64,000 nt of DNA from Solibacillus sp. FSL R5-0449 (GTDB lineage: Bacteria > Bacillota > Bacilli > Bacillales_A > Planococcaceae), in assembly GCF_037975215.1 (NCBI RefSeq), contig NZ_CP150239.1, positions 1,836,001-1,900,000 on the forward strand, read 5' to 3'. Below the pieces are notes generated by a model. The model had not been told where the DNA came from. It made no database searches and saw nothing but the letters and a program-made list of their open reading frames with translations. Within the stretch, counting starts at the first letter, position 1; the number at the start of each line of letters is the position of its first letter. The position numbers and the translations under genes were made by a program. Of the stretch, positions 1 through 64,000 are shown piece after piece.

Positions 1-587
1 GCTTCCATATCACTCGCAATCGTTTCATATGGAACACCATCTTCTCCAGTACCATAACCTGAATAGTTTTTTACGGCAATTCCTTTTTCATCCACGAGGA
101 AAAATGTATCGGCGTGGATAACTTGTGAATTCCCTTCAATTGCCTGGACAGGAGTTTTAAATGAGTTTCTGCCAAACTGCTCGATAAATTTTTGATCATA
201 TCCTGTCAGCATATGCCATTTTGATTCGTCTACCGGTTTATGACGCGATAAATATTCTGTCAGACGCTCCGGTGTATCATAGTCAGGATCAACTGAAAAC
301 GCGACAATTTTATAATCTTCCAGACCTTTTTTTTCAAGGTGGTCCTGCACCCGGGTCATATTCATCGTCATAGGCGAGCAAATCGTTGTACAGCTTGTAA
401 AGATGAACATCGCCAGCCATGGTTCCCCTTTTAGACTTTCCAGTGTCACCTCATCATTCCGGTGATCGGTCATCGTAAACCCGCTAATTTCAAAGTTTGT
501 CGTCGGTTTAAACTGATAATTACTGCAAGCTGTGAGAACGGTTGCTGCCAAGAGCATAAGTGCGAATACTATTTTTTTCGTTTTCAT
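1..587 (-). CDS. SCO1/SenC family copper-chaperone lipoprotein (C-terminus cut by window edge)
   Basis: Thioredoxin-fold protein that delivers copper to, or reduces, the CuA site of cytochrome c oxidase on the outer face of the membrane. The start at 587 follows a purine-rich stretch and gives a lipoprotein signal peptide ending in a lipobox LTAC at residues 18-21. The copper/redox motif CTTIC lies in the context FTSCTTICSPM, and a conserved histidine follows in the stretch HADTFFLVDE. About 195 codons are present without a stop, close to the usual family length of about 200, so only a few C-terminal residues should be missing. The nearby ccdA and ccdC fit a role in respiratory oxidase and cytochrome c assembly. 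Family call is firm; the metal partner is inferred. Confidence 0.88.
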   Translation of the reverse strand, partial: MKTKKIVFALMLLAATVLTACSNYQFKPTTNFEISGFTMTDHRNDEVTLESLKGEPWLAMFIFTSCTTICSPMTMNMTRVQDHLEKKGLEDYKIVAFSVDPDYDTPERLTEYLSRHKPVDESKWHMLTGYDQKFIEQFGRNSFKTPVQAIEGNSQVIHADTFFLVDEKGIAVKNYSGYGTGEDGVPYETIASDME

Positions 588-693
588 TTCTCTCTCTCCA
601 CTCTTTGAACATTACTCTCATCTTACCCAATATTTAGTATATTCTCAATAGTTATTGAAGGAATGGTTGTGTGTCAACATTGTGAAGAACTTT

Positions 694-834
694 TTAAGCT
701 CTGTCTGCAGGATGATGTAATGATACAAGTGCGGTATGAATCGCTTCAAGCTTTGTTTCTATCCGATACAGTAAATAAAATGATATAAAGATCGGAAATG
801 TTACTTCCTGAAGAATCGCTATCCACTGCTCCAT
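694..834 (-). CDS. YvrJ family small membrane protein
   Basis: A 46-residue protein too short for most ORF callers. An excellent ribosome site (GGAGGGG) sits a few bases before the ATG at 834. It has one N-terminal hydrophobic helix (roughly residues 4-23, containing VTFPIFISFYLLYRIE) followed by a short charged tail. This size and pattern match the YvrJ family of Bacillales, whose function is unknown. It is the last gene of a trio transcribed DUF1659, DUF2922, YvrJ, a combination seen often in this order, so the three products probably act together, possibly at the membrane. Confidence 0.7.
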   Translation of the reverse strand: MEQWIAILQEVTFPIFISFYLLYRIETKLEAIHTALVSLHHPADRA

Positions 835-899
835 TAATATCCCCTCCTTACATTTGAAAAGCCGGTAAAGCATTACACTTCACCGGCCCGCCCTTGCTA

Positions 900-1121
900 T
901 TAGCTGTTCAGTTCGATCGCTGTAACATTACGTTCAACGATGCGCGCTGATTTTTTCACATTGAATAAAAATCCATCCTTCGAAAATACCGCCTGATCAA
1001 TAATCGTCTGCATCGCAGCGTTCACTTCAGCCTCCGTAAGATTCGGCTTCGGATCATTAATATTGATCGTCATCGTATTTCCTGCAATATTGGCAAATGT
1101 TAATTGTAGAACTTGTGCCAT
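900..1121 (-). CDS. DUF2922 family protein
   Basis: A 73-residue protein with ribosome site GGAGGTGAGCGT before the ATG. It begins MAQVLQLTFANIAG and contains the characteristic stretch INDPKPNLTEAEVNAAM, followed by a conserved segment on the ability of positions to be updated (IVERNVTAIELN), typical of DUF2922. No signal peptide or membrane helix is visible. It lies between DUF1659 and YvrJ genes with short gaps and is presumably co-transcribed. The molecular function of the family is unknown to me. Confidence 0.8.
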   Translation of the reverse strand: MAQVLQLTFANIAGNTMTININDPKPNLTEAEVNAAMQTIIDQAVFSKDGFLFNVKKSARIVERNVTAIELNS

Positions 1122-1152
1122 ACGCTCACCTCCTTTACTTCGTTAATCTTAA

Positions 1153-1371
1153 TTAGTCTGTAATAATATCTTTTTGCGTTTTCACAGATTCGATAAAATC
1201 GTAATCTGTTAAGCCGACGATTGTTGTAGCAACTGTGTAGAGCTGTTGTGCAGTTGCATTTCTTTCCAGGTTACGGAATGTGGAACTTTTAATAATCGGC
1301 TCGTTAAATTCATCAAGGCCTGTCTGAAAGTATACTGTTAACGTTGCAGTTAAAAATCCGAATTCGTTCAT
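1153..1371 (-). CDS. DUF1659 family protein
   Basis: A 72-residue protein. The ATG at 1371 is chosen because AAGGAGG stands 8 bases upstream; a GTG three codons earlier would lie inside the ribosome site. The sequence reads as a small beta-rich protein with the segment TVYFQTGLDEFNEPIIKSSTFRN and a C-terminal helix-like part, as in DUF1659. It is the first gene of the DUF1659-DUF2922-YvrJ trio and faces the divergently transcribed yneK homologue, so the 1372-1535 gap should contain both promoters. Function unknown. Confidence 0.8.
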   Translation of the reverse strand: MNEFGFLTATLTVYFQTGLDEFNEPIIKSSTFRNLERNATAQQLYTVATTIVGLTDYDFIESVKTQKDIITD

Positions 1372-1535
1372 GTTTATCACCTCCTTGCCCTATATATGTC
1401 ATGTTTTACAGAAAAAAGGGACAAGGACGATGAAAAATTTTACAAAACCTTATATAATAGACATTAATGAGGTATATCACCATTAGTTTAGTAGAAAGAA
1501 TTTCATAGACAATATTTAGTAGTGAGGTGAACATT

Positions 1536-1970
1536 GTGGGCTTAGATGGCTGGTTTTTATGGTTTATTTTATTTTGGGTGGTAGTATTGGTTTCGCTTAT
1601 GGGGATTGGCGGCTTTTTTATGTTCCGCAAGTTTTTGAAGGCTCTGCCGAAACAGGATGGTAAATCGGATCTAGATTGGCAAAACATATACTTAGATAAA
1701 ACGATTCACCTTTGGGGTGAAGATGAAAAACAATTACTTACCGAGCTTGTCAGTCCTGTACCAGAGCTATTCCGCCAAGTTGCGAAAGAAAAGATCGCCG
1801 GTAAAATCGGTGAAATCGCATTGAATGAGCGTGCCTCTAAAATCGACCTGGACTTAATTATTCGCGGCTATATTATTGCTTCACCAAAACGCGACCATAA
1901 GTTTTTACGTAAAAAACTTACTGAAATGAAGATTGATACGACGAATTATGACCATTTATTTGAGGCATAG
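1536..1970 (+). CDS. yneK: YneK-like DUF2621 membrane protein
   Basis: A 144-residue protein with one N-terminal transmembrane helix (about residues 5-26) and a cytoplasmic charged domain. I chose the GTG at 1536, since GAGGTG lies 6 bases upstream; a GTG at 1527 is in frame but overlaps that ribosome site. The protein matches the DUF2621/YneK family by its LDWQNIYLDKTIHLWGEDE-type start of the soluble domain and a C-terminal RKKLTEM segment. In Bacillus subtilis yneK lies beside ccdA and ccdC, and here the same three genes are neighbours, although yneK is on the opposite strand. Its role is unknown. Confidence 0.78.
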   Translation: MGLDGWFLWFILFWVVVLVSLMGIGGFFMFRKFLKALPKQDGKSDLDWQNIYLDKTIHLWGEDEKQLLTELVSPVPELFRQVAKEKIAGKIGEIALNERASKIDLDLIIRGYIIASPKRDHKFLRKKLTEMKIDTTNYDHLFEA

Positions 1971-1977
1971 GACAAAA

Positions 1978-2148
1978 GCGCTAAAGAGCCCGTTCAACTC
2001 CGAGTGGGCAAAACGCCACATCCATGTGGCATGCCCCCAATGACTCACATCGTTTGAGCCGCAAGACTAGGAAGGCCCGACGCAAAAGTAAACGGTTCAC
2101 CACTTTTGCACGGAGGGACTGAAATGACCGAGGAGTTGGCGCTTTAGC
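1978..2148. repeat. Structured intergenic repeat, copy 1 (imperfect inverted ends)
   Basis: A non-coding block with imperfect inverted ends: GCGCTAAAGAGCC plus CAACTCCGAG on the left, and GAGGAGTTGGCGCTTTAG on the right. An inner hairpin pairs GCAAAAGT (from about 2092) with ACTTTTGC. The end sequence resembles the ends of the smaller element at 3713-3793. It looks like a dispersed, folded repeat rather than a gene; the copy number in the genome cannot be seen here. Confidence 0.5.
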
Positions 2149-2218
2149 CTGGACGGGGACAAAAATTTAGTTTCATGTTATCCACAGCGCGATCGTATAT
2201 AATTTCCTTAACAGAAAA

Positions 2219-2260
2219 AGACTGTCTTAAAAGTTTAAAACTTTTAGAGACAGTCTTTTT
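2219..2260. terminator. Bidirectional intrinsic terminator
   Basis: The arms AGACTGTCT(T/C) and AGACAGTCT enclose a second self-complementary part (AAAAGTTT/AAACTTTT), with T runs on both sides. It directly follows the ccdC stop on the minus strand. Confidence 0.8.
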
Positions 2261-2751
2261 TATGCAACAATATGCGATTTTTCAAGCTTCTTATATTTAA
2301 TTAGCATACCGATTCGCCACGGTAAAATCATCGAGAACGCCAAGATAAAGAACATACCGGCAAGTTCACCGACATCGAATGTTTCGGCAAATATTAATTT
2401 TAAAATAATACGTAGTACTAATAATCCCACTAATATGAATGGAAATGCTTTAGATTGCTTCATATAAATTGCGCCGTCTCGCACTTCGAACTTCGACGTT
2501 AAGATTAATACAGATGAAAATAACAAGCCTAGTGCGGCCGCTTCTACTATTTGAATTGGCGCTACACGAAACTCCTCAAAAATAAACATCAGCGCACCTG
2601 TTGACATTGCAAAAGGCGGGATAAGTATTTTTTTCGTGGTTACCGGCTTTTTTTGTGCACGCAGTCTTATGAACATTACGAAAGATCCCATTAGAACTGC
2701 CATAATCGTCGAACCAATTAATAAATAGTGAGAAGGTATACTGTCGAACAT
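2260..2751 (-). CDS. ccdC: CcdC family protein (DUF1453), cytochrome c biogenesis-associated
   Basis: An integral membrane protein of 163 residues with about four or five transmembrane helices. The ATG at 2751 is preferred because GAGGAGG is 6 bases upstream; another ATG one codon earlier is too close. The sequence has the CcdC/YneJ pattern: an N-terminal helix, KKILIPPFAMSTGALMF, then EAAALGLLFSSVLILTS, and a C-terminal pair of helices. Bacillus ccdC is found with ccdA and is linked to, though not required for, cytochrome c maturation. ccdA ends upstream at 2880 on the same strand, but the 128-bp gap allows a separate promoter. Confidence 0.85.
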   Translation of the reverse strand: MFDSIPSHYLLIGSTIMAVLMGSFVMFIRLRAQKKPVTTKKILIPPFAMSTGALMFIFEEFRVAPIQIVEAAALGLLFSSVLILTSKFEVRDGAIYMKQSKAFPFILVGLLVLRIILKLIFAETFDVGELAGMFFILAFSMILPWRIGMLIKYKKLEKSHIVA

Positions 2752-2879
2752 CATATTCCTCCTCTTGCATGAACAAATGTAAAATTATCGTGTTATCGAG
2801 ATAATATAATGGATCATGCACACTTTTTCACTTATCTTACTTTCTTTAGTATAGCATGGTCTTAATAAGCATGGAACAG

Positions 2880-3590
2880 TTAGAATCCTTTAAAACCATC
2901 GAAAATCGGCAAGAGAAGATTAATAATGTAAGTCAATCCGTCAAAGAATAATAAAATACCGACCGCGATCATAATATAGCCGCCAACGACTATAATTTTT
3001 TGGCTGTGCGTGCGAATCCAATTCATTCGAGAAATGAAGAATGATAATGTAAAGAACGGGATAGCAAAACCTAAGTAATATGCAAGCATATACAACATTG
3101 CCGAATCGGGATTCGTTCCGCCAAGCGTAATAATCGCTGCCAATATCGGACCTGTACAAGGTGTCCATCCCGCTGCGAAGGCAAGGCCAATCAGCACTGA
3201 ACCGAAATAACCGGATGGTCGATTTTTGAACTGAAACTTGCGGTCTTTCATTAAAAAGTCAATCTGCAGAAGGCCGACAATCATTAGACCGAATGCAACA
3301 ATTAAAATTGCGCCAACTTGACGCAGTAAATCCTGGTACTGGAAGAAGAAATCTTTCGCTAACGAGGTTCCAAATCCGATTGCGATAAATATGATCGAAA
3401 ATCCAAGCAGGAAAAATAAAGTATGTAAAATTGCGCGTTTTTGCATCATTCCCTTTTCGGCTTTCAGCTCATCGAGTGTCATACCGGTTATGTAGGATAA
3501 AAATGCAGGATAGAGCGGTAGCGTACATGGTGAAATAAAACTTAAAAAACCGGCTCCAAAAGCTAAAAGGACATTTAAATCTGTATTCAT
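2880..3590 (-). CDS. ccdA: CcdA thiol-disulfide transporter for cytochrome c maturation
   Basis: A 236-residue membrane protein of the DsbD-gamma/CcdA family that passes electrons from cytoplasmic thioredoxin across the membrane to keep apocytochrome c haem-binding cysteines reduced. Six hydrophobic helices can be read. The two redox-active cysteines are in the classic settings FISPCTLPLYPAF (helix 1, about residue 22) and GWTPCTGPILAA (helix 4, about residue 143). A good ribosome site (GGAGAATGA) precedes the ATG. Length is normal for the family. With the SCO1 lipoprotein gene at the left edge it forms a small respiratory-assembly neighbourhood. Confidence 0.93.
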   Translation of the reverse strand: MNTDLNVLLAFGAGFLSFISPCTLPLYPAFLSYITGMTLDELKAEKGMMQKRAILHTLFFLLGFSIIFIAIGFGTSLAKDFFFQYQDLLRQVGAILIVAFGLMIVGLLQIDFLMKDRKFQFKNRPSGYFGSVLIGLAFAAGWTPCTGPILAAIITLGGTNPDSAMLYMLAYYLGFAIPFFTLSFFISRMNWIRTHSQKIIVVGGYIMIAVGILLFFDGLTYIINLLLPIFDGFKGF

Positions 3591-3712
3591 GCTGCTTCAT
3601 TCTCCTTAACATTGATACATCCATCGTACCAAATTTCACCATACTTTACTTCCTTTTTTAGATGAATATTTTTTGTCCATGTAATAAGGAAACTGAGAAA
3701 GGTTAAAGGGAT

Positions 3713-3793
3713 AAATGTGCGAAAGTGCCGTTGTTAATACCATTGCATATGAAAGGCTCTTCCGGTTGAACTGTGTGGCACTTTAGCACATTT
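3713..3793. repeat. Structured intergenic repeat, copy 2 (17-bp inverted ends)
   Basis: Arms AAATGTGCGAAAGTGCC (3713-3729) and GGCACTTTAGCACATTT (3777-3793) are inverted repeats with one mismatch. On the minus strand the order GTGCTAAAGTGCC then GTTCAAC-CC parallels the end of the larger element at 1978-2148 (GCGCTAAAGAGCC then GTTCAACTCC). No ORF lies inside. Confidence 0.5.
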
Positions 3794-3814
3794 GATATGG
3801 GAAGGGAGATTTTA

Positions 3815-4192
3815 CTATCGAATCATATCAATAATAAAAAGACTGGAATAAATAACTGAAGTAAACAACACTACTATTGAAATCGTAATTAGCTGGAACT
3901 TGATTGACCAGCGCCATACGCATTCCTTAGGAGCGCTTTTTTTCCATCGTAAAGCTGCCTTAAAATTAATAAACCAGCAATGTAATGTCACAACGATGGA
4001 AGGTACTGTGAACAAGGCAATCAACAACAATGATTGCTGGAATACATTCGTCGTATATTTTCCGTAATTAATCATGAAGTACGGGAGTACAAACCAGAAT
4101 ACGGATGTAAATACCAATACGACAGCTGCCAAAAAATGCAGCCATTTATATTCGCTATGTGTTTGCCTGTAATGTTTTAATGCTGCCTGCAT
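3815..4192 (-). CDS. Hypothetical membrane protein
   Basis: A 125-residue protein that I do not recognise. The ATG at 4192 has AGGTG 6 bases upstream and is preferred over two start codons a few residues earlier. Three hydrophobic helices are evident: around residues 20-42 (FLAAVVLVFTSVFWFVLPYF), 52-75, and 98-120, separated by short basic loops (WKKSAPKE). It stands alone between the CcdA region and the GIY-YIG gene, with the folded repeat just downstream. A small membrane protein is certain in outline; function is not. Confidence 0.6.
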   Translation of the reverse strand: MQAALKHYRQTHSEYKWLHFLAAVVLVFTSVFWFVLPYFMINYGKYTTNVFQQSLLLIALFTVPSIVVTLHCWFINFKAALRWKKSAPKECVWRWSIKFQLITISIVVLFTSVIYSSLFIIDMIR

Positions 4193-4266
4193 GATCATCA
4201 CCTACTTTTTTCACTTACTATTCCCACTTTTTGTCGAAAATGAAACCGGAAAAATGTAGTAAAATG

Positions 4267-4302
4267 AAAAAACCTGCCTTTATCATGTCAGATGAAAGGC
4301 AG
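4267..4302 (-). terminator. Intrinsic terminator after the GIY-YIG gene
   Basis: On the minus strand CTGCCTTT pairs with AAAGGCAG, followed by six T residues. It lies just after the stop at 4312. Confidence 0.75.
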
Positions 4303-4311
4303 ATTTTATTA

Positions 4312-4938
4312 TTATGTTGAAGTTAATTCAAAAACCTCTCTGTTGGAACGTAAATTCCATTCTGGTTCGAACCGTTTCACAATGGCATTTTTCAGTTTGT
4401 TCATCGCCTTTTCATTCTCCATAGGATAGATGGCAAAATGAACATCGCTTGTCTGCAAAAGCTTTGTTATATTTGCATTAACATGGCAATGTGTAGACGT
4501 TCCATCCCGGTAGCAACCTTTTGCATATATGTTGCCGATATGTTGATTAAAACGCTCTTTAAATGTTCTTGCACACACACCGCAAAATTTCAGTTCATTA
4601 TTTGCGATGATCGTATAAATGCCTCGTTGTTTCAATAAATCCTCGTCACCACTGACGACAAAACGGGAGTAAGTCAGGTCACCGTAGTTATTCAAAAATT
4701 GTCTGTAAGTATGATTCCCTTCTTCTTTTAGGGATTTTATTGCTGCACCGGCCGGCACATTCTTTAAGTGTTTTTGTTCTTCAACAAAGTCATTTAAATG
4801 CTCATACTTTTTCTGCTTTGTCAGTTCGCCAAGCGTTTTTTTATCAAAACTCTCAAATAGGTCGCTGATCCCCTGTTCTAGTACAATTATCTCTACTTTA
4901 GTAAATTCGATTTTTTCTTCATTTATTTGGATAAACAT
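4312..4938 (-). CDS. GIY-YIG nuclease-fold protein
   Basis: A 208-residue protein. The ATG at 4938 is preferred since AAGGAG lies 7 bases upstream; an upstream in-frame start lacks a ribosome site. The N-terminal half is charged and helical and unrecognised. The C-terminal half (about 112-205) has the GIY-YIG pattern: RGIYTIIANNELKFCG in place of GIY..YIG, then the catalytic-type arginine in KERFNQH, and a final glutamate/asparagine pair in KRFEPEWNLRSN. The second half-motif is degenerate (FCG for YIG), so cleavage activity is uncertain. It stands alone with its own terminator. It could be a homing-type or repair nuclease relative. Confidence 0.72.
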   Translation of the reverse strand: MFIQINEEKIEFTKVEIIVLEQGISDLFESFDKKTLGELTKQKKYEHLNDFVEEQKHLKNVPAGAAIKSLKEEGNHTYRQFLNNYGDLTYSRFVVSGDEDLLKQRGIYTIIANNELKFCGVCARTFKERFNQHIGNIYAKGCYRDGTSTHCHVNANITKLLQTSDVHFAIYPMENEKAMNKLKNAIVKRFEPEWNLRSNREVFELTST

Positions 4939-5040
4939 TCGTGTACTCCTTTCCGGCATACCCCTTTCTATATACTTTTCGATATATATCACCCAAAACC
5001 CTCTTATTTACCGTTAATTCTGTATTAGTACACATTTCAT

Positions 5041-5078
5041 AAAAAAAAAGCGATTCGCTCTAATGAACGAATCGCTTT
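5041..5078 (-). terminator. Intrinsic terminator after the CBS-domain gene
   Basis: AAGCGATTCG pairs with CGAATCGCTT around a short loop, followed on the minus strand by nine T residues. Confidence 0.85.
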
Positions 5079-5082
5079 AATA

Positions 5083-5724
5083 CTAAAAGTTTTCTTTATC
5101 AAATACTTCCAAATCAATTATACGGGCACCTTGTTTTAAGATGGCGGCTTCCAGCTCGTCCACTGTTGATTGTTTCGCACCTTTTGCCAGAGTAATAACC
5201 ACTCGGCGCAAATAAGTCGTATCATCATCAAGAGAGAACACACAATGCAGCGGCCATACCTTTTTTACTGCCGTCAGTACTCTGATTAAAATACCGTCCG
5301 TGTCCGGCAATGCAATTGTGATCGCACAGCTTCCTGTACGGTAGCCCCACGCTTCTTCCAGCAGCTCAAATACTTTTGAATGAGGTAATATGCCGGCAAA
5401 GTTCCCTTTCGTATCTACAACCGCCAAATAAGGCAATTGTTTAATTGAATGGAACACTTCAAAAAAAGAACTGTTTTCGTGTACAAATGCATCCGGTTCT
5501 TCAGTAAGTGCTTTAACAGGTGCTTTCGTGTCGCCATCTTTTAACTTATACTCGAGTAACTCGACTTTATAAATATTTCCGACGAATTTTTCACCCGCTT
5601 CATCCAATACCGGGATGCATCTATAACCATTGTCATTTAGCTGACCGAGTACGTCTTTAATGGCATCCGTCTCTTTTACAAAACTTACATCTTTCTTCTT
5701 TATATATCTTTGTTTCACTAACAT
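5083..5724 (-). CDS. CBS-pair protein with C-terminal ACT-like domain (CbpA/CbpB-like)
   Basis: A 213-residue soluble protein; the ATG at 5724 has AAGGAGG 8 bases upstream, which excludes the longer frame. Two CBS motifs occupy about residues 5-130 (VSFVKETDAIKDVLGQLNDN, RCIPVLDE, then LPYLAVVDTKGNFAGILPHS). The remaining 75 residues look like an ACT-type regulatory fold (ITIALPDTDGILIRVLTAVKK). Firmicute CBS proteins of this build include c-di-AMP binders in Listeria and Bacillus; adenine-nucleotide sensing is therefore likely, but the ligand is inferred. Monocistronic, with a strong terminator. Confidence 0.75.
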   Translation of the reverse strand: MLVKQRYIKKKDVSFVKETDAIKDVLGQLNDNGYRCIPVLDEAGEKFVGNIYKVELLEYKLKDGDTKAPVKALTEEPDAFVHENSSFFEVFHSIKQLPYLAVVDTKGNFAGILPHSKVFELLEEAWGYRTGSCAITIALPDTDGILIRVLTAVKKVWPLHCVFSLDDDTTYLRRVVITLAKGAKQSTVDELEAAILKQGARIIDLEVFDKENF

Positions 5725-5817
5725 GGCACTACCTCCTTGATGTACTACTCTTATTTTAAAGGTAGTCATTCAAATACGAAAGAGATTTTTGAATATTTCG
5801 TATTTTACTGTTGATTT

Positions 5818-7149
5818 CTATTTGTAAATTTCATAATAAATATATGCATATGCTAAATCGAGGCATTTTTGATAGCTCGGTAAATTGTTTTCTTTATTAT
5901 TTACCGATGCAAAATAGATGGCTTCCAGTACGCTGTCGTTTTTCGGGTAATGTTCCCGGATTTTATAAAATACCTTTGCGCATAACGTATCTGTACATTT
6001 TTCCGATAGCTGAATAATATAGCCGATTGTTGATTCATCAACACGGGTGCTTGTAATGATGACCTCTTTCATCTCACTCATCATTTCATCATTGATTAAA
6101 TGAATAATATCATTTAATTTTTCTTTTTTGTTTTCTACCACTTTACAATCAACTAATACGAGCGTATACCCTGTATCATTTGTTGAGTTTAATAAATATG
6201 TACCCGCGAGCTGAAACTGCTGTAATGGCGATATAAAACTTTTGTCCAATTCAAATTCGTTGGTTGTTGACGTTTTAATATATTTTTCCATATAGCGCTT
6301 ATCTGTTTCAATTTTGCGGTAAAAACGCGCTTGGTACTGCTCCATCTTTTTTAGGAGCGTTTCTTCGTTTATGAGCTTATAAGCTTGGGTAATATATTTA
6401 TAGCATTCCTGCACCAGATCCTTATGGCTATTAGCTTTCATACAAAGCAGGAGCACCTCATGCAATACTTCTATTGCACATTCATATCGGCCATTTTTAA
6501 AAAGAAATTTCCCTCTTAGAACTCGGACATGCAAATCGATACGGGAAAACTTTTCGAACGGGTACTCTTCAAAATAATCATCGAATAATTTTTTCGCATA
6601 ATCCATTTTCCCCATTTGCAGAGACAATTCAATATGTGTGATAAAACGGACCAGCATGAACTTTTCATCATCAGGGTTTCCCATCTTCAAAAAAACTGCG
6701 GGTATCTTGCTGATTTCCCAAAAAATATCTTTAGGTAATTCATCCATTTGTGTTGCGTAATAGTTATTCATCGCGAGTGACAGCAATGAATAATTTTCAT
6801 CTTCCAATGCCAAACTGCTCGCAAGCCGGTAGTATTTCTTTGCCTGCTCAAAATCAATACTGAAATAATAACAATGTCCTATTACCAAATAGAGACTTGC
6901 CAAACAACCTTTTAAATTTTCTTTGAAATATTGTTCAATGTCCAATAGCATTTGCAAAATTTTCGTATTTCTATTCGCTAAAATAAAAGGTTCACTATCA
7001 AAACGAAGGAAAGCATTTATGTTTTCGGTATTTCCCTCTTCAATTAATGATTTGAACAATGCTATATAGGCTTCATACTGTACATCGATTGATGTAAATG
7101 TTTGTGAACGATAATGGTCAAGCTGTAATGACTTTAGTTGCTTCCCCAT
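5818..7149 (-). CDS. Helical-repeat (TPR-like) protein of unknown function
   Basis: A 443-residue soluble protein that I do not recognise by name. It is almost all alpha-helical, with TPR-like helix pairs such as YLVIGHCYYFSIDFEQAKKY (about residues 85-105) and GKFLFKNGRYECAIEVLHEV (about 205-225). A small insert near residues 325-345 (TGYTLVLVDCKVVENKK) reads as a beta strand. No helix-turn-helix, signal peptide or membrane segment is seen. AGGAGGTGG precedes the start. The partner gene at 7164-7787 ends 14 bases upstream, so the two are one operon. The architecture recalls peptide-sensing Rap/AimR receptors, but there is no small pheromone gene next to it and no DNA-binding domain; function is open. 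Confidence 0.6.
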   Translation of the reverse strand: MGKQLKSLQLDHYRSQTFTSIDVQYEAYIALFKSLIEEGNTENINAFLRFDSEPFILANRNTKILQMLLDIEQYFKENLKGCLASLYLVIGHCYYFSIDFEQAKKYYRLASSLALEDENYSLLSLAMNNYYATQMDELPKDIFWEISKIPAVFLKMGNPDDEKFMLVRFITHIELSLQMGKMDYAKKLFDDYFEEYPFEKFSRIDLHVRVLRGKFLFKNGRYECAIEVLHEVLLLCMKANSHKDLVQECYKYITQAYKLINEETLLKKMEQYQARFYRKIETDKRYMEKYIKTSTTNEFELDKSFISPLQQFQLAGTYLLNSTNDTGYTLVLVDCKVVENKKEKLNDIIHLINDEMMSEMKEVIITSTRVDESTIGYIIQLSEKCTDTLCAKVFYKIREHYPKNDSVLEAIYFASVNNKENNLPSYQKCLDLAYAYIYYEIYK

Positions 7150-7163
7150 TTTATAGCCACCTC

Positions 7164-7787
7164 CTACTTTTTCAAAGATAACGGTTCGTACAGTTCACGT
7201 TTAATAATTGAAAATTGATCCATAAAACGAATGACTTTTTGTTGAGCCTCGTCATACTTTGTATCGTTGGCTGCCAGGAAATCACGTAAACTTTTTATAA
7301 TTGTTGTTTCGATTTGAACAAGTTTTTTAGGGTAATGTTCGTATTTATAGAAGCGGTCATGAAATAATTGCTTCGAACTGTTTTCAAATTTCATATAGAG
7401 ATCATATTGTTCTTTTGGTATTGTTTTAAATACTTCCCGGAAATAGTCCAAAAACAGATTGACGGTCATTACAGAGGCCATTAAAGCATTCGTACACGAC
7501 CCAACCGTTGCTTTTTTCAAACGTTTAAATTTTGAGCTGATTAATACTTCATTCAATATAAAATGGCGAATTAGAAAAATGAGCGCATGCTCCGAATTGA
7601 TGACCGGCTCTTCATCGAAATAAAAGTAAACCAAAATATCGCTTACACTGTATTTTACAAAAGCAAAATGTGCAAAGTCATGGCGGATTAAATGGAAAAA
7701 GTAGTCATAATGTTCGAGCTGTTTAAATTGGTCAATCTGCTGTTCTTTTAGTATAAATAATGAATTCGATGTATCAAAATCTTTCAT
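7164..7787 (-). CDS. Hypothetical protein, partner of the helical-repeat protein
   Basis: A 207-residue protein that I do not recognise. The ATG at 7787 follows AGAGGTG; earlier start codons in the frame are unsupported. It is rich in aromatic and basic residues, with a conserved-looking LIRHDFAHFAFVKYS near residue 37 and a predicted helical C-terminal half. There is no signal peptide. It is the first gene of a two-gene operon with the TPR-like protein, only 14 bases apart. The pair probably works as a complex. The HxxxH arrangement (HDFAH) could bind a metal, but this is only suggestive. Confidence 0.55.
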   Translation of the reverse strand: MKDFDTSNSLFILKEQQIDQFKQLEHYDYFFHLIRHDFAHFAFVKYSVSDILVYFYFDEEPVINSEHALIFLIRHFILNEVLISSKFKRLKKATVGSCTNALMASVMTVNLFLDYFREVFKTIPKEQYDLYMKFENSSKQLFHDRFYKYEHYPKKLVQIETTIIKSLRDFLAANDTKYDEAQQKVIRFMDQFSIIKRELYEPLSLKK

Positions 7788-7859
7788 TCTCACACCTCTT
7801 CCACGACATTTACTACCATTATAATAGTTATTTGTTAAAATTTGTTGTTTTTTGCAAAA

Positions 7860-7902
7860 ATAAAAAGACATATCCGAAAGAAAGTGACTTTCGGATATGT
7901 CT
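7860..7902 (-). terminator. Strong intrinsic terminator after ndh
   Basis: A 15-bp perfect stem (AGACATATCCGAAAG with CTTTCGGATATGTCT) is followed by TTTTTATTTTT on the minus strand. Confidence 0.9.
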
Positions 7903-7911
7903 TGTCGAATA

Positions 7912-9099
7912 TTAATATGCTAGACCAAATAACGCTTTAATATGAGTCATATAGCGGATATTTGAAGCTTCTTTCATTAATGAAGCCGGTAAACCTACTA
8001 ATTGAGTATTGTTTGCCCCAATTGTCGCAATACCGTCTTTGCGGCCTAAAGAACCTAAAGTACCTGAGTTAGTAAATTTGAATTCTTTTAAGTCAGCACC
8101 TTTAATTTGTGCAAAAATGTTGTAACCTGCAGTTTCACCTTGCTGCCATGCTACTTGAGCAGTTGGTGCATAAGTTGGGCGGTCACCCGGGTTTGGAATA
8201 TGTGCAGACGCATCACCAATAACAAATACTTCAGGGTGTGAAGTAGATTGTAGGAAGTCATTAATCGTTGCTTTACCACGATCTGCAGCTAAACCTGATT
8301 CAGCTACTAATGGAAGTGGAGCAACTCCGCCTGTCCATACTAATGTGTTTGCAACGATTGGCTCACGGTCTTTCAGTTGAATAACATTGCCTTCAACACC
8401 AGTTACAGGTGTTGATGTAATGAATTCTACACCGCGCTTCGTTAATGACTGTGTTGCACGCTCGATTAAGTTTTCTGGGAATACTGGTAAGATTTTTGGA
8501 CCTGCTTCAACTAATTTGATTTTAAGATCTTCAAATTTAACACCGTATTTCTCAGCAACTTTAGGGAAATGGTCTACGATTTCACCAACAAGCTCAACAC
8601 CTGTTAAACCGCCACCACCGATTACGATTGTTGCATCCGCTTCGTCTTTTGTTGTAGCGTATGCTTTAATGCGTGCTTCGATATGCTCGCGGATAGCATT
8701 AGCTTCATCAACTGATTTTAATACGAAAGAGTTTTCCTCTAAGCCTGGGATTCCGAAGAAACCAGTTTGGCTACCTAAAGCAACTACTAATGTATCGTAT
8801 TGTAATGTTTTGCCGTTTGAAAGTACTACATTTTTACTTTCTACGTCAAAGCTGTTTACTTTTGCGATTTCCAAGTTGATGTCATAACCTTTGAAAATCT
8901 TTTCAAGTGATAATGAAACAGCACCTTCAGAAATTGTACCGCCAGCTAAACGGTGTAATTCTGTAATGATTTGGTGAGTAGGGAATTGGTTTACGACTGT
9001 AATACGCGCTTCGTCTTTATTTAAATATTTACGAGCTGTTTGTGCTGCCAATACACCAGCAAATCCAGCACCTAAAATAACGATTTCTTTAGTTACCAT
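7912..9099 (-). CDS. Type II NADH dehydrogenase (NDH-2), FAD-dependent
   Basis: A 395-residue monotopic flavoprotein that transfers electrons from NADH to menaquinone without pumping protons. The N-terminal FAD Rossmann motif is GAGFAGVLAAQTA (residues 9-21), the NAD site is IVIGGGGLTGVELVGE (about 160-175), and the second FAD motif is FVIGDAS (about 292-298), followed by PTAQVAWQQGETAGYNI. Length is normal for Bacillus YumB/Ndh proteins. The DUF1641 gene directly upstream (36-bp gap) is a common neighbour of oxidoreductases, so both are probably co-transcribed and end at the strong terminator downstream. Confidence 0.9.
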   Translation of the reverse strand: MVTKEIVILGAGFAGVLAAQTARKYLNKDEARITVVNQFPTHQIITELHRLAGGTISEGAVSLSLEKIFKGYDINLEIAKVNSFDVESKNVVLSNGKTLQYDTLVVALGSQTGFFGIPGLEENSFVLKSVDEANAIREHIEARIKAYATTKDEADATIVIGGGGLTGVELVGEIVDHFPKVAEKYGVKFEDLKIKLVEAGPKILPVFPENLIERATQSLTKRGVEFITSTPVTGVEGNVIQLKDREPIVANTLVWTGGVAPLPLVAESGLAADRGKATINDFLQSTSHPEVFVIGDASAHIPNPGDRPTYAPTAQVAWQQGETAGYNIFAQIKGADLKEFKFTNSGTLGSLGRKDGIATIGANNTQLVGLPASLMKEASNIRYMTHIKALFGLAY

Positions 9100-9134
9100 A
9101 TTAAATATCCTCCAATAAAATTAGATTGTACAAA

Positions 9135-9563
9135 TTATTTCATTTGTTTGCGTTCAGATGCTACTTGTAAAAATGCATTAGCAAAACGTAATGCCCCTTG
9201 CACTTGTGGGTCTTTCAACATTTTTAATAAGCCGAATACGCCTACTGTTTCATTGCTTTCTTCAGCACGGTCTTTTGCTTCGATCGCTGTTTGTGCCAAT
9301 GATTTAGCAGTACCAACAACTGGGCTGGCCATTTCTGTTACAGCAGCAACTGTATCATTTTTTAATGTTTCATCAGTTGCAACACTAGTAGCAAATTCAT
9401 ACGTTTTTGTTAATAATGTAGTCATTTCAGCCAACTTTGGTAAGTTATCTACTAAAGTAGTTAATGAAGCTTGTACCTCTGGCTTTAGTAACTGATCTAA
9501 AACATCTAATTGTTCTTGTGTAACAGCCACTTTTTCTACCTGCTGATTATTCATTTCTGACAT
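9135..9563 (-). CDS. DUF1641 family protein
   Basis: A 142-residue soluble, mainly helical protein with the DUF1641 region at about 85-135 (FGLLKMLKDPQVQGALRFANAF is the typical C-terminal pattern). Ribosome site AAGGAGA precedes the ATG. DUF1641 proteins, such as YrhD beside formate dehydrogenase genes in Bacillus subtilis, occur next to membrane-associated dehydrogenases, and here the gene heads an operon with the type II NADH dehydrogenase. A structural or membrane-docking role for the enzyme is a fair inference but unproven. Confidence 0.82.
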   Translation of the reverse strand: MSEMNNQQVEKVAVTQEQLDVLDQLLKPEVQASLTTLVDNLPKLAEMTTLLTKTYEFATSVATDETLKNDTVAAVTEMASPVVGTAKSLAQTAIEAKDRAEESNETVGVFGLLKMLKDPQVQGALRFANAFLQVASERKQMK

Positions 9564-9599
9564 AATAACTCTCCTTTGCCATCACTTAATATTATTTTT

Positions 9600-10087
9600 T
9601 TCGAAAATTTCATACCCGATTGTAAAAACTTTCACATACCATTCAATAAGCAACGATAGCACAAAGATTCGTTTGTTACAATTAGAAAACGGAAATAAAA
9701 GAAGGAAAAACTTAATTTAAGAATATTCTGTAATTTTATTATTTAAAAAAATTTTATTTTTATGTATATGACGTATTTTTATGTATTTTATAATAAAAAT
9801 TTCCCTTCATTATTTTTAATATTACAAGTATTAAAAAAGTAGATTTTTATTATTCCAAAAGCAAAACTAGGTCTATAAATGATAGAAAACAATAATTCCT
9901 CATTAGTTAAAGTGATTCAATTAGAAGCCCCTTTTACCTGTATTGTTTGAAATGGATTCTATTTTTTTAATTCCATCCAAATATCAGCAGCACTACTTAT
10001 TTTTTATGTTCTTCGGAATATCTCCACAATTTTAACCTTCAAAATTCCGTTTTATTTGCTATGCTTAGATTGAAGGAGCGTTATTTA
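9600..10087. other. AT-rich intergenic stretch without a gene
   Basis: Nearly 490 bases between divergent genes. It is very AT-rich, has stops in all frames and no convincing ORF, RNA gene or repeat. It must contain the promoters of the DUF1641-ndh operon and of the carboxypeptidase gene; a TATGCT at about 10061 may be the -10 of the latter. Confidence 0.5.
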
Positions 10088-10888
10088 ATGAAAAAGATTA
10101 TTTTTATACTTATTTTTGCCGTTATTGGCTTTCAATTTTTTGCGACTGAACAAGTTGGTGCTCCCGACTTACCTCAGCAGCTTTCACTAGCATCGTACTC
10201 CGTCTCAAACGGGGATCTTGTACTTGTTAACCGGGATATCGCTTTGCAGAATGAACCAAGCAATTTAGCCTCTATTCCAGCTGATATAGCGGATAATGTG
10301 ATCGTCAATTCAGAGTATTTTCTAGAAGAGCAGGCTATTCCACCCCTCAAGCAATTATTCGATGCTGCTGCAAACGATGGAATCGAGCATTTCATAATTA
10401 ATAGTGCCTATCGGAGCGGAAAACTTCAGGAACAGCTTTATGAACAATACGGTGCCGATTATGCTCTACCTGCAGGCTACAGTGAACACCAGACGGGCTT
10501 ATCAATTGATATCGGTTCAACTGTCGGCAAAATGGAAAATGTCACAGAAGGAAAATGGATGGAAGAACATGCAGCGGAGTTCGGCTACATTCTTCGTTAC
10601 CCTAAACATAAAGTCGACATTACCGGGATAGAGTATGAACCTTGGCATTTCCGATACATAGGCCTGCCCCACAGCGTGATGATGAAGCAGCATGACTTCG
10701 TGTTTGAGGAATATATTGCTTATCTCAAAGAAAAGCAATTTTATAAAATGACTTTAGATGATACAACTTATTTCGTGCAGTATACCAACAACAAAACATC
10801 CGTTAACACACTTGAATCACAGAACATCAAAGTTTCCGGTAATAATGCCGGGGGATATATTATTACTTCCGTATTGGATGAAACTTGA
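10088..10888 (+). CDS. VanY-type D-alanyl-D-alanine carboxypeptidase (M15 family), secreted
   Basis: A 266-residue protein starting MKKIIF at 10088, with GGAGCG upstream; the frame is open further upstream but without a better site. An N-terminal signal or anchor helix (residues 1-22) is followed by the M15B zinc peptidase domain. The first ligand pattern is SEHQTGLSIDIG (about residues 137-148) and the last is EPWHFRYIG (about 185-193). The SAYRSGKLQEQLY segment is also typical. Such enzymes trim the terminal D-alanine of peptidoglycan stems. A C-terminal 50-residue extension with a beta-like pattern is unassigned. There is no van gene cluster nearby, so this is more likely general wall turnover than vancomycin resistance. 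Confidence 0.88.
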   Translation: MKKIIFILIFAVIGFQFFATEQVGAPDLPQQLSLASYSVSNGDLVLVNRDIALQNEPSNLASIPADIADNVIVNSEYFLEEQAIPPLKQLFDAAANDGIEHFIINSAYRSGKLQEQLYEQYGADYALPAGYSEHQTGLSIDIGSTVGKMENVTEGKWMEEHAAEFGYILRYPKHKVDITGIEYEPWHFRYIGLPHSVMMKQHDFVFEEYIAYLKEKQFYKMTLDDTTYFVQYTNNKTSVNTLESQNIKVSGNNAGGYIITSVLDET

Positions 10889-10904
10889 TAGGCTCTCGTT
10901 AAAA

Positions 10905-10946
10905 TAAAAAAAACGACTTTTTGCATGTGCAAAAGGTCGTTTTTTA
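10905..10946. terminator. Bidirectional terminator between convergent genes
   Basis: ACGACTTTTTGCA pairs with TGCAAAAGGTCGT, with A-rich and T-rich flanks on both sides, between the carboxypeptidase and rarD-type genes. Confidence 0.85.
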
Positions 10947-10954
10947 TCGTTTGA

Positions 10955-11881
10955 TTAAACTTTAACATCATTCTCTTTATTATACGCTGCATGATGTTTT
11001 CTCGCTTCGAGCACTTTGGATGCCGAAAAGATGAATACCGCAAGCCATATACAAATGAAAGTGATAAATTCTGTCAGTGTGAAAGGCTCTTTATATAAGA
11101 AAATGCCGAGCATTAGACTGATCGTAGGTGCCAGGAATTGAATGAAACCTAATAGATAAAGCGGTATTTTTTGCGCACTTTTTGCAAATAGGACTAGTGG
11201 CAAGGCAGTCACGATCCCTCCGCCCATCAACAATAGATTCGTTTTCCAGTCCACATGCATAAAGGCGATTTCCGACGTTCTCATTAAATAAATGTAGATC
11301 GCGACAGCAATCGGTAAAACGAACAATGTTTCGATTGCAAGACCACGTGTCGCATCGAGCGGAATCTGCTTTTTAATGACACCGTAAAAAGCAAATGTCA
11401 GTGCAAGCGCAAGTGATACCCAAGGAATCGTCCCACCTAATACCGCCTGATATCCGACCCCTATTGCCGCAATGATGACTGCTACTGTAGTTGCCCGAGA
11501 AATTTTTTCTTTAAAAAAGATCAGACCGAACAACACAGATATAAGCGGATTAATATAGTAACCTAAACTCGTCTGCAGTAAATGTCCATTGTTTACTGCC
11601 CAAATGAAAATTCCCCAGTTTAGCGAAACAAATACCGATGCTACGAACAGTAAAAAAAACTGTTTCTTATTCTTCAATAGCATTTTAATATCTGCGATCA
11701 TCTGTTTGTACTGACGAATCAGCAACACAAACAAAACGGTGAATACAAAGGACCAAATGACACGTCCAACTAATATTTCTACACTGCCGACATGCTGCAG
11801 CTGCTTCCAGTACAGGGGAATGATCCCCCACATTAAATAGGCGCCGATTGCTAAAAAGACGCCCTTCTTTAGTTCTGACAT
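10955..11881 (-). CDS. rarD: RarD/EamA family transporter
   Basis: A 308-residue inner membrane protein with ten hydrophobic helices formed by two EamA repeats. It opens KKGVFLAIGAYLMWGIIPLYWK, the RarD hallmark, and has NWGIFIWAVNNGHLLQTSLGYYINP (about residues 89-113) and LPLVLFAKSAQKIPLYLLGFIQFLAPT (about 232-258), shared by RarD proteins. A ribosome site AGAAGGTG lies before the ATG. The substrate of RarD proteins is unknown in general. The gene is alone between a bidirectional terminator and the exporter pair. Confidence 0.86.
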   Translation of the reverse strand: MSELKKGVFLAIGAYLMWGIIPLYWKQLQHVGSVEILVGRVIWSFVFTVLFVLLIRQYKQMIADIKMLLKNKKQFFLLFVASVFVSLNWGIFIWAVNNGHLLQTSLGYYINPLISVLFGLIFFKEKISRATTVAVIIAAIGVGYQAVLGGTIPWVSLALALTFAFYGVIKKQIPLDATRGLAIETLFVLPIAVAIYIYLMRTSEIAFMHVDWKTNLLLMGGGIVTALPLVLFAKSAQKIPLYLLGFIQFLAPTISLMLGIFLYKEPFTLTEFITFICIWLAVFIFSASKVLEARKHHAAYNKENDVKV

Positions 11882-11967
11882 TGGTGCACCTTCTAATTTT
11901 TGATACTCTCATTATAGTTGTCCATATTTGAGAAGTAAATAATTGTAGCTTACTAGCACTCTTAAAA

Positions 11968-13734
11968 TTATTCCACTATACCATTTTGCAGTAAGTACAT
12001 TTTGTGATATAACCCTTTTTGTGCGATAAGCTGTTGATGTGTTCCACGTTCGACAATCTCACCTTTATGCAAAACTAATATTTGCTCGGCATCCTGTATT
12101 GTTGAAAGCCTGTGGGCGATTGCGATAGTAGTACGGCCTTTACGCATTTTTTCCAATGACTGCTGAATGCCCACTTCAGTTTCGGTATCAATCGCTGCCG
12201 TTGCTTCATCGAGAACAAGGATTTTCGGGTTTGTCGCAATTGTCCGCGCAAATGCCACCAATTGGCGCTGTCCGCTTGAAAACGTTGAACCGCGCTCTGT
12301 TACACGGCTTTCATATCCATCCGGAAGCGATTCAATAAAATCATTCGCCTGGACAAACTCCGCTGCTTCCTTTACTTTCTGCAATGTAAGACTTTCATTG
12401 TATAAACGAATATTCGAATCAATCGTTCCGTAAAACAGGAACGGATCTTGCAGCACAAGCCCCATCTTTTCACGTAGTTCCTGCTGTTCGTAATCTTTGA
12501 TCGATTGGCCGTCAATTAATATTTCACCGCGATGATACTCATAAAAGCGCATCAAAAGATTAATAATGGAACTTTTTCCGCTGCCGGTATGCCCGACTAA
12601 CGCAACCGTTTCCCCGGGATTAACCGTAAACGAAATATTTTTCAGTACGTCTTGTTTGCCGTCATAGCTAAACGACACATTTTTAAACTCGATAAGCCCT
12701 TTTGAAACTTGTACAGGCTTGTTTTGCTGTGCTGGCTCGAGTTCTTCATTATCAATCAGCTCAAATACACGGGAAGCCGCTACAATCGCCTGCTGGAACA
12801 GTGCAAGACGTTCCATTACTTGGTTGATCGGGTCAAAGAAGCGGTTCATATATGTAATGAACGCATAAACAACCCCGACTTCCACAGCTGTTTCAAATGA
12901 TGTCCAACCGAAGTAAAACAGTAAAATAACAATCGCTGTAAAGTACACTAAGTCAATAATCGGACGAAGCAGAAGACTGTTCATCTTCGTATTGGCCATC
13001 ATCGACTGGAAATGCTCTTCATTGACACGGTCAAACTCGTCATTGAACCTTGGTTCTTGACGGAAAGCCTGCACGATGCTCATTCCTGATAATGTTTCAG
13101 AAAGTTTCGCATTAAGTTCACTCAGTTTCTCCCGCATGCGCATATACACAACCGAACTCATTTTGCGGTAAAGCCAAATGATGTACAGAATGACCGGCAG
13201 CAATAGCAGCATATAGAAGGCAAGTTTTGCATTCAGGAAAAACATCGCAAAATATACACCGACTATTAAAAATGCCGCCTGTACAAAGCTAATCAGTACC
13301 GAAACGAACATATCTTTAATCGCTTCTGTATCATTTGTTGCCCTGGATACGATTGAACCGGCCGGAACCTGGTCAAAATAACGCATACCCAGTCGGTGAA
13401 TTTTTGAAAACACATCAATTCGCAGCTGCTGAATGACTTTTAGGGCAAGCTCCTGGAATTTAATATTTTGATAATAGGTAATCACAACATTCAGCAACTG
13501 AATGATAAAATACCCGACTCCGAGTGTCACGATTGGGGTCATATCAAAATTGCCGATCATTAAATGGTCATCGATATAAACTTTGATCAAATACGGACCG
13601 ATAATATCTCCGAGTACTGTTAAAACAAGTAGAAACAGCGCAATAGCCAATATTTTTTTGTGAGGCTTTAAATACGTAAAGAGGCGCTTTAATACGAGGC
13701 GCTGTTCTTTACTTGAAATCGTCTCATTCGCCAT
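11968..13734 (-). CDS. ABC exporter half-transporter with canonical Walker B (BmrD/YheH-like)
   Basis: A 588-residue protein with an N-terminal six-helix transmembrane domain (about 25-320) and a C-terminal nucleotide-binding domain. Walker A is GHTGSGKSS (about 370), the Q loop is LVLQDPFLF, and the signature is the altered FSSGQ. Walker B is KILVLDEATAAIDTETE with the catalytic glutamate, and the H loop is AIAHRLSTI. The ATG at 13734 follows GGGGGGTG at 6 bases; it overlaps the end of the upstream gene by 11 bases. Together with the next protein it forms a heterodimeric drug or lipid exporter. Substrate unknown. Confidence 0.88.
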   Translation of the reverse strand: MANETISSKEQRLVLKRLFTYLKPHKKILAIALFLLVLTVLGDIIGPYLIKVYIDDHLMIGNFDMTPIVTLGVGYFIIQLLNVVITYYQNIKFQELALKVIQQLRIDVFSKIHRLGMRYFDQVPAGSIVSRATNDTEAIKDMFVSVLISFVQAAFLIVGVYFAMFFLNAKLAFYMLLLLPVILYIIWLYRKMSSVVYMRMREKLSELNAKLSETLSGMSIVQAFRQEPRFNDEFDRVNEEHFQSMMANTKMNSLLLRPIIDLVYFTAIVILLFYFGWTSFETAVEVGVVYAFITYMNRFFDPINQVMERLALFQQAIVAASRVFELIDNEELEPAQQNKPVQVSKGLIEFKNVSFSYDGKQDVLKNISFTVNPGETVALVGHTGSGKSSIINLLMRFYEYHRGEILIDGQSIKDYEQQELREKMGLVLQDPFLFYGTIDSNIRLYNESLTLQKVKEAAEFVQANDFIESLPDGYESRVTERGSTFSSGQRQLVAFARTIATNPKILVLDEATAAIDTETEVGIQQSLEKMRKGRTTIAIAHRLSTIQDAEQILVLHKGEIVERGTHQQLIAQKGLYHKMYLLQNGIVE

Positions 13735-15487
13735 CGTGGTCACCCCCCTGTTCCACTAACTGCTCAAGTTGCTGCAACTGGTACATTTCATAATAGCTGC
13801 CTTCCAGTGCCATCAACTGTTCGTGTGTACCTTTTTCAATAATTGTCCCTTCATCTACAACAATAATGATATGCGCCTGCTGGATCGCACTTAGACGGTG
13901 TGATGTAATAATCGTCGTTGCATTTTTACGTTCTTCTTTCAGTGCATGTAATATGGCTTCTTCCGTACGTGCATCTACCGCAGATAAAGAATCATCCAAA
14001 ATAAGCAGTTCAGGTTTCATCAGTAGTGCCCTAGCAATGGAAATCCGTTGTTTCTGGCCACCTGAAAGCGATACGCCACGTTCTCCGACGATCGTGTCAT
14101 AGCCATCTGTAAAGCTCATAATATCTTCATCAATATTTGCAAGTGCAGCCGCTGCGCGAACTTCCTGCATGCTTGCACGTGGGTTGGCAAAGGCAATATT
14201 GGAATAAAGTGTTGCCGAGAATAAAAAATGATCTTGCGGTACATAACCAATCGCCTGTCGCAAAGAACTTTTCTTATAATCATTTATATTGTGTTCCCCA
14301 AATTGAATCGTTCCTTTGTAACCTTCAAATTCACGTAGCAGCAGCTTTAAAATCGATGTCTTCCCTGCGCCTGTTTTACCGACGATTCCAAGAGTTTCAC
14401 CGCGTTTCAGTTCAAAATGCACATCTTTCAATGTCGGCGCCGCATCTCCTGGGAATGTAAATGAAGTGACATTGAATTGAAGGTCACCCGTTGGATTTTC
14501 TTCGATTGCGCCAACCTTGTCATCGATTTCAATCGGAGTATTTAAGATGCGTTCGATCCGGTCATAGGAAACACTGCCTCGTTCGACGATATTGAACAGC
14601 ATACCAATTGCCAGCATTGGCCAGATCAGAATGCTTAAATACGTTGTGAAAGTTACCAAATCCCCGACAGTCATTGCCTCTTCCAAAATAAATTTCGTCC
14701 CGAATCCAAGACTTAGCATAAAACTTAATCCGACTACAAAGCTGATCGTCGGGTCAAATAGTGAATCGACTTTCGCAACGCGCATATTTTTTTCCACAAC
14801 TTCATCGGAAAGCTTCGTAAAATCCGCAACATCCTGCTGTTGCTGACCAAACGTTTTCAATACTTTCATGCCGCTGATACTTTCCTGTGTTTTATCGTTT
14901 AAATCGGAAAACGCCGCTTGGGCATGACGGAAACGCTCATGCAGAAGCTTGCCGTAATAGCTCGTCGATAAAGCGACTAGCGGCATCGGAATGAGCGCGA
15001 TTAATGTCAGACGCCAGTCGATTGTGATCGCCATGGCCAAAATGACAAAGCCCCCTGTTGTAAGCGAGTCAAATAATGTTAACACTCCGCCGCCAGCAGT
15101 TTGCTGCACTGCACTTATATCATTTGTTGCATGTGCCATCAAATCACCGACACGATTCTTTTGATAAAACGATGGGGACATCTGTGTAAAATGGCGATGG
15201 AGCTTTTCGCGTAATGTTCGCGCCAACAGGTTGGACGATCCGAAAATCATTTGACGCCAGTAGTAACGCAGTATGTACATGGCAATTGCTACACCGATAA
15301 TGATGGCGAGCCATTTGAACAGGCCTGCTTTTGTTAATGTCCTTGCACCGATTTCATCAATTGTGAAGCCGATAATTTTCGGCGGGACGAGCTGCAGGAT
15401 CGCTACTAATACAAGCATTAGAAGCCCGACTATGTACTGGTATTTTCGCTCTTTAAAAAACCAACCTAATTTTAGAAATACCTTCAT
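13724..15487 (-). CDS. ABC exporter half-transporter with degenerate catalytic site (BmrC/YheI-like)
   Basis: A 587-residue partner of the downstream transporter gene. The ATG at 15487 follows GAGGGTGAAAGA; fourteen extra in-frame residues upstream lack a ribosome site. It has six membrane helices (to about residue 310), then Walker A GKTGAGKTS, canonical signature LSGGQ, and Walker B LLILDDSLSAVDART, where an aspartate replaces the catalytic glutamate. This is the reverse of its partner, which keeps glutamate but has FSSGQ. That is exactly the asymmetry of heterodimeric exporters such as BmrCD, in which one ATP site is inactive. Confidence 0.88.
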   Translation of the reverse strand: MKVFLKLGWFFKERKYQYIVGLLMLVLVAILQLVPPKIIGFTIDEIGARTLTKAGLFKWLAIIIGVAIAMYILRYYWRQMIFGSSNLLARTLREKLHRHFTQMSPSFYQKNRVGDLMAHATNDISAVQQTAGGGVLTLFDSLTTGGFVILAMAITIDWRLTLIALIPMPLVALSTSYYGKLLHERFRHAQAAFSDLNDKTQESISGMKVLKTFGQQQQDVADFTKLSDEVVEKNMRVAKVDSLFDPTISFVVGLSFMLSLGFGTKFILEEAMTVGDLVTFTTYLSILIWPMLAIGMLFNIVERGSVSYDRIERILNTPIEIDDKVGAIEENPTGDLQFNVTSFTFPGDAAPTLKDVHFELKRGETLGIVGKTGAGKTSILKLLLREFEGYKGTIQFGEHNINDYKKSSLRQAIGYVPQDHFLFSATLYSNIAFANPRASMQEVRAAAALANIDEDIMSFTDGYDTIVGERGVSLSGGQKQRISIARALLMKPELLILDDSLSAVDARTEEAILHALKEERKNATTIITSHRLSAIQQAHIIIVVDEGTIIEKGTHEQLMALEGSYYEMYQLQQLEQLVEQGGDHDGE

Positions 15488-15757
15488 TCTTTCACCCTCT
15501 TTTTTACTCAAGTTCCACCATTTTACCAAATATTTAAATTTTCCGATATATTTTACAAATATTTTTTTCGGATTCCGAATTATTTTTTGCTGACATTTTT
15601 ACTAATGATTTTGTAACGGTTCTTTCATTTATATTTTCGCTTACAATATTTCTGTATTTTTTTGTCCATACTAAAACCAATATCCCATTTACAGCAGATT
15701 TTTATTTTTTTGCAGGAATGGGAACTGCTAAATGAATATCGAAAGGAAGTTTTTTTA

Positions 15758-16336
15758 TTGAGGAAACTATTATTGTTATCGTTTGTTGCTACATTTTTAT
15801 TATTTGTACCGGGAGCATTCGCACATACACACTTGGTATCAACTAATCCTGCAGAAGGTGAGTCTGTAAACGAAAATATAAAAACAATTGATTTGACGTT
15901 TGAAGGGAAGATTGAAGAAGGCAGTATATTTAAAGTAATAGCAAGCGACGGGAAAGAAATGGATATTCATTCAATTTCTATAAATGATGGGGTCCTATCC
16001 GGAATTATGCTTGATCCGCTTCCAAATGACACTTATACAGTCGAATGGGATAGTATTAGCGAGGATGGGCATCCGTTATCTGGTTCATTTTCATTTGCAG
16101 TAAATGCACCTGCGGAGACTAAGAAAGAAGAGGATAATGCAGCTGACACTACCGAAAAAATTGCCAACGATGTAGATTCACTCGTGGATACTTTAAAAGA
16201 TGAGACAAATTCTGATGAGGATGATGAAGGCTCATTTTGGACACTCGTCATTGTCATCACCCTGATTGTACTTGTGCTCGCAGCAATAACGATATATAGC
16301 TATAAGAGATGGTTAGTTAAGAAAACGAAAAAATAA
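15758..16336 (+). CDS. CopC-domain copper-binding protein with C-terminal membrane anchor
   Basis: A 192-residue exported protein using a TTG start at 15758, 10 bases after GAAAGGAAG; the frame is open upstream but without a site. The signal peptide ends AFA, giving a mature protein that begins HTHLVSTNPAEG: an N-terminal histidine is the classic Cu(II) ligand of CopC. The second ligand motif is EDGHPLSGSFSF (about residues 106-117). An acidic, threonine-rich linker (EEDNAADTT to SDEDDEG) leads to a final transmembrane helix (about 168-186) and a lysine-rich tail. Bacillus YcnJ joins CopC and CopD; here CopC stands alone. It is probably for copper storage or uptake at the outer face of the membrane. 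Confidence 0.87.
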   Translation: MRKLLLLSFVATFLLFVPGAFAHTHLVSTNPAEGESVNENIKTIDLTFEGKIEEGSIFKVIASDGKEMDIHSISINDGVLSGIMLDPLPNDTYTVEWDSISEDGHPLSGSFSFAVNAPAETKKEEDNAADTTEKIANDVDSLVDTLKDETNSDEDDEGSFWTLVIVITLIVLVLAAITIYSYKRWLVKKTKK

Positions 16337-16344
16337 ATTAAAAC

Positions 16345-16388
16345 AGCACTCCAACCGTTACTTCTCTGCGGTTGGAGTGCTATTTTTA
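16345..16388. terminator. Bidirectional terminator between copC and the SDR gene
   Basis: AGCACTCCAACCG pairs perfectly with CGGTTGGAGTGCT, followed by ATTTTTAA on the plus strand and TTTAATTTATTTTTT on the minus strand. Confidence 0.85.
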
Positions 16389-16392
16389 ACTA

Positions 16393-17127
16393 TTATTGTG
16401 CTGTAATTCCGCCATCAACGACAAACTCCGCACCTGTTGAGTAGCTAGACTCGTCCGATGCTAGGAAGACTACTAATTGAGATACTTCTTCCGGTTGTGA
16501 TACTCGTTTAAGTGGGATATGCTTTGCAAATTCTTCGATTGCAGCTTTTGCATCTTCCTGCATAATCATTGGAGTTGCAATAACACCCGGGTGTACTGAG
16601 TTGACACGAATACCCATTGGCGCCAAGTTTAATGCCGCTGCTTTCGTCATACCTCGAACAGCAAATTTCGTATCTGTATATCCTACAGCACCACCAACTA
16701 GGCCATTGATGGAAGAAATGTTGACGATTGAACCGCCACCAGCTTTCATCATTGAAGCTGCTACTGCTTTCATACCTAAAAATACAGAAACTTGGTTAAT
16801 ATTGACGATTTTCATGTATTCATCTAAAGACATTTCCAGCATGTTTTTAGCCATTGAAATCCCAGCGTTGTTTACTAAAACGTTCACAGGACCAAATGCT
16901 TCTTCAGCTTTTGTGATAACAGTTGTCCAATCTTCCTCTGAAGTAACGTTTTGTTTTATGAAGATCGCATTCTCCCCTAATTCTGCAGCAAATGCTTTCC
17001 CTTTTTCTTCATTTAAATCTGTTAAAACTACTTTTGCACCTTGTTCTACAAATGCTTTTGCATGGGCAGCACCCATACCTTGAGCAGCACCAGTAATAAT
17101 GGCCACTTTACCTGTTAATCGAGACAT
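16393..17127 (-). CDS. Short-chain dehydrogenase/reductase (SDR)
   Basis: A 244-residue NAD(P)-dependent classical SDR. Cofactor motif GAAQGMGAAHAKAF (TGxxxGxG), D in VVLTDLNEE suggesting NAD preference, NNAG, catalytic serine in NISSINGLVG and tyrosine-lysine pair YTDTK are all present; VNSVHPGVIATPM is also typical. The ATG at 17127 has AGGAGG 9 bases upstream. The TetR-family gene is directly upstream on the same strand, and a perfect palindrome sits between them, so this gene is probably induced by the substrate of the enzyme. A hydroxysteroid or other alcohol substrate is possible, but cannot be read from sequence. Confidence 0.86.
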   Translation of the reverse strand: MSRLTGKVAIITGAAQGMGAAHAKAFVEQGAKVVLTDLNEEKGKAFAAELGENAIFIKQNVTSEEDWTTVITKAEEAFGPVNVLVNNAGISMAKNMLEMSLDEYMKIVNINQVSVFLGMKAVAASMMKAGGGSIVNISSINGLVGGAVGYTDTKFAVRGMTKAAALNLAPMGIRVNSVHPGVIATPMIMQEDAKAAIEEFAKHIPLKRVSQPEEVSQLVVFLASDESSYSTGAEFVVDGGITAQ

Positions 17128-17148
17128 CAGAATCATCCTCCTAAAATA

Positions 17149-17164
17149 TGATAGTTAACTATCA
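17149..17164. promoter_or_regulatory. Perfect 16-bp palindrome, probable TetR operator
   Basis: TGATAGTTAACTATCA is a perfect inverted repeat located 22 bases before the SDR start and downstream of the TetR-family gene. Its place near the ribosome site is right for repression by occlusion. Confidence 0.65.
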
Positions 17165-17202
17165 CTATCTTAATTTAACAATAGCAGTGTTTAATCGGTC
17201 CG

Positions 17203-17835
17203 TCAATTTTTAGTAGCTATGAATTGTAAAAACATTTCCCGAATTAGCTTTAACTGTTTTTTAGGATCTAATTTTACAGGTAGATCGGGGTCATGCTCGG
17301 TCAAATAGGATTCTACCGAAAAATAACTTATATTTTGTACAACTGTAAATACATACTCCGGAATATCAATACCTGCTCGTATTGATTTGTCTTCCATTCC
17401 TTTTACCGCAATAGAATACAAGGCATTGGCCATTTCCCTTCTAATATCTAGAAATTCCTTGTATTCGTACGTCTCTTCTGATATCGGTTTATATGCTTCG
17501 AACGCTTTAAAAAACTTCACAAATTGATGCTCCGGATCATCGATTAACTCAATATAGTAAGTTAATATCCGTTCAATTTGCTCATAAGCGGTAATTGGTT
17601 CATTTGCTATGTGCTTGATTGTTTTTGTCATATCTCTCGTTATTTCATTATTGATTGCTAAAACGAGCAATTCTTTATTCGCAAAATAACGATAAAATGT
17701 CGCAATACCAATCCCTACTTCATTTGCAACATCCTGCAGCTGAACTTGCTGAATGCCGCTTTTTAACATTAAAGCTTTTGCTGCCTGAATGATTTGTTCC
17801 CTGCGCTGTTGTTTTCTTTGTTCTCGAATACTCAA
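17203..17835 (-). CDS. TetR/AcrR family transcriptional regulator
   Basis: A 210-residue repressor with an N-terminal helix-turn-helix: RREQIIQAAKALMLKSG, then VQLQDVANEVGIGIATFYRYFANKELL, the standard TetR pattern, at about residues 10-58. The C-terminal ligand domain is variable. I take the TTG at 17835 (AGGGG 7 bases upstream); another TTG five codons earlier is possible. It sits just upstream of an SDR gene in the same direction with the 16-bp palindrome in between; the likely targets are the SDR and perhaps itself. The effector is unknown. Confidence 0.86.
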   Translation of the reverse strand: MSIREQRKQQRREQIIQAAKALMLKSGIQQVQLQDVANEVGIGIATFYRYFANKELLVLAINNEITRDMTKTIKHIANEPITAYEQIERILTYYIELIDDPEHQFVKFFKAFEAYKPISEETYEYKEFLDIRREMANALYSIAVKGMEDKSIRAGIDIPEYVFTVVQNISYFSVESYLTEHDPDLPVKLDPKKQLKLIREMFLQFIATKN

Positions 17836-17911
17836 TAGCTTTCCCCTCAATTTTACATATTATAGCTGTATTGTATCATGATTATATACAGTTAATTTAA
17901 TGGTCACGCTC

Positions 17912-17953
17912 AAAAAAATACACCGCAACAATTGGGTTCAATCGTTGCGGTGT
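17912..17953 (-). terminator. Intrinsic terminator after the rlmI operon
   Basis: ACACCGCAAC-ATTG and CAAT-GTTGCGGTGT form a near-perfect 15-bp stem, with seven T residues on the minus strand. Confidence 0.85.
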
Positions 17954-17958
17954 CAGTA

Positions 17959-18147
17959 TTAGCGTAAACGCTCCAAGTCCTGATAATCTTTCATATATGG
18001 ACCATTTTCTGCTACAGCTGAATGATACAGCGCTTTAACGGCGAAGTTTTTTTCCAGTCCCATTTCCGATTTCAGTTTCTTTAATTCATCATGCAGTTCG
18101 CGATGTTCGTTGATTAATTTCAGCATCGTTGTTTTATTGTATTTCAT
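17959..18147 (-). CDS. Small hypothetical protein downstream of rlmI
   Basis: A 62-residue, mostly helical, charged protein that I do not recognise (LKLINEHRELHDELKKLKSE followed by KALYHSAVAENGPYMKDYQDLERLR). The ribosome site CGGAGTG precedes the ATG, and the gene starts 15 bases after the rlmI stop and ends just before a strong terminator. It is therefore the last gene of the rlmI operon. It has no signal or membrane segment. Confidence 0.65.
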   Translation of the reverse strand: MKYNKTTMLKLINEHRELHDELKKLKSEMGLEKNFAVKALYHSAVAENGPYMKDYQDLERLR

Positions 18148-18162
18148 ATCATATCACTCCGA

Positions 18163-19359
18163 TTAGTTCATCACTTGAATGATGACTACTTTTAAATAAT
18201 TGAATTCCGGGAAGTTATGCGGCACCGTGAAATCTTCCGGTAGCTGGTGCTCTTCCAAAATTTTATAGCGTGCACCATAATCTTTAAACGCTTTGTCGAT
18301 GAATGTTTTGAACTTTTTCATATTAAAGCTTGCATTGTTTGTCGATGCGATAATCACGCCACCATTGTTTGTGATCGTTAACGCATCTTTAAGCAATTTC
18401 GGATAGTCTTTTGATGTACTGAATGTCATTTTTTTCGTACGGGCAAAACTTGGCGGATCCAGTACAACGACATCAAATTTCAAACCTTTTCTTGCGGCAT
18501 AGCTGAAATAGTCAAATACGTTCATCACTTTAATATCTTGTGATTCATAGTCAATTCCATTCACACTGAATTGCTCGATTGTTTTAGGCAAGCTGCGTTT
18601 TGCAAGATCGACACTCGTCGTACCAGATGCTCCGCCTAATGCAGCAGCAACAGAAAACGCTCCAGTGTATGAGAATGTATTCAGTACCGTCTTATCTGTC
18701 GAATAACGGTCACGTAATGCTTTACGTACATTCCGCTGATCCAGGAAAATTCCTGTCATTGCCCCATCATTCAAATCAACCGCAAAATTCATGCCGTTTT
18801 CCTGTACGATCAATGGAAATTCGCCTTTTTCACCTGAAACATAATCATCCTGATCAATATATTGACCATTTGTATTAAAGCGCAGTTTTTCATAAATCCC
18901 GCGTGTATTCACCGCCGCGTTCAATGCTTCATAAATATCATTACGGAATGAATAAATCCCTTCACTGTACCAGCTCACCATGTAAAAGCCGTTAAAGAAA
19001 TCAATTGTCAAACCGCCAATGCCGTCACCTTCGCCATTAAATACACGGAAAGCACTCGTATCATCCGAAGCAAAAAAGTCTGCGCGTTTTTCAGCAGCTT
19101 CATGGATTTTTTTCGTAAAGAACTTCACATCAATCAGCTCTTTTTCTTTACGAGTCAGCACCCAACCGATTCCTTTGTTTTGAATACCGTAATAGCCAGT
19201 TGCAATATAGCCCCCGCTTTTATCAACTAAGTGAAGAAGAGTACCTTCTTCAATCGTTACTTCCGGCATAATAACTGTATCTTTTAGAATTAATGGATTG
19301 CCGTTCGTCAAATCCTTAATCGCTTTACTATCTACTTGTAGTTCTGTTTTTTTTCTCAT
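18163..19359 (-). CDS. RlmI-like 23S rRNA (cytosine-5) methyltransferase
   Basis: A 398-residue class I SAM-dependent RNA methyltransferase. An N-terminal PUA domain (about residues 1-80; GYYGIQNKGIGWVLTR) is followed by the methyltransferase core: RVFNGEGDGIGGLTID, DLNDGAMTGIFLDQR, the SAM site LNTFSYTGAFSVAAALGGA (about 226-244) and the catalytic motif VVLDPPSFARTKK. This is the YwbD/RlmI arrangement. AAGGATGAA precedes the ATG. A small gene follows in the same operon. The modified base in this organism is inferred from the family. Confidence 0.88.
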   Translation of the reverse strand: MRKKTELQVDSKAIKDLTNGNPLILKDTVIMPEVTIEEGTLLHLVDKSGGYIATGYYGIQNKGIGWVLTRKEKELIDVKFFTKKIHEAAEKRADFFASDDTSAFRVFNGEGDGIGGLTIDFFNGFYMVSWYSEGIYSFRNDIYEALNAAVNTRGIYEKLRFNTNGQYIDQDDYVSGEKGEFPLIVQENGMNFAVDLNDGAMTGIFLDQRNVRKALRDRYSTDKTVLNTFSYTGAFSVAAALGGASGTTSVDLAKRSLPKTIEQFSVNGIDYESQDIKVMNVFDYFSYAARKGLKFDVVVLDPPSFARTKKMTFSTSKDYPKLLKDALTITNNGGVIIASTNNASFNMKKFKTFIDKAFKDYGARYKILEEHQLPEDFTVPHNFPEFNYLKVVIIQVMN

Positions 19360-19390
19360 GCTTTCATCCTTACTACTGTTTTTCGTTCAT

Positions 19391-19426
19391 AAAAAAGAGA
19401 GACTTGTTGTAAATACAAATCTCTCC
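19391..19426 (-). terminator. Terminator upstream of rlmI
   Basis: On the minus strand GAGAGATTTGT pairs with ACAAGTCTCTC and is followed by TTTTTTATG. It lies 30 bases before the rlmI ATG, so it ends a transcript from upstream or attenuates rlmI. Confidence 0.7.
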
Positions 19427-19539
19427 GTACACTATTAGTTTACTACGAATGCTTGCGAATAGCTACTCGCATGTTGAGTTGACGCTTACTATTATTGCTT
19501 TTTTATATTTATTAGGTTGGATGAACTCTCGTATACAGC

Positions 19540-19644
19540 CTACATATGAAGTGCTTGTTGCTTCGCATAGATTTCGGTTTCTAATCTTAAATCTCTGATT
19601 AAGGCATCATCCGCATTATCCTCTTGACGGAAAAAACTCCCCAT
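19540..19644 (-). CDS. Possible 34-residue peptide between two terminators
   Basis: An open frame with a charged, helical look (FRQEDNADDALIRDLRLETE) in a stretch between the terminator of the ABC-2 permease gene and another terminator before rlmI. Its ATG falls in the 3' arm of the first terminator and there is no visible ribosome site, so expression is doubtful. I include it because the composition is protein-like and the two flanking terminators imply a transcript. Confidence 0.22.
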   Translation of the reverse strand: MGSFFRQEDNADDALIRDLRLETEIYAKQQALHM

Positions 19645-19680
19645 AAAGCTGAACAGATTTTCTGTCCACAATATGGGGAG
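19631..19680 (-). terminator. Intrinsic terminator after yhaP
   Basis: CTCCCCAT pairs with ATGGGGAG around an inner GACAG/CTGTT(C) helix, followed by six T residues on the minus strand. Confidence 0.75.
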
Positions 19681-19693
19681 CCTATTTAAAAAG

Positions 19694-20926
19694 TTATGTT
19701 GTTACTTTAAATACCATTTTCATTTTTTCAATAATACCGCCTGATGAATATGTCAGTACACTTCGTTTGTAGAATGACAGACTCATGAAGTATAGCGTCA
19801 ACACCGTTGCAATCAATAGAACAAAGCTTATGATTGGTTCAATGGCACTCATATCCGTTGCCCCTAAACGCATCGGCATCACCATTCCCGAAGTAAACGG
19901 AATGTACGAGAATACTTTAATTAGCATTGTATCCGGGTTACCCATACCTGTCAGCATTACGTAGAATCCAACAAGTGTCAGCATCATTGCCGGCATCATT
20001 ACTTGCCCTGCCTCTTCAACTTTAGATACAAGTGAACCGAATAATGCGCCGATAATTAAATACATGAAAATTGTTAAGAATAAGAAACCGACGATATACA
20101 AGAAGTAGCTAATCGATAGTGAATTAAGCAGATCCGTTACAACTGACCATTTGTTTCCACCATCCGTGAAGCGAAGCAATAATAAAAGGACTCCGAATAA
20201 TATAACAAATTGTGTAAGTGCGACTAAAAATACACCGACAATTTTTGAACGGAAATGCACTTCAGGTTTCACGCTGACTAACAGCATTTCCAGAGCACGA
20301 GACCCTTTTTCCGAAGCAACATCTGTTGTAATCATCGATAAATACGATGCCACAAAAATATAAATGATAATTCCAATCGCATATGAAACCCAGACACCCG
20401 CCATTTTTTCTTCAGCAGATTTGCCATCATTGGCAGTTTCATTCAATGAATTCAACGTAATGACCGGTTCTGATGACAATAGTAACTGTTGCTGCTCCGG
20501 TGATAATTCCATTTGACTCATCGCATACAGCTGGCCTGCCTGACTTAGCGCACTTTGGAAATCTTGCTGGTCATTTAGCGGCAGCGGATCATATGATTCA
20601 ATTTTTGCCGCTAGTTTGCCATCTGCATCTGTTAATGTAAACGCCGCATAATAATCGCCGTCCTTCAATTTATCCGCGATATTGCCGGAATCAACATATA
20701 CATATTCCACATCATCGGTGTCCAGCAGTACTTGGGCGATATCAAAATCTGTTTCATTGACTACAGCAACCGTATCGGCATCCCCCGAGAAAATGAGGTC
20801 TTTGATTTCAGACCAGAACATAAACCCGCTTAATACTGCAAGATAAAGCAATGTTGTTAAAATAAAGGACTTTGAAGAAATTTTTTGTTTATATAATTTT
20901 TTTATAAGCACTTTAAATTTAGACAA
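19694..20926 (-). CDS. yhaP: ABC-2 type permease, NatB/YhaP-like
   Basis: A 410-residue membrane component of an ABC exporter. The TTG at 20926 has TAGGTG 6 bases upstream and gives the family-typical MSKFKVLIKKLYKQKISSKS beginning. Helix 1 (about residues 22-40) is followed by a large external domain (about 45-170) and six more helices. The motif EKGSRALEMLLVSVKP (about 215) and PMRLGATDM (about 350) are typical of NatB-like permeases. It overlaps the end of the ATPase gene by 8 bases, so translation is coupled. Sodium or drug export is inferred from family only. Confidence 0.85.
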   Translation of the reverse strand: MSKFKVLIKKLYKQKISSKSFILTTLLYLAVLSGFMFWSEIKDLIFSGDADTVAVVNETDFDIAQVLLDTDDVEYVYVDSGNIADKLKDGDYYAAFTLTDADGKLAAKIESYDPLPLNDQQDFQSALSQAGQLYAMSQMELSPEQQQLLLSSEPVITLNSLNETANDGKSAEEKMAGVWVSYAIGIIIYIFVASYLSMITTDVASEKGSRALEMLLVSVKPEVHFRSKIVGVFLVALTQFVILFGVLLLLLRFTDGGNKWSVVTDLLNSLSISYFLYIVGFLFLTIFMYLIIGALFGSLVSKVEEAGQVMMPAMMLTLVGFYVMLTGMGNPDTMLIKVFSYIPFTSGMVMPMRLGATDMSAIEPIISFVLLIATVLTLYFMSLSFYKRSVLTYSSGGIIEKMKMVFKVTT

Positions 20927-21821
20927 GGCCGGCACCTACTTTCTCTTTGAAAATTTCATGCAGCGATAAATAATCTAAGCTGAATTTTTCGATGTAATTG
21001 CCGTTTGACAGCAAGTCGAAAATTTCCGGTGCATACTTTTCATCCTCAAGTGTCAGTACCGCCTGTGAATCGCGTTCCATTTTGACATGATTCACACCTG
21101 GGTATCTACTTAATTCTTCGAAAGATTTATCAGTGCGTACTGTCAGTTTCGTTTTCCCGTACTGTTTTTTCAGGTCAAGCAGCGAGCCTGAAAACAGGGA
21201 TTCACCACGCTTTAGTAAACATAAGTGATCACAAAGCTCTTCAACATTATCCATTTGGTGACTCGAGAATAAAATCGTCATTCCTTGGTCGCGCAAATAG
21301 AGGATTGCATTTTTCAGCAGCTCCATATTCACCGGGTCCAGTCCACTAAACGGTTCATCAAGAATTAAAAATGCCGGTTTGTGAATAAAGCTGGCGATCA
21401 ATTGAACCTTTTGCTTATTCCCTTTTGATAAAGTTTCTGCTTTCACATGTCGTTTTTCTTCCAGGTCAAAGCGTTCAATCCAAAAATCGATATCTTTTTT
21501 CAGTTCGTTTTTATCCATTCCATGCAGCTCGCCGAAAAAGTAAAGTTGTTCTTCCACTTTCATTTGCGGAAAAATACCGCGCTCTTCAGGTAAATAACCT
21601 AAAAAATCACGGCTTACCGATTTAATCGGCTGCCCTTCCCATGTAATGGTACCTTCTGTTGTATCCTGTAAATCCAGAATCATTCGGAATGTAGTCGTTT
21701 TACCTGCACCATTTTGCCCGATCAAGCCAAATATTTCGCCTTTTTCAATTGTAAAGTTCAATCGGTTTACTGCAACGAAATCACGGTAGCGTTTCGTCAC
21801 ATCTTTCAGTTGTAACACCAT
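20919..21821 (-). CDS. yhaQ: ABC transporter ATPase, NatA/YhaQ-like
   Basis: A 300-residue ATPase with Walker A GQNGAGKTTTF (about residue 35), Q-loop LPEERGIFPQ, signature LSKGNKQKV (about 135) and Walker B FLILDEPFSGLDPVN. The EERG segment after the Q loop and the C-terminal accessory part (YFSLDYLSLHEIFKE-like end) are typical for NatA/YhaQ. It is the first gene of the two-gene operon with the permease. AGGAGGTACGCTC gives a good start. Confidence 0.88.
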   Translation of the reverse strand: MVLQLKDVTKRYRDFVAVNRLNFTIEKGEIFGLIGQNGAGKTTTFRMILDLQDTTEGTITWEGQPIKSVSRDFLGYLPEERGIFPQMKVEEQLYFFGELHGMDKNELKKDIDFWIERFDLEEKRHVKAETLSKGNKQKVQLIASFIHKPAFLILDEPFSGLDPVNMELLKNAILYLRDQGMTILFSSHQMDNVEELCDHLCLLKRGESLFSGSLLDLKKQYGKTKLTVRTDKSFEELSRYPGVNHVKMERDSQAVLTLEDEKYAPEIFDLLSNGNYIEKFSLDYLSLHEIFKEKVGAGLV

Positions 21822-21992
21822 GAGCGTACCTCCTGTTTGTAAGAACTTGCGAATTCCATTATATAGTAATTATTCCAATTATAAAATAAGTAAAAAATTA
21901 TGTAATAAGTAATGTTTATAAAAGTACTAAACAATTTCATTCGCCACTATGTTTATGTACGGAACAGAATAAGAAAAGATTCATTATTACGT

Positions 21993-22026
21993 AAAAAACT
22001 TAGTAAGGAATTCACCCATACTAAGT
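21993..22026 (-). terminator. Intrinsic terminator after the VOC gene
   Basis: ACTTAGTA pairs with TACTAAGT, followed by TTTTTT on the minus strand, just beyond the stop at 22038. Confidence 0.75.
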
Positions 22027-22037
22027 CCGTAAAGAAG

Positions 22038-22448
22038 TTATTTAAATTTTTCTTTAAAAGCAGGGCTCAGTTCGCTCCACACATCGAATTTATTTTTATC
22101 TAAATCATAAAAGACAAAATTCCTTCCGGCATGCCCGCGATCTTCAATCTCACCAACTTCTACACCGCTTTGCTGAAATTCTTTATGCAATTGTGCTAAA
22201 GCGTGTAATCCATCAACTTCAAATGTTATTGAAAAACGTTCGTTTCCATATTTATCTTTAAAATTGGCACTTTCATTTTCATTCGATTTCACGAGAAAAA
22301 AACTTTGATTTGCAAAGTTTAATATGGCTTTATCCGTGTCTTTGTAACTTAAAGCCGCTTCCAAGTTCTTTACATACCATTCAGCAGATTGTTCCACATC
22401 CGTTACCGGTATGTATGTTGTTCCGACTCTCACTAACTTTTCGCCCAT
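22038..22448 (-). CDS. VOC superfamily (glyoxalase/bleomycin-resistance fold) protein
   Basis: A 136-residue protein with the pattern of a single VOC module pair: TTYIPVTDVEQSAEWYVKNL at the start, ILNFANQSFFLVKS, and the C-terminal NFVFYDLDKNKFDVWSEL that ends most VOC domains. AAGGAGAAG precedes the ATG. The GyrI-like gene lies 21 bases upstream and the two form an operon. The substrate cannot be inferred. Confidence 0.82.
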   Translation of the reverse strand: MGEKLVRVGTTYIPVTDVEQSAEWYVKNLEAALSYKDTDKAILNFANQSFFLVKSNENESANFKDKYGNERFSITFEVDGLHALAQLHKEFQQSGVEVGEIEDRGHAGRNFVFYDLDKNKFDVWSELSPAFKEKFK

Positions 22449-22469
22449 TTTTCTTCTCCTTTTTAAGTT

Positions 22470-22913
22470 CTACGCAATGATTGGTAAATAGATTTCTACT
22501 TCTTCCCCTTCGTTGACAGGGTGATAAGTTTCGATAATATAAGAATCAAGATCTCTTTTATAACCTTGCGCTGTTCCCCAATTAAGCAAGCCTTCATGAA
22601 GTTTACCAAGTTCCATTATGTTGCCTCTAGTCGTAATATAATGGTTATCTGTCTCTAAATAATCCATTCCTGTCGGGATTTTGTTCACTCTCTCGCGAAC
22701 GATAAGTCCTACATAGAAATTGCCCGTCGTATGGCCGGCACTCTTTTTAGGCTCATACAATGCAATTTCACTTTCAGTCGGGAAGTCGATTTCACTCGAA
22801 CGGCTTAATAACTGTTTTGCAAGCAATGGTACTTCACTTCCAAAGTTTTCATACTCCCCACTACCCTTTAAGCCAACCAACTTGAATTCTTTTTTTATCA
22901 TTTTAAAAGTCAA
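22470..22913 (-). CDS. GyrI-like / effector-binding domain protein
   Basis: A 147-residue protein formed almost wholly of a GyrI-like small-molecule-binding fold (AraC-E bind family): IKKEFKLVGLKGSGEYENFG at the start, a central HTTGNFYVGLIVRE strand region and the terminal pattern YIIETYHPVNEGEEVEIYLPI. The TTG at 22913 is used because GAGGTG is 6 bases upstream, while the later ATG has none. It has no DNA-binding domain. Such stand-alone proteins bind or hydrolyse small toxic compounds. Co-transcribed with a VOC protein, which would fit a detoxification role. Confidence 0.8.
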   Translation of the reverse strand: MTFKMIKKEFKLVGLKGSGEYENFGSEVPLLAKQLLSRSSEIDFPTESEIALYEPKKSAGHTTGNFYVGLIVRERVNKIPTGMDYLETDNHYITTRGNIMELGKLHEGLLNWGTAQGYKRDLDSYIIETYHPVNEGEEVEIYLPIIA

Positions 22914-23048
22914 TTAAATCACCTCACTATTTACTATTTTTATTCACTATTTCAGCATTTTTCGGTTAAACTTGATTGCTTCAATTCAACCCCAAATGCA
23001 AAAGTTAAGTCTCCATAAATTTTACCATATTTTTCTATTAATACTAAA

Positions 23049-23087
23049 TAAAAATGGCTTAGTCCTTTTAATAAGAACTAAGCCATT
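23049..23087 (-). terminator. Intrinsic terminator after the SLH-amidase gene
   Basis: AATGGCTTAGT pairs with ACTAAGCCATT with a T run on the minus strand. Confidence 0.85.
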
Positions 23088-23109
23088 GAACAGCATATTT
23101 TATTATATT

Positions 23110-25002
23110 TTATTTTCTGTAGTAATCCACAATCCCGTTATAAATAGATTGTGCATAGATTTCTACATACTTGTCATTGATTAATTTTTTACGGTCTTCT
23201 GAATTTGAGATGAACCCAAGTTCTACCAATACAGAAGGAATGATCATATTGCGTGTCACATAATACTGCGCTTCTTTTACGCCACGGTTTTTCATGTTCG
23301 CATTGTTAACAATTTCAGTATTGATATATGTTGCCAGCTTTTTATCCTCTTGATACTGGTCACCCGTTGTAATGCTGTAGTACGTTTCAGTACCTTTTGC
23401 ACTTGTTGATGTCGCAGCATTTACGTGAATACTAACAAATACTTCACCGAATTTGCTTTTTGTAAAGTTCACACGCTCTTGTAATGTCGGGAATGTATCC
23501 CCTGAACGCGTTGTGAAAACTTTTGCGCCATTTGCTTCAAGCTTTTGTTTTACAAGATTGGAAACTTTTAAAACGATCGCTTTTTCCGTACTACCAGAGT
23601 TAACAGCACCTGGATCTTTACCACCGTGTCCTGGGTCTAAAATAATAATGCGGTCTTTAACAGGGCTGCCTTTTTCGTTCACTAGTTTAATGTACGATTT
23701 GTGCACATAGCCTGTATCTTTGCCCGCTGTCACTTTTGCCCAATAGCCATCAATGGAATGTACCGCAATTACTGATCCTTTTGATAACTTTTTAATTGTC
23801 GCGGATGACCCTGATGCCGATTTGCGCATGTTTAAACTCGAAACCGTTACTTTACCCGTTGTGCCGGATGTAACGACAGGATCGTTATTGCCGGAATCCG
23901 TTTCCGATGGTGGCGGATTCACATTTGAACTCCCTACAACCGTCGTGCTATTTTTTACAATATAGCCAGGAACTCCACCTACTGTTGTTAAATAATAACC
24001 GTCAATTTCTTTATAGACTGACAATGTTGAACCGGCAGAAATTTGTTTAATTTTTTTCGATGACGATGTCGGTTTGTAATAAAGATTTATAATTGTATTT
24101 GTCTTGACAGCTTTAATTGATGGTCCAATGGCACTGCCGTCTTGTTCAAGGAATTTGGCATATGATTTACTGATATAGCCGTAGTAGCCTTGATAAGAAA
24201 CCTTCAACCAATTACCTTCCACAGCATACACCGATAACTTACCGCCCGTATTTACTCGGCCAATCACTGAACTCGATGTATTCGGCTCTGTACGAACATT
24301 TAAGCCATCTGTTGTTACCGATACAAGACCAATTACTTGTGTCGTATCAACTGAATCAAGGTGTTCGGGTAAGGCTAGTCGGAATTTATCGCTTTTTGCT
24401 CTTGCGATAAATGACGCAAACTGTGCTCGTGTTACTGAGCTTTTTGGCATGTATTTGCCGTCACTACCTTTTGTAATCCCATTATAGTAGATTGCTTTAA
24501 TATACGGAGCATATGTATTCGAATTCGATACATCTGGGAAGTACACCGGCAAATCCTTATAGTCACTTGCATTTAAATTAAATGCAATCGATAATACGTG
24601 ACTCATTTCTTCACGAGACAAAGTGGCATTAGGAGAAAAATTCCCTGATGTTTTAGTAAATAATCCGAGTTGACGTGCACGTTCGATGTATGTCGATTGT
24701 TCTGTCCCGACTTTAACATCTGTGTACGAGGATTTACTTACTTTTAGTGGACTTTTACCTGCAGCAATGACTGCCATTTTCGCAGCTTGTGCACGTGTCA
24801 CACTCATGTTGGGTTTGTAGTACGTTTTGCCATTTTCTTGATATCCTTTAATTGCTCCAAGGCTAATTAAATACTGGATCTCGTCGTAAGTGGCATCGGT
24901 TGTCGCAACATCTGCAAATACTACCTTAGCTGATGTCGGTGTAACAGCTAGTGTACAAACGAGGAAGATTGCAACAACCAATGTAATCAGTTTTTGATTC
25001 AT
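23110..25002 (-). CDS. SLH- and SH3-domain N-acetylmuramoyl-L-alanine amidase
   Basis: A 630-residue secreted wall hydrolase that cleaves the muramoyl-L-alanine bond. Signal peptide 1-25 (ending TSA). Three S-layer homology domains fill about 28-210 (FADVATTDATYDEIQYL, TRAQAAKMAVIAAGK; TLSREEMSHVLSIAFN; SVTRAQFASFIARAK), anchoring it to secondary wall polymer. Three SH3b domains follow (about 222-285, 297-355, 385-442; LNVRTEPNTSSSVIG and LNMRKSASGSSATIKK). The amidase_3 domain (about 448-628) has zinc ligands in DPGHGGKDPGA, E near STEKAIVLK, VSIHVNA, and catalytic VLVELGFISN. Complete and monocistronic. Confidence 0.94.
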   Translation of the reverse strand: MNQKLITLVVAIFLVCTLAVTPTSAKVVFADVATTDATYDEIQYLISLGAIKGYQENGKTYYKPNMSVTRAQAAKMAVIAAGKSPLKVSKSSYTDVKVGTEQSTYIERARQLGLFTKTSGNFSPNATLSREEMSHVLSIAFNLNASDYKDLPVYFPDVSNSNTYAPYIKAIYYNGITKGSDGKYMPKSSVTRAQFASFIARAKSDKFRLALPEHLDSVDTTQVIGLVSVTTDGLNVRTEPNTSSSVIGRVNTGGKLSVYAVEGNWLKVSYQGYYGYISKSYAKFLEQDGSAIGPSIKAVKTNTIINLYYKPTSSSKKIKQISAGSTLSVYKEIDGYYLTTVGGVPGYIVKNSTTVVGSSNVNPPPSETDSGNNDPVVTSGTTGKVTVSSLNMRKSASGSSATIKKLSKGSVIAVHSIDGYWAKVTAGKDTGYVHKSYIKLVNEKGSPVKDRIIILDPGHGGKDPGAVNSGSTEKAIVLKVSNLVKQKLEANGAKVFTTRSGDTFPTLQERVNFTKSKFGEVFVSIHVNAATSTSAKGTETYYSITTGDQYQEDKKLATYINTEIVNNANMKNRGVKEAQYYVTRNMIIPSVLVELGFISNSEDRKKLINDKYVEIYAQSIYNGIVDYYRK

Positions 25003-25219
25003 TGTTCCCTATCCTTTCATAAGCTGTCCACCTCATTGTATAGTACAAAACCGGAAAAAAATAGAGGTAAATCCATATTTAATGTCAAAATCTTGTTACA
25101 GTCTAATTACAAAAAGATTACATTGTATAATAATTTTGGTTTAGCTCGCTGAAGTAAGGGGTAAATGTTCTGTTTAACATTGTTGACATAGAGGGAATTG
25201 TCGGGGTTCTTTAAAGGAC

Positions 25220-25268
25220 AAAAAAAGAGAATCCTGTTCGTAATATTTCGAACAAACGGATTCCTTTT
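25220..25268. terminator. Intrinsic terminator after the 78-residue gene
   Basis: GGAATCCG-TTGTTCG and CGAACAGGATTC form a long stem with a T run (CTCTTTTTTTG) on the minus strand; the plus strand is weaker. The rest of 25003-25303 has no gene that I can see. Confidence 0.75.
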
Positions 25269-25303
25269 AAATTTATAAAAATTTTGTGAACTGATAGGAT
25301 TTA

Positions 25304-25540
25304 CTAGAAATTGATTGAGAAATTTTTAGCGATTGTTCGAATTTCTTCAATTTTTTCCGGTTTTAAATATTCCAGCATTTTTGGAACAAACTGTTCAACG
25401 TCCTCTTTTGTAAATGTACCTTCATCCTGCTTTTTAAAATTCTCAGCTAGTAAAGCTTTTGCTTCCTCCATCTTATCCTCTTTTACTCGTTGTAAAATGA
25501 AGTTCGAAAACATTTCCTGCATATTTTTATCTATTTGCAT
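25304..25540 (-). CDS. Small hypothetical protein under a Fur-like box
   Basis: A 78-residue soluble, helical protein that I do not recognise (MFSNFILQRVKEDKMEEAKA, then KEDVEQFVPKMLEYLKPEKIEEI). The minus strand is chosen over the overlapping opposite frame because GGGAGG stands 7 bases before its ATG and a terminator follows its stop. A sequence close to the Bacillus Fur consensus lies 30-44 bases upstream, so iron regulation is likely. There are no cysteine or histidine clusters that would show metal binding. Confidence 0.65.
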   Translation of the reverse strand: MQIDKNMQEMFSNFILQRVKEDKMEEAKALLAENFKKQDEGTFTKEDVEQFVPKMLEYLKPEKIEEIRTIAKNFSINF

Positions 25541-25569
25541 AATAACTGCCTCCCTTTAACTATAATTTT

Positions 25570-25584
25570 TGATAATGATCATTA
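25570..25584. promoter_or_regulatory. Putative Fur box
   Basis: TGATAATGATCATTA matches the 7-1-7 consensus TGATAATNATTATCA at 12 of 14 defined positions. It lies between the divergent 78-residue gene (30 bases from its start) and, 188 bases away, the LysE-type gene. The closest gene is the more likely target. Confidence 0.5.
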
Positions 25585-25771
25585 CGTTAAAATTATAACA
25601 ATAAATCCAAAAAATAATCTATGTATTGATTATAAAAACTGGGTATTCCCCACCTTTAACCGAAGTGGATAGTATTCTTCAAAATAAATAATCTCCTTAG
25701 CCTATTACTAGTCCTAAAAAACCTTACCGTCGAATAAAATGCACAAATATCTAATTAATGGAGGACAGTTT

Positions 25772-26398
25772 ATGAATTCGATCTTTACCTATATTTTTTT
25801 AGGCATAACGATGGCTGCTACATTCGGTCCTGTTAAGAACGTTTTAATAAATACTGGATTGAAAAACGGATTTTTTCATGCATGGTTTTTTAGTCTGGGT
25901 GCCTTGGCTACTGACATTGCTTATATGCTTGTCGTGTATTTTGGCGTCGGAAAATTTATCGATTCAATCATATTGCAAACCTTCTTATGGTCTTTTGGCT
26001 GCTTCGTCCTTTTGTATACTGGGATTGAAAGTTTACTGACATTACATAAAATAGAAATGAACTCTAAAACCGGTAGAATCGTACGATTAAGACATTCGTT
26101 ATTAGCTGGGTTGTTAATGTCTTTGCTGAATCCCATTACAATCCTTTTCTGGCTAGGAATCTATGGCTCGATCCTTGCGAAAACAGCAGGAATCGCTACA
26201 GGATTTGACATTATACTAATTAGTGGTGCCATACTACTTGGCATAATATTTGTGGATTTTCTTTATGCTTCCTTATCGAGTGTCGCACGCAAATTATTAT
26301 CCATTAGGCTCTTGAAAACTGTAACCGTTTTTTCGTCCATTTTTATGATTGGTTTTGGACTTTATTTTGGAAAGCATGCTTTTGAATTATTATTTTAA
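25772..26398 (+). CDS. LysE/RhtB family efflux protein
   Basis: A 208-residue membrane protein with six hydrophobic helices. The ATG at 25772 follows TGGAGGACAG. The family signature GPVKNVLINTGLKNGFFHAWFFSLGALATDIAYM (residues about 18-50; GP and G-x-x-x-G-x-x-D positions conserved) is present, and LLMSLLNPITILFWLGIYG is the second LysE hallmark (NP). Such proteins export amino acids or related metabolites. A drug-type MFS gene follows in the same direction after a 91-bp gap; they may share a transcript. Confidence 0.83.
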   Translation: MNSIFTYIFLGITMAATFGPVKNVLINTGLKNGFFHAWFFSLGALATDIAYMLVVYFGVGKFIDSIILQTFLWSFGCFVLLYTGIESLLTLHKIEMNSKTGRIVRLRHSLLAGLLMSLLNPITILFWLGIYGSILAKTAGIATGFDIILISGAILLGIIFVDFLYASLSSVARKLLSIRLLKTVTVFSSIFMIGFGLYFGKHAFELLF

Positions 26399-26489
26399 AT
26401 AAAAAATTTATACAACCAAACCTTGCGTATAAAATGTTCGTGAAAGGAAACCATACCTAAACAAAAGCAAAATTCATCGAGGTGTGGTA

Positions 26490-27716
26490 ATGGATAAAAA
26501 TAAGGGTGTAAGTATATGGTGCATTGTAAGTCTTACTTCTATTCCGCTCATTATGACTTTAGGAAATTCAATGCTTATTCCAGTACTTCCAATACTAGAA
26601 GACAAGGTCGGAATCACCTCTTTCCAGTCAAGCATGATCATTACAAGCTATTCAGTGGCAGCTATTTTTCTTATTCCGGTAGCTGGCTATTTATCTGATC
26701 GCTTTGGCAGGAAAGTCGTCATATTACCGAGTCTGATTTTAGCTTTAATCGGCGGTTTAATCGCTGGGTTTGCTTCATGGAAAATAGATGACCCGTTCAC
26801 AATGATTATTATCGGCAGGATTATCCAAGGTATAGGTGCCGCAGGAGCGATGCCCATCGTTTTACCGCTTGTAGGTGACCTGTATCAAGATGATGATGAA
26901 AAAATCAGCTCGACTTTAGGGATTATCGAAACTTCCAATACATTCGGTAAAGTATTGAGTCCGATTTTAGGCTCGATATTTGCTGCAATACTATGGTTCC
27001 TTCCCTTCTTTTCTATTTCTGCACTCAGTTTAATTTCGATTGTACTTATTTTTTTCTTTGTTAAAGTGCCTAAAGAAAAGGATGAACCGTTAAAATTTAA
27101 GGGGTTTTTACACCATACGAAAGAAGTTTTCAAAGACGAAGGAAAATGGTTGTATACGGTATTTCTTAACGGGGTCCTTGTAATGCTGATATTATTTGGC
27201 ATGTTATTTTTCTTATCAGAAAATCTGGAAAAAGTTCATGACATTAAAGGGATCAAGAAAGGTTTTGTACTGGCCATCCCGCTTTTACTTCTCTGTATTT
27301 CTTCTTTTATTTCCGGCCGGAAAATTAAAGGGGATTTGAAACGAATCAAGAAAATTATCGTTATTTCTCTAATTGCGATGTCCGCCAGCATTATTTTTGT
27401 CGGTTATACAAGTAAAAAGCTATTTCTACTGCTGATCGTTACAAGCATCGTCGGAATTGCAATTGGTGCATTATTACCGGCTCTTGATACTATCATTACT
27501 GATAATATTAGAAAAGAATTGCGCGGTACTGTCTCTTCATTCTACAGTTCAGCCAGATTTATCGGCGTTGCTGCAGGCCCGCCTATCATGTCGCTTGTCA
27601 TGAAAGACCACCTCAATATTAGTTATATTACTGCTGGTATATTAGGAATAATTCTTTTATTCCTGGTGTGGAAATTCATCAAAATCGAGGATATTGAACC
27701 AAAAGAAATATCATAG
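26490..27716 (+). CDS. Major facilitator superfamily transporter (drug:H+ antiporter type)
   Basis: A 408-residue protein with twelve hydrophobic helices. The ATG at 26490 follows GAGGTG at 6 bases. The MFS loop 2-3 motif is present as GYLSDRFGRKVV (about residue 68), motif B as IIIGRIIQGIGAAGAMPIVLP (about 108-128), and motif C-like GPPIMSL in helix 11. These are features of the DHA1 drug exporter group. Its substrate is not readable. A modest terminator follows immediately. Confidence 0.85.
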   Translation: MDKNKGVSIWCIVSLTSIPLIMTLGNSMLIPVLPILEDKVGITSFQSSMIITSYSVAAIFLIPVAGYLSDRFGRKVVILPSLILALIGGLIAGFASWKIDDPFTMIIIGRIIQGIGAAGAMPIVLPLVGDLYQDDDEKISSTLGIIETSNTFGKVLSPILGSIFAAILWFLPFFSISALSLISIVLIFFFVKVPKEKDEPLKFKGFLHHTKEVFKDEGKWLYTVFLNGVLVMLILFGMLFFLSENLEKVHDIKGIKKGFVLAIPLLLLCISSFISGRKIKGDLKRIKKIIVISLIAMSASIIFVGYTSKKLFLLLIVTSIVGIAIGALLPALDTIITDNIRKELRGTVSSFYSSARFIGVAAGPPIMSLVMKDHLNISYITAGILGIILLFLVWKFIKIEDIEPKEIS

Positions 27717-27755
27717 AAAAAAGGACCCGACAGCAATAGCTGAAAGGTCTTTTTA
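27717..27755. terminator. Bidirectional terminator
   Basis: AAAAGGACC and GGTCTTTTT pair with one bulge, with an inner CAGC/GCTG helix, between the convergent MFS and yqhV genes. Confidence 0.65.
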
Positions 27756-27763
27756 CATTGTCT

Positions 27764-28066
27764 TTAACTGGCTTTCAAACTGAAAAGAATCAATGAAATC
27801 CCGCAGAAAAGACATATGATTCGAGCAAGCGAGATTTTTTCCGCCAGGCCGAGCAATGCTAGTCCCGTTGTAACGATTAAAATAACCGGACCGACTAGTG
27901 CAAGCAATGTATTAATATAAAAGGCCTTTTCTAAATCATTGAATTTAAACATTAATGCAGCAGCCGTTAACTCAATACTTCCCGAAATAATTCTTAAAGC
28001 AATAATCATAATGAGTGCTTTATCAATAATTGGAACCACTTCCTTGCTAGTGTTGTTACCTAACAT
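27764..28066 (-). CDS. yqhV: YqhV-like DUF2619 membrane protein
   Basis: A 100-residue protein with three transmembrane helices. ALIMIIALRIISGSIELTAAALMFKFND is closely like Bacillus subtilis YqhV (LR-SS-IELTAA--M-ND pattern), followed by the ALVGPVILIVT second helix and the GISLILFS last helix. The ATG at 28066 has AGGA 10 bases upstream; a TTG two codons earlier is possible. In Bacillus yqhV lies near the spoIIIA region; here it stands alone between two MFS genes. Function unknown. Confidence 0.75.
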   Translation of the reverse strand: MLGNNTSKEVVPIIDKALIMIIALRIISGSIELTAAALMFKFNDLEKAFYINTLLALVGPVILIVTTGLALLGLAEKISLARIICLFCGISLILFSLKAS

Positions 28067-28212
28067 ATGCAATCGTTCCTGGAATTATATTAAATAAATT
28101 TGAGAAGAGATTTTTACATAAAAATAAATTTCTAAATAATCCGAAAATACTGTTTTACATATAATCTGTTTGTCTTTAAAATTACAATATAGTATAAAAA
28201 GGCGGTGTTCAG

Positions 28213-29463
28213 TTGAAAAAAATTCACTATAGCTGGATTATTCTTGCTATATCATTCTGCTCCATTATTGCCGCCGGGATTGCAATGGCATCTTCCGGGG
28301 TTTTTTTAACTCCTTTTGAAAAAGCGTTTGGCTGGAATCGCCAAGTGATTTCTTTGGCTTTTGGAATCAGCTTGTTTATTTACGGATTTGCTGGACCTTT
28401 CATGGCCGCATTACTCCAAAAATTCGGATTAAAGAAAATGATGCTTGCTTCAATGGGAACACTCCTGATCGGTCTTTTATTAATTTTCATGATGAATCAA
28501 TCATGGCAACTGATCATTATTTGGGGTGTTATTATCGGACTTGGTTCCAGTCTGTTTTTAACGGTACTTAGTCCATATGTAGCGAATCACTGGTTTAAAG
28601 AAAAAAGAGGTCTGGCAACAGGGATTCTGACAGCGAGTACCGCAATGGGTCAGTTGATTCTCCTCCCCTTGCTAGCGACAATTATTGAAAATTACTCGTG
28701 GCGTTGGGCAGTTGGTTTCATTATAACGATCAGCGCAGTCATGTTTTTCATCATTTTTTTATTTATGAAAAACACACCAAAGGAAATCGGCATCCTTCCG
28801 TATGGTCAGACAGAGGATACTGACATTGCGGATGGTCAATCAAATGGTAATCCTATTGTTGTGGCATTTAAAGGGTTGGCGGAAGCTGTACGTTCTAAAG
28901 AATTCTGGTTACTAGCCGGAAGTTTCTTTTTTTGCGGTTTTTCAACGAACGGGCTCGTCGGGACTCATTTTATTTCCTACTGTATCAGCTTCGGCATCCC
29001 TATCGTCACCGCAGCTTCCTTGCTGTCGTTTATGGGCGTTTTCAATATGGTAGGGACTACGCTTTCAGGCTGGCTGTCCGATCGTATTGATAATCGCTGG
29101 CTTTTGTTCTGGTATTATTTATTTAGAGGCGCATCTCTAGTTTTGCTGCCTTTTGCATTAATGGAAGGCAATCTAACTTGGATCCTCGTTTTCACTGTAT
29201 TTTACGGATTGGATTGGGTGGCAACTGTACCCCCTACGATCAATCTTTCAAGACAAATATTCGGAGTACATAAAAGTGCCATTATTTACGGCTGGATTTT
29301 CGCTTCCCACCAAGTAGGTGCTGCAACGGCGGCTTATGGTGGGGGTATGTTATATTCTTATTTCAATACGTATACTTGGGCATTTTTCATGGCCGGTGTC
29401 TGCTGTGTCATGGCAAGCTTATTTGTAATTTTAATAAAAAAACAGCCTCGTTCCATTCATTAA
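28213..29463 (+). CDS. MFS transporter, YbfB/OFA-like
   Basis: A 416-residue, twelve-helix carrier starting with TTG at 28213, 8 bases after GGCGGTG. It begins KKIHYSWIILAISFCSIIAAG and contains MASSGVFLTPFEKAFGWNRQVISLAFGI, typical for the YbfB and oxalate:formate-antiporter-like group (FEKAFGW..R), and NHWFKEKRGLATGILTASTAMGQL in the helix 4-5 region. Monocarboxylate transport is the usual role in this group, but the substrate here is not known. A strong terminator follows. Confidence 0.83.
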   Translation: MKKIHYSWIILAISFCSIIAAGIAMASSGVFLTPFEKAFGWNRQVISLAFGISLFIYGFAGPFMAALLQKFGLKKMMLASMGTLLIGLLLIFMMNQSWQLIIIWGVIIGLGSSLFLTVLSPYVANHWFKEKRGLATGILTASTAMGQLILLPLLATIIENYSWRWAVGFIITISAVMFFIIFLFMKNTPKEIGILPYGQTEDTDIADGQSNGNPIVVAFKGLAEAVRSKEFWLLAGSFFFCGFSTNGLVGTHFISYCISFGIPIVTAASLLSFMGVFNMVGTTLSGWLSDRIDNRWLLFWYYLFRGASLVLLPFALMEGNLTWILVFTVFYGLDWVATVPPTINLSRQIFGVHKSAIIYGWIFASHQVGAATAAYGGGMLYSYFNTYTWAFFMAGVCCVMASLFVILIKKQPRSIH

Positions 29464-29467
29464 TAGA

Positions 29468-29499
29468 AGGTGCTTTGAGTTTCATTCAAAGCACCTTTT
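29468..29499 (+). terminator. Intrinsic terminator after the YbfB-like gene
   Basis: AAGGTGCTTTGA pairs with TCAAAGCACCTT, followed by TTTTG on the plus strand. Confidence 0.8.
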
Positions 29500-29559
29500 G
29501 TATCAAAAAAAGCTAAAATTCATGGAGTAAATGAATTTTAGCCTGGTAAGCTATTTAAT

Positions 29560-30453
29560 TTAGTTCAGCAACTGTTCAACAAATTCATACTCTACATATG
29601 TTTTGTTTTCTTCCAGTAATGCTGGTGCAACTTCAAAATGTTTAAGTGCCCGATTATGGCCATATGTTTTTTCGCCACGTGTAATTGTGTAGGACAGTGC
29701 ATTTTTTGAAATAACCGCACCGTTTCCTGTCGAAGTGACTTTAAAGCCAAGTTCTTCTGCGACAATACGTAACGGCACCATGATTTTGCCATCGACTTCT
29801 TTGTAATCCTCACCAATTATTCCCTGGATTTCTGATGCCATTTCAGGGTTTTCTACTGCTTCATCAAGTTTTGGGAACACGATAATTTTTTCCGGTGCTG
29901 TCTGTGCTGGAATACTTTTCGTTGTTGGTCCGTAAAATACAATCGCACTATAGTTTTTTAATTCTTTTGCGGACACTTTTTCACCCTTTGTATTGACGAT
30001 GACCGATTCTTCATTTAAATTCAGCTTTAAATTTCCATCATCACTTAAGAAGTTCTCATCGAATTGTGCCACTTTTACAGAGTTGGCCGTATCATCTTTT
30101 TCCACAATCACTACAGGTGGTGCATATTGCGGCGGATAAATTAAGATCATCGGTTGATCCGCATAAATGGAAAGTGAAATCGTATCACCCATTTTCAGTT
30201 CAACTTCATTGCCATGTTCATCAAAAACGAGTGTTTTATTATCTACATAGAAATTGAACAGATTGCCAGCTTGTTCTGCCGTAAATAATTTCGCATTTTC
30301 CCTCTCTTCGACTGCAGTGATATTCCCTCTGTGCTGGACAAATGTTCCTGCTTTTTCCACTTCCTCAGTCCCTTCAGTTGTTGGCTGATCAGCATAAGTA
30401 GTAGCAGTTCCAAGTAACAGTACAGATAATGCTAAAGGTGCAATTTTTTTCAT
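29560..30453 (-). CDS. Secreted protein with copper-amine-oxidase N-terminal-like (stalk) domain
   Basis: A 297-residue exported protein. The ATG at 30453 follows GAAAGGATGG; an N-terminal extension in frame overlaps the amidase gene and has no site. Signal peptide 1-22 (ending TYA). The first 190 residues form a beta-rich region without clear homology. Residues about 225-295 are the stalk/wall-associated domain (DGKIMVPLRIVAEELGFKV, then NGAVISKNALSYTITRG), which is common in Bacillus exported proteins. It follows the amidase gene with 55 bases between them and is probably co-expressed with it, suggesting a role at the wall. Confidence 0.8.
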   Translation of the reverse strand: MKKIAPLALSVLLLGTATTYADQPTTEGTEEVEKAGTFVQHRGNITAVEERENAKLFTAEQAGNLFNFYVDNKTLVFDEHGNEVELKMGDTISLSIYADQPMILIYPPQYAPPVVIVEKDDTANSVKVAQFDENFLSDDGNLKLNLNEESVIVNTKGEKVSAKELKNYSAIVFYGPTTKSIPAQTAPEKIIVFPKLDEAVENPEMASEIQGIIGEDYKEVDGKIMVPLRIVAEELGFKVTSTGNGAVISKNALSYTITRGEKTYGHNRALKHFEVAPALLEENKTYVEYEFVEQLLN

Positions 30454-30508
30454 ATAGTTCCATCCTTTCGGTAATTTCACTACATTAGTCGAATTAAGAG
30501 ATAAAAGG

Positions 30509-31285
30509 TTACATATTCGAGTTATTTTTTTGGTATTGCAATGTTGTGAGTGCAATATAATCGTATAGCGTTAGTGTGCCAGCATCAAATTTTTCCAACC
30601 ATAATGGCTGAAATACGCCCATCTGAGCACCTTGTTTAAGTTGTGCACGTACAGCTACTTTATCATTAAAAATGGCTTCCACTTTTTGCTGTAATGCTTT
30701 ACTCGTAATTGTTTGCGGATCCGGTGCTGGTGTCGGTGCCGGTGTTGGTGGTGTCGTGTTCGGAAAATAGCTTTTTAAGGTCTCGGCAATTGCTTCAATT
30801 ATTTGGTCTTTATTTGCCCTGTATAACTTTACATCTTGCTCAGAATTAACGAAACATACTTCTATGAGAATGGCTTTTTTCGTTGTACCATTTAAAAAAG
30901 CCAGATCCTTACGCTGTTTTGCTCCGCGGTTTTTAAACTTTCCTGCTTTCGCAATTTCGGTACTCATCTTTTGCGTAAATGTTGAAATAGCCGGATTCAC
31001 ATAAAGCACTTCTGTCCCAATTCCATCTTTTTGCTGTGTAGGCGCGGAATTAAAATGAATGCTTACATCAAGTTCGCGTTGTGATGCATTATGCTGCTTC
31101 ACTAAATACGTTAAATTTTGCTGCTGGCTTTTAGATTGCTTATCAATAATTACATTGACCTTCACGCCTTTTTGCTGCAATTTTTTACCGAGTTCCTGCA
31201 CAAGCAAGGCAGTCTCTTCTCCTTCATTCATATAACCTGAGGCGCCTGTCCCCTTTCCGTAATGACCTGCACTAATTGTTAACAT
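30509..31285 (-). CDS. N-acetylmuramoyl-L-alanine amidase (amidase_3), no signal peptide
   Basis: A 258-residue zinc amidase. The second ATG (31285) is chosen, since AAGGAGG is 9 bases upstream and only 3 bases before the first ATG. Zinc ligand sites are ISAGHYGKGTGASG, an early glutamate (EGEETALLV), VSIHFNSAP and the catalytic IEVCFVNSEQD. A proline-rich linker (TPPTPAPTPAPDP, about 178-192) leads to a 65-residue C-terminal domain of unknown type. It has no signal peptide, as in phage endolysins and sporulation/germination amidases, so release would need a holin-like or lysis route. It may be a domesticated endolysin. Confidence 0.86.
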   Translation of the reverse strand: MLTISAGHYGKGTGASGYMNEGEETALLVQELGKKLQQKGVKVNVIIDKQSKSQQQNLTYLVKQHNASQRELDVSIHFNSAPTQQKDGIGTEVLYVNPAISTFTQKMSTEIAKAGKFKNRGAKQRKDLAFLNGTTKKAILIEVCFVNSEQDVKLYRANKDQIIEAIAETLKSYFPNTTPPTPAPTPAPDPQTITSKALQQKVEAIFNDKVAVRAQLKQGAQMGVFQPLWLEKFDAGTLTLYDYIALTTLQYQKNNSNM

Positions 31286-31472
31286 TGTCATTCACCTCCT
31301 TTTACTATCTATATGTCCTTTTATATGACGAAAAAGGGACATTGCGGTCTTTTTATTATATTAAAATAGTAGTTAGGTTCATTCTTTAGATTGAATGGTG
31401 CAAATAGCGATATAGCATTTTGAATAATAATTCGATACAATGAAATAATTATACATAATGTGAGGATTTAAA

Positions 31473-32402
31473 ATGAAAAACAAACGAATGATTGGCTTTT
31501 TATTAGTAGTGAGCGGCAGTTTCTTCTGGGGTATCGGCGGAACAATGGCACAACAACTGTTTTCTCTTGGTATTGAAGTTAACTGGCTTGTGTCCACACG
31601 CCTTGTCATTGCCGGTATTCTGCTTTTAATTGCCCAGGCAATATTTAAGGATCGGGCACAAATTTTACAGATATGGCGGGAAAAATGGGCTGCTTTCCGC
31701 TTGCTCGTTTTCGCGATTATTGGAATGCTCGGGGTTCAGTACACATATATGGCTTCGATTAAAGAAGGTAATGCAGCGGTCGCAACATTATTACAGTACA
31801 TGGCACCGGTTATGATTATAATTTGGGTGACGGTACGTGGCATATCCAGATTTACGAAAAAAGATGCAGTAACAATTGTGCTAGCTCTTAGCGGAAGCTT
31901 CTTTTTATTAACGAACGGCTCCCTTTCCACATTTGCCGTACCGCTCCCTTCAATTATTTGGGGATTATTATCTGGTGTAACGCTAGCGTTCTATACGCTT
32001 TATGTTATTCCACTATTAAAGCGCTTCGATTCGCTTGTCGTTGTCGGCTGGGCGATGTTCCTGGCCGGAGTGACGATGAGTTTTGTGCAGCCGCCATGGG
32101 ATGTGGATATTTCGGTATGGACAGGCGCAACGGTATTTTATTTAATTGTCGTCATTATTTTCGGCACCATGCTGGCTTTCTGGTTTTACATTGAAAGTCT
32201 TCAAACACTTACCGCTAAAGAAACGAGCCTGCTCGGTAATATTGAACCGTTGACTGCCGTATTGGCAACAGTTTTATGGCTGAAGGAACCGTTCGGAAGT
32301 TTCCAGTGGCTCGGTTCATCGCTTATTTTGGTAATGATGGTTTACATAGCGTTGAAGGCGGATCGTGAGAAGGTAGTTGAGGTTGACGCGGTCGAGGGTT
32401 GA
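31473..32402 (+). CDS. EamA (DMT superfamily) transporter
   Basis: A 309-residue membrane protein with two EamA repeats, ten helices. GFLLVVSGSFFWGIGGTMAQQLF opens repeat 1, and SIIWGLLSGVTLAFYTLYVIPLL opens repeat 2; GNIEPLTAVLATVLWLKEPF (about residues 265-284) is the family's helix 9 pattern. GTGAGGATT precedes the ATG. A small-metabolite exporter is likely, substrate unknown. A strong terminator lies 7 bases after the stop. Confidence 0.86.
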   Translation: MKNKRMIGFLLVVSGSFFWGIGGTMAQQLFSLGIEVNWLVSTRLVIAGILLLIAQAIFKDRAQILQIWREKWAAFRLLVFAIIGMLGVQYTYMASIKEGNAAVATLLQYMAPVMIIIWVTVRGISRFTKKDAVTIVLALSGSFFLLTNGSLSTFAVPLPSIIWGLLSGVTLAFYTLYVIPLLKRFDSLVVVGWAMFLAGVTMSFVQPPWDVDISVWTGATVFYLIVVIIFGTMLAFWFYIESLQTLTAKETSLLGNIEPLTAVLATVLWLKEPFGSFQWLGSSLILVMMVYIALKADREKVVEVDAVEG

Positions 32403-32409
32403 TATAAGA

Positions 32410-32443
32410 AGTGTCCGCATACGGGTGTGCGGGCACTTTTTTT
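32410..32443 (+). terminator. Intrinsic terminator after the EamA gene
   Basis: AGTG(T)CCGCA pairs with TGCGGGCACT and is followed by eight T residues. Confidence 0.85.
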
Positions 32444-32551
32444 ATGGGGTGGGGAGAGTTTTGGCGAAAACTTCCGCAGAATTCGGAAAATCGGTTGTAA
32501 CTGATGATTTGTCCGGGAAATAGTGGGGTGTGCTGAAGGGGTTGTGACTTT

Positions 32552-32870
32552 TATTAGAACATTAGCGGCTATTATTAGAACAGTTAGACTGGATATTAGA
32601 ACAAATTGAAAGGTTATTAGAAAATCTAGGTGTATCGTACGCTTTTGAGAGATATTTCCCGCAATATCGAGGCTAATTGGATAACAGCTAGTTTTTATTA
32701 GAACAAATGATGCGGTTATTAGAACATGTGAGAGTGATATTAGAACATCTATGAAGGATATTTGAACATTTTAATGAGTTATTAGAACATCGAGCGATTA
32801 TATTAGAAGTTCGGCATTTTATTAGAACTTTTCACAATTTATTAGAAGAACCGCGCCAGATATTAGAAAA
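32552..32870. repeat. Array of TATTAGAACA-type motifs with 21-bp period
   Basis: Thirteen copies of a 10-bp motif (consensus TATTAGAACA) begin at 32552, 32573, 32594, 32615, 32696, 32717, 32738, 32759, 32780, 32801, 32820, 32840 and 32861. The spacing is exactly 21 bases in nine of twelve intervals, with one 81-base interruption and steps of 19 and 20 near the right end. The 11 bases between motifs are unlike one another, so this is a phased motif array, not a plain tandem duplication. All frames carry stops; it is not a CRISPR array (spacers too short). It lies between two terminators, with no gene inside. Confidence 0.85.
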
Positions 32871-32891
32871 CCACGCCCCCTAACAATATAT

Positions 32892-32918
32892 AAAAACCAA
32901 CTAGCCTCAGCTAGTTGG
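32892..32918 (-). terminator. Intrinsic terminator after the serine hydrolase gene
   Basis: CCAACTAGC pairs perfectly with GCTAGTTGG, then five T residues on the minus strand. Confidence 0.85.
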
Positions 32919-32926
32919 CTCCCATT

Positions 32927-33946
32927 CTATATCTTTTCAATTTCTTTAAAGACGTCAAAAGCGCCTTCACTTTTATTCGAACAAATTACACTAACCATAC
33001 CGCTACCCGGATAATAGGCAGAATGAAAACTAACGCCAGGATCATAGCCCATTACATGGTACTTAAAAATATTGTCTTCTTTCATATCAATCCATACCCC
33101 ATAGCCGTAAAAGCGGTCAAAATGATCATCAGTATGAATATACGGCGTTAATAATTGCTTTGTCATTGCTTCACTTAAAAGTTCAAACTTCATTAAAGCT
33201 TGCCAGAAACGATGCATGTCCTCCACCGTAACAAAAGCACCGCCGTCCGCACCGCCTTTAACTGGTACAGAATAAATATTGGATTTCCATTTGCCGTTTT
33301 CCTCATCAATATAGCCGAGTGCCGTATTTGAAGGCAGTGCATCCAGTTCAAAGTATCCTGATTGCTCCATTCCCGCACGCTTGAAAATATTTTCCGTTAC
33401 ATACTCGTCAAAGTCATGACCGCTCAATTGTTCAACGATAAGACCGAGCAGTATATAGCCTGCATTATTGTAGTGGAAGCGCTCGCCCACTTTCAACTTC
33501 ATCGCTTCATCCTGGAATAAAGGTAAAAAATCACGGCCGTTCCGCATTAAATACATTGGCTGATTCACCCATAATTCTGCGAAATCATCCATAACTTCTT
33601 CGTCAAAGTAATCTGGGATCCCCGCTGTATGGGTTAACAAATGGTGAATAGTGATATCCTTATCAAAAAGCGGAAGAGGAATATCTAAAATATCGGATAA
33701 CTTCGATTCAAATGAAAGCTGCCCCTTTTCTACAAGCTGGCAAACCGCTACGGCTGTAAAGATTTTGCACCCGGAGGCGATCCCGAATCGTGTTAAGTCG
33801 TTATTTAAAATACGATGGGTACGATTCGCAAAACCGTTACTATATTGATGTAAAAAATCATCACTGCATTTCACTAAGACATTGCCTGAAAAGTCAATTT
33901 CATTCATCAATGCTATCATTTTTTCTTTTAACATATTCATTTTCAT
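32927..33946 (-). CDS. Serine hydrolase of the class C beta-lactamase fold (PbpE/EstB-like)
   Basis: A 339-residue protein. The ATG at 33946 follows GAAGGGA; an ATG two codons on is also possible. Catalytic SxxK is present as ASGCKIFTAV (about residue 58), and the YxN motif as HYNNAGYILLGLIVE (about 165). HLLTHTAGIPDYFD is a strong family feature, and the third motif region is near HVMGYDPGVSFHS. No signal peptide is seen, which suggests a cytoplasmic esterase or peptidase rather than a secreted beta-lactamase. Monocistronic. Confidence 0.84.
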   Translation of the reverse strand: MKMNMLKEKMIALMNEIDFSGNVLVKCSDDFLHQYSNGFANRTHRILNNDLTRFGIASGCKIFTAVAVCQLVEKGQLSFESKLSDILDIPLPLFDKDITIHHLLTHTAGIPDYFDEEVMDDFAELWVNQPMYLMRNGRDFLPLFQDEAMKLKVGERFHYNNAGYILLGLIVEQLSGHDFDEYVTENIFKRAGMEQSGYFELDALPSNTALGYIDEENGKWKSNIYSVPVKGGADGGAFVTVEDMHRFWQALMKFELLSEAMTKQLLTPYIHTDDHFDRFYGYGVWIDMKEDNIFKYHVMGYDPGVSFHSAYYPGSGMVSVICSNKSEGAFDVFKEIEKI

Positions 33947-34127
33947 CTTACTTCCCTTCATTTTTGAATGATTTCAGATAAAAACTGGTTAACGTTATTT
34001 CCCGAATACTATTTTCGGGCTAACAAAACTTGGCAATTTCATTTTAGCATAGGCTCAATAAAAAAGGACCGCCAAATAATAGTCTATCGATTATCGTGTT
34101 AGTTTACATAAAATTCTTATTGTACGC

Positions 34128-34160
34128 AAAAAAAAGCAGGCATATGATCTACACCTGCTT
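34128..34160 (-). terminator. Intrinsic terminator after the SLH protein gene
   Basis: AGCAGG pairs with CCTGCT around a 13-base loop that is partly self-pairing, with eight T residues on the minus strand. Confidence 0.7.
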
Positions 34161-34166
34161 AAACAC

Positions 34167-35654
34167 TTAATAATTTGGCATTAGATTTCGGTTAATCGTA
34201 ACATTTACAATGGAACCGATGTGGCTAACATTTACAGTGACACCTAACCAAACATTGTTTACACATTCATTTTCGCTAAAACATTCTCGTTCAGTGACGG
34301 TCTTTTCGAAATCAACAGAAATATAACCGTTTTCACCAGTCGCTTTAGCACGGAACACATTCGTCCCGGGATCTCTTGTTACAATGGCTAATTGCTCTGC
34401 ATCTTTAGTTTGAATTATATGTTTTCCGATATCAAATTTTTCATCAAGTTTAAATACCGTTTCCCGTTGTTCTTTTAACGTCCGAATATCATAGTAAATG
34501 CTGGATTTGTTTGGTTTCGCCTCAATTCCATAGCGCTCGACTTTTCCCCCGGTAAATCGCACTGTCGCAATATATTGACCCGGATTATCAATGACAATAC
34601 AGCCCCCATTCGTACCGCATTGTTCAAACGCTACGTTATCTGAAAGGTTCTCACCTTCCATTGTTTCAAGCGAAATGTTCTGAACAGTATCATTTAGCGG
34701 TTCATTCATAGAGTTTTCGTAAAACCATAATGTCGCAACGGTAGGCAATGAATCTTCGGTTTGTTCCAGCCCTAACTCCAATTTCCCATTTTCCTTTTTC
34801 ATATGGACATAATATTTTTTATATACTTCACTACCATCTTTAACTCCGGAAATAACAAGTGTACTTGTCCCCTCTTTTAAAGGAATAAGTTGAATCTGAT
34901 CACCCGAATGACCTGTCGGCAAATATTTCCCTTTTACTAATAATCCTTCATAGAAATGTGAATCGATTGCATCCGCTTCTATTCTACTAATCTGGTCAAA
35001 TCCAAGCTCGCTTGCCTCCAGCGTAACCATGTTTGGTTTTACCTCTTCCGTTGCTTTCAACATTTTGGCTGCCTGGCCTCTTGTAATAAAAGCATTGGGA
35101 CTGAATGTATCAGGTGTCGTACCAGACGTGATTCCCAGCTTGTAAATAATAAAAATATTCAAACCATGTAAAGAGTAGTTAACGTCTTTGAATGGTATTT
35201 CATTACTATTGTAATCATAGCGAGGTAAATCAAACGCTTTGACAAGAATCGAAGCCATCTGTCCGCGTTTGATCGGATCATTCGGACCGTAACGCCCATC
35301 TCCATAGCCGTTAATAATTCCGTTTTCAGCTAAAGCGGCAATAGCCTTATAATAACCGTTTGCTGTCGATACATCTTTAAATTTCGGGTCTTTCACATTG
35401 GCTGTGTCCAATTTAACCATTTTCGCAATAATTGCCGCTGCTTGTCCCCGTGTTATAGAGTTGCCCGGTTTAAATGTACCATCCGGGTAGCCTCCCAAAA
35501 TATTGCGCTCGGCCAATTCATACACTGCTTCGGCAAAATACTTTGAAGCCGGTACATCTGAAAATTGCTTCGAGCTTGCAGCTGATGCTTCCGTTAAAGG
35601 TAAGCTACATGCAAATATAAGTGCGCCAAATGCTGCCAATATTCTTTTTTTCAT
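34167..35654 (-). CDS. Secreted protein with three SLH domains
   Basis: A 495-residue surface protein. Signal peptide 1-25 (ending ASA). Three SLH domains: about 29-75 (FSDVPASKYFAEAVYELA, GGYPDGTFKPGNSITRGQAA), 92-137 (FKDVSTANGYYKAIAALAEN, GYGDGRYGPNDPIKRGQMA) and 155-200 (the third is less regular: FKDVNYSLHGLNIFIIYKLG, FSPNAFITRGQAAKML). The C-terminal 290 residues are beta-rich with no recognised enzyme motif and a pair of cysteines (QCGTNGGC) that could form a disulfide, rare in this group. SLH domains bind pyruvylated wall polymer. Monocistronic. Confidence 0.88.
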   Translation of the reverse strand: MKKRILAAFGALIFACSLPLTEASAASSKQFSDVPASKYFAEAVYELAERNILGGYPDGTFKPGNSITRGQAAAIIAKMVKLDTANVKDPKFKDVSTANGYYKAIAALAENGIINGYGDGRYGPNDPIKRGQMASILVKAFDLPRYDYNSNEIPFKDVNYSLHGLNIFIIYKLGITSGTTPDTFSPNAFITRGQAAKMLKATEEVKPNMVTLEASELGFDQISRIEADAIDSHFYEGLLVKGKYLPTGHSGDQIQLIPLKEGTSTLVISGVKDGSEVYKKYYVHMKKENGKLELGLEQTEDSLPTVATLWFYENSMNEPLNDTVQNISLETMEGENLSDNVAFEQCGTNGGCIVIDNPGQYIATVRFTGGKVERYGIEAKPNKSSIYYDIRTLKEQRETVFKLDEKFDIGKHIIQTKDAEQLAIVTRDPGTNVFRAKATGENGYISVDFEKTVTERECFSENECVNNVWLGVTVNVSHIGSIVNVTINRNLMPNY

Positions 35655-35915
35655 TGATTAGTTCCCTTTCTTTTTAAGTTGGATTTCTTTATACTAGAAA
35701 ACCTTTTTCGTCTTATATTATTTTACATTATTATCTTTATTTAGCCAGATTAATAATGAATAACTAAACTTTATATGTACTAACTCATTAAAATTAGAGT
35801 AAAAGTTAAAAATTAATTTACAGGAAAATAAACGAAAATTCAGACCATTTAATGATTCTTATTTAATGAATACATGGTAACTTAAACTTATTACAGATTG
35901 AGAGAAGGAAAATTT

Positions 35916-36599
35916 ATGAATATTGAACATATAACGATGTACGCTTCTAACTTTGAAGCAACAAAACAATTTTATATAGCCAAACTAGAATTCCCTCTAC
36001 ATTCAGAAGAGTCGGATCGCTTTACAATACTTGTGGGAGGTACAGCAGTTACGTTCACCAAGGCCCCATTGAACGAAAATCCATTTTATCATTTTGCTTT
36101 TGATATCCCTTCAAATCAGTTTGAAGAAGCAAAAGCATGGACCAAAGGAAAAGTTACATTATCAAAAGAACAAGGTAAAGATGAAGTTTACTTTGAAGGT
36201 ATTGACGCGAAATCCATCTATTTTGAGGATCCTGCAGGAAATATAGTCGAATTTATTTGCCGCTTTTCCGATGCAAAGCAAAATACAACACCGTTTAACG
36301 CTTCATCGCTTCAAAAAGTGTCGGAGATGAGTATTGTGGTAAAGGATAAATTAAAATCAGCATCAGCGTTTCACGAGGTTTCAATTTTTGAACGGGACCA
36401 TAAAGAAATATCGGCTGAAGGGTTAACATTTATGGGCGCAAGGGAAGATGCATCCTATCTTTTGTTTGTTAATGAAGGCCGCACATGGTTCTTCTCAAAT
36501 AAGAAGGCTGAAGTTTTCCCGTTAGAGGTTTTATTAACGGATGGAGTATTACTGAAAATAGACGGGAAACTGGAATTGGTGAGTTCGAATCGGGATTAA
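35916..36599 (+). CDS. VOC family protein, two-module (ring-cleaving dioxygenase-like)
   Basis: A 227-residue protein starting at 35916 after GAGAGAAGG. The first 120 residues form a VOC module (INIEHITMYASNFEATKQFY-like start; SIYFEDPAGNIVEFICR end, giving a metal-ligand glutamate). The second module is degenerate (MSIVVKDKLKSASAFHEV, then YLLFVNEGRTWFFSN) and lacks the terminal glutamate. The histidine and glutamate of module one could hold a metal. Substrate unknown; the gene is alone and converges on the kinase-like gene. Confidence 0.8.
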   Translation: MNIEHITMYASNFEATKQFYIAKLEFPLHSEESDRFTILVGGTAVTFTKAPLNENPFYHFAFDIPSNQFEEAKAWTKGKVTLSKEQGKDEVYFEGIDAKSIYFEDPAGNIVEFICRFSDAKQNTTPFNASSLQKVSEMSIVVKDKLKSASAFHEVSIFERDHKEISAEGLTFMGAREDASYLLFVNEGRTWFFSNKKAEVFPLEVLLTDGVLLKIDGKLELVSSNRD

Positions 36600-36627
36600 A
36601 TCTCTTCTTAATCCAACGAGCTTGGGT

Positions 36628-37197
36628 CTACAAGCTCGTTTGGGCAATATGTATTATACTTTGTATCACTAAATCGATATCCTTTTCTTCGTTAATTACA
36701 AACAAATAGTCGGCCTCGTTTTCTGAAGGATCTACTATTTCTTCTTTTAGAGATTCCAGATTTTGTTTAATAAGCAATTCTTCAAAATTTGTAATTGGAC
36801 CTCTAAATATAGCTGTACTTCTTGCACTATGTTTGATTCTGGAATGGAGTACCTCATCTGATAGATTAAAGTGAACCAATATCCGGACAAAGGCTGTTGG
36901 TGGGTATACTTGCTGTAGTAAATATTCTCGACCATTAATGCTCCGATTCGAGTTGCAAATAATAAAATGATAATCTGTATGTGCTTTGGCATAATCGACA
37001 ATTAACTTAGAGAGCGCATGTTTAAGGATATTGGGTCCTTCATCCCTTTGCAGCTTCTTATAAATAGTATTTAGAAATTCAGCGTGGTTGTCCTGATCGA
37101 TCACAATCGAATTATTTAATTGTTTTTCTAAAGCATAAGCAAATGTAGTTTTTCCGGAATGAGTTTTGCCCACTGTCATAATTACTAATCTTTTCAT
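36628..37197 (-). CDS. P-loop kinase/ATPase-like protein
   Basis: A 189-residue protein; the ATG at 37197 follows GAAAGGAATT. Walker A is VGKTHSGKTTFAYAL (about residues 8-22). A DxD-type site follows in VIDQDNHAEF, and the region SRIKHSARSTAIFRG resembles the lid of small nucleotide or sugar kinases and zeta-toxin-like proteins. No antitoxin-like partner is next to it. A short inverted repeat (GAGCTTG/CAAGCTC, 36621-36640) overlaps the stop and may serve as terminator for both converging genes. Substrate unknown. Confidence 0.7.
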   Translation of the reverse strand: MKRLVIMTVGKTHSGKTTFAYALEKQLNNSIVIDQDNHAEFLNTIYKKLQRDEGPNILKHALSKLIVDYAKAHTDYHFIICNSNRSINGREYLLQQVYPPTAFVRILVHFNLSDEVLHSRIKHSARSTAIFRGPITNFEELLIKQNLESLKEEIVDPSENEADYLFVINEEKDIDLVIQSIIHIAQTSL

Positions 37198-37261
37198 AGC
37201 TAAAATTCCTTTCAATATTATCTCCCTCGATACTTGCATAAAATCCCAATAATTTTTATAG

Positions 37262-37291
37262 AAAAAAGCATTACTCCCATCAAGGTAATGC
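37262..37291 (-). terminator. Intrinsic terminator
   Basis: GCATTACC and (A)GTAATGC form the stem, with TTTTTTC on the minus strand, after the stop at 37305. Confidence 0.7.
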
Positions 37292-37304
37292 CCCTTATTT
37301 CAAA

Positions 37305-37520
37305 TCAAAAGTTATCATTATTTTTTTGACGCATCAGCTGAATTAACTGATCGATTTTTTCATTTTTTTCCTGATCCAATTTTTGTTTCATATCCATAAA
37401 CTTAATCGCTTTTACAATAAAATAAATTACAAAAATAATAATTACTAAGTTAAATAGCATCGGTAACAATCCGATTAACGCAAACAAGCCAATACCACCG
37501 CTATCATACATCATTTCCAT
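37305..37520 (-). CDS. Small membrane protein with C-terminal coiled coil
   Basis: A 71-residue protein; of several possible start codons the ATG at 37520 has GGAG 8 bases upstream. One transmembrane helix (about 13-37, LFALIGLLPMLFNLVIIIFVIYFIV) is followed by a charged helix (KFMDMKQKLDQEKNEKIDQLIQLMRQK) with heptad spacing. It resembles short DUF4083-like Bacillus proteins, but I am not sure. Monocistronic with terminator. Confidence 0.6.
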   Translation of the reverse strand: MEMMYDSGGIGLFALIGLLPMLFNLVIIIFVIYFIVKAIKFMDMKQKLDQEKNEKIDQLIQLMRQKNNDNF

Positions 37521-37578
37521 CACCATCACTCCATCCCAATATACTCTATTAATATACCATTAAATGGATTTGACTGTG

Positions 37579-38112
37579 TTAATTTTTTTGCAGTTCAATA
37601 AAAAATATGTTATTTTGTCTAGCTATTTTATAGATTTCACTTTTATCTTCATAGAGGAAATGGTTGTTTAATGGGATCCGTATTGAGTTACCGTCATTTG
37701 CCTTAAAGTTGTATTCTTCATATCTACCGGTATCATCTTGGTAGTACTCAAGCGCCACTTCTTTAATTTCAGTCCATTCTAACGATTTTCCATCAAATAA
37801 ATTATGCGATACAATTTTTTCTTTGCCTATATATGTATAGCTCAAAACCGATAAATAAAAAACAAAAATACCGCCTGCCACAAACACAGCTAACAGGCTA
37901 TAAGTGAATTTATTTTGCTTAATAAGCGGGATAATAAATCCGGCAAATAATAATAAACTTGCAGCTAGAACTAGATCGAAATTCAAACGATGCGGAAAAA
38001 GGACAATAACTGATGGATCATATAGAAATGTTTGAACATAGAAAACAGGAAAGATGAGCCTGATAAAAGGCAAGCTGATAAGTACTAATCCCGCAAGTGC
38101 CAATAAAATCAA
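37579..38112 (-). CDS. Hypothetical membrane protein with possible non-standard start
   Basis: A protein of 177 residues from a TTG at 38112, which I do not recognise. It has three or four hydrophobic helices in the first 95 residues and a soluble C-terminal domain (KEKIVSHNLFDGKSLEWTEIKEV) that could be a small PH-like fold. The TTG has no ribosome site. Eight codons upstream, an in-frame ATT at 38136 lies 6 bases after GGGGGT and would add ISIKYSPR, a normal-looking membrane-protein start. No ATG/GTG/TTG exists between. Either the gene uses ATT or the 5' end has changed by mutation. Confidence 0.55.
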   Translation of the reverse strand: MILLALAGLVLISLPFIRLIFPVFYVQTFLYDPSVIVLFPHRLNFDLVLAASLLLFAGFIIPLIKQNKFTYSLLAVFVAGGIFVFYLSVLSYTYIGKEKIVSHNLFDGKSLEWTEIKEVALEYYQDDTGRYEEYNFKANDGNSIRIPLNNHFLYEDKSEIYKIARQNNIFFIELQKN

Positions 38113-38234
38113 ACGAGGTGAGTATTTAATTGAAATGGTAATACCCCCTTACTAAAAATCATATAAGGTTATATTACCAAAACATTTCTTCGATACTCTT
38201 TTATATGCCTAAAAGAATAATTGATCGATTACGA

Positions 38235-38591
38235 TTAATTAATCGAACCGTTTGGATCATAATTGCGTAAATCCTCTTTCGTTATTCCTTTGAATTTATT
38301 ATCAATTATTTGATATTCGAACTGCAGAACTCTATCATGTGCAAAGTAAACATATTCAATATAAGGTTCATTTGTAAAGGTTACAACTACATAAAACTTA
38401 GGCAACTTAAATCCATAAACACCTTCCACCGATGCTATTTCACTTTCATTATATTCCATTTCATTCACAAGATAGTCCGTAACTCTATTTGCATAAATGT
38501 GTTCATTCGCTTTAATATAAATAAACCGAGCGAGAATGATACCTAGCACAAAAATAAGAAATAATAAAACTACTTTAAATTTTTTTGGCAT
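38235..38591 (-). CDS. DUF3139 family exported/membrane-anchored protein
   Basis: A 118-residue protein; the ATG at 38591 follows GGAGGT. An N-terminal transmembrane helix (about 5-27) is followed by a soluble domain with VTDYLVNEMEYNESEIASVEGVYGFKLPKFYVVVTF, then FTNEPYIEYVYF, in the DUF3139 order. DUF3139 proteins are common and often multicopy in Bacillus. The function is unknown. The small DUF6366-like gene lies 35 bases upstream, probably in the same operon. Confidence 0.72.
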   Translation of the reverse strand: MPKKFKVVLLFLIFVLGIILARFIYIKANEHIYANRVTDYLVNEMEYNESEIASVEGVYGFKLPKFYVVVTFTNEPYIEYVYFAHDRVLQFEYQIIDNKFKGITKEDLRNYDPNGSIN

Positions 38592-38626
38592 ATTTATACC
38601 TCCACGACATATATACGAATGCTTCT

Positions 38627-38818
38627 TTAATTGAAAAATGCTAAATAAATTACAATGGCGATAATGATTATAAAAATAAGGATTCCTGTCCCTTTCCACC
38701 CTAAATCCCCGATTAAATCTTGAAGGCCCCCACCGTGCATTGCTGCCGGGTTTCTCTTTAATTCTTGCTGTCTTAATCGTTCTCTTCTTGCTTCTGGAGT
38801 TTCTTGTTCTTTATTCAT
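38627..38818 (-). CDS. DUF6366-like small membrane protein
   Basis: A 63-residue protein with AGGAGGAATT before the ATG at 38818. A basic helix (ETPEARRERLRQQELKRNP) and a glycine-rich stretch (GGGLQDLIGDLGWKGTG) precede one C-terminal transmembrane helix (ILIFIIIIAIVIYLAFF). This build agrees with DUF6366-like Bacillus proteins. Tightly placed between the pseudokinase gene (30 bases) and the DUF3139 gene, so a three-gene operon is likely. Confidence 0.62.
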   Translation of the reverse strand: MNKEQETPEARRERLRQQELKRNPAAMHGGGLQDLIGDLGWKGTGILIFIIIIAIVIYLAFFN

Positions 38819-38848
38819 TTTTAATTCCTCCTGCAACACCAAATAAAA

Positions 38849-39448
38849 TTAGTAATCTTTCCCGCAAGTAGTACATCGATGATCTGCATCATTTTCGCCA
38901 TACATCCGAAGTTCCTTTTCTACGTTACAAACACGGCACTTTTCAAATCGTATTTGAGGCAATGTCCCCGCTTCTGCTAATGGTACCCATTGTTCTTCAT
39001 ACAAATTTTTAGTCATCCCATAGTCGATTAAAACCAGATTTCCCTCTTCATCTAATCCGTAATTTCCGCTATCTTTAAAATCAAAGCCGTCGAGTTCTTG
39101 ATCAATAATCTGGATTGCGGTTTTTAAATCTTTCGTTATTCTGGGGTCTTTCTCCAAATCGATATCGTATGAGCAATGATTGTTTAATGGGAGTTGCTCA
39201 AAAAAAGGCTGAACGACATAGCTCTCACTCAAAAAAAGTATGGGTGCAAGATGTTTTTCCAGACCCTGCATTTCCAAGAATTTGTACATTTCAAATTCAT
39301 TTTTACTTTGGTCATACCCGATCGGATGTAAAAAAGTCTTTATGACAATGTCTTCAAAACGATAAACTTTTCTCGTTGAGCCGATTCCGATCATTTCAGC
39401 TTGTTTAAGCAATTCTTCTATATTCTCTACTACTTTGAAAATATTCAT
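38849..39448 (-). CDS. Protein-kinase-like (pseudokinase) protein with zinc ribbon
   Basis: A 199-residue protein. Residues about 18-150 look like a small kinase fold: GIGSTRKVYRFEDIVIKTF carries a glycine loop and an ATP-site lysine; GNYGLDEEGNLVLIDYGMTK carries a catalytic-loop-like stretch and a DYG in place of DFG. The usual HRD motif is missing, so activity is doubtful. The C-terminal 30 residues hold two CxxC pairs (CRVCNVEKEL and CTTCGKDY), a zinc ribbon. The combination suggests a nucleic acid or partner-binding regulator. It is the first gene in a probable operon with two small membrane proteins. Confidence 0.6.
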   Translation of the reverse strand: MNIFKVVENIEELLKQAEMIGIGSTRKVYRFEDIVIKTFLHPIGYDQSKNEFEMYKFLEMQGLEKHLAPILFLSESYVVQPFFEQLPLNNHCSYDIDLEKDPRITKDLKTAIQIIDQELDGFDFKDSGNYGLDEEGNLVLIDYGMTKNLYEEQWVPLAEAGTLPQIRFEKCRVCNVEKELRMYGENDADHRCTTCGKDY

Positions 39449-39488
39449 TTCTCCATCTCCGTATCATCTATGTATTCAGTTCCCGCTA

Positions 39489-39525
39489 AAAATTAAGCGC
39501 TAATTCTTTTAAAAGAATAGCGCTT
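39489..39525 (-). terminator. Intrinsic terminator after the DUF4440-like gene
   Basis: AAGCGCTA-TTCTTTT pairs with AAAAGAA-TAGCGCTT (one offset base), then TAATTTTTAG on the minus strand. Confidence 0.8.
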
Positions 39526-39530
39526 GAAAA

Positions 39531-39890
39531 CTATTGTGGAATTTTTGTTCCTTGATGGAATTGCATCTTCCAGTGTCCTTCGACTAATTTCCAAATTGAA
39601 CTCCTTAGTGAATGCTGATTATTAAGCTCATTATAAATTCGATACGTGGCAAGTACGATCTCTTCAGATAATGAATGTATTTCAAAATCACTCATTGTCA
39701 TTTGTACGATTCCAAGCGTCGCTTCGTTAATCTCCTGATCTTTGTACAACACTTTCCCTGAGCTTCCAAATTCAAAAAAATCGTCAGAAAGTAAGCTTGT
39801 TAGCTCCTCTTTCGATGTCCGAATTTCAGGTAACAACAACTTGTTTTCAAGATGAAATATATTTCTTTCTAATGCTGATTTATTCGCCAC
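39531..39890 (-). CDS. DUF4440/SnoaL-like (NTF2 fold) protein
   Basis: A 119-residue protein. The GTG at 39890 has AGGTGG 7 bases upstream. The pattern ENKLLLPEIRTSKEELTSLLSDDFFEFGSSG at the start, then IVLATYRIYN and SSIWKLVEGHWKMQFHQGT at the end, is that of DUF4440 small NTF2-fold proteins (final W-x-M-x-F-H-Q-G-T). They bind or modify small molecules; the actual role is unknown. Confidence 0.8.
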   Translation of the reverse strand: MANKSALERNIFHLENKLLLPEIRTSKEELTSLLSDDFFEFGSSGKVLYKDQEINEATLGIVQMTMSDFEIHSLSEEIVLATYRIYNELNNQHSLRSSIWKLVEGHWKMQFHQGTKIPQ

Positions 39891-40043
39891 TTTCCTACCA
39901 CCTTTCAATCCAAAGTATTGTATATAGTACGATCCTAATCTACCAATGAAATACTAGGTGATTGGCAGCCATAGGAGTAGGTGCTAAATCCCAAATAATA
40001 GAAACACTTATAGATATAGTAAACTAATTATACATGTTTTTAT

Positions 40044-41306
40044 TTAATCTTCATCAATTTCTTCTGCAATGTTATTGATTCTTTCCAACATTGGCGGATG
40101 AGTATAGCGGAACCATTTCACAAGTACCGGCGGATTCACTTCACTAAGACCGGCTTTCGTCAGCTGTTGAAACGATGAAATCGCTGCTTCAGGATTTTCC
40201 ACAAGCTCTATCGCAAATTCATCAGCACGGTTTTCCTGATAACGTGAAATCGCATTGGACAATGGGCTAGAGAAGAATAGTAAAAAGGATGAGATTATTA
40301 AAAACAGCGGCAATGAATTCAAATTGCCCATTTCTTTAATTTTCAGGATCGATCCGTAACGGTGAATTATCCTAGGCATGATTTTTGCGATCAGCCAAAG
40401 TCCAATGAGCGTCATAATTAAATAGACCGCGATATTAATATAAATATCCTTCAGCAAATAATGCCCCATCTCATGTGCCATGATAAACAGAATTTCATCA
40501 TGTGTTAACCGGTTTAACGTCGTATCCCACAGCACAATCCGTGAATTATCGCCGATTCCAGTCACATAGGCATTTAAAGCATTTGTTTTCTCCGACATAT
40601 TCACTTCAAACACATGGTCAGATGGGATATCTGCCTCTTCTGCCAAAGATAGAATTTTCGTCTCTAACTCCTTGTCTGTTAACGGAGAAAAATCATTGTA
40701 GATCGGATCGATGACGACAGGTTGAATAAACATCAGGAAGATTGAAAACGGTACTGTTAAAGCCCATGCATAGAGCCACCATTTTTTAGGACTTTTTCTA
40801 ATTAGCCAGTAAAGAACTGCTATGATGATGACCGACATCCCAAAATCCAGCCAAAAATCGATGATATTTTCCCTCATCCATGAAGAAAAAATTTGTGTAC
40901 TGATTCCATAGCTTTTACTAAGCGTATAACGGTAATAATCCAGTGGAAATTGGAGGATGAATAACAACAAAGAAAGGAAAAACAGATACATTGCTGTTCT
41001 GAAAATGGACCATTTAAATTGTTTAGCACTCCATTTCTCAAACAGACGTGATATACCCGTAATTAAAATAACGAAGTAAAGCAGCCATTCCAATGGCGTC
41101 GTAATAAAGAACAGGAAATTCCTTGTCTTTGATAATTCTTCACTTAGCAGCAGTTCTTGCGTTGTAAGAAAAGTGCTTGGGTCAGCTGCTGTTCCTTGAA
41201 GAGCGGCTGGAATTCCACTATTTTGTCCAAGGAAAAAATACAGATACATTGCCACTACATACAGACCAAATCCAATGACAGCCATTAAACCCCATTTTTT
41301 TGTCAT
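40044..41306 (-). CDS. M48 family membrane metalloprotease (YhfN/Ste24-like)
   Basis: A 420-residue membrane protein with about seven helices. The zinc site is IMAHEMGHYLLKDI (HExxH, about residue 276) with the third ligand in YQENRADEFAIELVEN (about 355). The helix set and the C-terminal TKAGLSEVNPPVLVKWFRYTHPPMLERI are like CAAX prenyl protease 1/Ste24 homologues such as YhfN. It likely removes damaged or tagged membrane proteins. AGGTGTAAAAGGA precedes the ATG. Monocistronic. Confidence 0.88.
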   Translation of the reverse strand: MTKKWGLMAVIGFGLYVVAMYLYFFLGQNSGIPAALQGTAADPSTFLTTQELLLSEELSKTRNFLFFITTPLEWLLYFVILITGISRLFEKWSAKQFKWSIFRTAMYLFFLSLLLFILQFPLDYYRYTLSKSYGISTQIFSSWMRENIIDFWLDFGMSVIIIAVLYWLIRKSPKKWWLYAWALTVPFSIFLMFIQPVVIDPIYNDFSPLTDKELETKILSLAEEADIPSDHVFEVNMSEKTNALNAYVTGIGDNSRIVLWDTTLNRLTHDEILFIMAHEMGHYLLKDIYINIAVYLIMTLIGLWLIAKIMPRIIHRYGSILKIKEMGNLNSLPLFLIISSFLLFFSSPLSNAISRYQENRADEFAIELVENPEAAISSFQQLTKAGLSEVNPPVLVKWFRYTHPPMLERINNIAEEIDED

Positions 41307-41466
41307 TCCTTTTACACCTCAATTCATTCGTTACCATATCCTATTATTGAAATGCGGAAATCATATCTCCCAAGTTGATCAATCTCAATTTTTGATGGTT
41401 CTATCCATCTTGGAATCTTCATAAATTGACTCAATCTAAAATCGAAGAAACAAGGAGCGTTTAACC

Positions 41467-41688
41467 ATGTTGTTTGCTGTTCATTATTTGGAAAATAATA
41501 CGCCTGTTCTAAGTCAGTGTTTAGAACGTATTCCTGATGTAGATGAGGATTTAAAAATAAAAGGGCGTAAAGGAAAAGTTGTAAATGTCGTGCAAATCGA
41601 AGAAAGTAAATACCACGTCCATGTCGTTCTAGAAAAAGTAATTAAAAAGCAAGATTTATTAAAAGACGATAAAAAGAAAAGACGTTGA
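41467..41688 (+). CDS. Small basic hypothetical protein
   Basis: A 73-residue protein that I do not recognise, with AAGGAGCG before the ATG. It begins MLFAVHYLENNTPVLSQCL and continues with a beta-rich centre (KIKGRKGKVVNVVQIEESKYHVHVVLEKV), ending in a lysine/arginine-rich tail (KDDKKKRR). The basic nature suggests nucleic acid binding. It lies just before tRNA-Val. Confidence 0.6.
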   Translation: MLFAVHYLENNTPVLSQCLERIPDVDEDLKIKGRKGKVVNVVQIEESKYHVHVVLEKVIKKQDLLKDDKKKRR

Positions 41689-41796
41689 TCTAAGGGAAAT
41701 TTGCCGGAAATAAAAGTAAAAATATAACAGTTTCCTATATACCTCTCCCTTTGTGAATGCTATACTAACTGGTAAGAACATTTTGTTTCTTATCCC

Positions 41797-41869
41797 GGTC
41801 TTGTAGCTCAGTTGGGAGAGCACCACCTCGACAAGGTGGGGGTCGCTGGTTCGAGACCAGTCGGGACCA
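41797..41869 (+). tRNA. tRNA-Val (anticodon GAC)
   Basis: A 73-nt cloverleaf: acceptor GGTCTTG with CGGGACC (two G-T pairs), D arm GCTC/GAGC, anticodon arm CCACC/GGTGG with loop TCGACAA (GAC at 41830-41832), T arm GCTGG/CCAGT with loop TTCGAGA, and discriminator A. CCA is not encoded. A TATACT element 27 bases upstream may be the -10 box. A tRNA single gene beside accessory genes is a typical integration site. Confidence 0.96.
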
Positions 41870-41923
41870 TCAAATTAATAGGCTCGTAAAATCCTTCTTT
41901 TTTTCCTTTTCTAAAATCTTGAC

Positions 41924-41962
41924 AAAAAATCAGTAACCTTTCTAATCGGTTACTGATTTTTT
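41924..41962. terminator. Bidirectional terminator between tRNA-Val and the ABC-3C operon
   Basis: ATCAGTAACC pairs perfectly with GGTTACTGAT, with TTTTTT on both strands. Confidence 0.88.
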
Positions 41963-41977
41963 AGATAGTCTCCCCTA

Positions 41978-43990
41978 TTATTTTAAAGGTTTAATAATAT
42001 AATCCTCACCTAAATCGACTATATTCAAGTTTAAATCTTTTGTCATTTCCTGTATCTCTGCCGGCTCAAGAGAAGTTCCAACAATCGCCTGTCCCTTCGT
42101 TTTTGATAATACTTCAAAAAGCTGCTTTTGACTCTTCACAGCCATTTGCTGCTGACCCGGTTCATCAAAAACCATTAGTCCAGGATGGTTTCCACCATAC
42201 TGCTGACTTGTCTTATAAATAGCTATTACATAAGACCAGATTAATCGGATATTATCGCTTGCCGAAGAATTAAATTTAATATCAAAACCACTTACGATAG
42301 GAGTGTATTTATCATGTGAAATTGCAATTTCATTTGTTTTAATACTGGAAAAACTAAATTCCTTTAACAAGCTTAAAAACTCTTTCTCGAAATAAGCTAG
42401 CTTCTTTTTATCCAGTTCCGAGAAGTAATCTTTCGGCAAGGCTTCCTGTCTGGATAAATAATTTCGCCACTCTTCCTTTACATTATCAAAACGCTGGTCA
42501 ATTTTTTCAAAAGAATTACTTGCATCTTGCAGCTTATTTAATAGGATTTTCAACTCCACCAATTTTTCCATTTCCTTCTTAGTAGGCAATTGTGGATTTT
42601 CACTTAATTCGGATTTATAAAGCCTTAACTCTCTTCTAGCATTATCAAGATGTTCAGAAATTGCATCATGCTTGGATCTCTTATTTTGAATAACTTTTTG
42701 CGATTGCTTTATACCGAAATTGAGTGTATTAATTTGTTCTTTTATAAAAGTTATATTCTCTGATAAATCTAATGGCTGGATACTTGTTTCTGGAGGCATA
42801 AGCGAATCTTCAACATGCTGATTACAAGTAGGGCATACACCAATAGAAAGGCTCGAATCCACCATTGAACCTAATTTGTACAGTTTTTCAGCTTCTTGAT
42901 TTCGTTTTAAATCTATTTCTAAATTTTTAAGGTTTTCAATCATAGAACGATGATTGTTTCTTTCTAAATGTAAATCCTGTTTGATAGAATTTATTTCACT
43001 TTGCAATTGTAAAACAAGCATTTCTTGCTCTTTTACCTTCTTTTCGTACTCTGAGGTAACACTGGATATTTTGACAATATTATAGTTTTCTTTTTCTTTT
43101 ATCGAGCGCTCTAATTGAAATATACGGTCAACAATTGAAACAAGTTTTTTATTCTCATCATACACATTTAACTTCAGCTCCTCTAACAGTGAAGGTTTTT
43201 CAGGAATACTCGTAACTTCCCCATGTATACTGACAACTAATTCTTCTATATCCTGTTTCAATGTAGACCATTTATTTGAAATTAAAGCCCTTTGTATTTT
43301 TAATTCTTCTCTCTCTTTCGTATTCTTGGTAACATCCATGTTCAATAAAAATTCAAATGCCCGTTTGGATAAATCTCTGATACCAAAACCTCCAGAGATA
43401 GGAGAGTAAAAACTGCTCCACCCTTTAGTTTGCTCCACAAAAAATAATGGAAAAAGGGTCTGAATATATAAAATCCTGTCCTTTCCTTCAAATGTAGGTA
43501 CTTCAGGCAAATTCCATTCTAAAAAGCTGGCTAAAAAGGCATGAAATCCTGCTTTCTCTGTTGCAGAACCACTCATATGGACATAAAAATCTTTGGAATT
43601 CACTATTTCTTCTTTTGTGAGCTGAGGTCCAAAATGCACTCTTATTAATTTCTCATCAATGCTAGATGATTTTATCCATCGGGTCAGTGTTATAATATTC
43701 CCTTTTTGATTGGAAATCTCTAGCTGCACTTTGGATTCTAAAATCGGGACATCCTTTTCCAAATATGACAGCTTCTCTTTCAGCACAGGTTTCATGGTTT
43801 TTGCATTTCTTCCACCTAGCATTTCTTCAATGCCCAATACATAAAGTATGGAATTTAAAGTAGAACTTTTCCCTTTTGTATTTTTGGCTCTTAATATATT
43901 AAATCCTGACTGGAATGGAATATCGGTCCCAAATACTCCTTCAGCCGTATCAATCGTTATTTTAAAATAATTCAAATTTATTCGGTTCAT
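41978..43990 (-). CDS. ABC-3C-type system SMC/Rad50-like ATPase
   Basis: A 670-residue ATPase. The N-terminal P-loop is ILRAKNTKGKSSTLNSIL (about residues 31-48). A long coiled coil (about 225-520) is split by a Rad50-like zinc-hook motif, CPTCNQHVEDS (about 385). The C-terminal head has Walker B as LMVFDEPGQQQMAVKSQ (about 610-626) and GTSLEPAEIQ. It overlaps the middle gene by 4 bases (ATGA) and is the last gene of a three-gene operon, with terminator. The set of ATPase, small middle component and nuclease-like protein is that of ABC-three-component (ABC-3C) conflict systems; the antiphage role is inferred. Confidence 0.82.
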   Translation of the reverse strand: MNRINLNYFKITIDTAEGVFGTDIPFQSGFNILRAKNTKGKSSTLNSILYVLGIEEMLGGRNAKTMKPVLKEKLSYLEKDVPILESKVQLEISNQKGNIITLTRWIKSSSIDEKLIRVHFGPQLTKEEIVNSKDFYVHMSGSATEKAGFHAFLASFLEWNLPEVPTFEGKDRILYIQTLFPLFFVEQTKGWSSFYSPISGGFGIRDLSKRAFEFLLNMDVTKNTKEREELKIQRALISNKWSTLKQDIEELVVSIHGEVTSIPEKPSLLEELKLNVYDENKKLVSIVDRIFQLERSIKEKENYNIVKISSVTSEYEKKVKEQEMLVLQLQSEINSIKQDLHLERNNHRSMIENLKNLEIDLKRNQEAEKLYKLGSMVDSSLSIGVCPTCNQHVEDSLMPPETSIQPLDLSENITFIKEQINTLNFGIKQSQKVIQNKRSKHDAISEHLDNARRELRLYKSELSENPQLPTKKEMEKLVELKILLNKLQDASNSFEKIDQRFDNVKEEWRNYLSRQEALPKDYFSELDKKKLAYFEKEFLSLLKEFSFSSIKTNEIAISHDKYTPIVSGFDIKFNSSASDNIRLIWSYVIAIYKTSQQYGGNHPGLMVFDEPGQQQMAVKSQKQLFEVLSKTKGQAIVGTSLEPAEIQEMTKDLNLNIVDLGEDYIIKPLK

Positions 43991-44454
43991 GAGGAGTACC
44001 TCTCTTTAAATATTTGCAAAATGTACTTATCAGACAGACTTTTTTTAATTGTAGTTAAAAAATTTTTTTCTTCTAAGAATACATCTTCTTTCAGTATACT
44101 TTGTGCGAAAACTTCCCCTTTTTCAGTTAATGAGAATTTACCCGTACTATCATTGAATATAAAAACTCCCATTGCTACTCCGTAATTCAGCGCTCTATTT
44201 AAAAAGGGGTCAAAGCTGATAATTGGAAAGTTTCCCGTTTCCTTTAGATTCAGCAACCTTTCATAGCGGCCATGATTCTGCATGCCCCAGTTAAATAACT
44301 GTAGTTTTAACAGCGAAGCCGTCTGCTTCGTGGACGAAAGATGCAGAATAAGAGTTATCTGTGATATTCGGTACATCGGTCGCAATTCTGGGGAAATTGG
44401 CACTTTTTTTCTACTGAATCTAATTTCTTTTATTTCATCGAATGGCAAGTCCAT
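43987..44454 (-). CDS. ABC-3C-type middle component
   Basis: A 155-residue soluble protein, second gene of the ABC-3C-type operon. It has a winged-helix look: MYRISQITLILHLSSTKQTASLLKLQLFNWGMQ (about residues 27-59), and the turn DSTGKFSLTEKGEVFAQSIL (about 103-122) is a typical wing plus helix. This matches the small winged-helix middle components between effector and ATPase in ABC-3C systems. The start 3 bases from the upstream stop and 4-base overlap downstream indicate a stoichiometric complex. It has no catalytic residues. Confidence 0.72.
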   Translation of the reverse strand: MDLPFDEIKEIRFSRKKVPISPELRPMYRISQITLILHLSSTKQTASLLKLQLFNWGMQNHGRYERLLNLKETGNFPIISFDPFLNRALNYGVAMGVFIFNDSTGKFSLTEKGEVFAQSILKEDVFLEEKNFLTTIKKSLSDKYILQIFKERYSS

Positions 44455-44457
44455 TTT

Positions 44458-45402
44458 TTAACCTCCAAAATCCAGTGGGCAGTCAATAAGCCAGCTTGCG
44501 ATTGCCTCATGGCACAAATCATTGTACACAGAGAATTCAAAAATATCATTGAAATCTTCCCCGATCAACGCAGTCCTATACTTGACCATGGTTTCTTCTA
44601 ACAACTCTTTTGGAGCTAAATCTGACAGCAATGTCTCTTCTTCCAGATGACTTGCAATGGAACTTTTAATTCTCACTTGTTTCTCATATGCAGAACTATA
44701 TGTCTGTTTCATGTAGTTTAGAATTTCCTGTCCCTTTATATAGTTTCGCACCTGTAAATCAATATATTTGTTAGTTTTTCTTTCCTTAATTCCTTGGTCC
44801 AAATGTTCAAAGAGATTCCCGATTTTCCTGTCTAATATTGCAATCGAAGACGTCTGGCACTGTTTCCAGTTAATAATTTCTGCTTCATCCGGCACTGATA
44901 CTTCAATATTAATCTTTTCATTAAGAATACGTTTTACCTGAAGAATTTCTTTTCCGTAAAATAGCTCATCATGAGCAAGGACATCAAAATCATCATCTAT
45001 TAAATCCTTCATAGTTTCATCTTTACGGTATTCGACCGCTTTTTCATGACAATGAGCAATAAGAGATTTATTAGTAATTTTCGGAGTAAGAAAAATCCAT
45101 TTTTTTATTTTGACACCTTGAAGGAACTTTAATAATTGAGGCTTATATTTATTTAGTTTTTGTAGGTCTGTTGTCACTTTATCTCTTTGATGAGCATAAA
45201 GTTTAGCGGAATCATATTCATCGTCCGGACAGTAACACTGAAAAACTATTCCACTTCTTGTAAAACCCTCTATACCTAAATCGCCATTTGTATGCGCAGT
45301 CATTTCCTGATAACCATCAACTTCGTATTTCATTTTTAATAAGGTTTGACAATGTTCTTCCCAACTGTCCCCATTGTATGTACCAAAAGGTGTTTTGAGC
45401 AT
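44458..45402 (-). CDS. ABC-3C-type effector/sensor with PD-(D/E)XK-like N-terminus
   Basis: A 314-residue protein. The ATG at 45402 has GGAGGG 5 bases upstream; the longer frame is unsupported. Residues about 15-80 look like a restriction-endonuclease fold: WEEHCQTLLKMKY helix, then HTNGDLGIEGF and IVFQCYCP, i.e. the D-x-G-I-E-G..Q-C-x pattern of Mrr-like nucleases, but with Q-C-Y where Q-x-K is usual, so catalysis may be altered. The rest is helical with an LxxxxD-rich C-terminal domain (SVYNDLCHEAIASWLIDCPLDFGG), shared by proteins acting with ABC-3C ATPases. First gene of the operon. Confidence 0.7.
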   Translation of the reverse strand: MLKTPFGTYNGDSWEEHCQTLLKMKYEVDGYQEMTAHTNGDLGIEGFTRSGIVFQCYCPDDEYDSAKLYAHQRDKVTTDLQKLNKYKPQLLKFLQGVKIKKWIFLTPKITNKSLIAHCHEKAVEYRKDETMKDLIDDDFDVLAHDELFYGKEILQVKRILNEKINIEVSVPDEAEIINWKQCQTSSIAILDRKIGNLFEHLDQGIKERKTNKYIDLQVRNYIKGQEILNYMKQTYSSAYEKQVRIKSSIASHLEEETLLSDLAPKELLEETMVKYRTALIGEDFNDIFEFSVYNDLCHEAIASWLIDCPLDFGG

Positions 45403-45535
45403 ATTTCCCTCCGCACTATAAATATGTAGTTGCACTAATTATAATAGTAACATATTTTTACATTTTTAGTTAATATTTATCAATTATCTACATAGTCTTC
45501 AGAAAAATAAAAAAAGAGTAATACAAACCACTTGT

Positions 45536-45762
45536 TTACCCTTTTGTCCGCAATTTTTCCGCAAGATTTTTTCCAATTATTTTGTGTTACATTAGGTGGC
45601 GTTGTAAAAAATTCGCCAATGTCATTATCTGCACGCTAATGACCTAAAAACGTGGATCATCTTCTTATCAAAATCAATATCACCCCACTTTAACCCTAAA
45701 ATTTCTCCTCTATGCATGCCTGTATAAATAGCAAGTAAAAAGGTTAAATAGTGTCTTTCACC
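45536..45762 (-). pseudogene. Phage-type tyrosine integrase remnant 1
   Basis: Two pieces of one broken gene on the minus strand. About 45640-45762 encodes GERHYLTFLLAIYTGMHRGE and onward EILGLKWGDIDFDKKMIHVF, the catalytic arginine block of tyrosine recombinases, and then stops. The tail at 45536-45571 encodes NLAEKLRTKG and a stop, the usual end of Bacillus phage integrases. The middle with the H-x-x-R and tyrosine motifs is gone. It is clear debris of an integrated element. Confidence 0.8.
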
Positions 45763-45861
45763 GGTTATAATGACGTGCAGCAATATGCTTCCAAAAAAAT
45801 CTCAAAAGAAGATGTCGTAGAAACAATATTGCAACCATTAAGTCTTACCGTTAGCATATAA

Positions 45862-45906
45862 CAAAAGAGCTTAAAGAACATGAATAATTCGTGTTCTTTA
45901 AGCTTT
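45862..45906. terminator. Intrinsic terminator after the queuosine operon
   Basis: AGCTTAAAGAACA pairs perfectly with TGTTCTTTAAGCT; CTCTTTTG on the minus strand. Confidence 0.8.
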
Positions 45907-45990
45907 ATTCAAAACCTTATTTACGTCTGGGACGGTTCAGCTTAACTAATGTAAGTGCGGTAAAAATACGTAAGCATATTATTACATTAA

Positions 45991-46539
45991 TCAGGCGGAC
46001 ATTTTAGATAGACGCTTTTCTTTATACACTAAACCTTGCGCTAAAAAAGCCGCGCCAATCATTTGCATGACTATTTTTACAATCACTTGACCCACTATAG
46101 CGGCAGGGACGGCTACCCAAGGGATAAAGCCTGCGCCCATTGGACTTAAGCCGACAACGACAAAAATAACTGAGTCTAACAAGCCGCCTACAATTCCACT
46201 ATAAAACACACGCCACGCCATCGGTAATTTTAAACGTGTATAAATTTCTGTATCTGTCGTTTCAGCTACTAAAAATGACAAGGCGGAAGCTGCAACGATG
46301 ACTAATGTATCTCCTAATGAAAAGGACACCACAGCTGATAAGACTAACGCCAGGAAAATAAAGAGGTATGTTTTTTTGCGGCCATATTTATTTTGAACAA
46401 GGTCTCGGAAAATAAATGTCGCCCCAATAAAGAAGGAGCCCATCGGTACAAGAAATATCCCGAATTCAAGTGGCATAAATCTCGCGGTTACGACATTTGC
46501 CGTAACAATTGATACTAAATAAAGTAAAACTCTTATCAT
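45991..46539 (-). CDS. VUT family queuosine-precursor transporter (YhhQ-like)
   Basis: A 182-residue membrane protein with five or six helices, starting MIRVLLYLVSIVTANVVTA, with the family motif FFIGATFIFRDLVQNKYGRKKTYLF (about 36-60) and AETTDTEIYTRLK (about 91-103). These are features of the DUF165/VUT family, whose Escherichia coli member YhhQ imports preQ0/preQ1. AGGAGGATTTT precedes the ATG. It is the third gene of the queF-queC-VUT operon, 9 bases after queC, which supports precursor uptake. Confidence 0.85.
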   Translation of the reverse strand: MIRVLLYLVSIVTANVVTARFMPLEFGIFLVPMGSFFIGATFIFRDLVQNKYGRKKTYLFIFLALVLSAVVSFSLGDTLVIVAASALSFLVAETTDTEIYTRLKLPMAWRVFYSGIVGGLLDSVIFVVVGLSPMGAGFIPWVAVPAAIVGQVIVKIVMQMIGAAFLAQGLVYKEKRLSKMSA

Positions 46540-46548
46540 AAAATCCTC

Positions 46549-47185
46549 CTATTTTAACGATTGTTCATAAGCTTCCATTCCTTGCAGACGAAGCTTACAT
46601 GCTGGGCACTCCCCGCATCCATCCGCAATTATTCCGTTATAGCATGTCAATGTTTTGTGACGTACAAAGTCAAACGCACCTAGCTGATCTGCTAAAGCCC
46701 ATGTCTCGGCTTTATTAATCCACATGAGTGGCGTATGAATAACAAATGATGTGTCCATCGATAAATTTAATGTGACATTTAAGGATTTCACAAAGGCATC
46801 GCGACAATCTGGATAGCCACTAAAATCGGTTTCACATACACCTGTCACAATATGCTTCGCGCCAATTTGGCTTGCTAAAATTCACTAAATTACGACCCGG
46901 CACAAACGTAGAGGGGAGCTCGCCTGCCACGCCTTCTTGTATTTCGATATCGTCACGCGTCAAAGCATTCGGTGCTAATTGATTTAAGAGCGACATATTT
47001 AAAATATGATGTCGTACGTTCAACTCCTGTGCAATCTGTTTCGCACACTCAATCTCGAGTGCATGCCGTTGTCCATAATCAAAAGTAACGACTTCAACCT
47101 CTTTAAAGTTTTTTAAAGCCCAAAACAAACAAGTTGTACTATCTTGCCCGCCACTAAATACAACAACGGCTTTCTCATGTTTCAT
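46549..47185 (-). pseudogene. queC: queC (7-cyano-7-deazaguanine synthase), frameshifted
   Basis: The 5' frame (47185 down to about 46880) gives [20 protein letters not shown], the PP-loop, and continues to [11 protein letters not shown]. The next frame resumes with [17 protein letters not shown] at about 46875 and runs to the zinc site [11 protein letters not shown] and stop. Compared with normal QueC (VPGRN-FLSFA-x-A) about six residues are missing at the joint, so a deletion of about 17 bases is likely. The enzyme that makes preQ0 should be inactive. The remaining parts are well conserved, so the lesion is recent, or an assembly error. Confidence 0.85.
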
Positions 47186-47209
47186 TCTTTTTCTCCCCTT
47201 TCTTAAACC

Positions 47210-47234
47210 AAAAACAGCACTAAGAGGCAGTACT
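47210..47234 (-). terminator. Terminator-like hairpin upstream of queC
   Basis: AGTACT pairs with AGTGCT (one G-T pair) around GCCTCTT, followed by GTTTTTGG on the minus strand. It directly follows the second preQ1-like aptamer, as an expression platform would. Confidence 0.55.
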
Positions 47235-47276
47235 AGTTAATCTTTTTTTATAGAGGGTTGTTAATAACCGCTCTAG
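47235..47276 (-). promoter_or_regulatory. Candidate divergent preQ1-I riboswitch in front of queC
   Basis: On the minus strand TAGAG(C)GG pairs with CCCTCTA (one bulged C), then comes an A-rich ATAAAAAAAGA tail, and GTTA in the loop can pair with TAAC beyond the tail, as in the H-type pseudoknot of preQ1-I. The tail CCCTCTATAAAAAA is the same as in the canonical copy before queF. The loop differs from consensus, so binding is not certain. Confidence 0.55.
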
Positions 47277-47293
47277 GCTATTTGAATAAAAAA

Positions 47294-47794
47294 TTATCGA
47301 TTATCAATTTTTTCAGGATATAAATCATGATTCATTAAACGATAGTTTGCTATTTCTTCATATTTCGTACCTGGACGGCCGTAGTTGCACCATGGATCGA
47401 TTGAAATACCTCCTCGTGGCGTAAACTTGCCCCATACTTCAATATAGCGGGGATCTAGAAGTTTAATTAAATCATTCATAATAATATTTACACAATCTTC
47501 GTGGAAATCACCGTGGTTGCGGAAACTAAATAAATACAATTTCAGCGACTTACTCTCAACAATTTTTTTATCAGGAATATATGAAATATACATCGTTGCA
47601 AAATCCGGTTGCTGCGTAATCGGACAAAGACTTGTAAACTCCGGGCAGTTAAACTTCACAAAATAATCACGGTCTACATGTAAATTGTCTACAGACTCTA
47701 ATACTTCTGGTGCATAAGCAAATGTGTACTTTACATTTTGATTTCCTAATAATGTTAAATCCTCTAATCCTTCTGTTTGGTGACGACCAGACAT
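47294..47794 (-). CDS. queF: QueF, NADPH-dependent 7-cyano-7-deazaguanine (preQ0) reductase
   Basis: A 166-residue unimodular QueF that reduces preQ0 to preQ1 in tRNA queuosine synthesis. The active-site cysteine lies in [18 protein letters not shown] (about residue 57) and the QueF motif [20 protein letters not shown] (about 79-98) holds the substrate glutamate and histidine. AAGGAGG is 7 bases before the ATG. First gene in the operon and under the preQ1 riboswitch. It looks intact, unlike queC. Confidence 0.95.
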
Positions 47795-47875
47795 AAAAAA
47801 AACCTCCTTAAGTTAATACCGGAGTATTCCAAGGAGGGCGAACTATAACATCTCTAATCAAACTATTGGAGGCAT

Positions 47876-47904
47876 AAAAAAAACCACATCCAATATGGAC
47901 ATGG
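47876..47904 (-). terminator. Riboswitch expression-platform terminator before queF
   Basis: CCATGTCC pairs with GGATGTGG (two G-T pairs), followed by eight T residues on the minus strand, 16 bases after the aptamer. Confidence 0.8.
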
Positions 47905-47919
47905 CGTAATATACATGTA

Positions 47920-47959
47920 TCCATAGTTTTTTATAGAGGGTATCAGCTATGAACCTCTC
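47920..47959 (-). promoter_or_regulatory. preQ1-I riboswitch aptamer controlling queF
   Basis: Minus strand AGAGGTTCATAGC, then ACCCTCTATAAAAAACTATG. P1 is GAGG/CCTC, the A-rich tail is present, and loop CATAG pairs with CTATG to form the pseudoknot. This is a near-perfect match to the class I preQ1 aptamer of Bacillus queC leaders. A CCTGA/TCAGG hairpin comes just before (47959-47973). The terminator follows downstream. Confidence 0.92.
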
Positions 47960-47994
47960 CTGAACAACTCAGGTATTTCAATAATTTACATTGT

Positions 47995-48022
47995 AGTATA
48001 TATTGTTCTTACTGTAAATCAA
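47995..48022 (-). promoter_or_regulatory. SigmaA-type promoter of the queuosine operon
   Basis: TTGATT, a 16-base spacer and TATACT on the minus strand, about 30 bases upstream of the preQ1 aptamer. Confidence 0.6.
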
Positions 48023-48103
48023 TATTTTCAAAATTATGGTTTTCTCTATATCCCAGTAAGCCTATCAGTAGGATTCATCTTAAAGAGAGATATAAGTTTG
48101 CTC

Positions 48104-48865
48104 TTAATCCATTACAAGACCGCCATCAACGACTAAATTCTGCCCAGTGATGGCACTTCCCCAAGGAGATGCAAAGAATAATGCCACTTCCGCTAAATTT
48201 TTTGGTGTTGCCACTCTTTGTAAAGGGGTTATGTTTTCAATCAATTGAAATACTTCTGCTGTTGTCACTTTACTTGCATCCGTTTGTTTTAATAGTCCAC
48301 CAGACATCATATTGACTGTAACGCCATACTCCCCTAACTCTTTCGCCATGTTACGTGTAAATCCGAGCAATGCTGCTTTAGCTGTTGTATATTCATGATA
48401 AGCTACTACCGGATTCTGAAATAAGTTTGTCCCAATATTAATAATACGACCAAATTCCAGTTCTTTCATATCCTCAATGCATGCTTGAATACTATTTAAA
48501 GCACCCTTAATCGTTCCTTCAAATTGCTTATTGTAATCGGTCCATTGAAGCCCAAACACATTTTTTTGTGTGAGTGGATTAAATTCAAAATCAATCAATG
48601 CATTATTAACAATGGTTGTAATCGGGGTATGAAAATACTCTTTTGCCTTTTTAACCATTTGCTTCACTTCTTGTTGATTGCGGATATCTGCTTGTAAAGC
48701 GATAACTTGAGAACCCAAACTTTGTGCTAAATGTTGCGCTTTTTCCTCACTCTTATAATAATTCAGTACGACATTAGCTCCCTCTTTGACAAATGCTTTT
48801 ACGAGTTCTTCTCCAACACCTCTACTTGCGCCTGTAACTAAAACGGTTTGTTCATGTAATTTCAT
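48104..48865 (-). CDS. SDR family oxidoreductase under tandem TPP riboswitches
   Basis: A 253-residue classical SDR. Cofactor motif VTGASRGVGEELVKAFV (residues about 10-26), NYYKSEEKAQ suggesting NADP preference, NNALIDFE where most have NNAG, catalytic site INIGTN and Y-x-x-x-K as YHEYTTAKAALLGFTRN. The final GPLVVDGG-like VVDGGLVMD is typical. It would normally be called a 3-oxoacyl-ACP reductase. Yet its leader has two TPP riboswitches with terminators and no other gene follows, so the real role should be thiamine linked (for example handling a pyrimidine or thiazole alcohol/aldehyde), which is an inference. The third ATG (48865) fits best with AGGGGG 8 bases upstream. Confidence 0.82.
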   Translation of the reverse strand: MKLHEQTVLVTGASRGVGEELVKAFVKEGANVVLNYYKSEEKAQHLAQSLGSQVIALQADIRNQQEVKQMVKKAKEYFHTPITTIVNNALIDFEFNPLTQKNVFGLQWTDYNKQFEGTIKGALNSIQACIEDMKELEFGRIINIGTNLFQNPVVAYHEYTTAKAALLGFTRNMAKELGEYGVTVNMMSGGLLKQTDASKVTTAEVFQLIENITPLQRVATPKNLAEVALFFASPWGSAITGQNLVVDGGLVMD

Positions 48866-48980
48866 CATCATTTCCCCCTAATTATTTTTTGTCAGTTGTT
48901 TGAATAACCAGACCATTTTCAAACTTCCCATAAAACTCTATCCGTTTTCCTCCTCGCTGGATTTAGATGGACGTAAGTGC

Positions 48981-49008
48981 AAAAAACGTCTCTATTAATA
49001 TAGAGACG
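48981..49008 (-). terminator. Terminator of the gene-proximal TPP riboswitch
   Basis: CGTCTCTAT pairs with ATAGAGACG, then TTTTTT on the minus strand. Confidence 0.88.
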
Positions 49009-49033
49009 CCAAAAAAGTGTATACTACACCTAT

Positions 49034-49117
49034 AATTGCTCCCTACGTCAGTATTAACTGTCAGGTTCTAAGGGTCAGGTTTTAACCTTCTCAACACGAA
49101 TGTGTCCCCCTGCAATT
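49034..49117 (-). promoter_or_regulatory. TPP riboswitch (gene-proximal copy)
   Basis: Minus strand: P1 AATTGC/GCAATT, then GGGGGACACA, TTGAGAAGG, ACCTGACCCTTAGAACCTGA, and AGTTAATACTGACGTAGGGAGC. The blocks TGAGA, ACCTGA and CGTAGGGA are the conserved core of THI-box aptamers. It is the second of a tandem pair. Confidence 0.92.
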
Positions 49118-49131
49118 AAAGTATTTGCATA

Positions 49132-49160
49132 AGAAAAGCTCCACGTAAATTACGCGGAGC
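49132..49160 (-). terminator. Terminator of the distal TPP riboswitch
   Basis: GCTCCGCGTAA pairs with TTACGTGGAGC (one G-T pair), then TTTTCTT on the minus strand. Confidence 0.82.
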
Positions 49161-49190
49161 CATAGTAAGTACAGAAAAATAGATATGTAC

Positions 49191-49270
49191 TTTGCTCCCT
49201 ACGTCCGTATTAACGGTCAGGTTCTAAGGGTCAGGTTTTACCTTCTCAACACATTGTGTCCCCCTGCAAA
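49191..49270 (-). promoter_or_regulatory. TPP riboswitch (promoter-proximal copy)
   Basis: Minus strand: P1 TTTGC/GCAAA, GGGGGACACAATGTG, TTGAGAAGG, ACCTGACCCTTAGAACCTGA, CGTTAATACGGACGTAGGGAGC. The core is almost identical to the copy at 49034-49117, which implies a duplication kept by selection. It has its own terminator. Confidence 0.93.
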
Positions 49271-49278
49271 TGCATTTA

Positions 49279-49308
49279 ATTAGATTGATTCTATCAAAAT
49301 GGGTTCAA
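49279..49308 (-). promoter_or_regulatory. SigmaA-type promoter before the TPP riboswitches
   Basis: TTGAAC, an 18-base spacer and TCTAAT on the minus strand, about 9 bases before the first aptamer. Confidence 0.55.
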
Positions 49309-49320
49309 TAAAACAAGTAC

Positions 49321-49545
49321 TCATAAGTTAAACTGGAAATAGCCTACTGTATAGATATTTAATATTACACATTTACCCCAATCTTTATCACGCCTAATAA
49401 ACGAAATTCTCATTAATTTAATCAGCATCTGTTTGCGTTGCTTTTTCCTATTTAAAAAAGCAATAGAGAAATGATAACGGACGAGTTCAAAACTAAACAT
49501 GTGAATATTGTATTGCACTTCTAGTGGTCTAACTATATCTCTCAT
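49321..49545 (-). CDS. Hypothetical short protein after the McrBC operon (doubtful)
   Basis: A 74-residue basic frame that begins 4 bases after the stop of the third McrBC-operon gene. It has no clear ribosome site and no recognisable family; it is rich in basic residues (LNRKKQRKQMLIKLMRISFIRRDKD). It might be an extra small gene or the decayed end of one. The promoter of the TPP-riboswitch transcript lies just past its end. Confidence 0.25.
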   Translation of the reverse strand: MRDIVRPLEVQYNIHMFSFELVRYHFSIAFLNRKKQRKQMLIKLMRISFIRRDKDWGKCVILNIYTVGYFQFNL

Positions 49546-49549
49546 AAAT

Positions 49550-50002
49550 TTATATTATCTTAATTTTCTTTAACTGTGATTCTCTTGTTATCTCTCTTTT
49601 CCCGTGGGTAATTTCGTTATAAGTATAATAAGTATGGGACTGCATATTACCTTCTTTTGGAATTGGTAAATGGTTCAAATTCTTTTCGATTTTTAGAATA
49701 TAAAACTTATAATCTTCCTTTTCACCAAATCCAAAAGTATATTTCCGTTCATTTATATAACCTCGAAGTCGCTCTTTAATATCAGTGTTTAAAAAGCTGA
49801 TCTGCTCATATATATTTTGTTCTTCAGGCTTTAAAACTAGCTCATTTTCAATACTGTATAATGTATCCATAACACCACCGACTTTTCTGAACGTCATATA
49901 TTGTGCTTCCTTATATTTCCTCGGATGAGGATGGGCGTGTATTAGATACTTTTTAATCAAATCCATTGTTTGTGCAGCTGGTAAGGATATAACTTCTTTC
50001 AT
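49550..50002 (-). CDS. Uncharacterised third protein of the McrBC-type operon
   Basis: A 150-residue soluble protein that I do not recognise. Its ATG overlaps the mcrC stop by 4 bases and follows GGGGGTAAAT. It reads KYLIHAHPHPRKYKEAQYMTFRKVGGVMDTLY near the N-terminus and YTYNEITHGKREITRESQLKKIKII at the end. HAHPHPR gives a histidine cluster, and the tail is basic, so metal and nucleic acid binding are possible. Because of the coupling, it is probably part of the restriction complex or its immunity/regulatory protein. I see no nuclease motif. Confidence 0.55.
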   Translation of the reverse strand: MKEVISLPAAQTMDLIKKYLIHAHPHPRKYKEAQYMTFRKVGGVMDTLYSIENELVLKPEEQNIYEQISFLNTDIKERLRGYINERKYTFGFGEKEDYKFYILKIEKNLNHLPIPKEGNMQSHTYYTYNEITHGKREITRESQLKKIKII

Positions 50003-51066
50003 TGATTTACCCCCTTCATTAATGCAAAAAATTGATGAGCATATGCTAATAGGTCTTTCTTTATACCTTTAAAATCTTGCTGTAAATTTAGAGATACGAC
50101 ATAAATTGGATTACCTTTAATGTGATAAATATGATTTGGTTGATTTAATGCGGTAGTTTTCGCATAAAGTAACATACCTGCTACCGTTTCACCTGGATCA
50201 TTTTTCCAATTATTTATATACGTAAATATTTGATAAAGATTACCAGATTTTTGTTTTGCAACCCCACCTTTAAACCTTGCTACCATATTCTCAGAATAAA
50301 ATTTAGTATCCACTATCAAAGTCATTTTATCTTTCTTAAGTACAAGATCAGTTTGCATAATCGGTAAAGCATCTGTGAATTCATCATCAACATTCCAATG
50401 AATTTGGGGGTGAGATACATTATATTTCGTTTCACGTTTGAAAAATTCATAGATGAACTTTTCATATAAAGTTGATAGTCTTTGTTCATCTTGAACCTCT
50501 TTCATTAGTTGAGATGTAGAACTTTCATCAAATAATAATTGCTCATATAGATATCTACATACATCTACAATAAACTGGTAGCGAATATCTTGGCGGTTAT
50601 ATCTCACGTTTTTCCATAGCTTCAAATCTAACTCTACATCTGATACCTCTGTAAAATACGCCAGCAAACCGTAAAACAATCTACGCATTTTTCGACTTAT
50701 TTTATTTGAACGAGATAGGTAAACGAGTGTCGCTTTAATAATTTGATTCAACAATATATTTTCTGAGAATTCATCATAAACCACTGAGATTTTCTTATTA
50801 ACCAATGTATTTTTCTTTATCGTGGAATTGATATCAATTTTCCCCTTAATAACATTGGAAGTCTCTTCAATGCTTATATAATCTTTACTTAATCCTCCGC
50901 GAATCAAAACAGGTATACCAATCATTAAAATTTCTGCGTATAGCTCTTTGACGTCCTCAAACTTTTCTGTCCCGATTTGTTTATACTCAGAAAGACTTAA
51001 CGTTTGATATGCATAGGAAAGCATATAGTATATATTACGAATAGGAATATTATTATTTCTCTCCAT
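49999..51066 (-). CDS. mcrC: McrC-like nuclease subunit
   Basis: A 355-residue protein of the McrBC 5-methylcytosine-system McrC family. The N-terminal part carries IPIRNIYYMLSYAYQTL, found in most McrC proteins, and IKGKIDINSTIKKN (about 92-105). The PD-(D/E)XK nuclease site is at the C-terminal part: MQTDLVLKKDKMTLIVDTKFY (about 248-268), in which D, then D-x-K are the catalytic residues. The gene overlaps the mcrB end by 14 bases. McrC joins McrB rings to cut modified DNA. Confidence 0.9.
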   Translation of the reverse strand: MERNNNIPIRNIYYMLSYAYQTLSLSEYKQIGTEKFEDVKELYAEILMIGIPVLIRGGLSKDYISIEETSNVIKGKIDINSTIKKNTLVNKKISVVYDEFSENILLNQIIKATLVYLSRSNKISRKMRRLFYGLLAYFTEVSDVELDLKLWKNVRYNRQDIRYQFIVDVCRYLYEQLLFDESSTSQLMKEVQDEQRLSTLYEKFIYEFFKRETKYNVSHPQIHWNVDDEFTDALPIMQTDLVLKKDKMTLIVDTKFYSENMVARFKGGVAKQKSGNLYQIFTYINNWKNDPGETVAGMLLYAKTTALNQPNHIYHIKGNPIYVVSLNLQQDFKGIKKDLLAYAHQFFALMKGVNQ

Positions 51067-53158
51067 CGTAACAACCTCTTAGTCGCTCAGCCCAATGATT
51101 TACCTTCTGCTCATCATCAAACCAATACTCGAATAACTGTGGAATAATTTCATATTCAATAACTTCCTCTACTCGATTTGTAGCATCTACTTTATAAGCA
51201 TCCCCTACAAAATAGCTATGTCCAATTTGAAAGCCTGTCCCTAGTTCTTCAACAATTTGATTATTTAAAGTTTTGATTTCATCAATGATACGTTTTAAAA
51301 CGTCTGGATTATTTAATTCATTTACATACAACTTAAATGTCTCATTTTGGAACGCCGGTTTAATTTCAAAAAACGAGAATCTTCTTCTAAGTGCATAATC
51401 TAATAAAGCTAAACTTCTATCTGCCGTATTCATCATTCCAATGATATATAAATTCGAAGGTACAGAAAACTTCTCGTTAGAATAAAGAAGATTGATTTGC
51501 TCACCTCGCTTATCAGCTTCGATTAGCATCATCAATTCCCCGAATATTTTACTCATATTCCCGCGATTAATTTCATCAATAACAAAAAAGTAATCTCGTT
51601 CTGGATCTCGTGCTGCTTTTCTAGCAAACTTCACAAACGGACCTTGTTTCAGTTCAAATCCATCCCCTTCAGCTTTTGGACGGAACCCTTCAATGAAGTC
51701 TTCATAACTATAGCTTTGGTGGAACTGAACCATATGGATACGAGTTTCATCCTTCTCTTCCATCATGACATACGCTAACCGTTTAGCAATAAATGTTTTA
51801 CCTACTCCTGGTGCCCCTTTTAAAATAAGATTCTTCTTATTTTCAAGTAGAGAAATTAGACGTACAAGCTCCTTCTTATCAATAAATACAGCCGAAAGAA
51901 AATCATCCATTGTAAAATTTTCATTTTCTTGTACAGTAGGTTTAGATTCAATAAAACGAATGTAGTAATCAATTGAACTGCCTGAAACGCCTTTATATTT
52001 TTTGTAGGAATCATCTGATAAAACGATATCTTTTAACAGTTTCAGTTGCTCAATATCTGATTCACCAAAAATGGCAGCTTCAAAATGGCGTTCTATTTCC
52101 TTTAATGCATTTACTTTTTGCTTAACTGTTTTATCGTTTAAGCTAGCTCCTGTATCTGTAATTTGATTGGATAACCAAGTTTGAAACTCATTTACTTCAG
52201 CAATTTTTGGATCAATAAAATCTTCATTCATTACTTTGTCTATTTCTTGAATAAAATTTGGATAATTATTTAAACATGTTAATGTTTTTTGAGCAAAAGT
52301 CTGATGTAGCTCCCACTTTCCGACTTGAAGCCACTTTACTGTTCTTCTATGTTTATACTCTGATGCTTCATAATCGAAGTAGTAATCTCCCGTAACAACT
52401 CCGCGTGCGAGAATTTTTTTTATTCCCTCTTTCACATATATGATGTCGCCTATTTTAATGTCGCTATAGAAATCCCACACAGCCTTTGTATCATGAACAG
52501 GCCGCACTCCATCTGCTCTTTGCTCTGATATTCTTCGTTCAACAGCTTCTTTTAAACTATAGTTCTTTATATCACCTAAATAGTCCCAACCAATGGCAAT
52601 TACATTATCGTTGTGAAACTGCTCCCATAATCTAGAGTTTTCACCCGGTGAAATCAACCAATAATTAACGCCTTTATCAATTTCATCTTCTTGATTCGCA
52701 ATTTTCTTCTCTTTTTTAGGATAAATTAACGTAGGATTTTCAGCATAATATAAAAATATTAAATACGAGCGAATTAAAACACCCCAGTCAGGTATCCCAC
52801 CTAAATTATCCGGTTTACTTCTTACGCCTCGATTATATTCATCTTCCGCATAATTTTGTCTAAATTGAATTCTTGTTGTACCAAACTTTTCAGGATAGTG
52901 AGGCGTACCTCTACCCATCACAAATTTCTCAATATCCTCATCATTTTGTTCTGTCATTTGTTGATAAATATCTTTAAATTCTGAGTAAGATTGATACTCA
53001 AAGAAATTTCCTTTATAACCGATAGCTAATCCGAACTTTTCTAACAGTTGTCCAAGTTTTTCAAGATATGGTGCGTACCAAACCCCTGTTTTTTCCCCTA
53101 AGTTTTCCGTCACCCAATCTTTATATTTTTCTTTTTGATTATTCACAACATCATTCAT
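51053..53158 (-). CDS. mcrB: McrB-like AAA+ GTPase with EVE-like modified-base reader
   Basis: A 701-residue protein in three parts. Residues 1-150 are of unknown fold. About 165-310 look like an EVE/PUA-like domain: YWLISPGENSRLWEQFHNDN, VIAIGWDYLGDI, then IGDIIYVKEGIKKILARGVV. The AAA+ domain at about 430-650 has Walker A LKGAPGVGKTFIAKRLAYV, Walker B FFVIDEINRGNMSKIFGEL and the McrB signature IGMMNTADRSLALLDYALRRRF. EVE domains bind modified cytosines, so this is a type IV restriction system against modified phage DNA. GGAGGTAGGCT precedes the ATG. Confidence 0.9.
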   Translation of the reverse strand: MNDVVNNQKEKYKDWVTENLGEKTGVWYAPYLEKLGQLLEKFGLAIGYKGNFFEYQSYSEFKDIYQQMTEQNDEDIEKFVMGRGTPHYPEKFGTTRIQFRQNYAEDEYNRGVRSKPDNLGGIPDWGVLIRSYLIFLYYAENPTLIYPKKEKKIANQEDEIDKGVNYWLISPGENSRLWEQFHNDNVIAIGWDYLGDIKNYSLKEAVERRISEQRADGVRPVHDTKAVWDFYSDIKIGDIIYVKEGIKKILARGVVTGDYYFDYEASEYKHRRTVKWLQVGKWELHQTFAQKTLTCLNNYPNFIQEIDKVMNEDFIDPKIAEVNEFQTWLSNQITDTGASLNDKTVKQKVNALKEIERHFEAAIFGESDIEQLKLLKDIVLSDDSYKKYKGVSGSSIDYYIRFIESKPTVQENENFTMDDFLSAVFIDKKELVRLISLLENKKNLILKGAPGVGKTFIAKRLAYVMMEEKDETRIHMVQFHQSYSYEDFIEGFRPKAEGDGFELKQGPFVKFARKAARDPERDYFFVIDEINRGNMSKIFGELMMLIEADKRGEQINLLYSNEKFSVPSNLYIIGMMNTADRSLALLDYALRRRFSFFEIKPAFQNETFKLYVNELNNPDVLKRIIDEIKTLNNQIVEELGTGFQIGHSYFVGDAYKVDATNRVEEVIEYEIIPQLFEYWFDDEQKVNHWAERLRGCYDGEK

Positions 53159-53417
53159 AGCCTACCTCCAAAAGTTTTATAAATATATGTATTCTTAAAT
53201 CATCTTACTATACAATGTAAAATGTTACCAAATAATATACTGAGGAATTCGCGGGCACACTTGTTTTGGCTAATTCCCATCTTGCCTACGAAGTTCAGAA
53301 CTTACACCCGAAAACACATGCACATTACGAGCTCATTAAAAATATAGGTATAAAACTTATAATACAGTTAATACAGTTATTACAGAGAAACAAAAAAATG
53401 TTACACAAACCACTTGT

Positions 53418-53450
53418 TTACTCTTTTGTCCTCAATTTGTCCGCAGAATT
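53418..53450 (-). pseudogene. Phage-type integrase remnant 2 (C-terminal tail only)
   Basis: On the minus strand NSADKLRTKE and a stop, as at the end of remnant 1 (NLAEKLRTKG). The 16 bases ACAAACCACTTGTTTA (53405-53420, + strand), at and beyond the stop, are identical to 45523-45538. The body of the gene is absent. The rest of 53159-53511 has no gene that I can identify. Confidence 0.6.
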
Positions 53451-53511
53451 ATTTTTTTTTTGCTTTTATTTAACGATATTGAATGTAACTGTATACAAGG
53501 AGGCAATTATC

Positions 53512-53727
53512 TTGAATAAAAGGAATAATAAATTGTTTTTAACCTGTGTTTTCGGTTTTCTTATAGGTCTTTTCTTTCCATTTTCAAAAACAATGGGTCT
53601 CTCATTTGATGTCTTATTAGTTTCTTTGTTTGGGGAAGATAGCATTTGGGCTGGACTTTTTTCACTCTTCTTAATTGCTATATTAGCTTTGAGCCTAAGG
53701 AAAATTATCTCCAAAACAGCTTCTTGA
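53512..53727 (+). CDS. Small two-helix membrane protein
   Basis: A 71-residue protein with a TTG start 8 bases after AAGGAGG, which is stronger evidence than the longer open frame. Two hydrophobic helices: about 7-24 (LFLTCVFGFLIGLFFPF) and 42-60 (WAGLFSLFLIAILAL), with FSKTMGLSFDV between. A terminator follows. I do not recognise the family. Its location, alone between integrase debris and the kinase gene, suggests an accessory gene. Confidence 0.6.
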   Translation: MNKRNNKLFLTCVFGFLIGLFFPFSKTMGLSFDVLLVSLFGEDSIWAGLFSLFLIAILALSLRKIISKTAS

Positions 53728-53750
53728 TAACCTTCAAATCGCTACAGCTA

Positions 53751-53794
53751 AAAAACCTTCGAAATGATGATGTACTATCACTTCGAAGGTTTTG
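53751..53794 (+). terminator. Intrinsic terminator
   Basis: AAACCTTCGAA pairs with TTCGAAGGTTT around an 18-base loop, followed by TTG. Confidence 0.7.
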
Positions 53795-53888
53795 TTCGTT
53801 CCCTATGTTTCATTATACGACGTGCGATAAACACCACTTAAAAAGGCTATAGTACATTACTTGAATTAGTACCATAACCTTTTTCTAT

Positions 53889-55196
53889 TTACTTAATAGG
53901 AATTTTCACAATCGCTCTTGTCTCTTTTTCGTTTATTGCCTCAAGCGTAATCGATCCATTATATTTATTAATTGTTTCTTTCACAATAAACAGACCTTGT
54001 CCTCTAACTCTTCCATTCTCTACTTTTTTCGTTGAATAACCTTGTTTAAAAACATGATTTACATCAGGCAGCTTTCGTCCAACGTTTGTAATCGTAAACG
54101 TATAATTCAACTCGTCTGCTTTACAGCTAACTGAAATTTTACGAAGTTCCTCTGGTAACTCCATTGTCGCTTCTATCGCATTATCAATTATATTCGATAA
54201 GATATTGATTAAATCAATCGTTTTTATGTGATCAAATGGATTATCATCAACAGTTATCTGCATATCAATTTGTTGATTTTGACATGTTAATTTTTTTGTT
54301 TGCAGCAATATTGCTAACCCCGGGTGATCAAGATTCAATTTAATGGATTCAATTATCTGTATGTCTTTAGACAAATAATCAACATACTTTTTCGCTTGAT
54401 CTACCTCACCCATATGGAGAAACCCATGTAAAACTTGAATATGATTAACGTAATCGTGTCTTAATGACGAAACAGAAGCAATTAATGTTTTAATTTCCTT
54501 TTGATATGTAGATTCCGTAGATCCAACTTCTTTTTGATACCACTTTTGTAAAAGTAAGAAAGAAATAATAAAGATAATCACAAAAAATCCGCTAAGTACT
54601 AATAAAGAAATATTACTTTTAATAACTGTTTTTTTAATCCCGTCAAGTGTATCCGTACTAATATCTATAGTAAGGTAGCTGATGATTTCCCCTTTTTCAT
54701 TTATAATAGGAGTCCCCACCGTTATATAATGTGGACCATATTTCATATCATCTAAAACTCCTGTTACAAATTGCTTTCCTTCTTCGTATGCTAGTTTCAC
54801 TTGAGCCTCTGGTACAGTACAATCTTCACCTATTGGAAAATCATTTGGATCATCCTTGTTTTCAGGATAACCTACAATCAAAGTTGTCGAAACAGTAGGA
54901 TTGTTTATTTCCACTGTATAGACGTATAATACACCTAGCTTTTCTCGGGCATCATTTAAATAATCCCGTATTGTCCAATAGTCTTCATCACGATTCCGTT
55001 CTTTTAAAAATCGCTCATATGTTTCCAGATCAATTGCCTTAGCAATGGATTTGGCAGATTCAAGACTCTGGTTAGCAATCGCCTCTTCGACAGTATCTCC
55101 AATTTTTATATAGGAAGTATACATAGTTATTCCAATAAAGAATATGACTAATACGATAGATAACACCATGATGAGCCTTAATTTAAAACGTCTCAT
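53889..55196 (-). CDS. Orphan sensor histidine kinase (Spo0B-type H-box, GHKL ATPase)
   Basis: A 435-residue membrane kinase. Helix 1 (about 7-28), an extracellular sensor part of about 165 residues with a Cache-like look (YVYTVEINNPTVSTTLIVGYPE, YITVGTPIINEKGEIISYLTIDIS), helix 2 (about 200-222). The phosphorylation box is SSLRHDYVNHIQVLHGFLHMG (His at about 250), as in AgrC/DcuS/Spo0B-like kinases. The ATPase has an N box IDLINILSNIIDNAIEA (about 330) and a G box RGQGLFIVKETI. No response regulator gene is next to it, so the partner is elsewhere or lost. Confidence 0.86.
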   Translation of the reverse strand: MRRFKLRLIMVLSIVLVIFFIGITMYTSYIKIGDTVEEAIANQSLESAKSIAKAIDLETYERFLKERNRDEDYWTIRDYLNDAREKLGVLYVYTVEINNPTVSTTLIVGYPENKDDPNDFPIGEDCTVPEAQVKLAYEEGKQFVTGVLDDMKYGPHYITVGTPIINEKGEIISYLTIDISTDTLDGIKKTVIKSNISLLVLSGFFVIIFIISFLLLQKWYQKEVGSTESTYQKEIKTLIASVSSLRHDYVNHIQVLHGFLHMGEVDQAKKYVDYLSKDIQIIESIKLNLDHPGLAILLQTKKLTCQNQQIDMQITVDDNPFDHIKTIDLINILSNIIDNAIEATMELPEELRKISVSCKADELNYTFTITNVGRKLPDVNHVFKQGYSTKKVENGRVRGQGLFIVKETINKYNGSITLEAINEKETRAIVKIPIK

Positions 55197-55364
55197 ATCA
55201 ATAACAATCCTCCTTACTTTTTGCTTTAGCTCATCCCACCAACTGATGAAATAAGGGCAATTTCAATTAATTGCTCTCTTCTTTGTAACAATGAAAAACA
55301 CTAGAATAACATTAAGTACTTATCTTTCAATTAATAATCAGTATAAAATCTATAGTTATTAATA

Positions 55365-55556
55365 TTAATTCAATATAAAAGCAACAAAAAACAGTATAAA
55401 TGTTCTAAATCCTTTTGTCCAAAAAACTTTTATATTACTAAATACTGGAATTGTATATTTTTCCCTTAACTTAAGGTTAATTCTTCTTTTATAGAATATT
55501 AAAATGGGAATATTTAATGGAATACCCAAAAGCAAAAACCAGAAATTATGTAAGCG
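55365..55556 (-). pseudogene. Possible decayed membrane-protein fragment
   Basis: In the 55197-55628 gap, an open frame without a start codon reads FWFLLLGIPLNIPILIFYKR then EKYTIPVFSNIKVFWTKGF and a hydrophobic end. It looks like the C-terminal part of a membrane protein. A short coding-like frame just upstream (VTELEEYKLRLTLYTCGKEK, 55558-55625) is in another phase. Family not recognised; the rest of the gap holds nothing else that I can see. Confidence 0.3.
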
Positions 55557-55628
55557 CTATAGCTTTTTCTTTACCACAAGTATAAAGTGTCAATCTTAGT
55601 TTATATTCTTCTAACTCAGTCACTCCAA

Positions 55629-55658
55629 TAAAAAAAGATTCCCCTGACCAGGAGAATC
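55629..55658 (-). terminator. Intrinsic terminator after the YdcF-family gene
   Basis: GATTCTCCTGG and CCAGGGGAATC-like arms pair across a tight loop, then eight T residues on the minus strand. Confidence 0.8.
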
Positions 55659-55712
55659 ACATCCCAAAAACAACAAATTGTAAATTCAGCCTTTGTCGTT
55701 TTCTTTGCATTA

Positions 55713-56714
55713 TTACATTGTACGGAATACTAAAAAAGAAAAAATAGTGAACATAGGGATAAGAGCTATATGCCGCCACTTAAACATTTCAAGTAAACCT
55801 ATAAATTCTCGTGTAAATGCATTGGGCACATAGTAAAAAGCCGTTTTTGAGCCTACTCCATTTGCTCTTAACTTTGCTCGTTTTGCATAGTAACTAGCGC
55901 GCAAAATATGATAGTTATTCGATACAAATATTCCCCGTGCTTTCGCGCCAAATCGTTTCATAATAATTTTTTTCGAGAAAAGCATATTCTCATATGTTGT
56001 TGTCGATTGGTCATCAATGACGACTGCCTCATCTGGAATATCAGGATAATGCTTATGAATATATTGCTTCATTGCATAGCTTTCGGCTACTTTCTCGTCA
56101 CTTCCTTGGCCCCCTGATGTAATGATTAAAGGATATCCACCGTATTTTTTATATTGCTGGACACCCTTTACAATTCGGCTTGCAAGGAGCGGCGGTACTT
56201 GGTCACCAATTAAGCCAGATCCCAGAATAATTATGTAATCTGGTCTATAAACAATCGGCCGCCAATTATAAAGAACTAAGTAAATCGCTGTAGCTGAATA
56301 CATCATGGTAAAGTAAACAAAAAGGCCAAACACATAGAAAAATCCGGCTTCGCTATACTTATTGCCGGTGCCCGGATACATCGAATAAATATAGTAGACT
56401 AGTACAATATTAACTGTAACACCAATCAAACCAATAAATAAATTCGACTTTTTGCGCCCTTCCTTTTCGAGTAAAACTTTACTATTAAAATAAGTTAAAA
56501 CGGACATCGACGCCATAACAAGCGGAATGAAGGCAAAAACAAATACATAACCTGTAATGTTGACAACCTGCTCGCTAAAATCTTGATTAAAGAATATTTT
56601 TTCCGTGTAATAAAGCAAATTGATTAACAAAATAATTGCTAAAATATTCATATTATTATACCAACGAGGTTCAATAATAAAAAGTGCAATAATGATGAAA
56701 ATTAAAAATACCAA
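55713..56714 (-). CDS. YdcF family (DUF218) membrane protein
   Basis: A 333-residue protein with a TTG start 7 bases after AGGAGGAG. Five hydrophobic helices occupy the first 155 residues. The DUF218 domain follows (about 163-310): YIIILGSGLIGDQVPPLLASRI, PLIITSGGQGSDEKVAESYAMKQYI, VIDDQSTTTYENMLFSKKI and GIFVSNNYHILRASYYAKR. All four conserved blocks of the YdcF/SanA group are present. These proteins are linked with envelope integrity, and exact activity is unknown. A last helix lies near the end (IALIPMFTIFSFLVF). Confidence 0.86.
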   Translation of the reverse strand: MVFLIFIIIALFIIEPRWYNNMNILAIILLINLLYYTEKIFFNQDFSEQVVNITGYVFVFAFIPLVMASMSVLTYFNSKVLLEKEGRKKSNLFIGLIGVTVNIVLVYYIYSMYPGTGNKYSEAGFFYVFGLFVYFTMMYSATAIYLVLYNWRPIVYRPDYIIILGSGLIGDQVPPLLASRIVKGVQQYKKYGGYPLIITSGGQGSDEKVAESYAMKQYIHKHYPDIPDEAVVIDDQSTTTYENMLFSKKIIMKRFGAKARGIFVSNNYHILRASYYAKRAKLRANGVGSKTAFYYVPNAFTREFIGLLEMFKWRHIALIPMFTIFSFLVFRTM

Positions 56715-56924
56715 CCTAGCTCCTCCTAGTTCACTTTAAACCATTATTATACAATGCTTATTCCCGCTGCACTATCGATTTATAAAAAATAATTATCCAA
56801 CAAACATTCCCTATATGACCAAATTGTCATGTTAATAGCTGATTTGGCAACTAAATCGAAGAACTTTTATAAAATTGCTACGCGCTTCAACATTGCAGTT
56901 GAGTTGCGCAGGCAAATCAAGGCT

Positions 56925-57005
56925 TCAGCTGGCTATCATAATCAAATAGTTTTCCTCAAACATCGTCGCTAAAATACTCTGCTCCAGAAACTCTTTTTTA
57001 ATCAA
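56925..57005 (-). pseudogene. Phage DnaB-type helicase N-terminal fragment
   Basis: A TTG at 57005 overlaps the stop of the previous phage-like gene (TTGA) and gives KKEFLEQSILATMFEENYLI, like the first helix of phage replicative helicases (EQSVLGAM-type pattern), then a stop after 26 codons. The body is deleted. With the gene upstream this is the normal order of a phage replication module. Confidence 0.4.
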
Positions 57006-57244
57006 TAGCATTCACCTTCATCAAAATCGAGTATGACAGGTTCAAAATCAAGATTATTTTCCTGCTGTCTTGTAAGCGCATCGTTTAAATAGCTTTCAAA
57101 ATTTCCTGGTCGGAATAAGGTGATCGGTCTTAAATATTTGTTCATCTGCGGATCATTTTTCCAGTTTCTCACTTGTTCATCAATGACTAAGTAGCAATCT
57201 TCTGCTGTATGAAGTATGTGGTATGTGAACACTAAACTGGACAA
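57002..57244 (-). pseudogene. Phage replisome-organiser C-terminal domain fragment
   Basis: The frame encodes HTAEDCYLVIDEQVRNWKND then MNKYLRPITLFRPGNFESYL, which is the conserved phage C-terminal domain (W..D..M..YLRP.TLF...FE.YLN) of DnaD-like replication initiators. The N-terminal part is missing and is replaced by IS3 debris at 57228, so the present start codon is accidental. Residual phage replication genes. Confidence 0.65.
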
Positions 57245-57300
57245 AAATTAAAGGAGCTGTAGCTTGAATTCCACAGGCGTTAAATAGCCAAGTGTTCCTC
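57228..57300 (-). mobile_element. IS3-family transposase 3'-end remnant
   Basis: On the minus strand DGGTLGYLTPVEFKLQLL and a stop match the end of IS3-group OrfB (LGGLTPVEFR-type ending), followed by TTTAATTTTTGTCCAGTTT, like an IS3-type terminal inverted repeat. Only about 70 bases remain. It cuts the phage gene fragment at 57244. Confidence 0.65.
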
Positions 57301-57396
57301 CATCAAATTATTTTATGTGTTACTAAAAACAGGTTTATACCTACTGATAAGAACATACTGCCAATTATTAATGCTAAATTGCGCCCTGAAACGCAC

Positions 57397-57426
57397 AAAA
57401 GAGCATTTCCTTATCCAGGAAAGCTC
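57397..57426 (-). terminator. Intrinsic terminator after the AraC operon
   Basis: GAGC(T)TTTCC pairs with GGAAA(T)GCTC, then TTTTG on the minus strand. Confidence 0.7.
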
Positions 57427-57456
57427 CCGATTGTTGAAAATCGTTTCTAATTATTG

Positions 57457-57723
57457 CTAAGCTGTTACCGCAAAACGTGCGTAAATCTCTTTGACGGTGT
57501 TGTTGACCGCCAATTTGCTTTTCACATTTAACTCCAAAATCTTTCTACTTAGCTCTGCATCTGTTTCAAATAGAACTTGGTTTTGCACATAGATTTCATA
57601 GGCTTGTGGATGGTCACCTTTAATTTTTTCCATCTTGGATTCAATTTTATATTCCTTTGATCCAAAGCCTAATGACGTATAAATATTAAAAACAATATCA
57701 AATAGTAAATCGAGCAGTATCAT
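57457..57723 (-). CDS. Hypothetical protein co-transcribed with an AraC-type regulator
   Basis: An 88-residue protein that I do not recognise. A hydrophobic N-terminus (MILLDLLFDIVFNIYTSLGFG) is followed by a charged helical part (KEYKIESKMEKIKGDHPQAYE). Its ATG overlaps the stop of the regulator gene (ATGA), so translation is coupled. It may be an accessory to the regulator's sensing function. Confidence 0.6.
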   Translation of the reverse strand: MILLDLLFDIVFNIYTSLGFGSKEYKIESKMEKIKGDHPQAYEIYVQNQVLFETDAELSRKILELNVKSKLAVNNTVKEIYARFAVTA

Positions 57724-58598
57724 AAATCCTCAAAACCTAAATTCACTGGCTCCAGCGGTAATTCACCAGCAGAGCCTGCTATATTAGTAGACGATACCGA
57801 TTTATCCACTTCCTCAAAGGAAATCCCATCAATCCAGGCTTCTCCAGATCCTGTTAGTAAAAGGCCAAAATGTATTGAGGCGCTTTCTTCTAGTACATCT
57901 AATACAATTGAATAATAATTCCAATCTGTTGTTCCATGAATCGAACGGTTGTCCATATTATCAAATTGCAGTAAATCACCATTTTTTGAATCAATTCGAC
58001 ACCAGGCACCGCACTTTATAACATTTTTTGTTTTAATAAAACATGACATTTTCATTCGTTTACCAACCCATTTTTTAGCTGAAAATGTTTGCATCATTGT
58101 TCCAAATTGACCTTCTTCAACAGGTCCATTAGATCTAAGATAACCAGATTTTGAGCCCGTATGGAATATTTCATGATCTGCTTTCATCCCATAAAGCGAT
58201 GGATTTGTCCCTGTTAAAAACCAACCCTTTACTTCATTTACTGTATCCATTTCATTTTCCTCCTTTTGGTATAAAGAACGCATCATATTACGATATTTTC
58301 CGGGTGGCATTCTGTATAGCTCTTTAAAAGCACGTGTAAAAGCTTCTTGTGATTGAAATTGACATTCAAACGAAATATCAAGGATTGTGTAGTCCGTATG
58401 GAGCAACAGAAAAGCAGATATGGCAAGGCGTCTTTTCCGAATATACTCGCCAATCGTCAAACTAGTTTCTTTTTTAAACTGCCGCGTCAAATAAAATTTC
58501 GAATAACCGATCTTTTCTGCATAATCCTCCAACTGCCACGTTGTTAATAGGTTCTCCTCTAATGTATCCACAATTTTTTGGACGATTTCACTATACAT
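57720..58598 (-). CDS. AraC-family regulator with C-terminal ligand-like domain
   Basis: A 292-residue protein. The AraC HTH pair lies at the N-terminus (residues about 5-107): TWQLEDYAEKIGYSKFYLTRQFKKETSLTIGEYIRKRRL and the second helix-turn-helix FECQFQSQEAFTRAFKELYRMPPGKYR. The C-terminal half (about 125-265) is beta-rich, with WVGKRMKMSCFIKTKNV and ASIHFGLLLTGSGEAWIDGISFEEV, the pattern of a carbohydrate-binding-like jelly roll, as in some Bacillus AraC regulators. Ligand unknown. GTGAGCAG precedes the ATG. Confidence 0.85.
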   Translation of the reverse strand: MYSEIVQKIVDTLEENLLTTWQLEDYAEKIGYSKFYLTRQFKKETSLTIGEYIRKRRLAISAFLLLHTDYTILDISFECQFQSQEAFTRAFKELYRMPPGKYRNMMRSLYQKEENEMDTVNEVKGWFLTGTNPSLYGMKADHEIFHTGSKSGYLRSNGPVEEGQFGTMMQTFSAKKWVGKRMKMSCFIKTKNVIKCGAWCRIDSKNGDLLQFDNMDNRSIHGTTDWNYYSIVLDVLEESASIHFGLLLTGSGEAWIDGISFEEVDKSVSSTNIAGSAGELPLEPVNLGFEDL

Positions 58599-58773
58599 AA
58601 CTGCTCACCTCAAGACTAAGTATACGGAAGGGAAAAAAGATTTTTTTGATAATTATTGCACTGCTGTAAGTATAAGGGTTAACAAGATTTCACTTATGTG
58701 CCGCAGAAATTTTATGTATGTTCATGCATCTAAAACCAAAATCTACAACAGCTTAAAATTTTGAATACTTTCA

Positions 58774-59390
58774 CTAGAAAATACTTAAAAGTTCATCCAA
58801 ACTTTCAATTTCATTATCATATTGACTTACTTGCCCAAATCCGTATTTAGCAAATATAAATGGAATTTTAGCATATCTGGCTGCATTTAAATCCCCTTCC
58901 GTGTCACCTACATAAACCTGATTTAATAAGTTGTTTCTATCAATCACTAATTTAATATTTTCACCTTTTGACATGGCAGTTCTTCCGTGGCTTTCAAAAT
59001 CCAAAAAATACTTTTCAAGTTTATGATATTTGTAAAATGATTCTATGTAGCCATCTTGGCAGTTACTAACAATATATAGTTTATACTTTTGAGAAAGCTC
59101 TTTTAGGACATTCTCTACATTTGGATAGAGGACCCCGCCATATTTTTCTATGAAAGATTGTTCTAATTCGCAACAAGCATTTACTAGTTGTGCCGTTCCG
59201 TATAACTTAAAGCAGGAAAGAGCTTTCTACTTATTTCATTCATCTGTAATCCCATCGTACCTTCAAAGTCTTCCCTAGTTAATTCATTGATTATTTGTTT
59301 ATTGTTTCTTATTACGCTGTTCCAAGCACTAAGTACTGTGTCAATTGGATCCCAGAGAGTTCCATCTAGATCAAATATTATGCTATCCAA
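58774..59390 (-). pseudogene. HAD-family phosphatase with a single-base frameshift
   Basis: The 5' frame (59390 to about 59195) gives motif I MDSIIFDLDGTLWDP and runs to ALSYTER. The second frame continues AQLVNACCELEQSFIEKYGG, motif II YIVSNCQDGY, lysine region, and motif IV VYVGDTEGDLNAARYAKIPF to the stop at 58774. The total of 617 bases is one short of a 205-codon gene plus stop, so one base is missing near 59195. Without that the product would be a normal phosphoglycolate-phosphatase-like enzyme. A sequencing error is possible. Confidence 0.82.
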
Positions 59391-59582
59391 CTAAAATCCA
59401 CTTCCTTCTAAACGAGTTTGATAATCAACTTTAATATCCTAATATTACCATCTATAAATTGTAATATATATTCACTTTTTAAGTACAGTATTTATCAACT
59501 CAATTTCACACTTTCCCCCTACTATTGAGAGATCCCCACCAGCATGCTCCTCCTTTTCACTTCTGCTGATTAAGAGCAAGTT

Positions 59583-59624
59583 AAAAGACTTAAGCCTGGT
59601 GGGATACCAAACTTAAGCCTTTTA
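59583..59624 (-). terminator. Intrinsic terminator after the catalase gene
   Basis: AAAAG-CTTAAG and CTTAAG-CTTTT form the outer stem with an inner TGGT/ACCA pair; T-rich downstream on the minus strand. Confidence 0.7.
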
Positions 59625-59700
59625 ATTTTACCTAATTCATTTTTTTGGTTAAATTTTTGCTTTTGGGTGTGTAAAAATCATCAAAGTGATTATTTAATCA

Positions 59701-61350
59701 TTAATAAGGGTCTGCCTCATGGCTCTTCTTTACTGCATCTTTTGTAGCTTCATTTGCAGCGATCGTGCCTTGACCATATTTAGAAATGCCTGATTCCCGG
59801 CCTGGTAATTTACCTTCCTTAGCCATCTTTTCGATTTCTTTCATTTTCTTTTCAGTCGCTTCCTTCACACGGCGGCCGTAATCTTCGTCAGCCTGTGTAA
59901 AGTGATTGTACATCACTTCCTGAATGCGCGGGTCACAAATTGCAAGAGCATCCGATAAGTTATTAATGAGTTCATCACGTTCCCAGTCTTCAAAGCTGCG
60001 GTATGTTTCCCCTGCTTGACCATAGTTATTCGGGCGGTCAATAGGCTCACTCATTAATGCCGCATTATAAGACGGCTGATGTGGCGGATATGCTTTATCC
60101 CCTCCGTCACGGTAGCCACCAATCATTGACGGTTCATAATTGATATGTGGGTTTTCACCGGATTCTTTCGGATCACGAGTATCCATCTGACCACGATGCT
60201 GGTTTGTACGAACCGGTACTTTTGGTGCGTTAACTGGCAATTTCAAATAGTTTGCGCCGACACGGTAACGCTGTGTATCTGAGTAAGAGAACGTACGACC
60301 TTGAAGCATTTTGTCATCTGAGAAATCCATTCCGTCTACTAGAACACCCGTACCGAATGCAGCCTGCTCAATTTCTGCATGGAAGTCTTCCGGATTGCGG
60401 TTAAGTACCATACGACCTACAGGCAGCCAAGGGAACTTATCTTCCGGCCAAAGTTTTGTATCATCAAGCGGATCAAAGTCCAGTTCCGGATGATAGTCGT
60501 CCTCCATAATTTGGACGAATAGCTCCCACTCTGGATACTCTCCACGTTCAATTGCTTCATATAAGTCCTGAGTAGCATGTCCTACGTTTGTCGCCTGAAT
60601 GGAGTTTGCCTCTTCTTGTGTCAAATTGCGGATGCCCTGTTTTGGCTCCCAGTGATACTTCACAAGTACAGCTTTCCCTTCTTCATTGACCCATTTATAT
60701 GTGTTAACACCTGATCCCTGCATATGGCGGTATGTCGCCGGGATACCCCAAGGTGAAAACAGGAATGTAATCATATGCGTCGCTTCCGGTGAACGTGAAA
60801 CAAAGTCAAACATACGTTGAGGATTCGGTACGTTGGAAGCCGGATCTGCTTTAAATGCGTGAATCATATCAGGGAACTTCATCGCATCACGAATAAAGAA
60901 AATCTTTAAATTGTTCCCTACAAGATCCCAGTTACCATCTTCCGTATACATTTTTACCGCAAAACCGCGTGGGTCGCGTGCAGTCTCAGGTGAATCCTTT
61001 GCACCTGCCACTGTAGAGAAACGCACCATAAGAGGCGTTTGTTTTCCGGCACCAGAAAAGACTTTAGCGCGGGTATATTTTTCAACCGGCTCATCTCCAA
61101 CCTTACCGTAAGTTTCAAAATAACCGAAAGCACCTGTACCACGTGCATGCACTACACGTTCAGGTACTTCTTCACGGTCGAAATGTGAAATTTTTTCAAT
61201 GAAGTGGTAATTTTCTAAAGTTGCTGGTCCTCGGTTACCCACTGTACGGATATTCTGGTTGTCTCTTACAGGGTGTCCTTGACGGGTAGTTAGAACTTCA
61301 CGTTCCCCATCTTCTTTTTTCCCAACATTTTTGTCTTTGTTCTCTGCCAC
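59701..61350 (-). CDS. Monofunctional haem catalase
   Basis: A 549-residue catalase decomposing hydrogen peroxide. The GTG at 61350 has GAGGAGG 7 bases upstream and is preferred to the longer frame. Catalytic histidine in [14 protein letters not shown] (about residue 74), asparagine in [14 protein letters not shown] (about 147), the proximal haem tyrosine in [18 protein letters not shown] (about 355) and [14 protein letters not shown] are all present. Its length, above the usual 480-510, is like Bacillus KatX (about 547), with a C-terminal helical extension ([22 protein letters not shown]). I saw no convincing PerR box in the 300 bases upstream; a sporulation promoter is possible. Confidence 0.94.
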
Positions 61351-61558
61351 AATAAAACCTCCTCTAAAATACATTACAAATAAACACTGATAATAAAAAT
61401 TTTAACCAACCATTATGCTTTATACCCGTATTTATCAGTTTATATTCAAAGATTGGAAAATTATTCTGAGAAAATTCTTTATTGCTAATTCATAATTCAT
61501 TTTAAAACTTTAATAGTGGAAGATTTATCGGGTTAGTATTTATCAATTATGTAAAATT

Positions 61559-61603
61559 AAAAAATCCCTCAAATTAAAAGCAAAAGCTCTTAATTTAAGG
61601 AAT
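61559..61603 (-). terminator. Intrinsic terminator after the 79-residue gene
   Basis: TCCTTAAATTAA pairs with TTAATTTGAGGGA, then six T residues on the minus strand. The rest of 61351-61668 has no gene that I can see. Confidence 0.7.
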
Positions 61604-61668
61604 TTTAAAGGTTAGAGTTACTTTAAAGGAAGAATTGCCTTAAGTCACTATGCATTTACTTACAATAA

Positions 61669-61908
61669 TTACCTTGGCCCATTTCGATCTAAAATGGCGG
61701 ATGTGTTATCTTCATGTAGGTTGTTCAAAGTTGTTGTTGTACTATCCCTTGCATATACATGTTCTTTCCCTAAAGGAATATCTGTAGTTTGAACTTCCGA
61801 TGCCTGTGCTAATAAAGCTTCGCTATCGTTTTTGGTCATGCCAAAAGCTTCACTTATTAGTTCAGCTCCTGTTTTTCCATGATTCGCCTTCGAAATTTTC
61901 TTCCCCAT
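61669..61908 (-). CDS. Small hypothetical protein
   Basis: A 79-residue protein that I do not recognise; AGGAGGTGGGAAT precedes the ATG at 61908. It starts MGKKISKANHGKTGAELISE and has a helical EAFGMTKNDSEALLAQASEV part, then a threonine/asparagine-rich tail (RDSTTTTLNNLHEDNTSAI). There is no signal peptide. Its hydrophilic nature and excellent ribosome site suggest a spore- or stress-type small protein, which is only a guess. Monocistronic with a terminator. Confidence 0.6.
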   Translation of the reverse strand: MGKKISKANHGKTGAELISEAFGMTKNDSEALLAQASEVQTTDIPLGKEHVYARDSTTTTLNNLHEDNTSAILDRNGPR

Positions 61909-62008
61909 ATTCCCACCTCCTGTATATAGAATGTGTGATGGTTCATTATTTATGTAAAATATATAGGAGGTTTCGTTTACCATCATTTGCTCTTCTTCCT
62001 ATCGCCTT

Positions 62009-63004
62009 TTAAAATATTTCTTTCGCGATAAGTTCATAGGATCGAATCCGGTCTAGTGGTGAATGTGTAATCGTATTAATCATTATTTCATCTGCGTGGT
62101 ATTTAGTTTTTAACTCAAATAATTTCTGTTTCACTTCTTGAGGATTGCCAATAATTAATTTTTGTCTAACTCTTTCCAATATCTCTTGATCTTTTTCCGT
62201 TAGTTCATACTGCTTTGCTTCACTTATAGAAGGGACCCCTTGTTTGCGTTCCCCCTTTTCCATTTGTAACAACCAGATGAGATAGCTTGCTGCAACTTCT
62301 TCTGCTTTTTCTGTCGTCTCGTCGCAAATAACGTTAACTGTAACGATGACTTGTGGTGTTTCCCCATCTTTTCTTGGGCGAAAGCTATCAATATAGTCCT
62401 TAATAATAGCTGTTCCATCTTCATCGCTCATAAAATAACCGAAAGTATACGGCACACCATTTTCTGCTGCAAGTACAGCACTTTTTTTACCAGTGCCAAG
62501 AAGCCAAGGTATTGGCGGATTTTCAGGTATTGGGGAAGCCGATAACTTTGAATATTCGGCCTCTGTCGGAAAATCATCATCTAAAAAATGAAGTAAGTCT
62601 GTCAGTAAGGAAGGAAAGTTCCCGACATTTTTTATAAAGTTACCGGATAAAGCTGTCATCGCTTCAGAAGATCCACCTGGCGCTCGTCCAATCCCTAAAT
62701 CAATACGATTAGGAAATAGTGTCGCTAACGTATTAAAGATTTCAGCAACTTTGTATGGTCGGTAATGAGGCAACAGAACAGCACCCGATCCAATACGAAT
62801 TCGATTCGTGTTAGCTCCAATATAGCTTAGCATCACTTCTGGAGCAGGACATGCCAGTCCAGATAAATCATGGTGTTCGGCAATCCAGTACCTTGTATAT
62901 CCGAATTTCTCTCCTGCCTGCGCTAATTTCAATGACCAATTTAAAGCATCTTGTGGAGTTTGATTTGAAGAGATCGGTGATTGATCCAAAATGCTTAATT
63001 TCAT
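62009..63004 (-). CDS. LLM-class (luciferase-like) flavin-dependent oxidoreductase
   Basis: A 331-residue FMN- or F420-dependent enzyme of the luciferase-like TIM-barrel family. The N-terminus is LSILDQSPISSNQTPQDALNWSLKLA, followed by RYWIAEHHDLSGLACPAPEVML (about 37-58), IRIGSGAVLLPHYRPYKVAE, NRIDLGIGRAPGGS and a C-terminal IGNPQEVKQKLFEL, as in YvbT/YceB-type single-subunit proteins. The substrate is unknown. The ykvR-like gene ends 8 bases upstream, so they are co-transcribed. Confidence 0.88.
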   Translation of the reverse strand: MKLSILDQSPISSNQTPQDALNWSLKLAQAGEKFGYTRYWIAEHHDLSGLACPAPEVMLSYIGANTNRIRIGSGAVLLPHYRPYKVAEIFNTLATLFPNRIDLGIGRAPGGSSEAMTALSGNFIKNVGNFPSLLTDLLHFLDDDFPTEAEYSKLSASPIPENPPIPWLLGTGKKSAVLAAENGVPYTFGYFMSDEDGTAIIKDYIDSFRPRKDGETPQVIVTVNVICDETTEKAEEVAASYLIWLLQMEKGERKQGVPSISEAKQYELTEKDQEILERVRQKLIIGNPQEVKQKLFELKTKYHADEIMINTITHSPLDRIRSYELIAKEIF

Positions 63005-63012
63005 ATTATTTT

Positions 63013-63297
63013 TCAGCCCTTTTCTTCCACTAAGGTTAATTTATATTGTCCTACCTGATCTTTTTCATACAAATTTGTAATAGAAGTGGAGTAGTTATAA
63101 ATTGTCCCTCTAAACATTATATCTTTTTCAGGAATCTTCACGTCAAATGTTCCGTTGTAAAGCAACGTTGCAATATCATGATAATCTTCACTCGTTACAT
63201 CAAAAGTGACTGAAACTGTATAAAGTCCATTTTCTTTTTCTTCTTCAAAATTACTCAGTTGAATTACTCTGTCGTCCAACATTATTTTACTGACCAA
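63013..63297 (-). CDS. ykvR: YkvR-like DUF3219 protein
   Basis: A 94-residue protein. I take the TTG at 63297, which follows AGGGGTG; longer frames have no site, and this length agrees with Bacillus subtilis YkvR (96). Shared blocks: TFDVTSEDYHDIATLLYNGTFDV, KIPEKDIMFRGTIYNYSTSITNLYE and a final YKLTLVEE. A small beta-rich protein with unknown function. First gene of an operon with the luciferase-like oxidoreductase. Confidence 0.8.
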   Translation of the reverse strand: MVSKIMLDDRVIQLSNFEEEKENGLYTVSVTFDVTSEDYHDIATLLYNGTFDVKIPEKDIMFRGTIYNYSTSITNLYEKDQVGQYKLTLVEEKG

Positions 63298-63479
63298 AAA
63301 AACACCCCTTATTAAATAATTTAAATCGGATAATCTATTCATTATAGTATACTTGGCAACATTATCTGAAGAATCGCTCCTCATTGTTGAAACCGATATC
63401 TATAAAATCTCTTTTCGGTTAATATATCTTCCCTATATAAAAAGAAATAATCTTCTTAAGGTAAAATACATTGAGGTCT

Positions 63480-63788
63480 TTACTTTCTATCGGCCGGTGT
63501 TAAATACTTCATTCCTAATATACGTTTCATTTCCTCACTCACCCAGTTGCGTAAAGCAATGTTTCCGTAGCTTCTCGTTTCATCGTATCCTCTAAACAAA
63601 ATAAAATAATATGTCATATAATCATCAGATTTCTGTTTTTCAATTTTACATCCTTTCTTATATAAAAAGTCCCTTAGCTTTTTAAATTCATGAAAGGTTT
63701 CATTAATTTTGTTATCGTACCACTCTTCAAGTACGTCCTTCATTTTTAATTCAGAAATGCAATCTCTATCACGCTCAAGTGATGCCAA
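63480..63788 (-). CDS. Hypothetical protein at a rearrangement junction
   Basis: A frame of 102 residues that I do not recognise, read from a TTG that falls in the aldehyde dehydrogenase fragment. A more natural start would be the ATG at about 63743 (MKDVLEEWYDNKINETFHEF), but it has no ribosome site. The middle, KKGCKIEKQKSDDYMTYYFI, and the end RNWVSEEMKRILGMKYLTPADRK look like real protein. Its true N-terminus may have been lost at the junction near 63785. Confidence 0.4.
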   Translation of the reverse strand: MASLERDRDCISELKMKDVLEEWYDNKINETFHEFKKLRDFLYKKGCKIEKQKSDDYMTYYFILFRGYDETRSYGNIALRNWVSEEMKRILGMKYLTPADRK

Positions 63789-64000
63789 AAATAAAGGGGC
63801 AAAAATTATTCCATTAGGAACAATTCTAAACCCTGAATTAATGGATAACGGTTACTTCTTACAACCAACACTCGTGTTAGGTGCAGATGTTCATGACCGT
63901 GTCGTAGTAGAGGAACAATTCGGCCCTACTGTTCCAATCCTTCCATATGATGATGAAGAACAAGTGATTCAATTACACAATGAAAGCATTTACGGTTTAA
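63785..64000 (+). pseudogene. 5'-truncated aldehyde dehydrogenase (runs off the window)
   Basis: The plus strand encodes AKNKGAKIIPLGTILNPELM, then NGYFLQPTLVLGADVHDRVV, VEEQFGPTVPILPYDDEEQV and HNESIYGL at the edge: the C-terminal catalytic-domain region of an NAD-dependent aldehyde dehydrogenase (EEQFGP motif). The first 300 or so residues with the catalytic cysteine are absent, and upstream sequence is unrelated and belongs to a minus-strand frame. There is no start codon with a ribosome site. It is a truncated copy. Confidence 0.8.

Follow-up and report, generated by a model that had tools for sequence, protein, structure and literature searches.

The locus described here raises two questions: why a gene annotated as a 3-oxoacyl-ACP reductase lies behind two TPP riboswitches, and what its product, an SDR oxidoreductase, might do. 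It is located in a window of 64,000 nucleotides from Solibacillus sp. FSL R5-0449 (contig NZ_CP150239.1, positions 1,836,001 to 1,900,000), to which all coordinates refer unless a locus (L) of another genome (G) is named.

Two TPP riboswitches in series precede the SDR gene

Covariance-model search for the THI element revealed two TPP aptamers on the minus strand, which fit the pair that a first-pass annotation had placed at 49034..49270. The leader and the genes behind it comprise the following features.

49316-49288, minus strand: promoter-like pair (-35 TTGTTT at 49316-49311, extended -10 TGA-TAGAAT at 49293-49288, 17-nt spacer)
49275-49179, minus strand: TPP riboswitch aptamer 1 (Rfam RF00059, 67.1 bits, E 5.1e-11)
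49161-49137, minus strand: intrinsic terminator 1 (11-pair stem, then a T-run; consensus scan and folding)
49121-49023, minus strand: TPP riboswitch aptamer 2 (Rfam RF00059, 69.6 bits, E 1.3e-11)
49010-48985, element to 48981, minus strand: intrinsic terminator 2 (stem-loop and T-run; folding)
48871-48104, minus strand: SDR oxidoreductase of 255 aa (NF006393/PRK08642, Pfam PF13561)
47963-47917, minus strand: preQ1 riboswitch (Rfam RF00522, 41.8 bits against 39), heading the next unit, from queF onward

Both aptamers are full length (model positions 1-105 of 105), score above the RF00059 gathering score of 54.3 and retain the core letters UGAGA, GAACCUG and CGUAGGGA. Terminator 1 was found by the consensus scan as well as by folding. 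Terminator 2 is absent from the list of that scan and was found by folding alone, we think because G-T pairs at the base of its stem leave too few T's. When the 3' arm of either terminator was blocked in folding, its 5' arm paired with GUAGGGAGC at the 3' edge of the aptamer, a predicted antiterminator. The leader therefore contains two complete switches for the same ligand class, each with an aptamer and an expression platform (the second by folding only), and its predicted layout is that of a classical OFF switch, twice in series. The promoter-like pair ahead of aptamer 1 was picked by eye and is not among the promoters of the consensus scan; it is kept in six of the seven aligned leaders, that of the window included.

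The tandem arrangement as such is an already known architecture. According to PMC12121620 (citing Welz & Breaker 2007) and PMC9481103, tandem TPP riboswitches of Bacillus anthracis precede tenA, and each controls termination in vitro; RNA-seq data show only the upstream switch acting (PMC12121620). The parallel drawn in the first-pass annotation is thus borne out, in that both leaders have two full TPP aptamers with their own terminators on one transcription unit, as does the tenA leader of the source genome. The difference is that the genome of the window has a further tandem before a single SDR gene. Sharper switching by the window tandem, as the annotation had supposed, would rest by analogy on the B. 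anthracis precedent.

As the preQ1 riboswitch before queF is the next feature downstream, the SDR is a lone gene in a local sense. The consensus scan lists no terminator between the SDR stop and this riboswitch, so read-through is possible. The earlier description of a lone SDR gene holds at the window locus; it does not extend to the fetched homologues, most of which have thi, NtaA or LuxEC partners.

Six TPP aptamers score above the cut-off in the 3.58-Mb single-contig source genome. Two of them form the tandem of the SDR leader and two form another in front of tenA-thiM-thiD-thiE; thiW and thiT are preceded by one each. These tandem leaders can be aligned over their whole length and are paralogous. 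The genome encodes TenA, ThiM, ThiD, ThiE, ThiT and ThiW. Profile search gave no match to ThiC and no full match to ThiG, for which a 30-bit partial match covers 50 of 247 model positions; a similar partial match occurs in most genomes that lack a full ThiG. Since ThiC and full ThiG matches are missing, both thiamine halves are probably obtained by import or salvage.

The SDR differs from FabG in profile score and active site

The SDR protein is a clear member of NCBIfam NF006393, named 3-oxoacyl-ACP reductase (403.7 bits against a cut-off of 292), and its closest named relatives are SDRs of a Lysinibacillus MAG (89%) and Kurthia massiliensis (83%). The family name would make it an acyl-ACP-reducing enzyme, whereas its genomic context and active site suggest a role in thiamine metabolism. 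Against the FabG equivalog model TIGR01830, the SDR scores 143.3 bits, below the cut-off of 297.75, compared to 361.1 bits for the bona fide FabG of the same genome, to which it is 31% identical. The two share the SDR family, the Tyr-x3-Lys motif and an NADP-type nucleotide motif, which suggests that the SDR prefers NADPH.

They differ in the active site, whose signature in the window SDR is IGTNLFQNPVVAYHEYTTAK. Twenty-one positions are identical in all but at most one of 63 main-family rows, with residues absent from four FabG-like proteins, and many of them fall in the stretch GTNL.Q.PVV.YH.Y, where Thr replaces the catalytic Ser of FabG. The stretch is retained in 15 aligned plasmid SDRs, with variation in those of the LuxEC type. 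In the sister subfamily described below, the catalytic position is Ser or Thr. Moreover, the window SDR has E139 and Y182 at the positions of R129 and R172, the ACP-docking arginines of E. coli FabG. Arg occurs at the R172 position in 0 of 71 homologue rows and at the R129 position in five, compared to Arg at both positions in three of seven other SDRs of the same alignment. Profile search of the PDB with alignment A2 gave no match at E 1e-70. A FabG reading of the SDR was rejected on the TIGR01830 score, the active site and the neighbour genes. The suspicion of the first-pass annotation that the name 3-oxoacyl-ACP reductase is probably wrong is supported on all these counts.

TPP riboswitches recur at SDR loci of relatives

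NF006393 matches above the cut-off were found in 29 of 151 family genomes and 52 of 398 class genomes. All 29 family loci and 37 of 45 further places in the class (Bacilli) were fetched. The other eight (G287, G306, G351, G359, G392, G440, G453 and G469) were not fetched full-width, and a TPP switch is seen in the short loci of G287 and G453. A 30th family place above the cut-off, the truncated SDR copy L072 of G083, is included neither in the 29 nor in the tree. Our own covariance model, built from 29 aptamers, was run over 72 loci. As it contains aptamers of these same loci, Rfam serves as the independent check. A switch was counted as heading the SDR operon when only same-strand genes lie between the two.

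A TPP riboswitch heads the SDR operon at 27 of the 29 family loci, 26 by script and L059 by eye, because its ThiG is hidden by an opposite-strand ORF. The same holds for 27 of the 37 further Bacilli loci (26 by script; L130 via the overlapping L145). Rfam confirms each of the 27 family switches, 18 of them lying within 1.5 kb and nine further upstream. Seventeen of the 27 class switches were scanned with Rfam and all pass; ten were assigned by our own model (70.8-95 bits). As a control, 28 other SDR genes were examined, and none of the 28 has a TPP riboswitch within 5 kb, judged by the positions among the matches listed. One observation from the 14 control genomes is that Corynebacterium glutamicum alone scores above the NF006393 cut-off.

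The linkage extends to plasmid records of named organisms, of which 19 carry the SDR and 10 were fetched; a TPP riboswitch is present at eight of these ten loci, which span three phyla. The order is TPP-thiM-thiE-thiD-SDR in Gemmobacter and Neorhizobium, TPP-thiM...thiD-SDR in Rhizobium lusitanum (an unannotated record whose genes were named in this analysis), TPP-SDR-LLM in Pseudochrobactrum, Rhodococcus and Mesobacillus, and TPP-SDR in Exiguobacterium. Niallia taxi has two TPP switches followed, after a 600-nt gap, by an NCS2 permease, LuxE, LuxC and the SDR. Two Caballeronia records have neither a TPP switch nor thi neighbours. In the family and class set, no switch was found at L054, L056, L098-L103, L125, L127, L128 and L129; the contig of L129 is cut within the operon. 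The SDRs at these loci and in the two Caballeronia records retain the signature or nearly so. The switchless loci (2 of 29, 10 of 37 and 2 of 10 in the family, class and plasmid sets) indicate that the enzyme is not always TPP-controlled. Nevertheless, the recurrence across these sets agrees with the placement of the window SDR in the thiamine regulon, which had been proposed from the window alone.

The tandem arrangement is old in the SDR clade

A tree of 78 rows, built by a quick method, places the window SDR in a clade of 12 (SH-aLRT 99), and all 12 SDRs are preceded by two TPP switches, which suggests that the tandem is old in this clade. Six of these SDRs belong to thiM/thiD/thiE or thiD operons. 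The only other two-switch locus in the scripted survey is L072, with a truncated SDR of the same clade; outside the survey, the LuxEC-type locus of Niallia likewise has two switches. L072 (G083:C1:1516700-1529300) is a second tandem-TPP-SDR copy in a genome that also has a full-length one.

The SDR associates with thi genes, an NtaA-type monooxygenase or LuxE-LuxC

Neighbours were named by similarity to reference proteins identified in this analysis, except that ThiG was named by profile search, and that ThiS, SsuB and SsuC are putative names given by position. The SDR shares its locus with thiM-thiD-thiE genes in ten cases (L044, L047-L050, L053, L105, L107, L124 and L126), among which L053 has thiD only and L124 and L126 have thiM only; the order SDR-ThiM-ThiD-ThiE is found in L105 and L107. 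In the TPP-TPP-thi-SDR operon of Kurthia, a 103-aa protein (L044:3432-3743) may resemble thiamine-binding proteins of the MTH1187/YkoF type.

Downstream of the SDR, an NtaA-type monooxygenase is encoded in 27 of 66 loci, 12 from the family and 15 from the class. This FMN monooxygenase of the NtaA/DmoA family (e.g. L062, L109, L149 and L152) is mostly under the same TPP switch, and a gene of this type also follows the SDR in the Pseudochrobactrum, Rhodococcus and Mesobacillus records. Four loci (L059, L060, L066 and L068) combine both kinds of partner in the operon tenI-thiO-thiS-thiG-thiF-SDR-NtaA; thiS was not seen in L059, and a 109-aa ORF intervenes between SDR and NtaA in L066.

A sister subfamily of SDRs, near or below the NF006393 cut-off, closes LuxE-LuxC-SsuBCA-SDR or LuxE-LuxC-SDR operons (L073, L074 and L130-L134). 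One of these has thiM behind it (L133), and another has the thiazole operon in front (L145+L130). Our own model detects a TPP switch at all five sister loci below the cut-off, although the match in L133 is weak (E 0.0009); Rfam passes four of the five, with L133 under its score. TPP-controlled operons of this kind (including L157-L162) occur in Bacillota, Azospirillum and Pantoea. Among plasmid records, LuxC was found in 27 and six were fetched; five have a TPP riboswitch above the Rfam score, and that of Priestia was detected by our own model (30.4 bits, E 2.6e-6). Five of the six carry annotations for a fatty acid-CoA ligase, an acyl-CoA reductase, in some a transporter, and finally an SDR or 3-oxoacyl-ACP reductase; the remaining record is unannotated.

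The LuxE and LuxC homologues (PF04443 and PF05893) correspond to the acid-activating and acyl-reducing pair of bacterial luminescence, here followed by a reductase. The operons differ from those of luminescence in their TPP control and in their transporters, and no luciferase is annotated in the fetched stretches of five named LuxE-LuxC records. The L073 operon encodes an NMT1/THI5-like binding protein, whose nine PDB matches include the formylaminopyrimidine-binding protein and THI5; in L134 and L157, the alternative transporter is NCS2. Altogether, these operons are a candidate acid-to-aldehyde-to-alcohol salvage route. In addition, our own model gives low scores (24-40 bits) for the TPP aptamers that precede five LuxE-LuxC operons.

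L073:11809-11918: low-scoring TPP aptamer, passes Rfam
L132:3289-3399: low-scoring TPP aptamer, passes Rfam
L134:1858-1969: low-scoring TPP aptamer, passes Rfam
L133:12000-12109: low-scoring TPP aptamer, does not pass Rfam
L158:5796-5902: low-scoring TPP aptamer, does not pass Rfam

The SDR is most likely a salvage aldehyde reductase

Our preferred reading, which we consider probable, is that TPP represses the transcription unit through two serial OFF switches and that the product of the unit is a non-FabG SDR, most likely an aldehyde reductase of salvage. As sequence and folding suggest, at low TPP GUAGGGAGC of each aptamer would pair with the 5' arm of the terminator and RNA polymerase would pass both gates, whereas at high TPP the closing of either aptamer would allow its terminator to form. 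The SDR would reduce the aldehyde of a damaged thiamine moiety to an alcohol that the salvage kinases accept. In relatives, the LuxE/LuxC homologues may produce the aldehyde from a carboxylic acid, or the NtaA-type monooxygenase may release it by oxidative cleavage; the window locus has the reductase alone, with neither partner. Since relatives of the gene are clustered with vitamin B1 genes in bacteria of several groups, the SDR probably helps to recycle broken thiamine pieces. The first-pass annotation had left a role in thiamine synthesis, salvage or TPP-linked metabolism; on inference from sequence, salvage is retained and the other two are not favored.

The readings that compete with a salvage reductase fare differently. 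It is very unlikely that the annotation is right and that the gene encodes a spare 3-oxoacyl-ACP reductase, thiamine-controlled because TPP enzymes supply acyl precursors: the SDR fold family, the 31% identity and the NCBIfam name speak for it, but the genome has a true FabG, Arg is missing from the docking positions, and the named neighbours are thi, NtaA or LuxEC rather than fab genes. Conversion or detoxification of a compound of TPP-linked carbon metabolism, yielding no thiamine piece, would account for the homologues that lack both a switch and a nameable thi, NtaA or LuxEC neighbour (L098-L103, L151 and L156); given the recurrent linkage to thiM/thiD/thiE and the thiazole operon, we regard it as improbable. 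We find it hardly credible that the tandem arose by recent copying of the tenA leader to a site before an unrelated SDR. The alignment of the two leaders and the truncated second copy in G083 would fit such an event, but not the tandem in 12 of 12 clade members, the thi operons of half of these, or the single TPP switches before homologues in other phyla. Chance placement of the leader was likewise rejected on its conservation across loci, clade and other phyla. A point against salvage itself is that the SDR does not track loss of ThiC or ThiG, as might be expected of a rescue enzyme. In a sample of 230 genomes, with membership inferred from genome handle numbers, ThiC is present in 18 of 31 SDR genomes and 108 of 199 others, and ThiG in 23 of 31 and 140 of 199, with no association for either.

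As to the substrate of the proposed salvage reductase, we lean weakly and provisionally to a pyrimidine aldehyde, which would give HMP for ThiD. The LuxE-LuxC operons tested encode NMT1/THI5-like or NCS2 transporters, which look pyrimidine- or nucleobase-type, and no ThiC match was found in four genomes with a thiazole operon and SDR-NtaA (G088, G097, G105 and G142), which suggests that HMP is what these lack. Service to the thiazole branch, by reduction of 2-(4-methylthiazol-5-yl)acetaldehyde or a related carbonyl to HET for phosphorylation by ThiM, seems rather unlikely, but it has evidence of its own. Among ThiC, ThiG and ThiM, only ThiM tracks the SDR, which favors thiazole over our first choice. 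The signal is modest: ThiM occurs in 49 of 52 SDR genomes of the class and 263 of 346 others (Fisher p 0.002, relatedness ignored), and in 29 of 29 and 103 of 122 in the family, where two weak matches were scored absent and some counted matches lie under the curated cut-off. Furthermore, ThiM adjoins the SDR in several loci, without ThiD in L124, L126 and the LuxEC operon L133, and the SDR lies inside the thiazole synthesis operon in L059, L060, L066, L068 and L130+L145. Against the thiazole branch, no ThiM match was found in three of the 52 SDR genomes (G199, G227 and G288), nor in the sister-type G249.

Viewed more broadly, a place in vitamin B1 metabolism is very probable for this family, despite its label as a lipid enzyme. 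It may, although we suggest this only tentatively, take part in a widespread TPP-controlled route for over-oxidised thiamine fragments, in which imported pyrimidine or thiazole carboxylic acids (activated and reduced via LuxE/LuxC) or NtaA-cleaved fragments yield an aldehyde that the dedicated SDR would turn into an alcohol for ThiD or ThiM; the window would then hold the reductase-only form behind a tandem switch. To our knowledge, textbook accounts of thiamine salvage do not include the reactions of the NtaA-type monooxygenase or of LuxE-LuxC with its transporter. Rodionov et al. reportedly described oarX, a 3-oxoacyl-ACP reductase homologue controlled by a THI element, in 2002, and such a link may date from then; among the literature matches listed for oarX, none is related. 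Among the papers listed, we recognised none that treats this SDR as TPP-controlled; the gene may be included in the lists behind PMC3766115. The RNA part of the locus is ordinary and the gene is its interesting part, and the partners of the SDR family outline candidate salvage reactions. Reassigning the family would affect genome-based prediction of thiamine dependence, and the analysis gives a short list of candidate substrates.

Genes flanking the locus

Directly upstream of the TPP leader lies a McrBC-like restriction locus (PF10117, AAA_5; 49550-53158, minus strand), which includes a 150-aa protein with no Pfam match at E 1e-5. An Rfam HPnc0260 match (41834-42006, minus strand) is antisense to part of the tRNA at 41797-41869 and is probably spurious. 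In addition, queC is split into two ORFs of 117 and 99 aa (46549-47185, minus strand), compared to a single one of 217 aa in the relative at L057:4412-5065.
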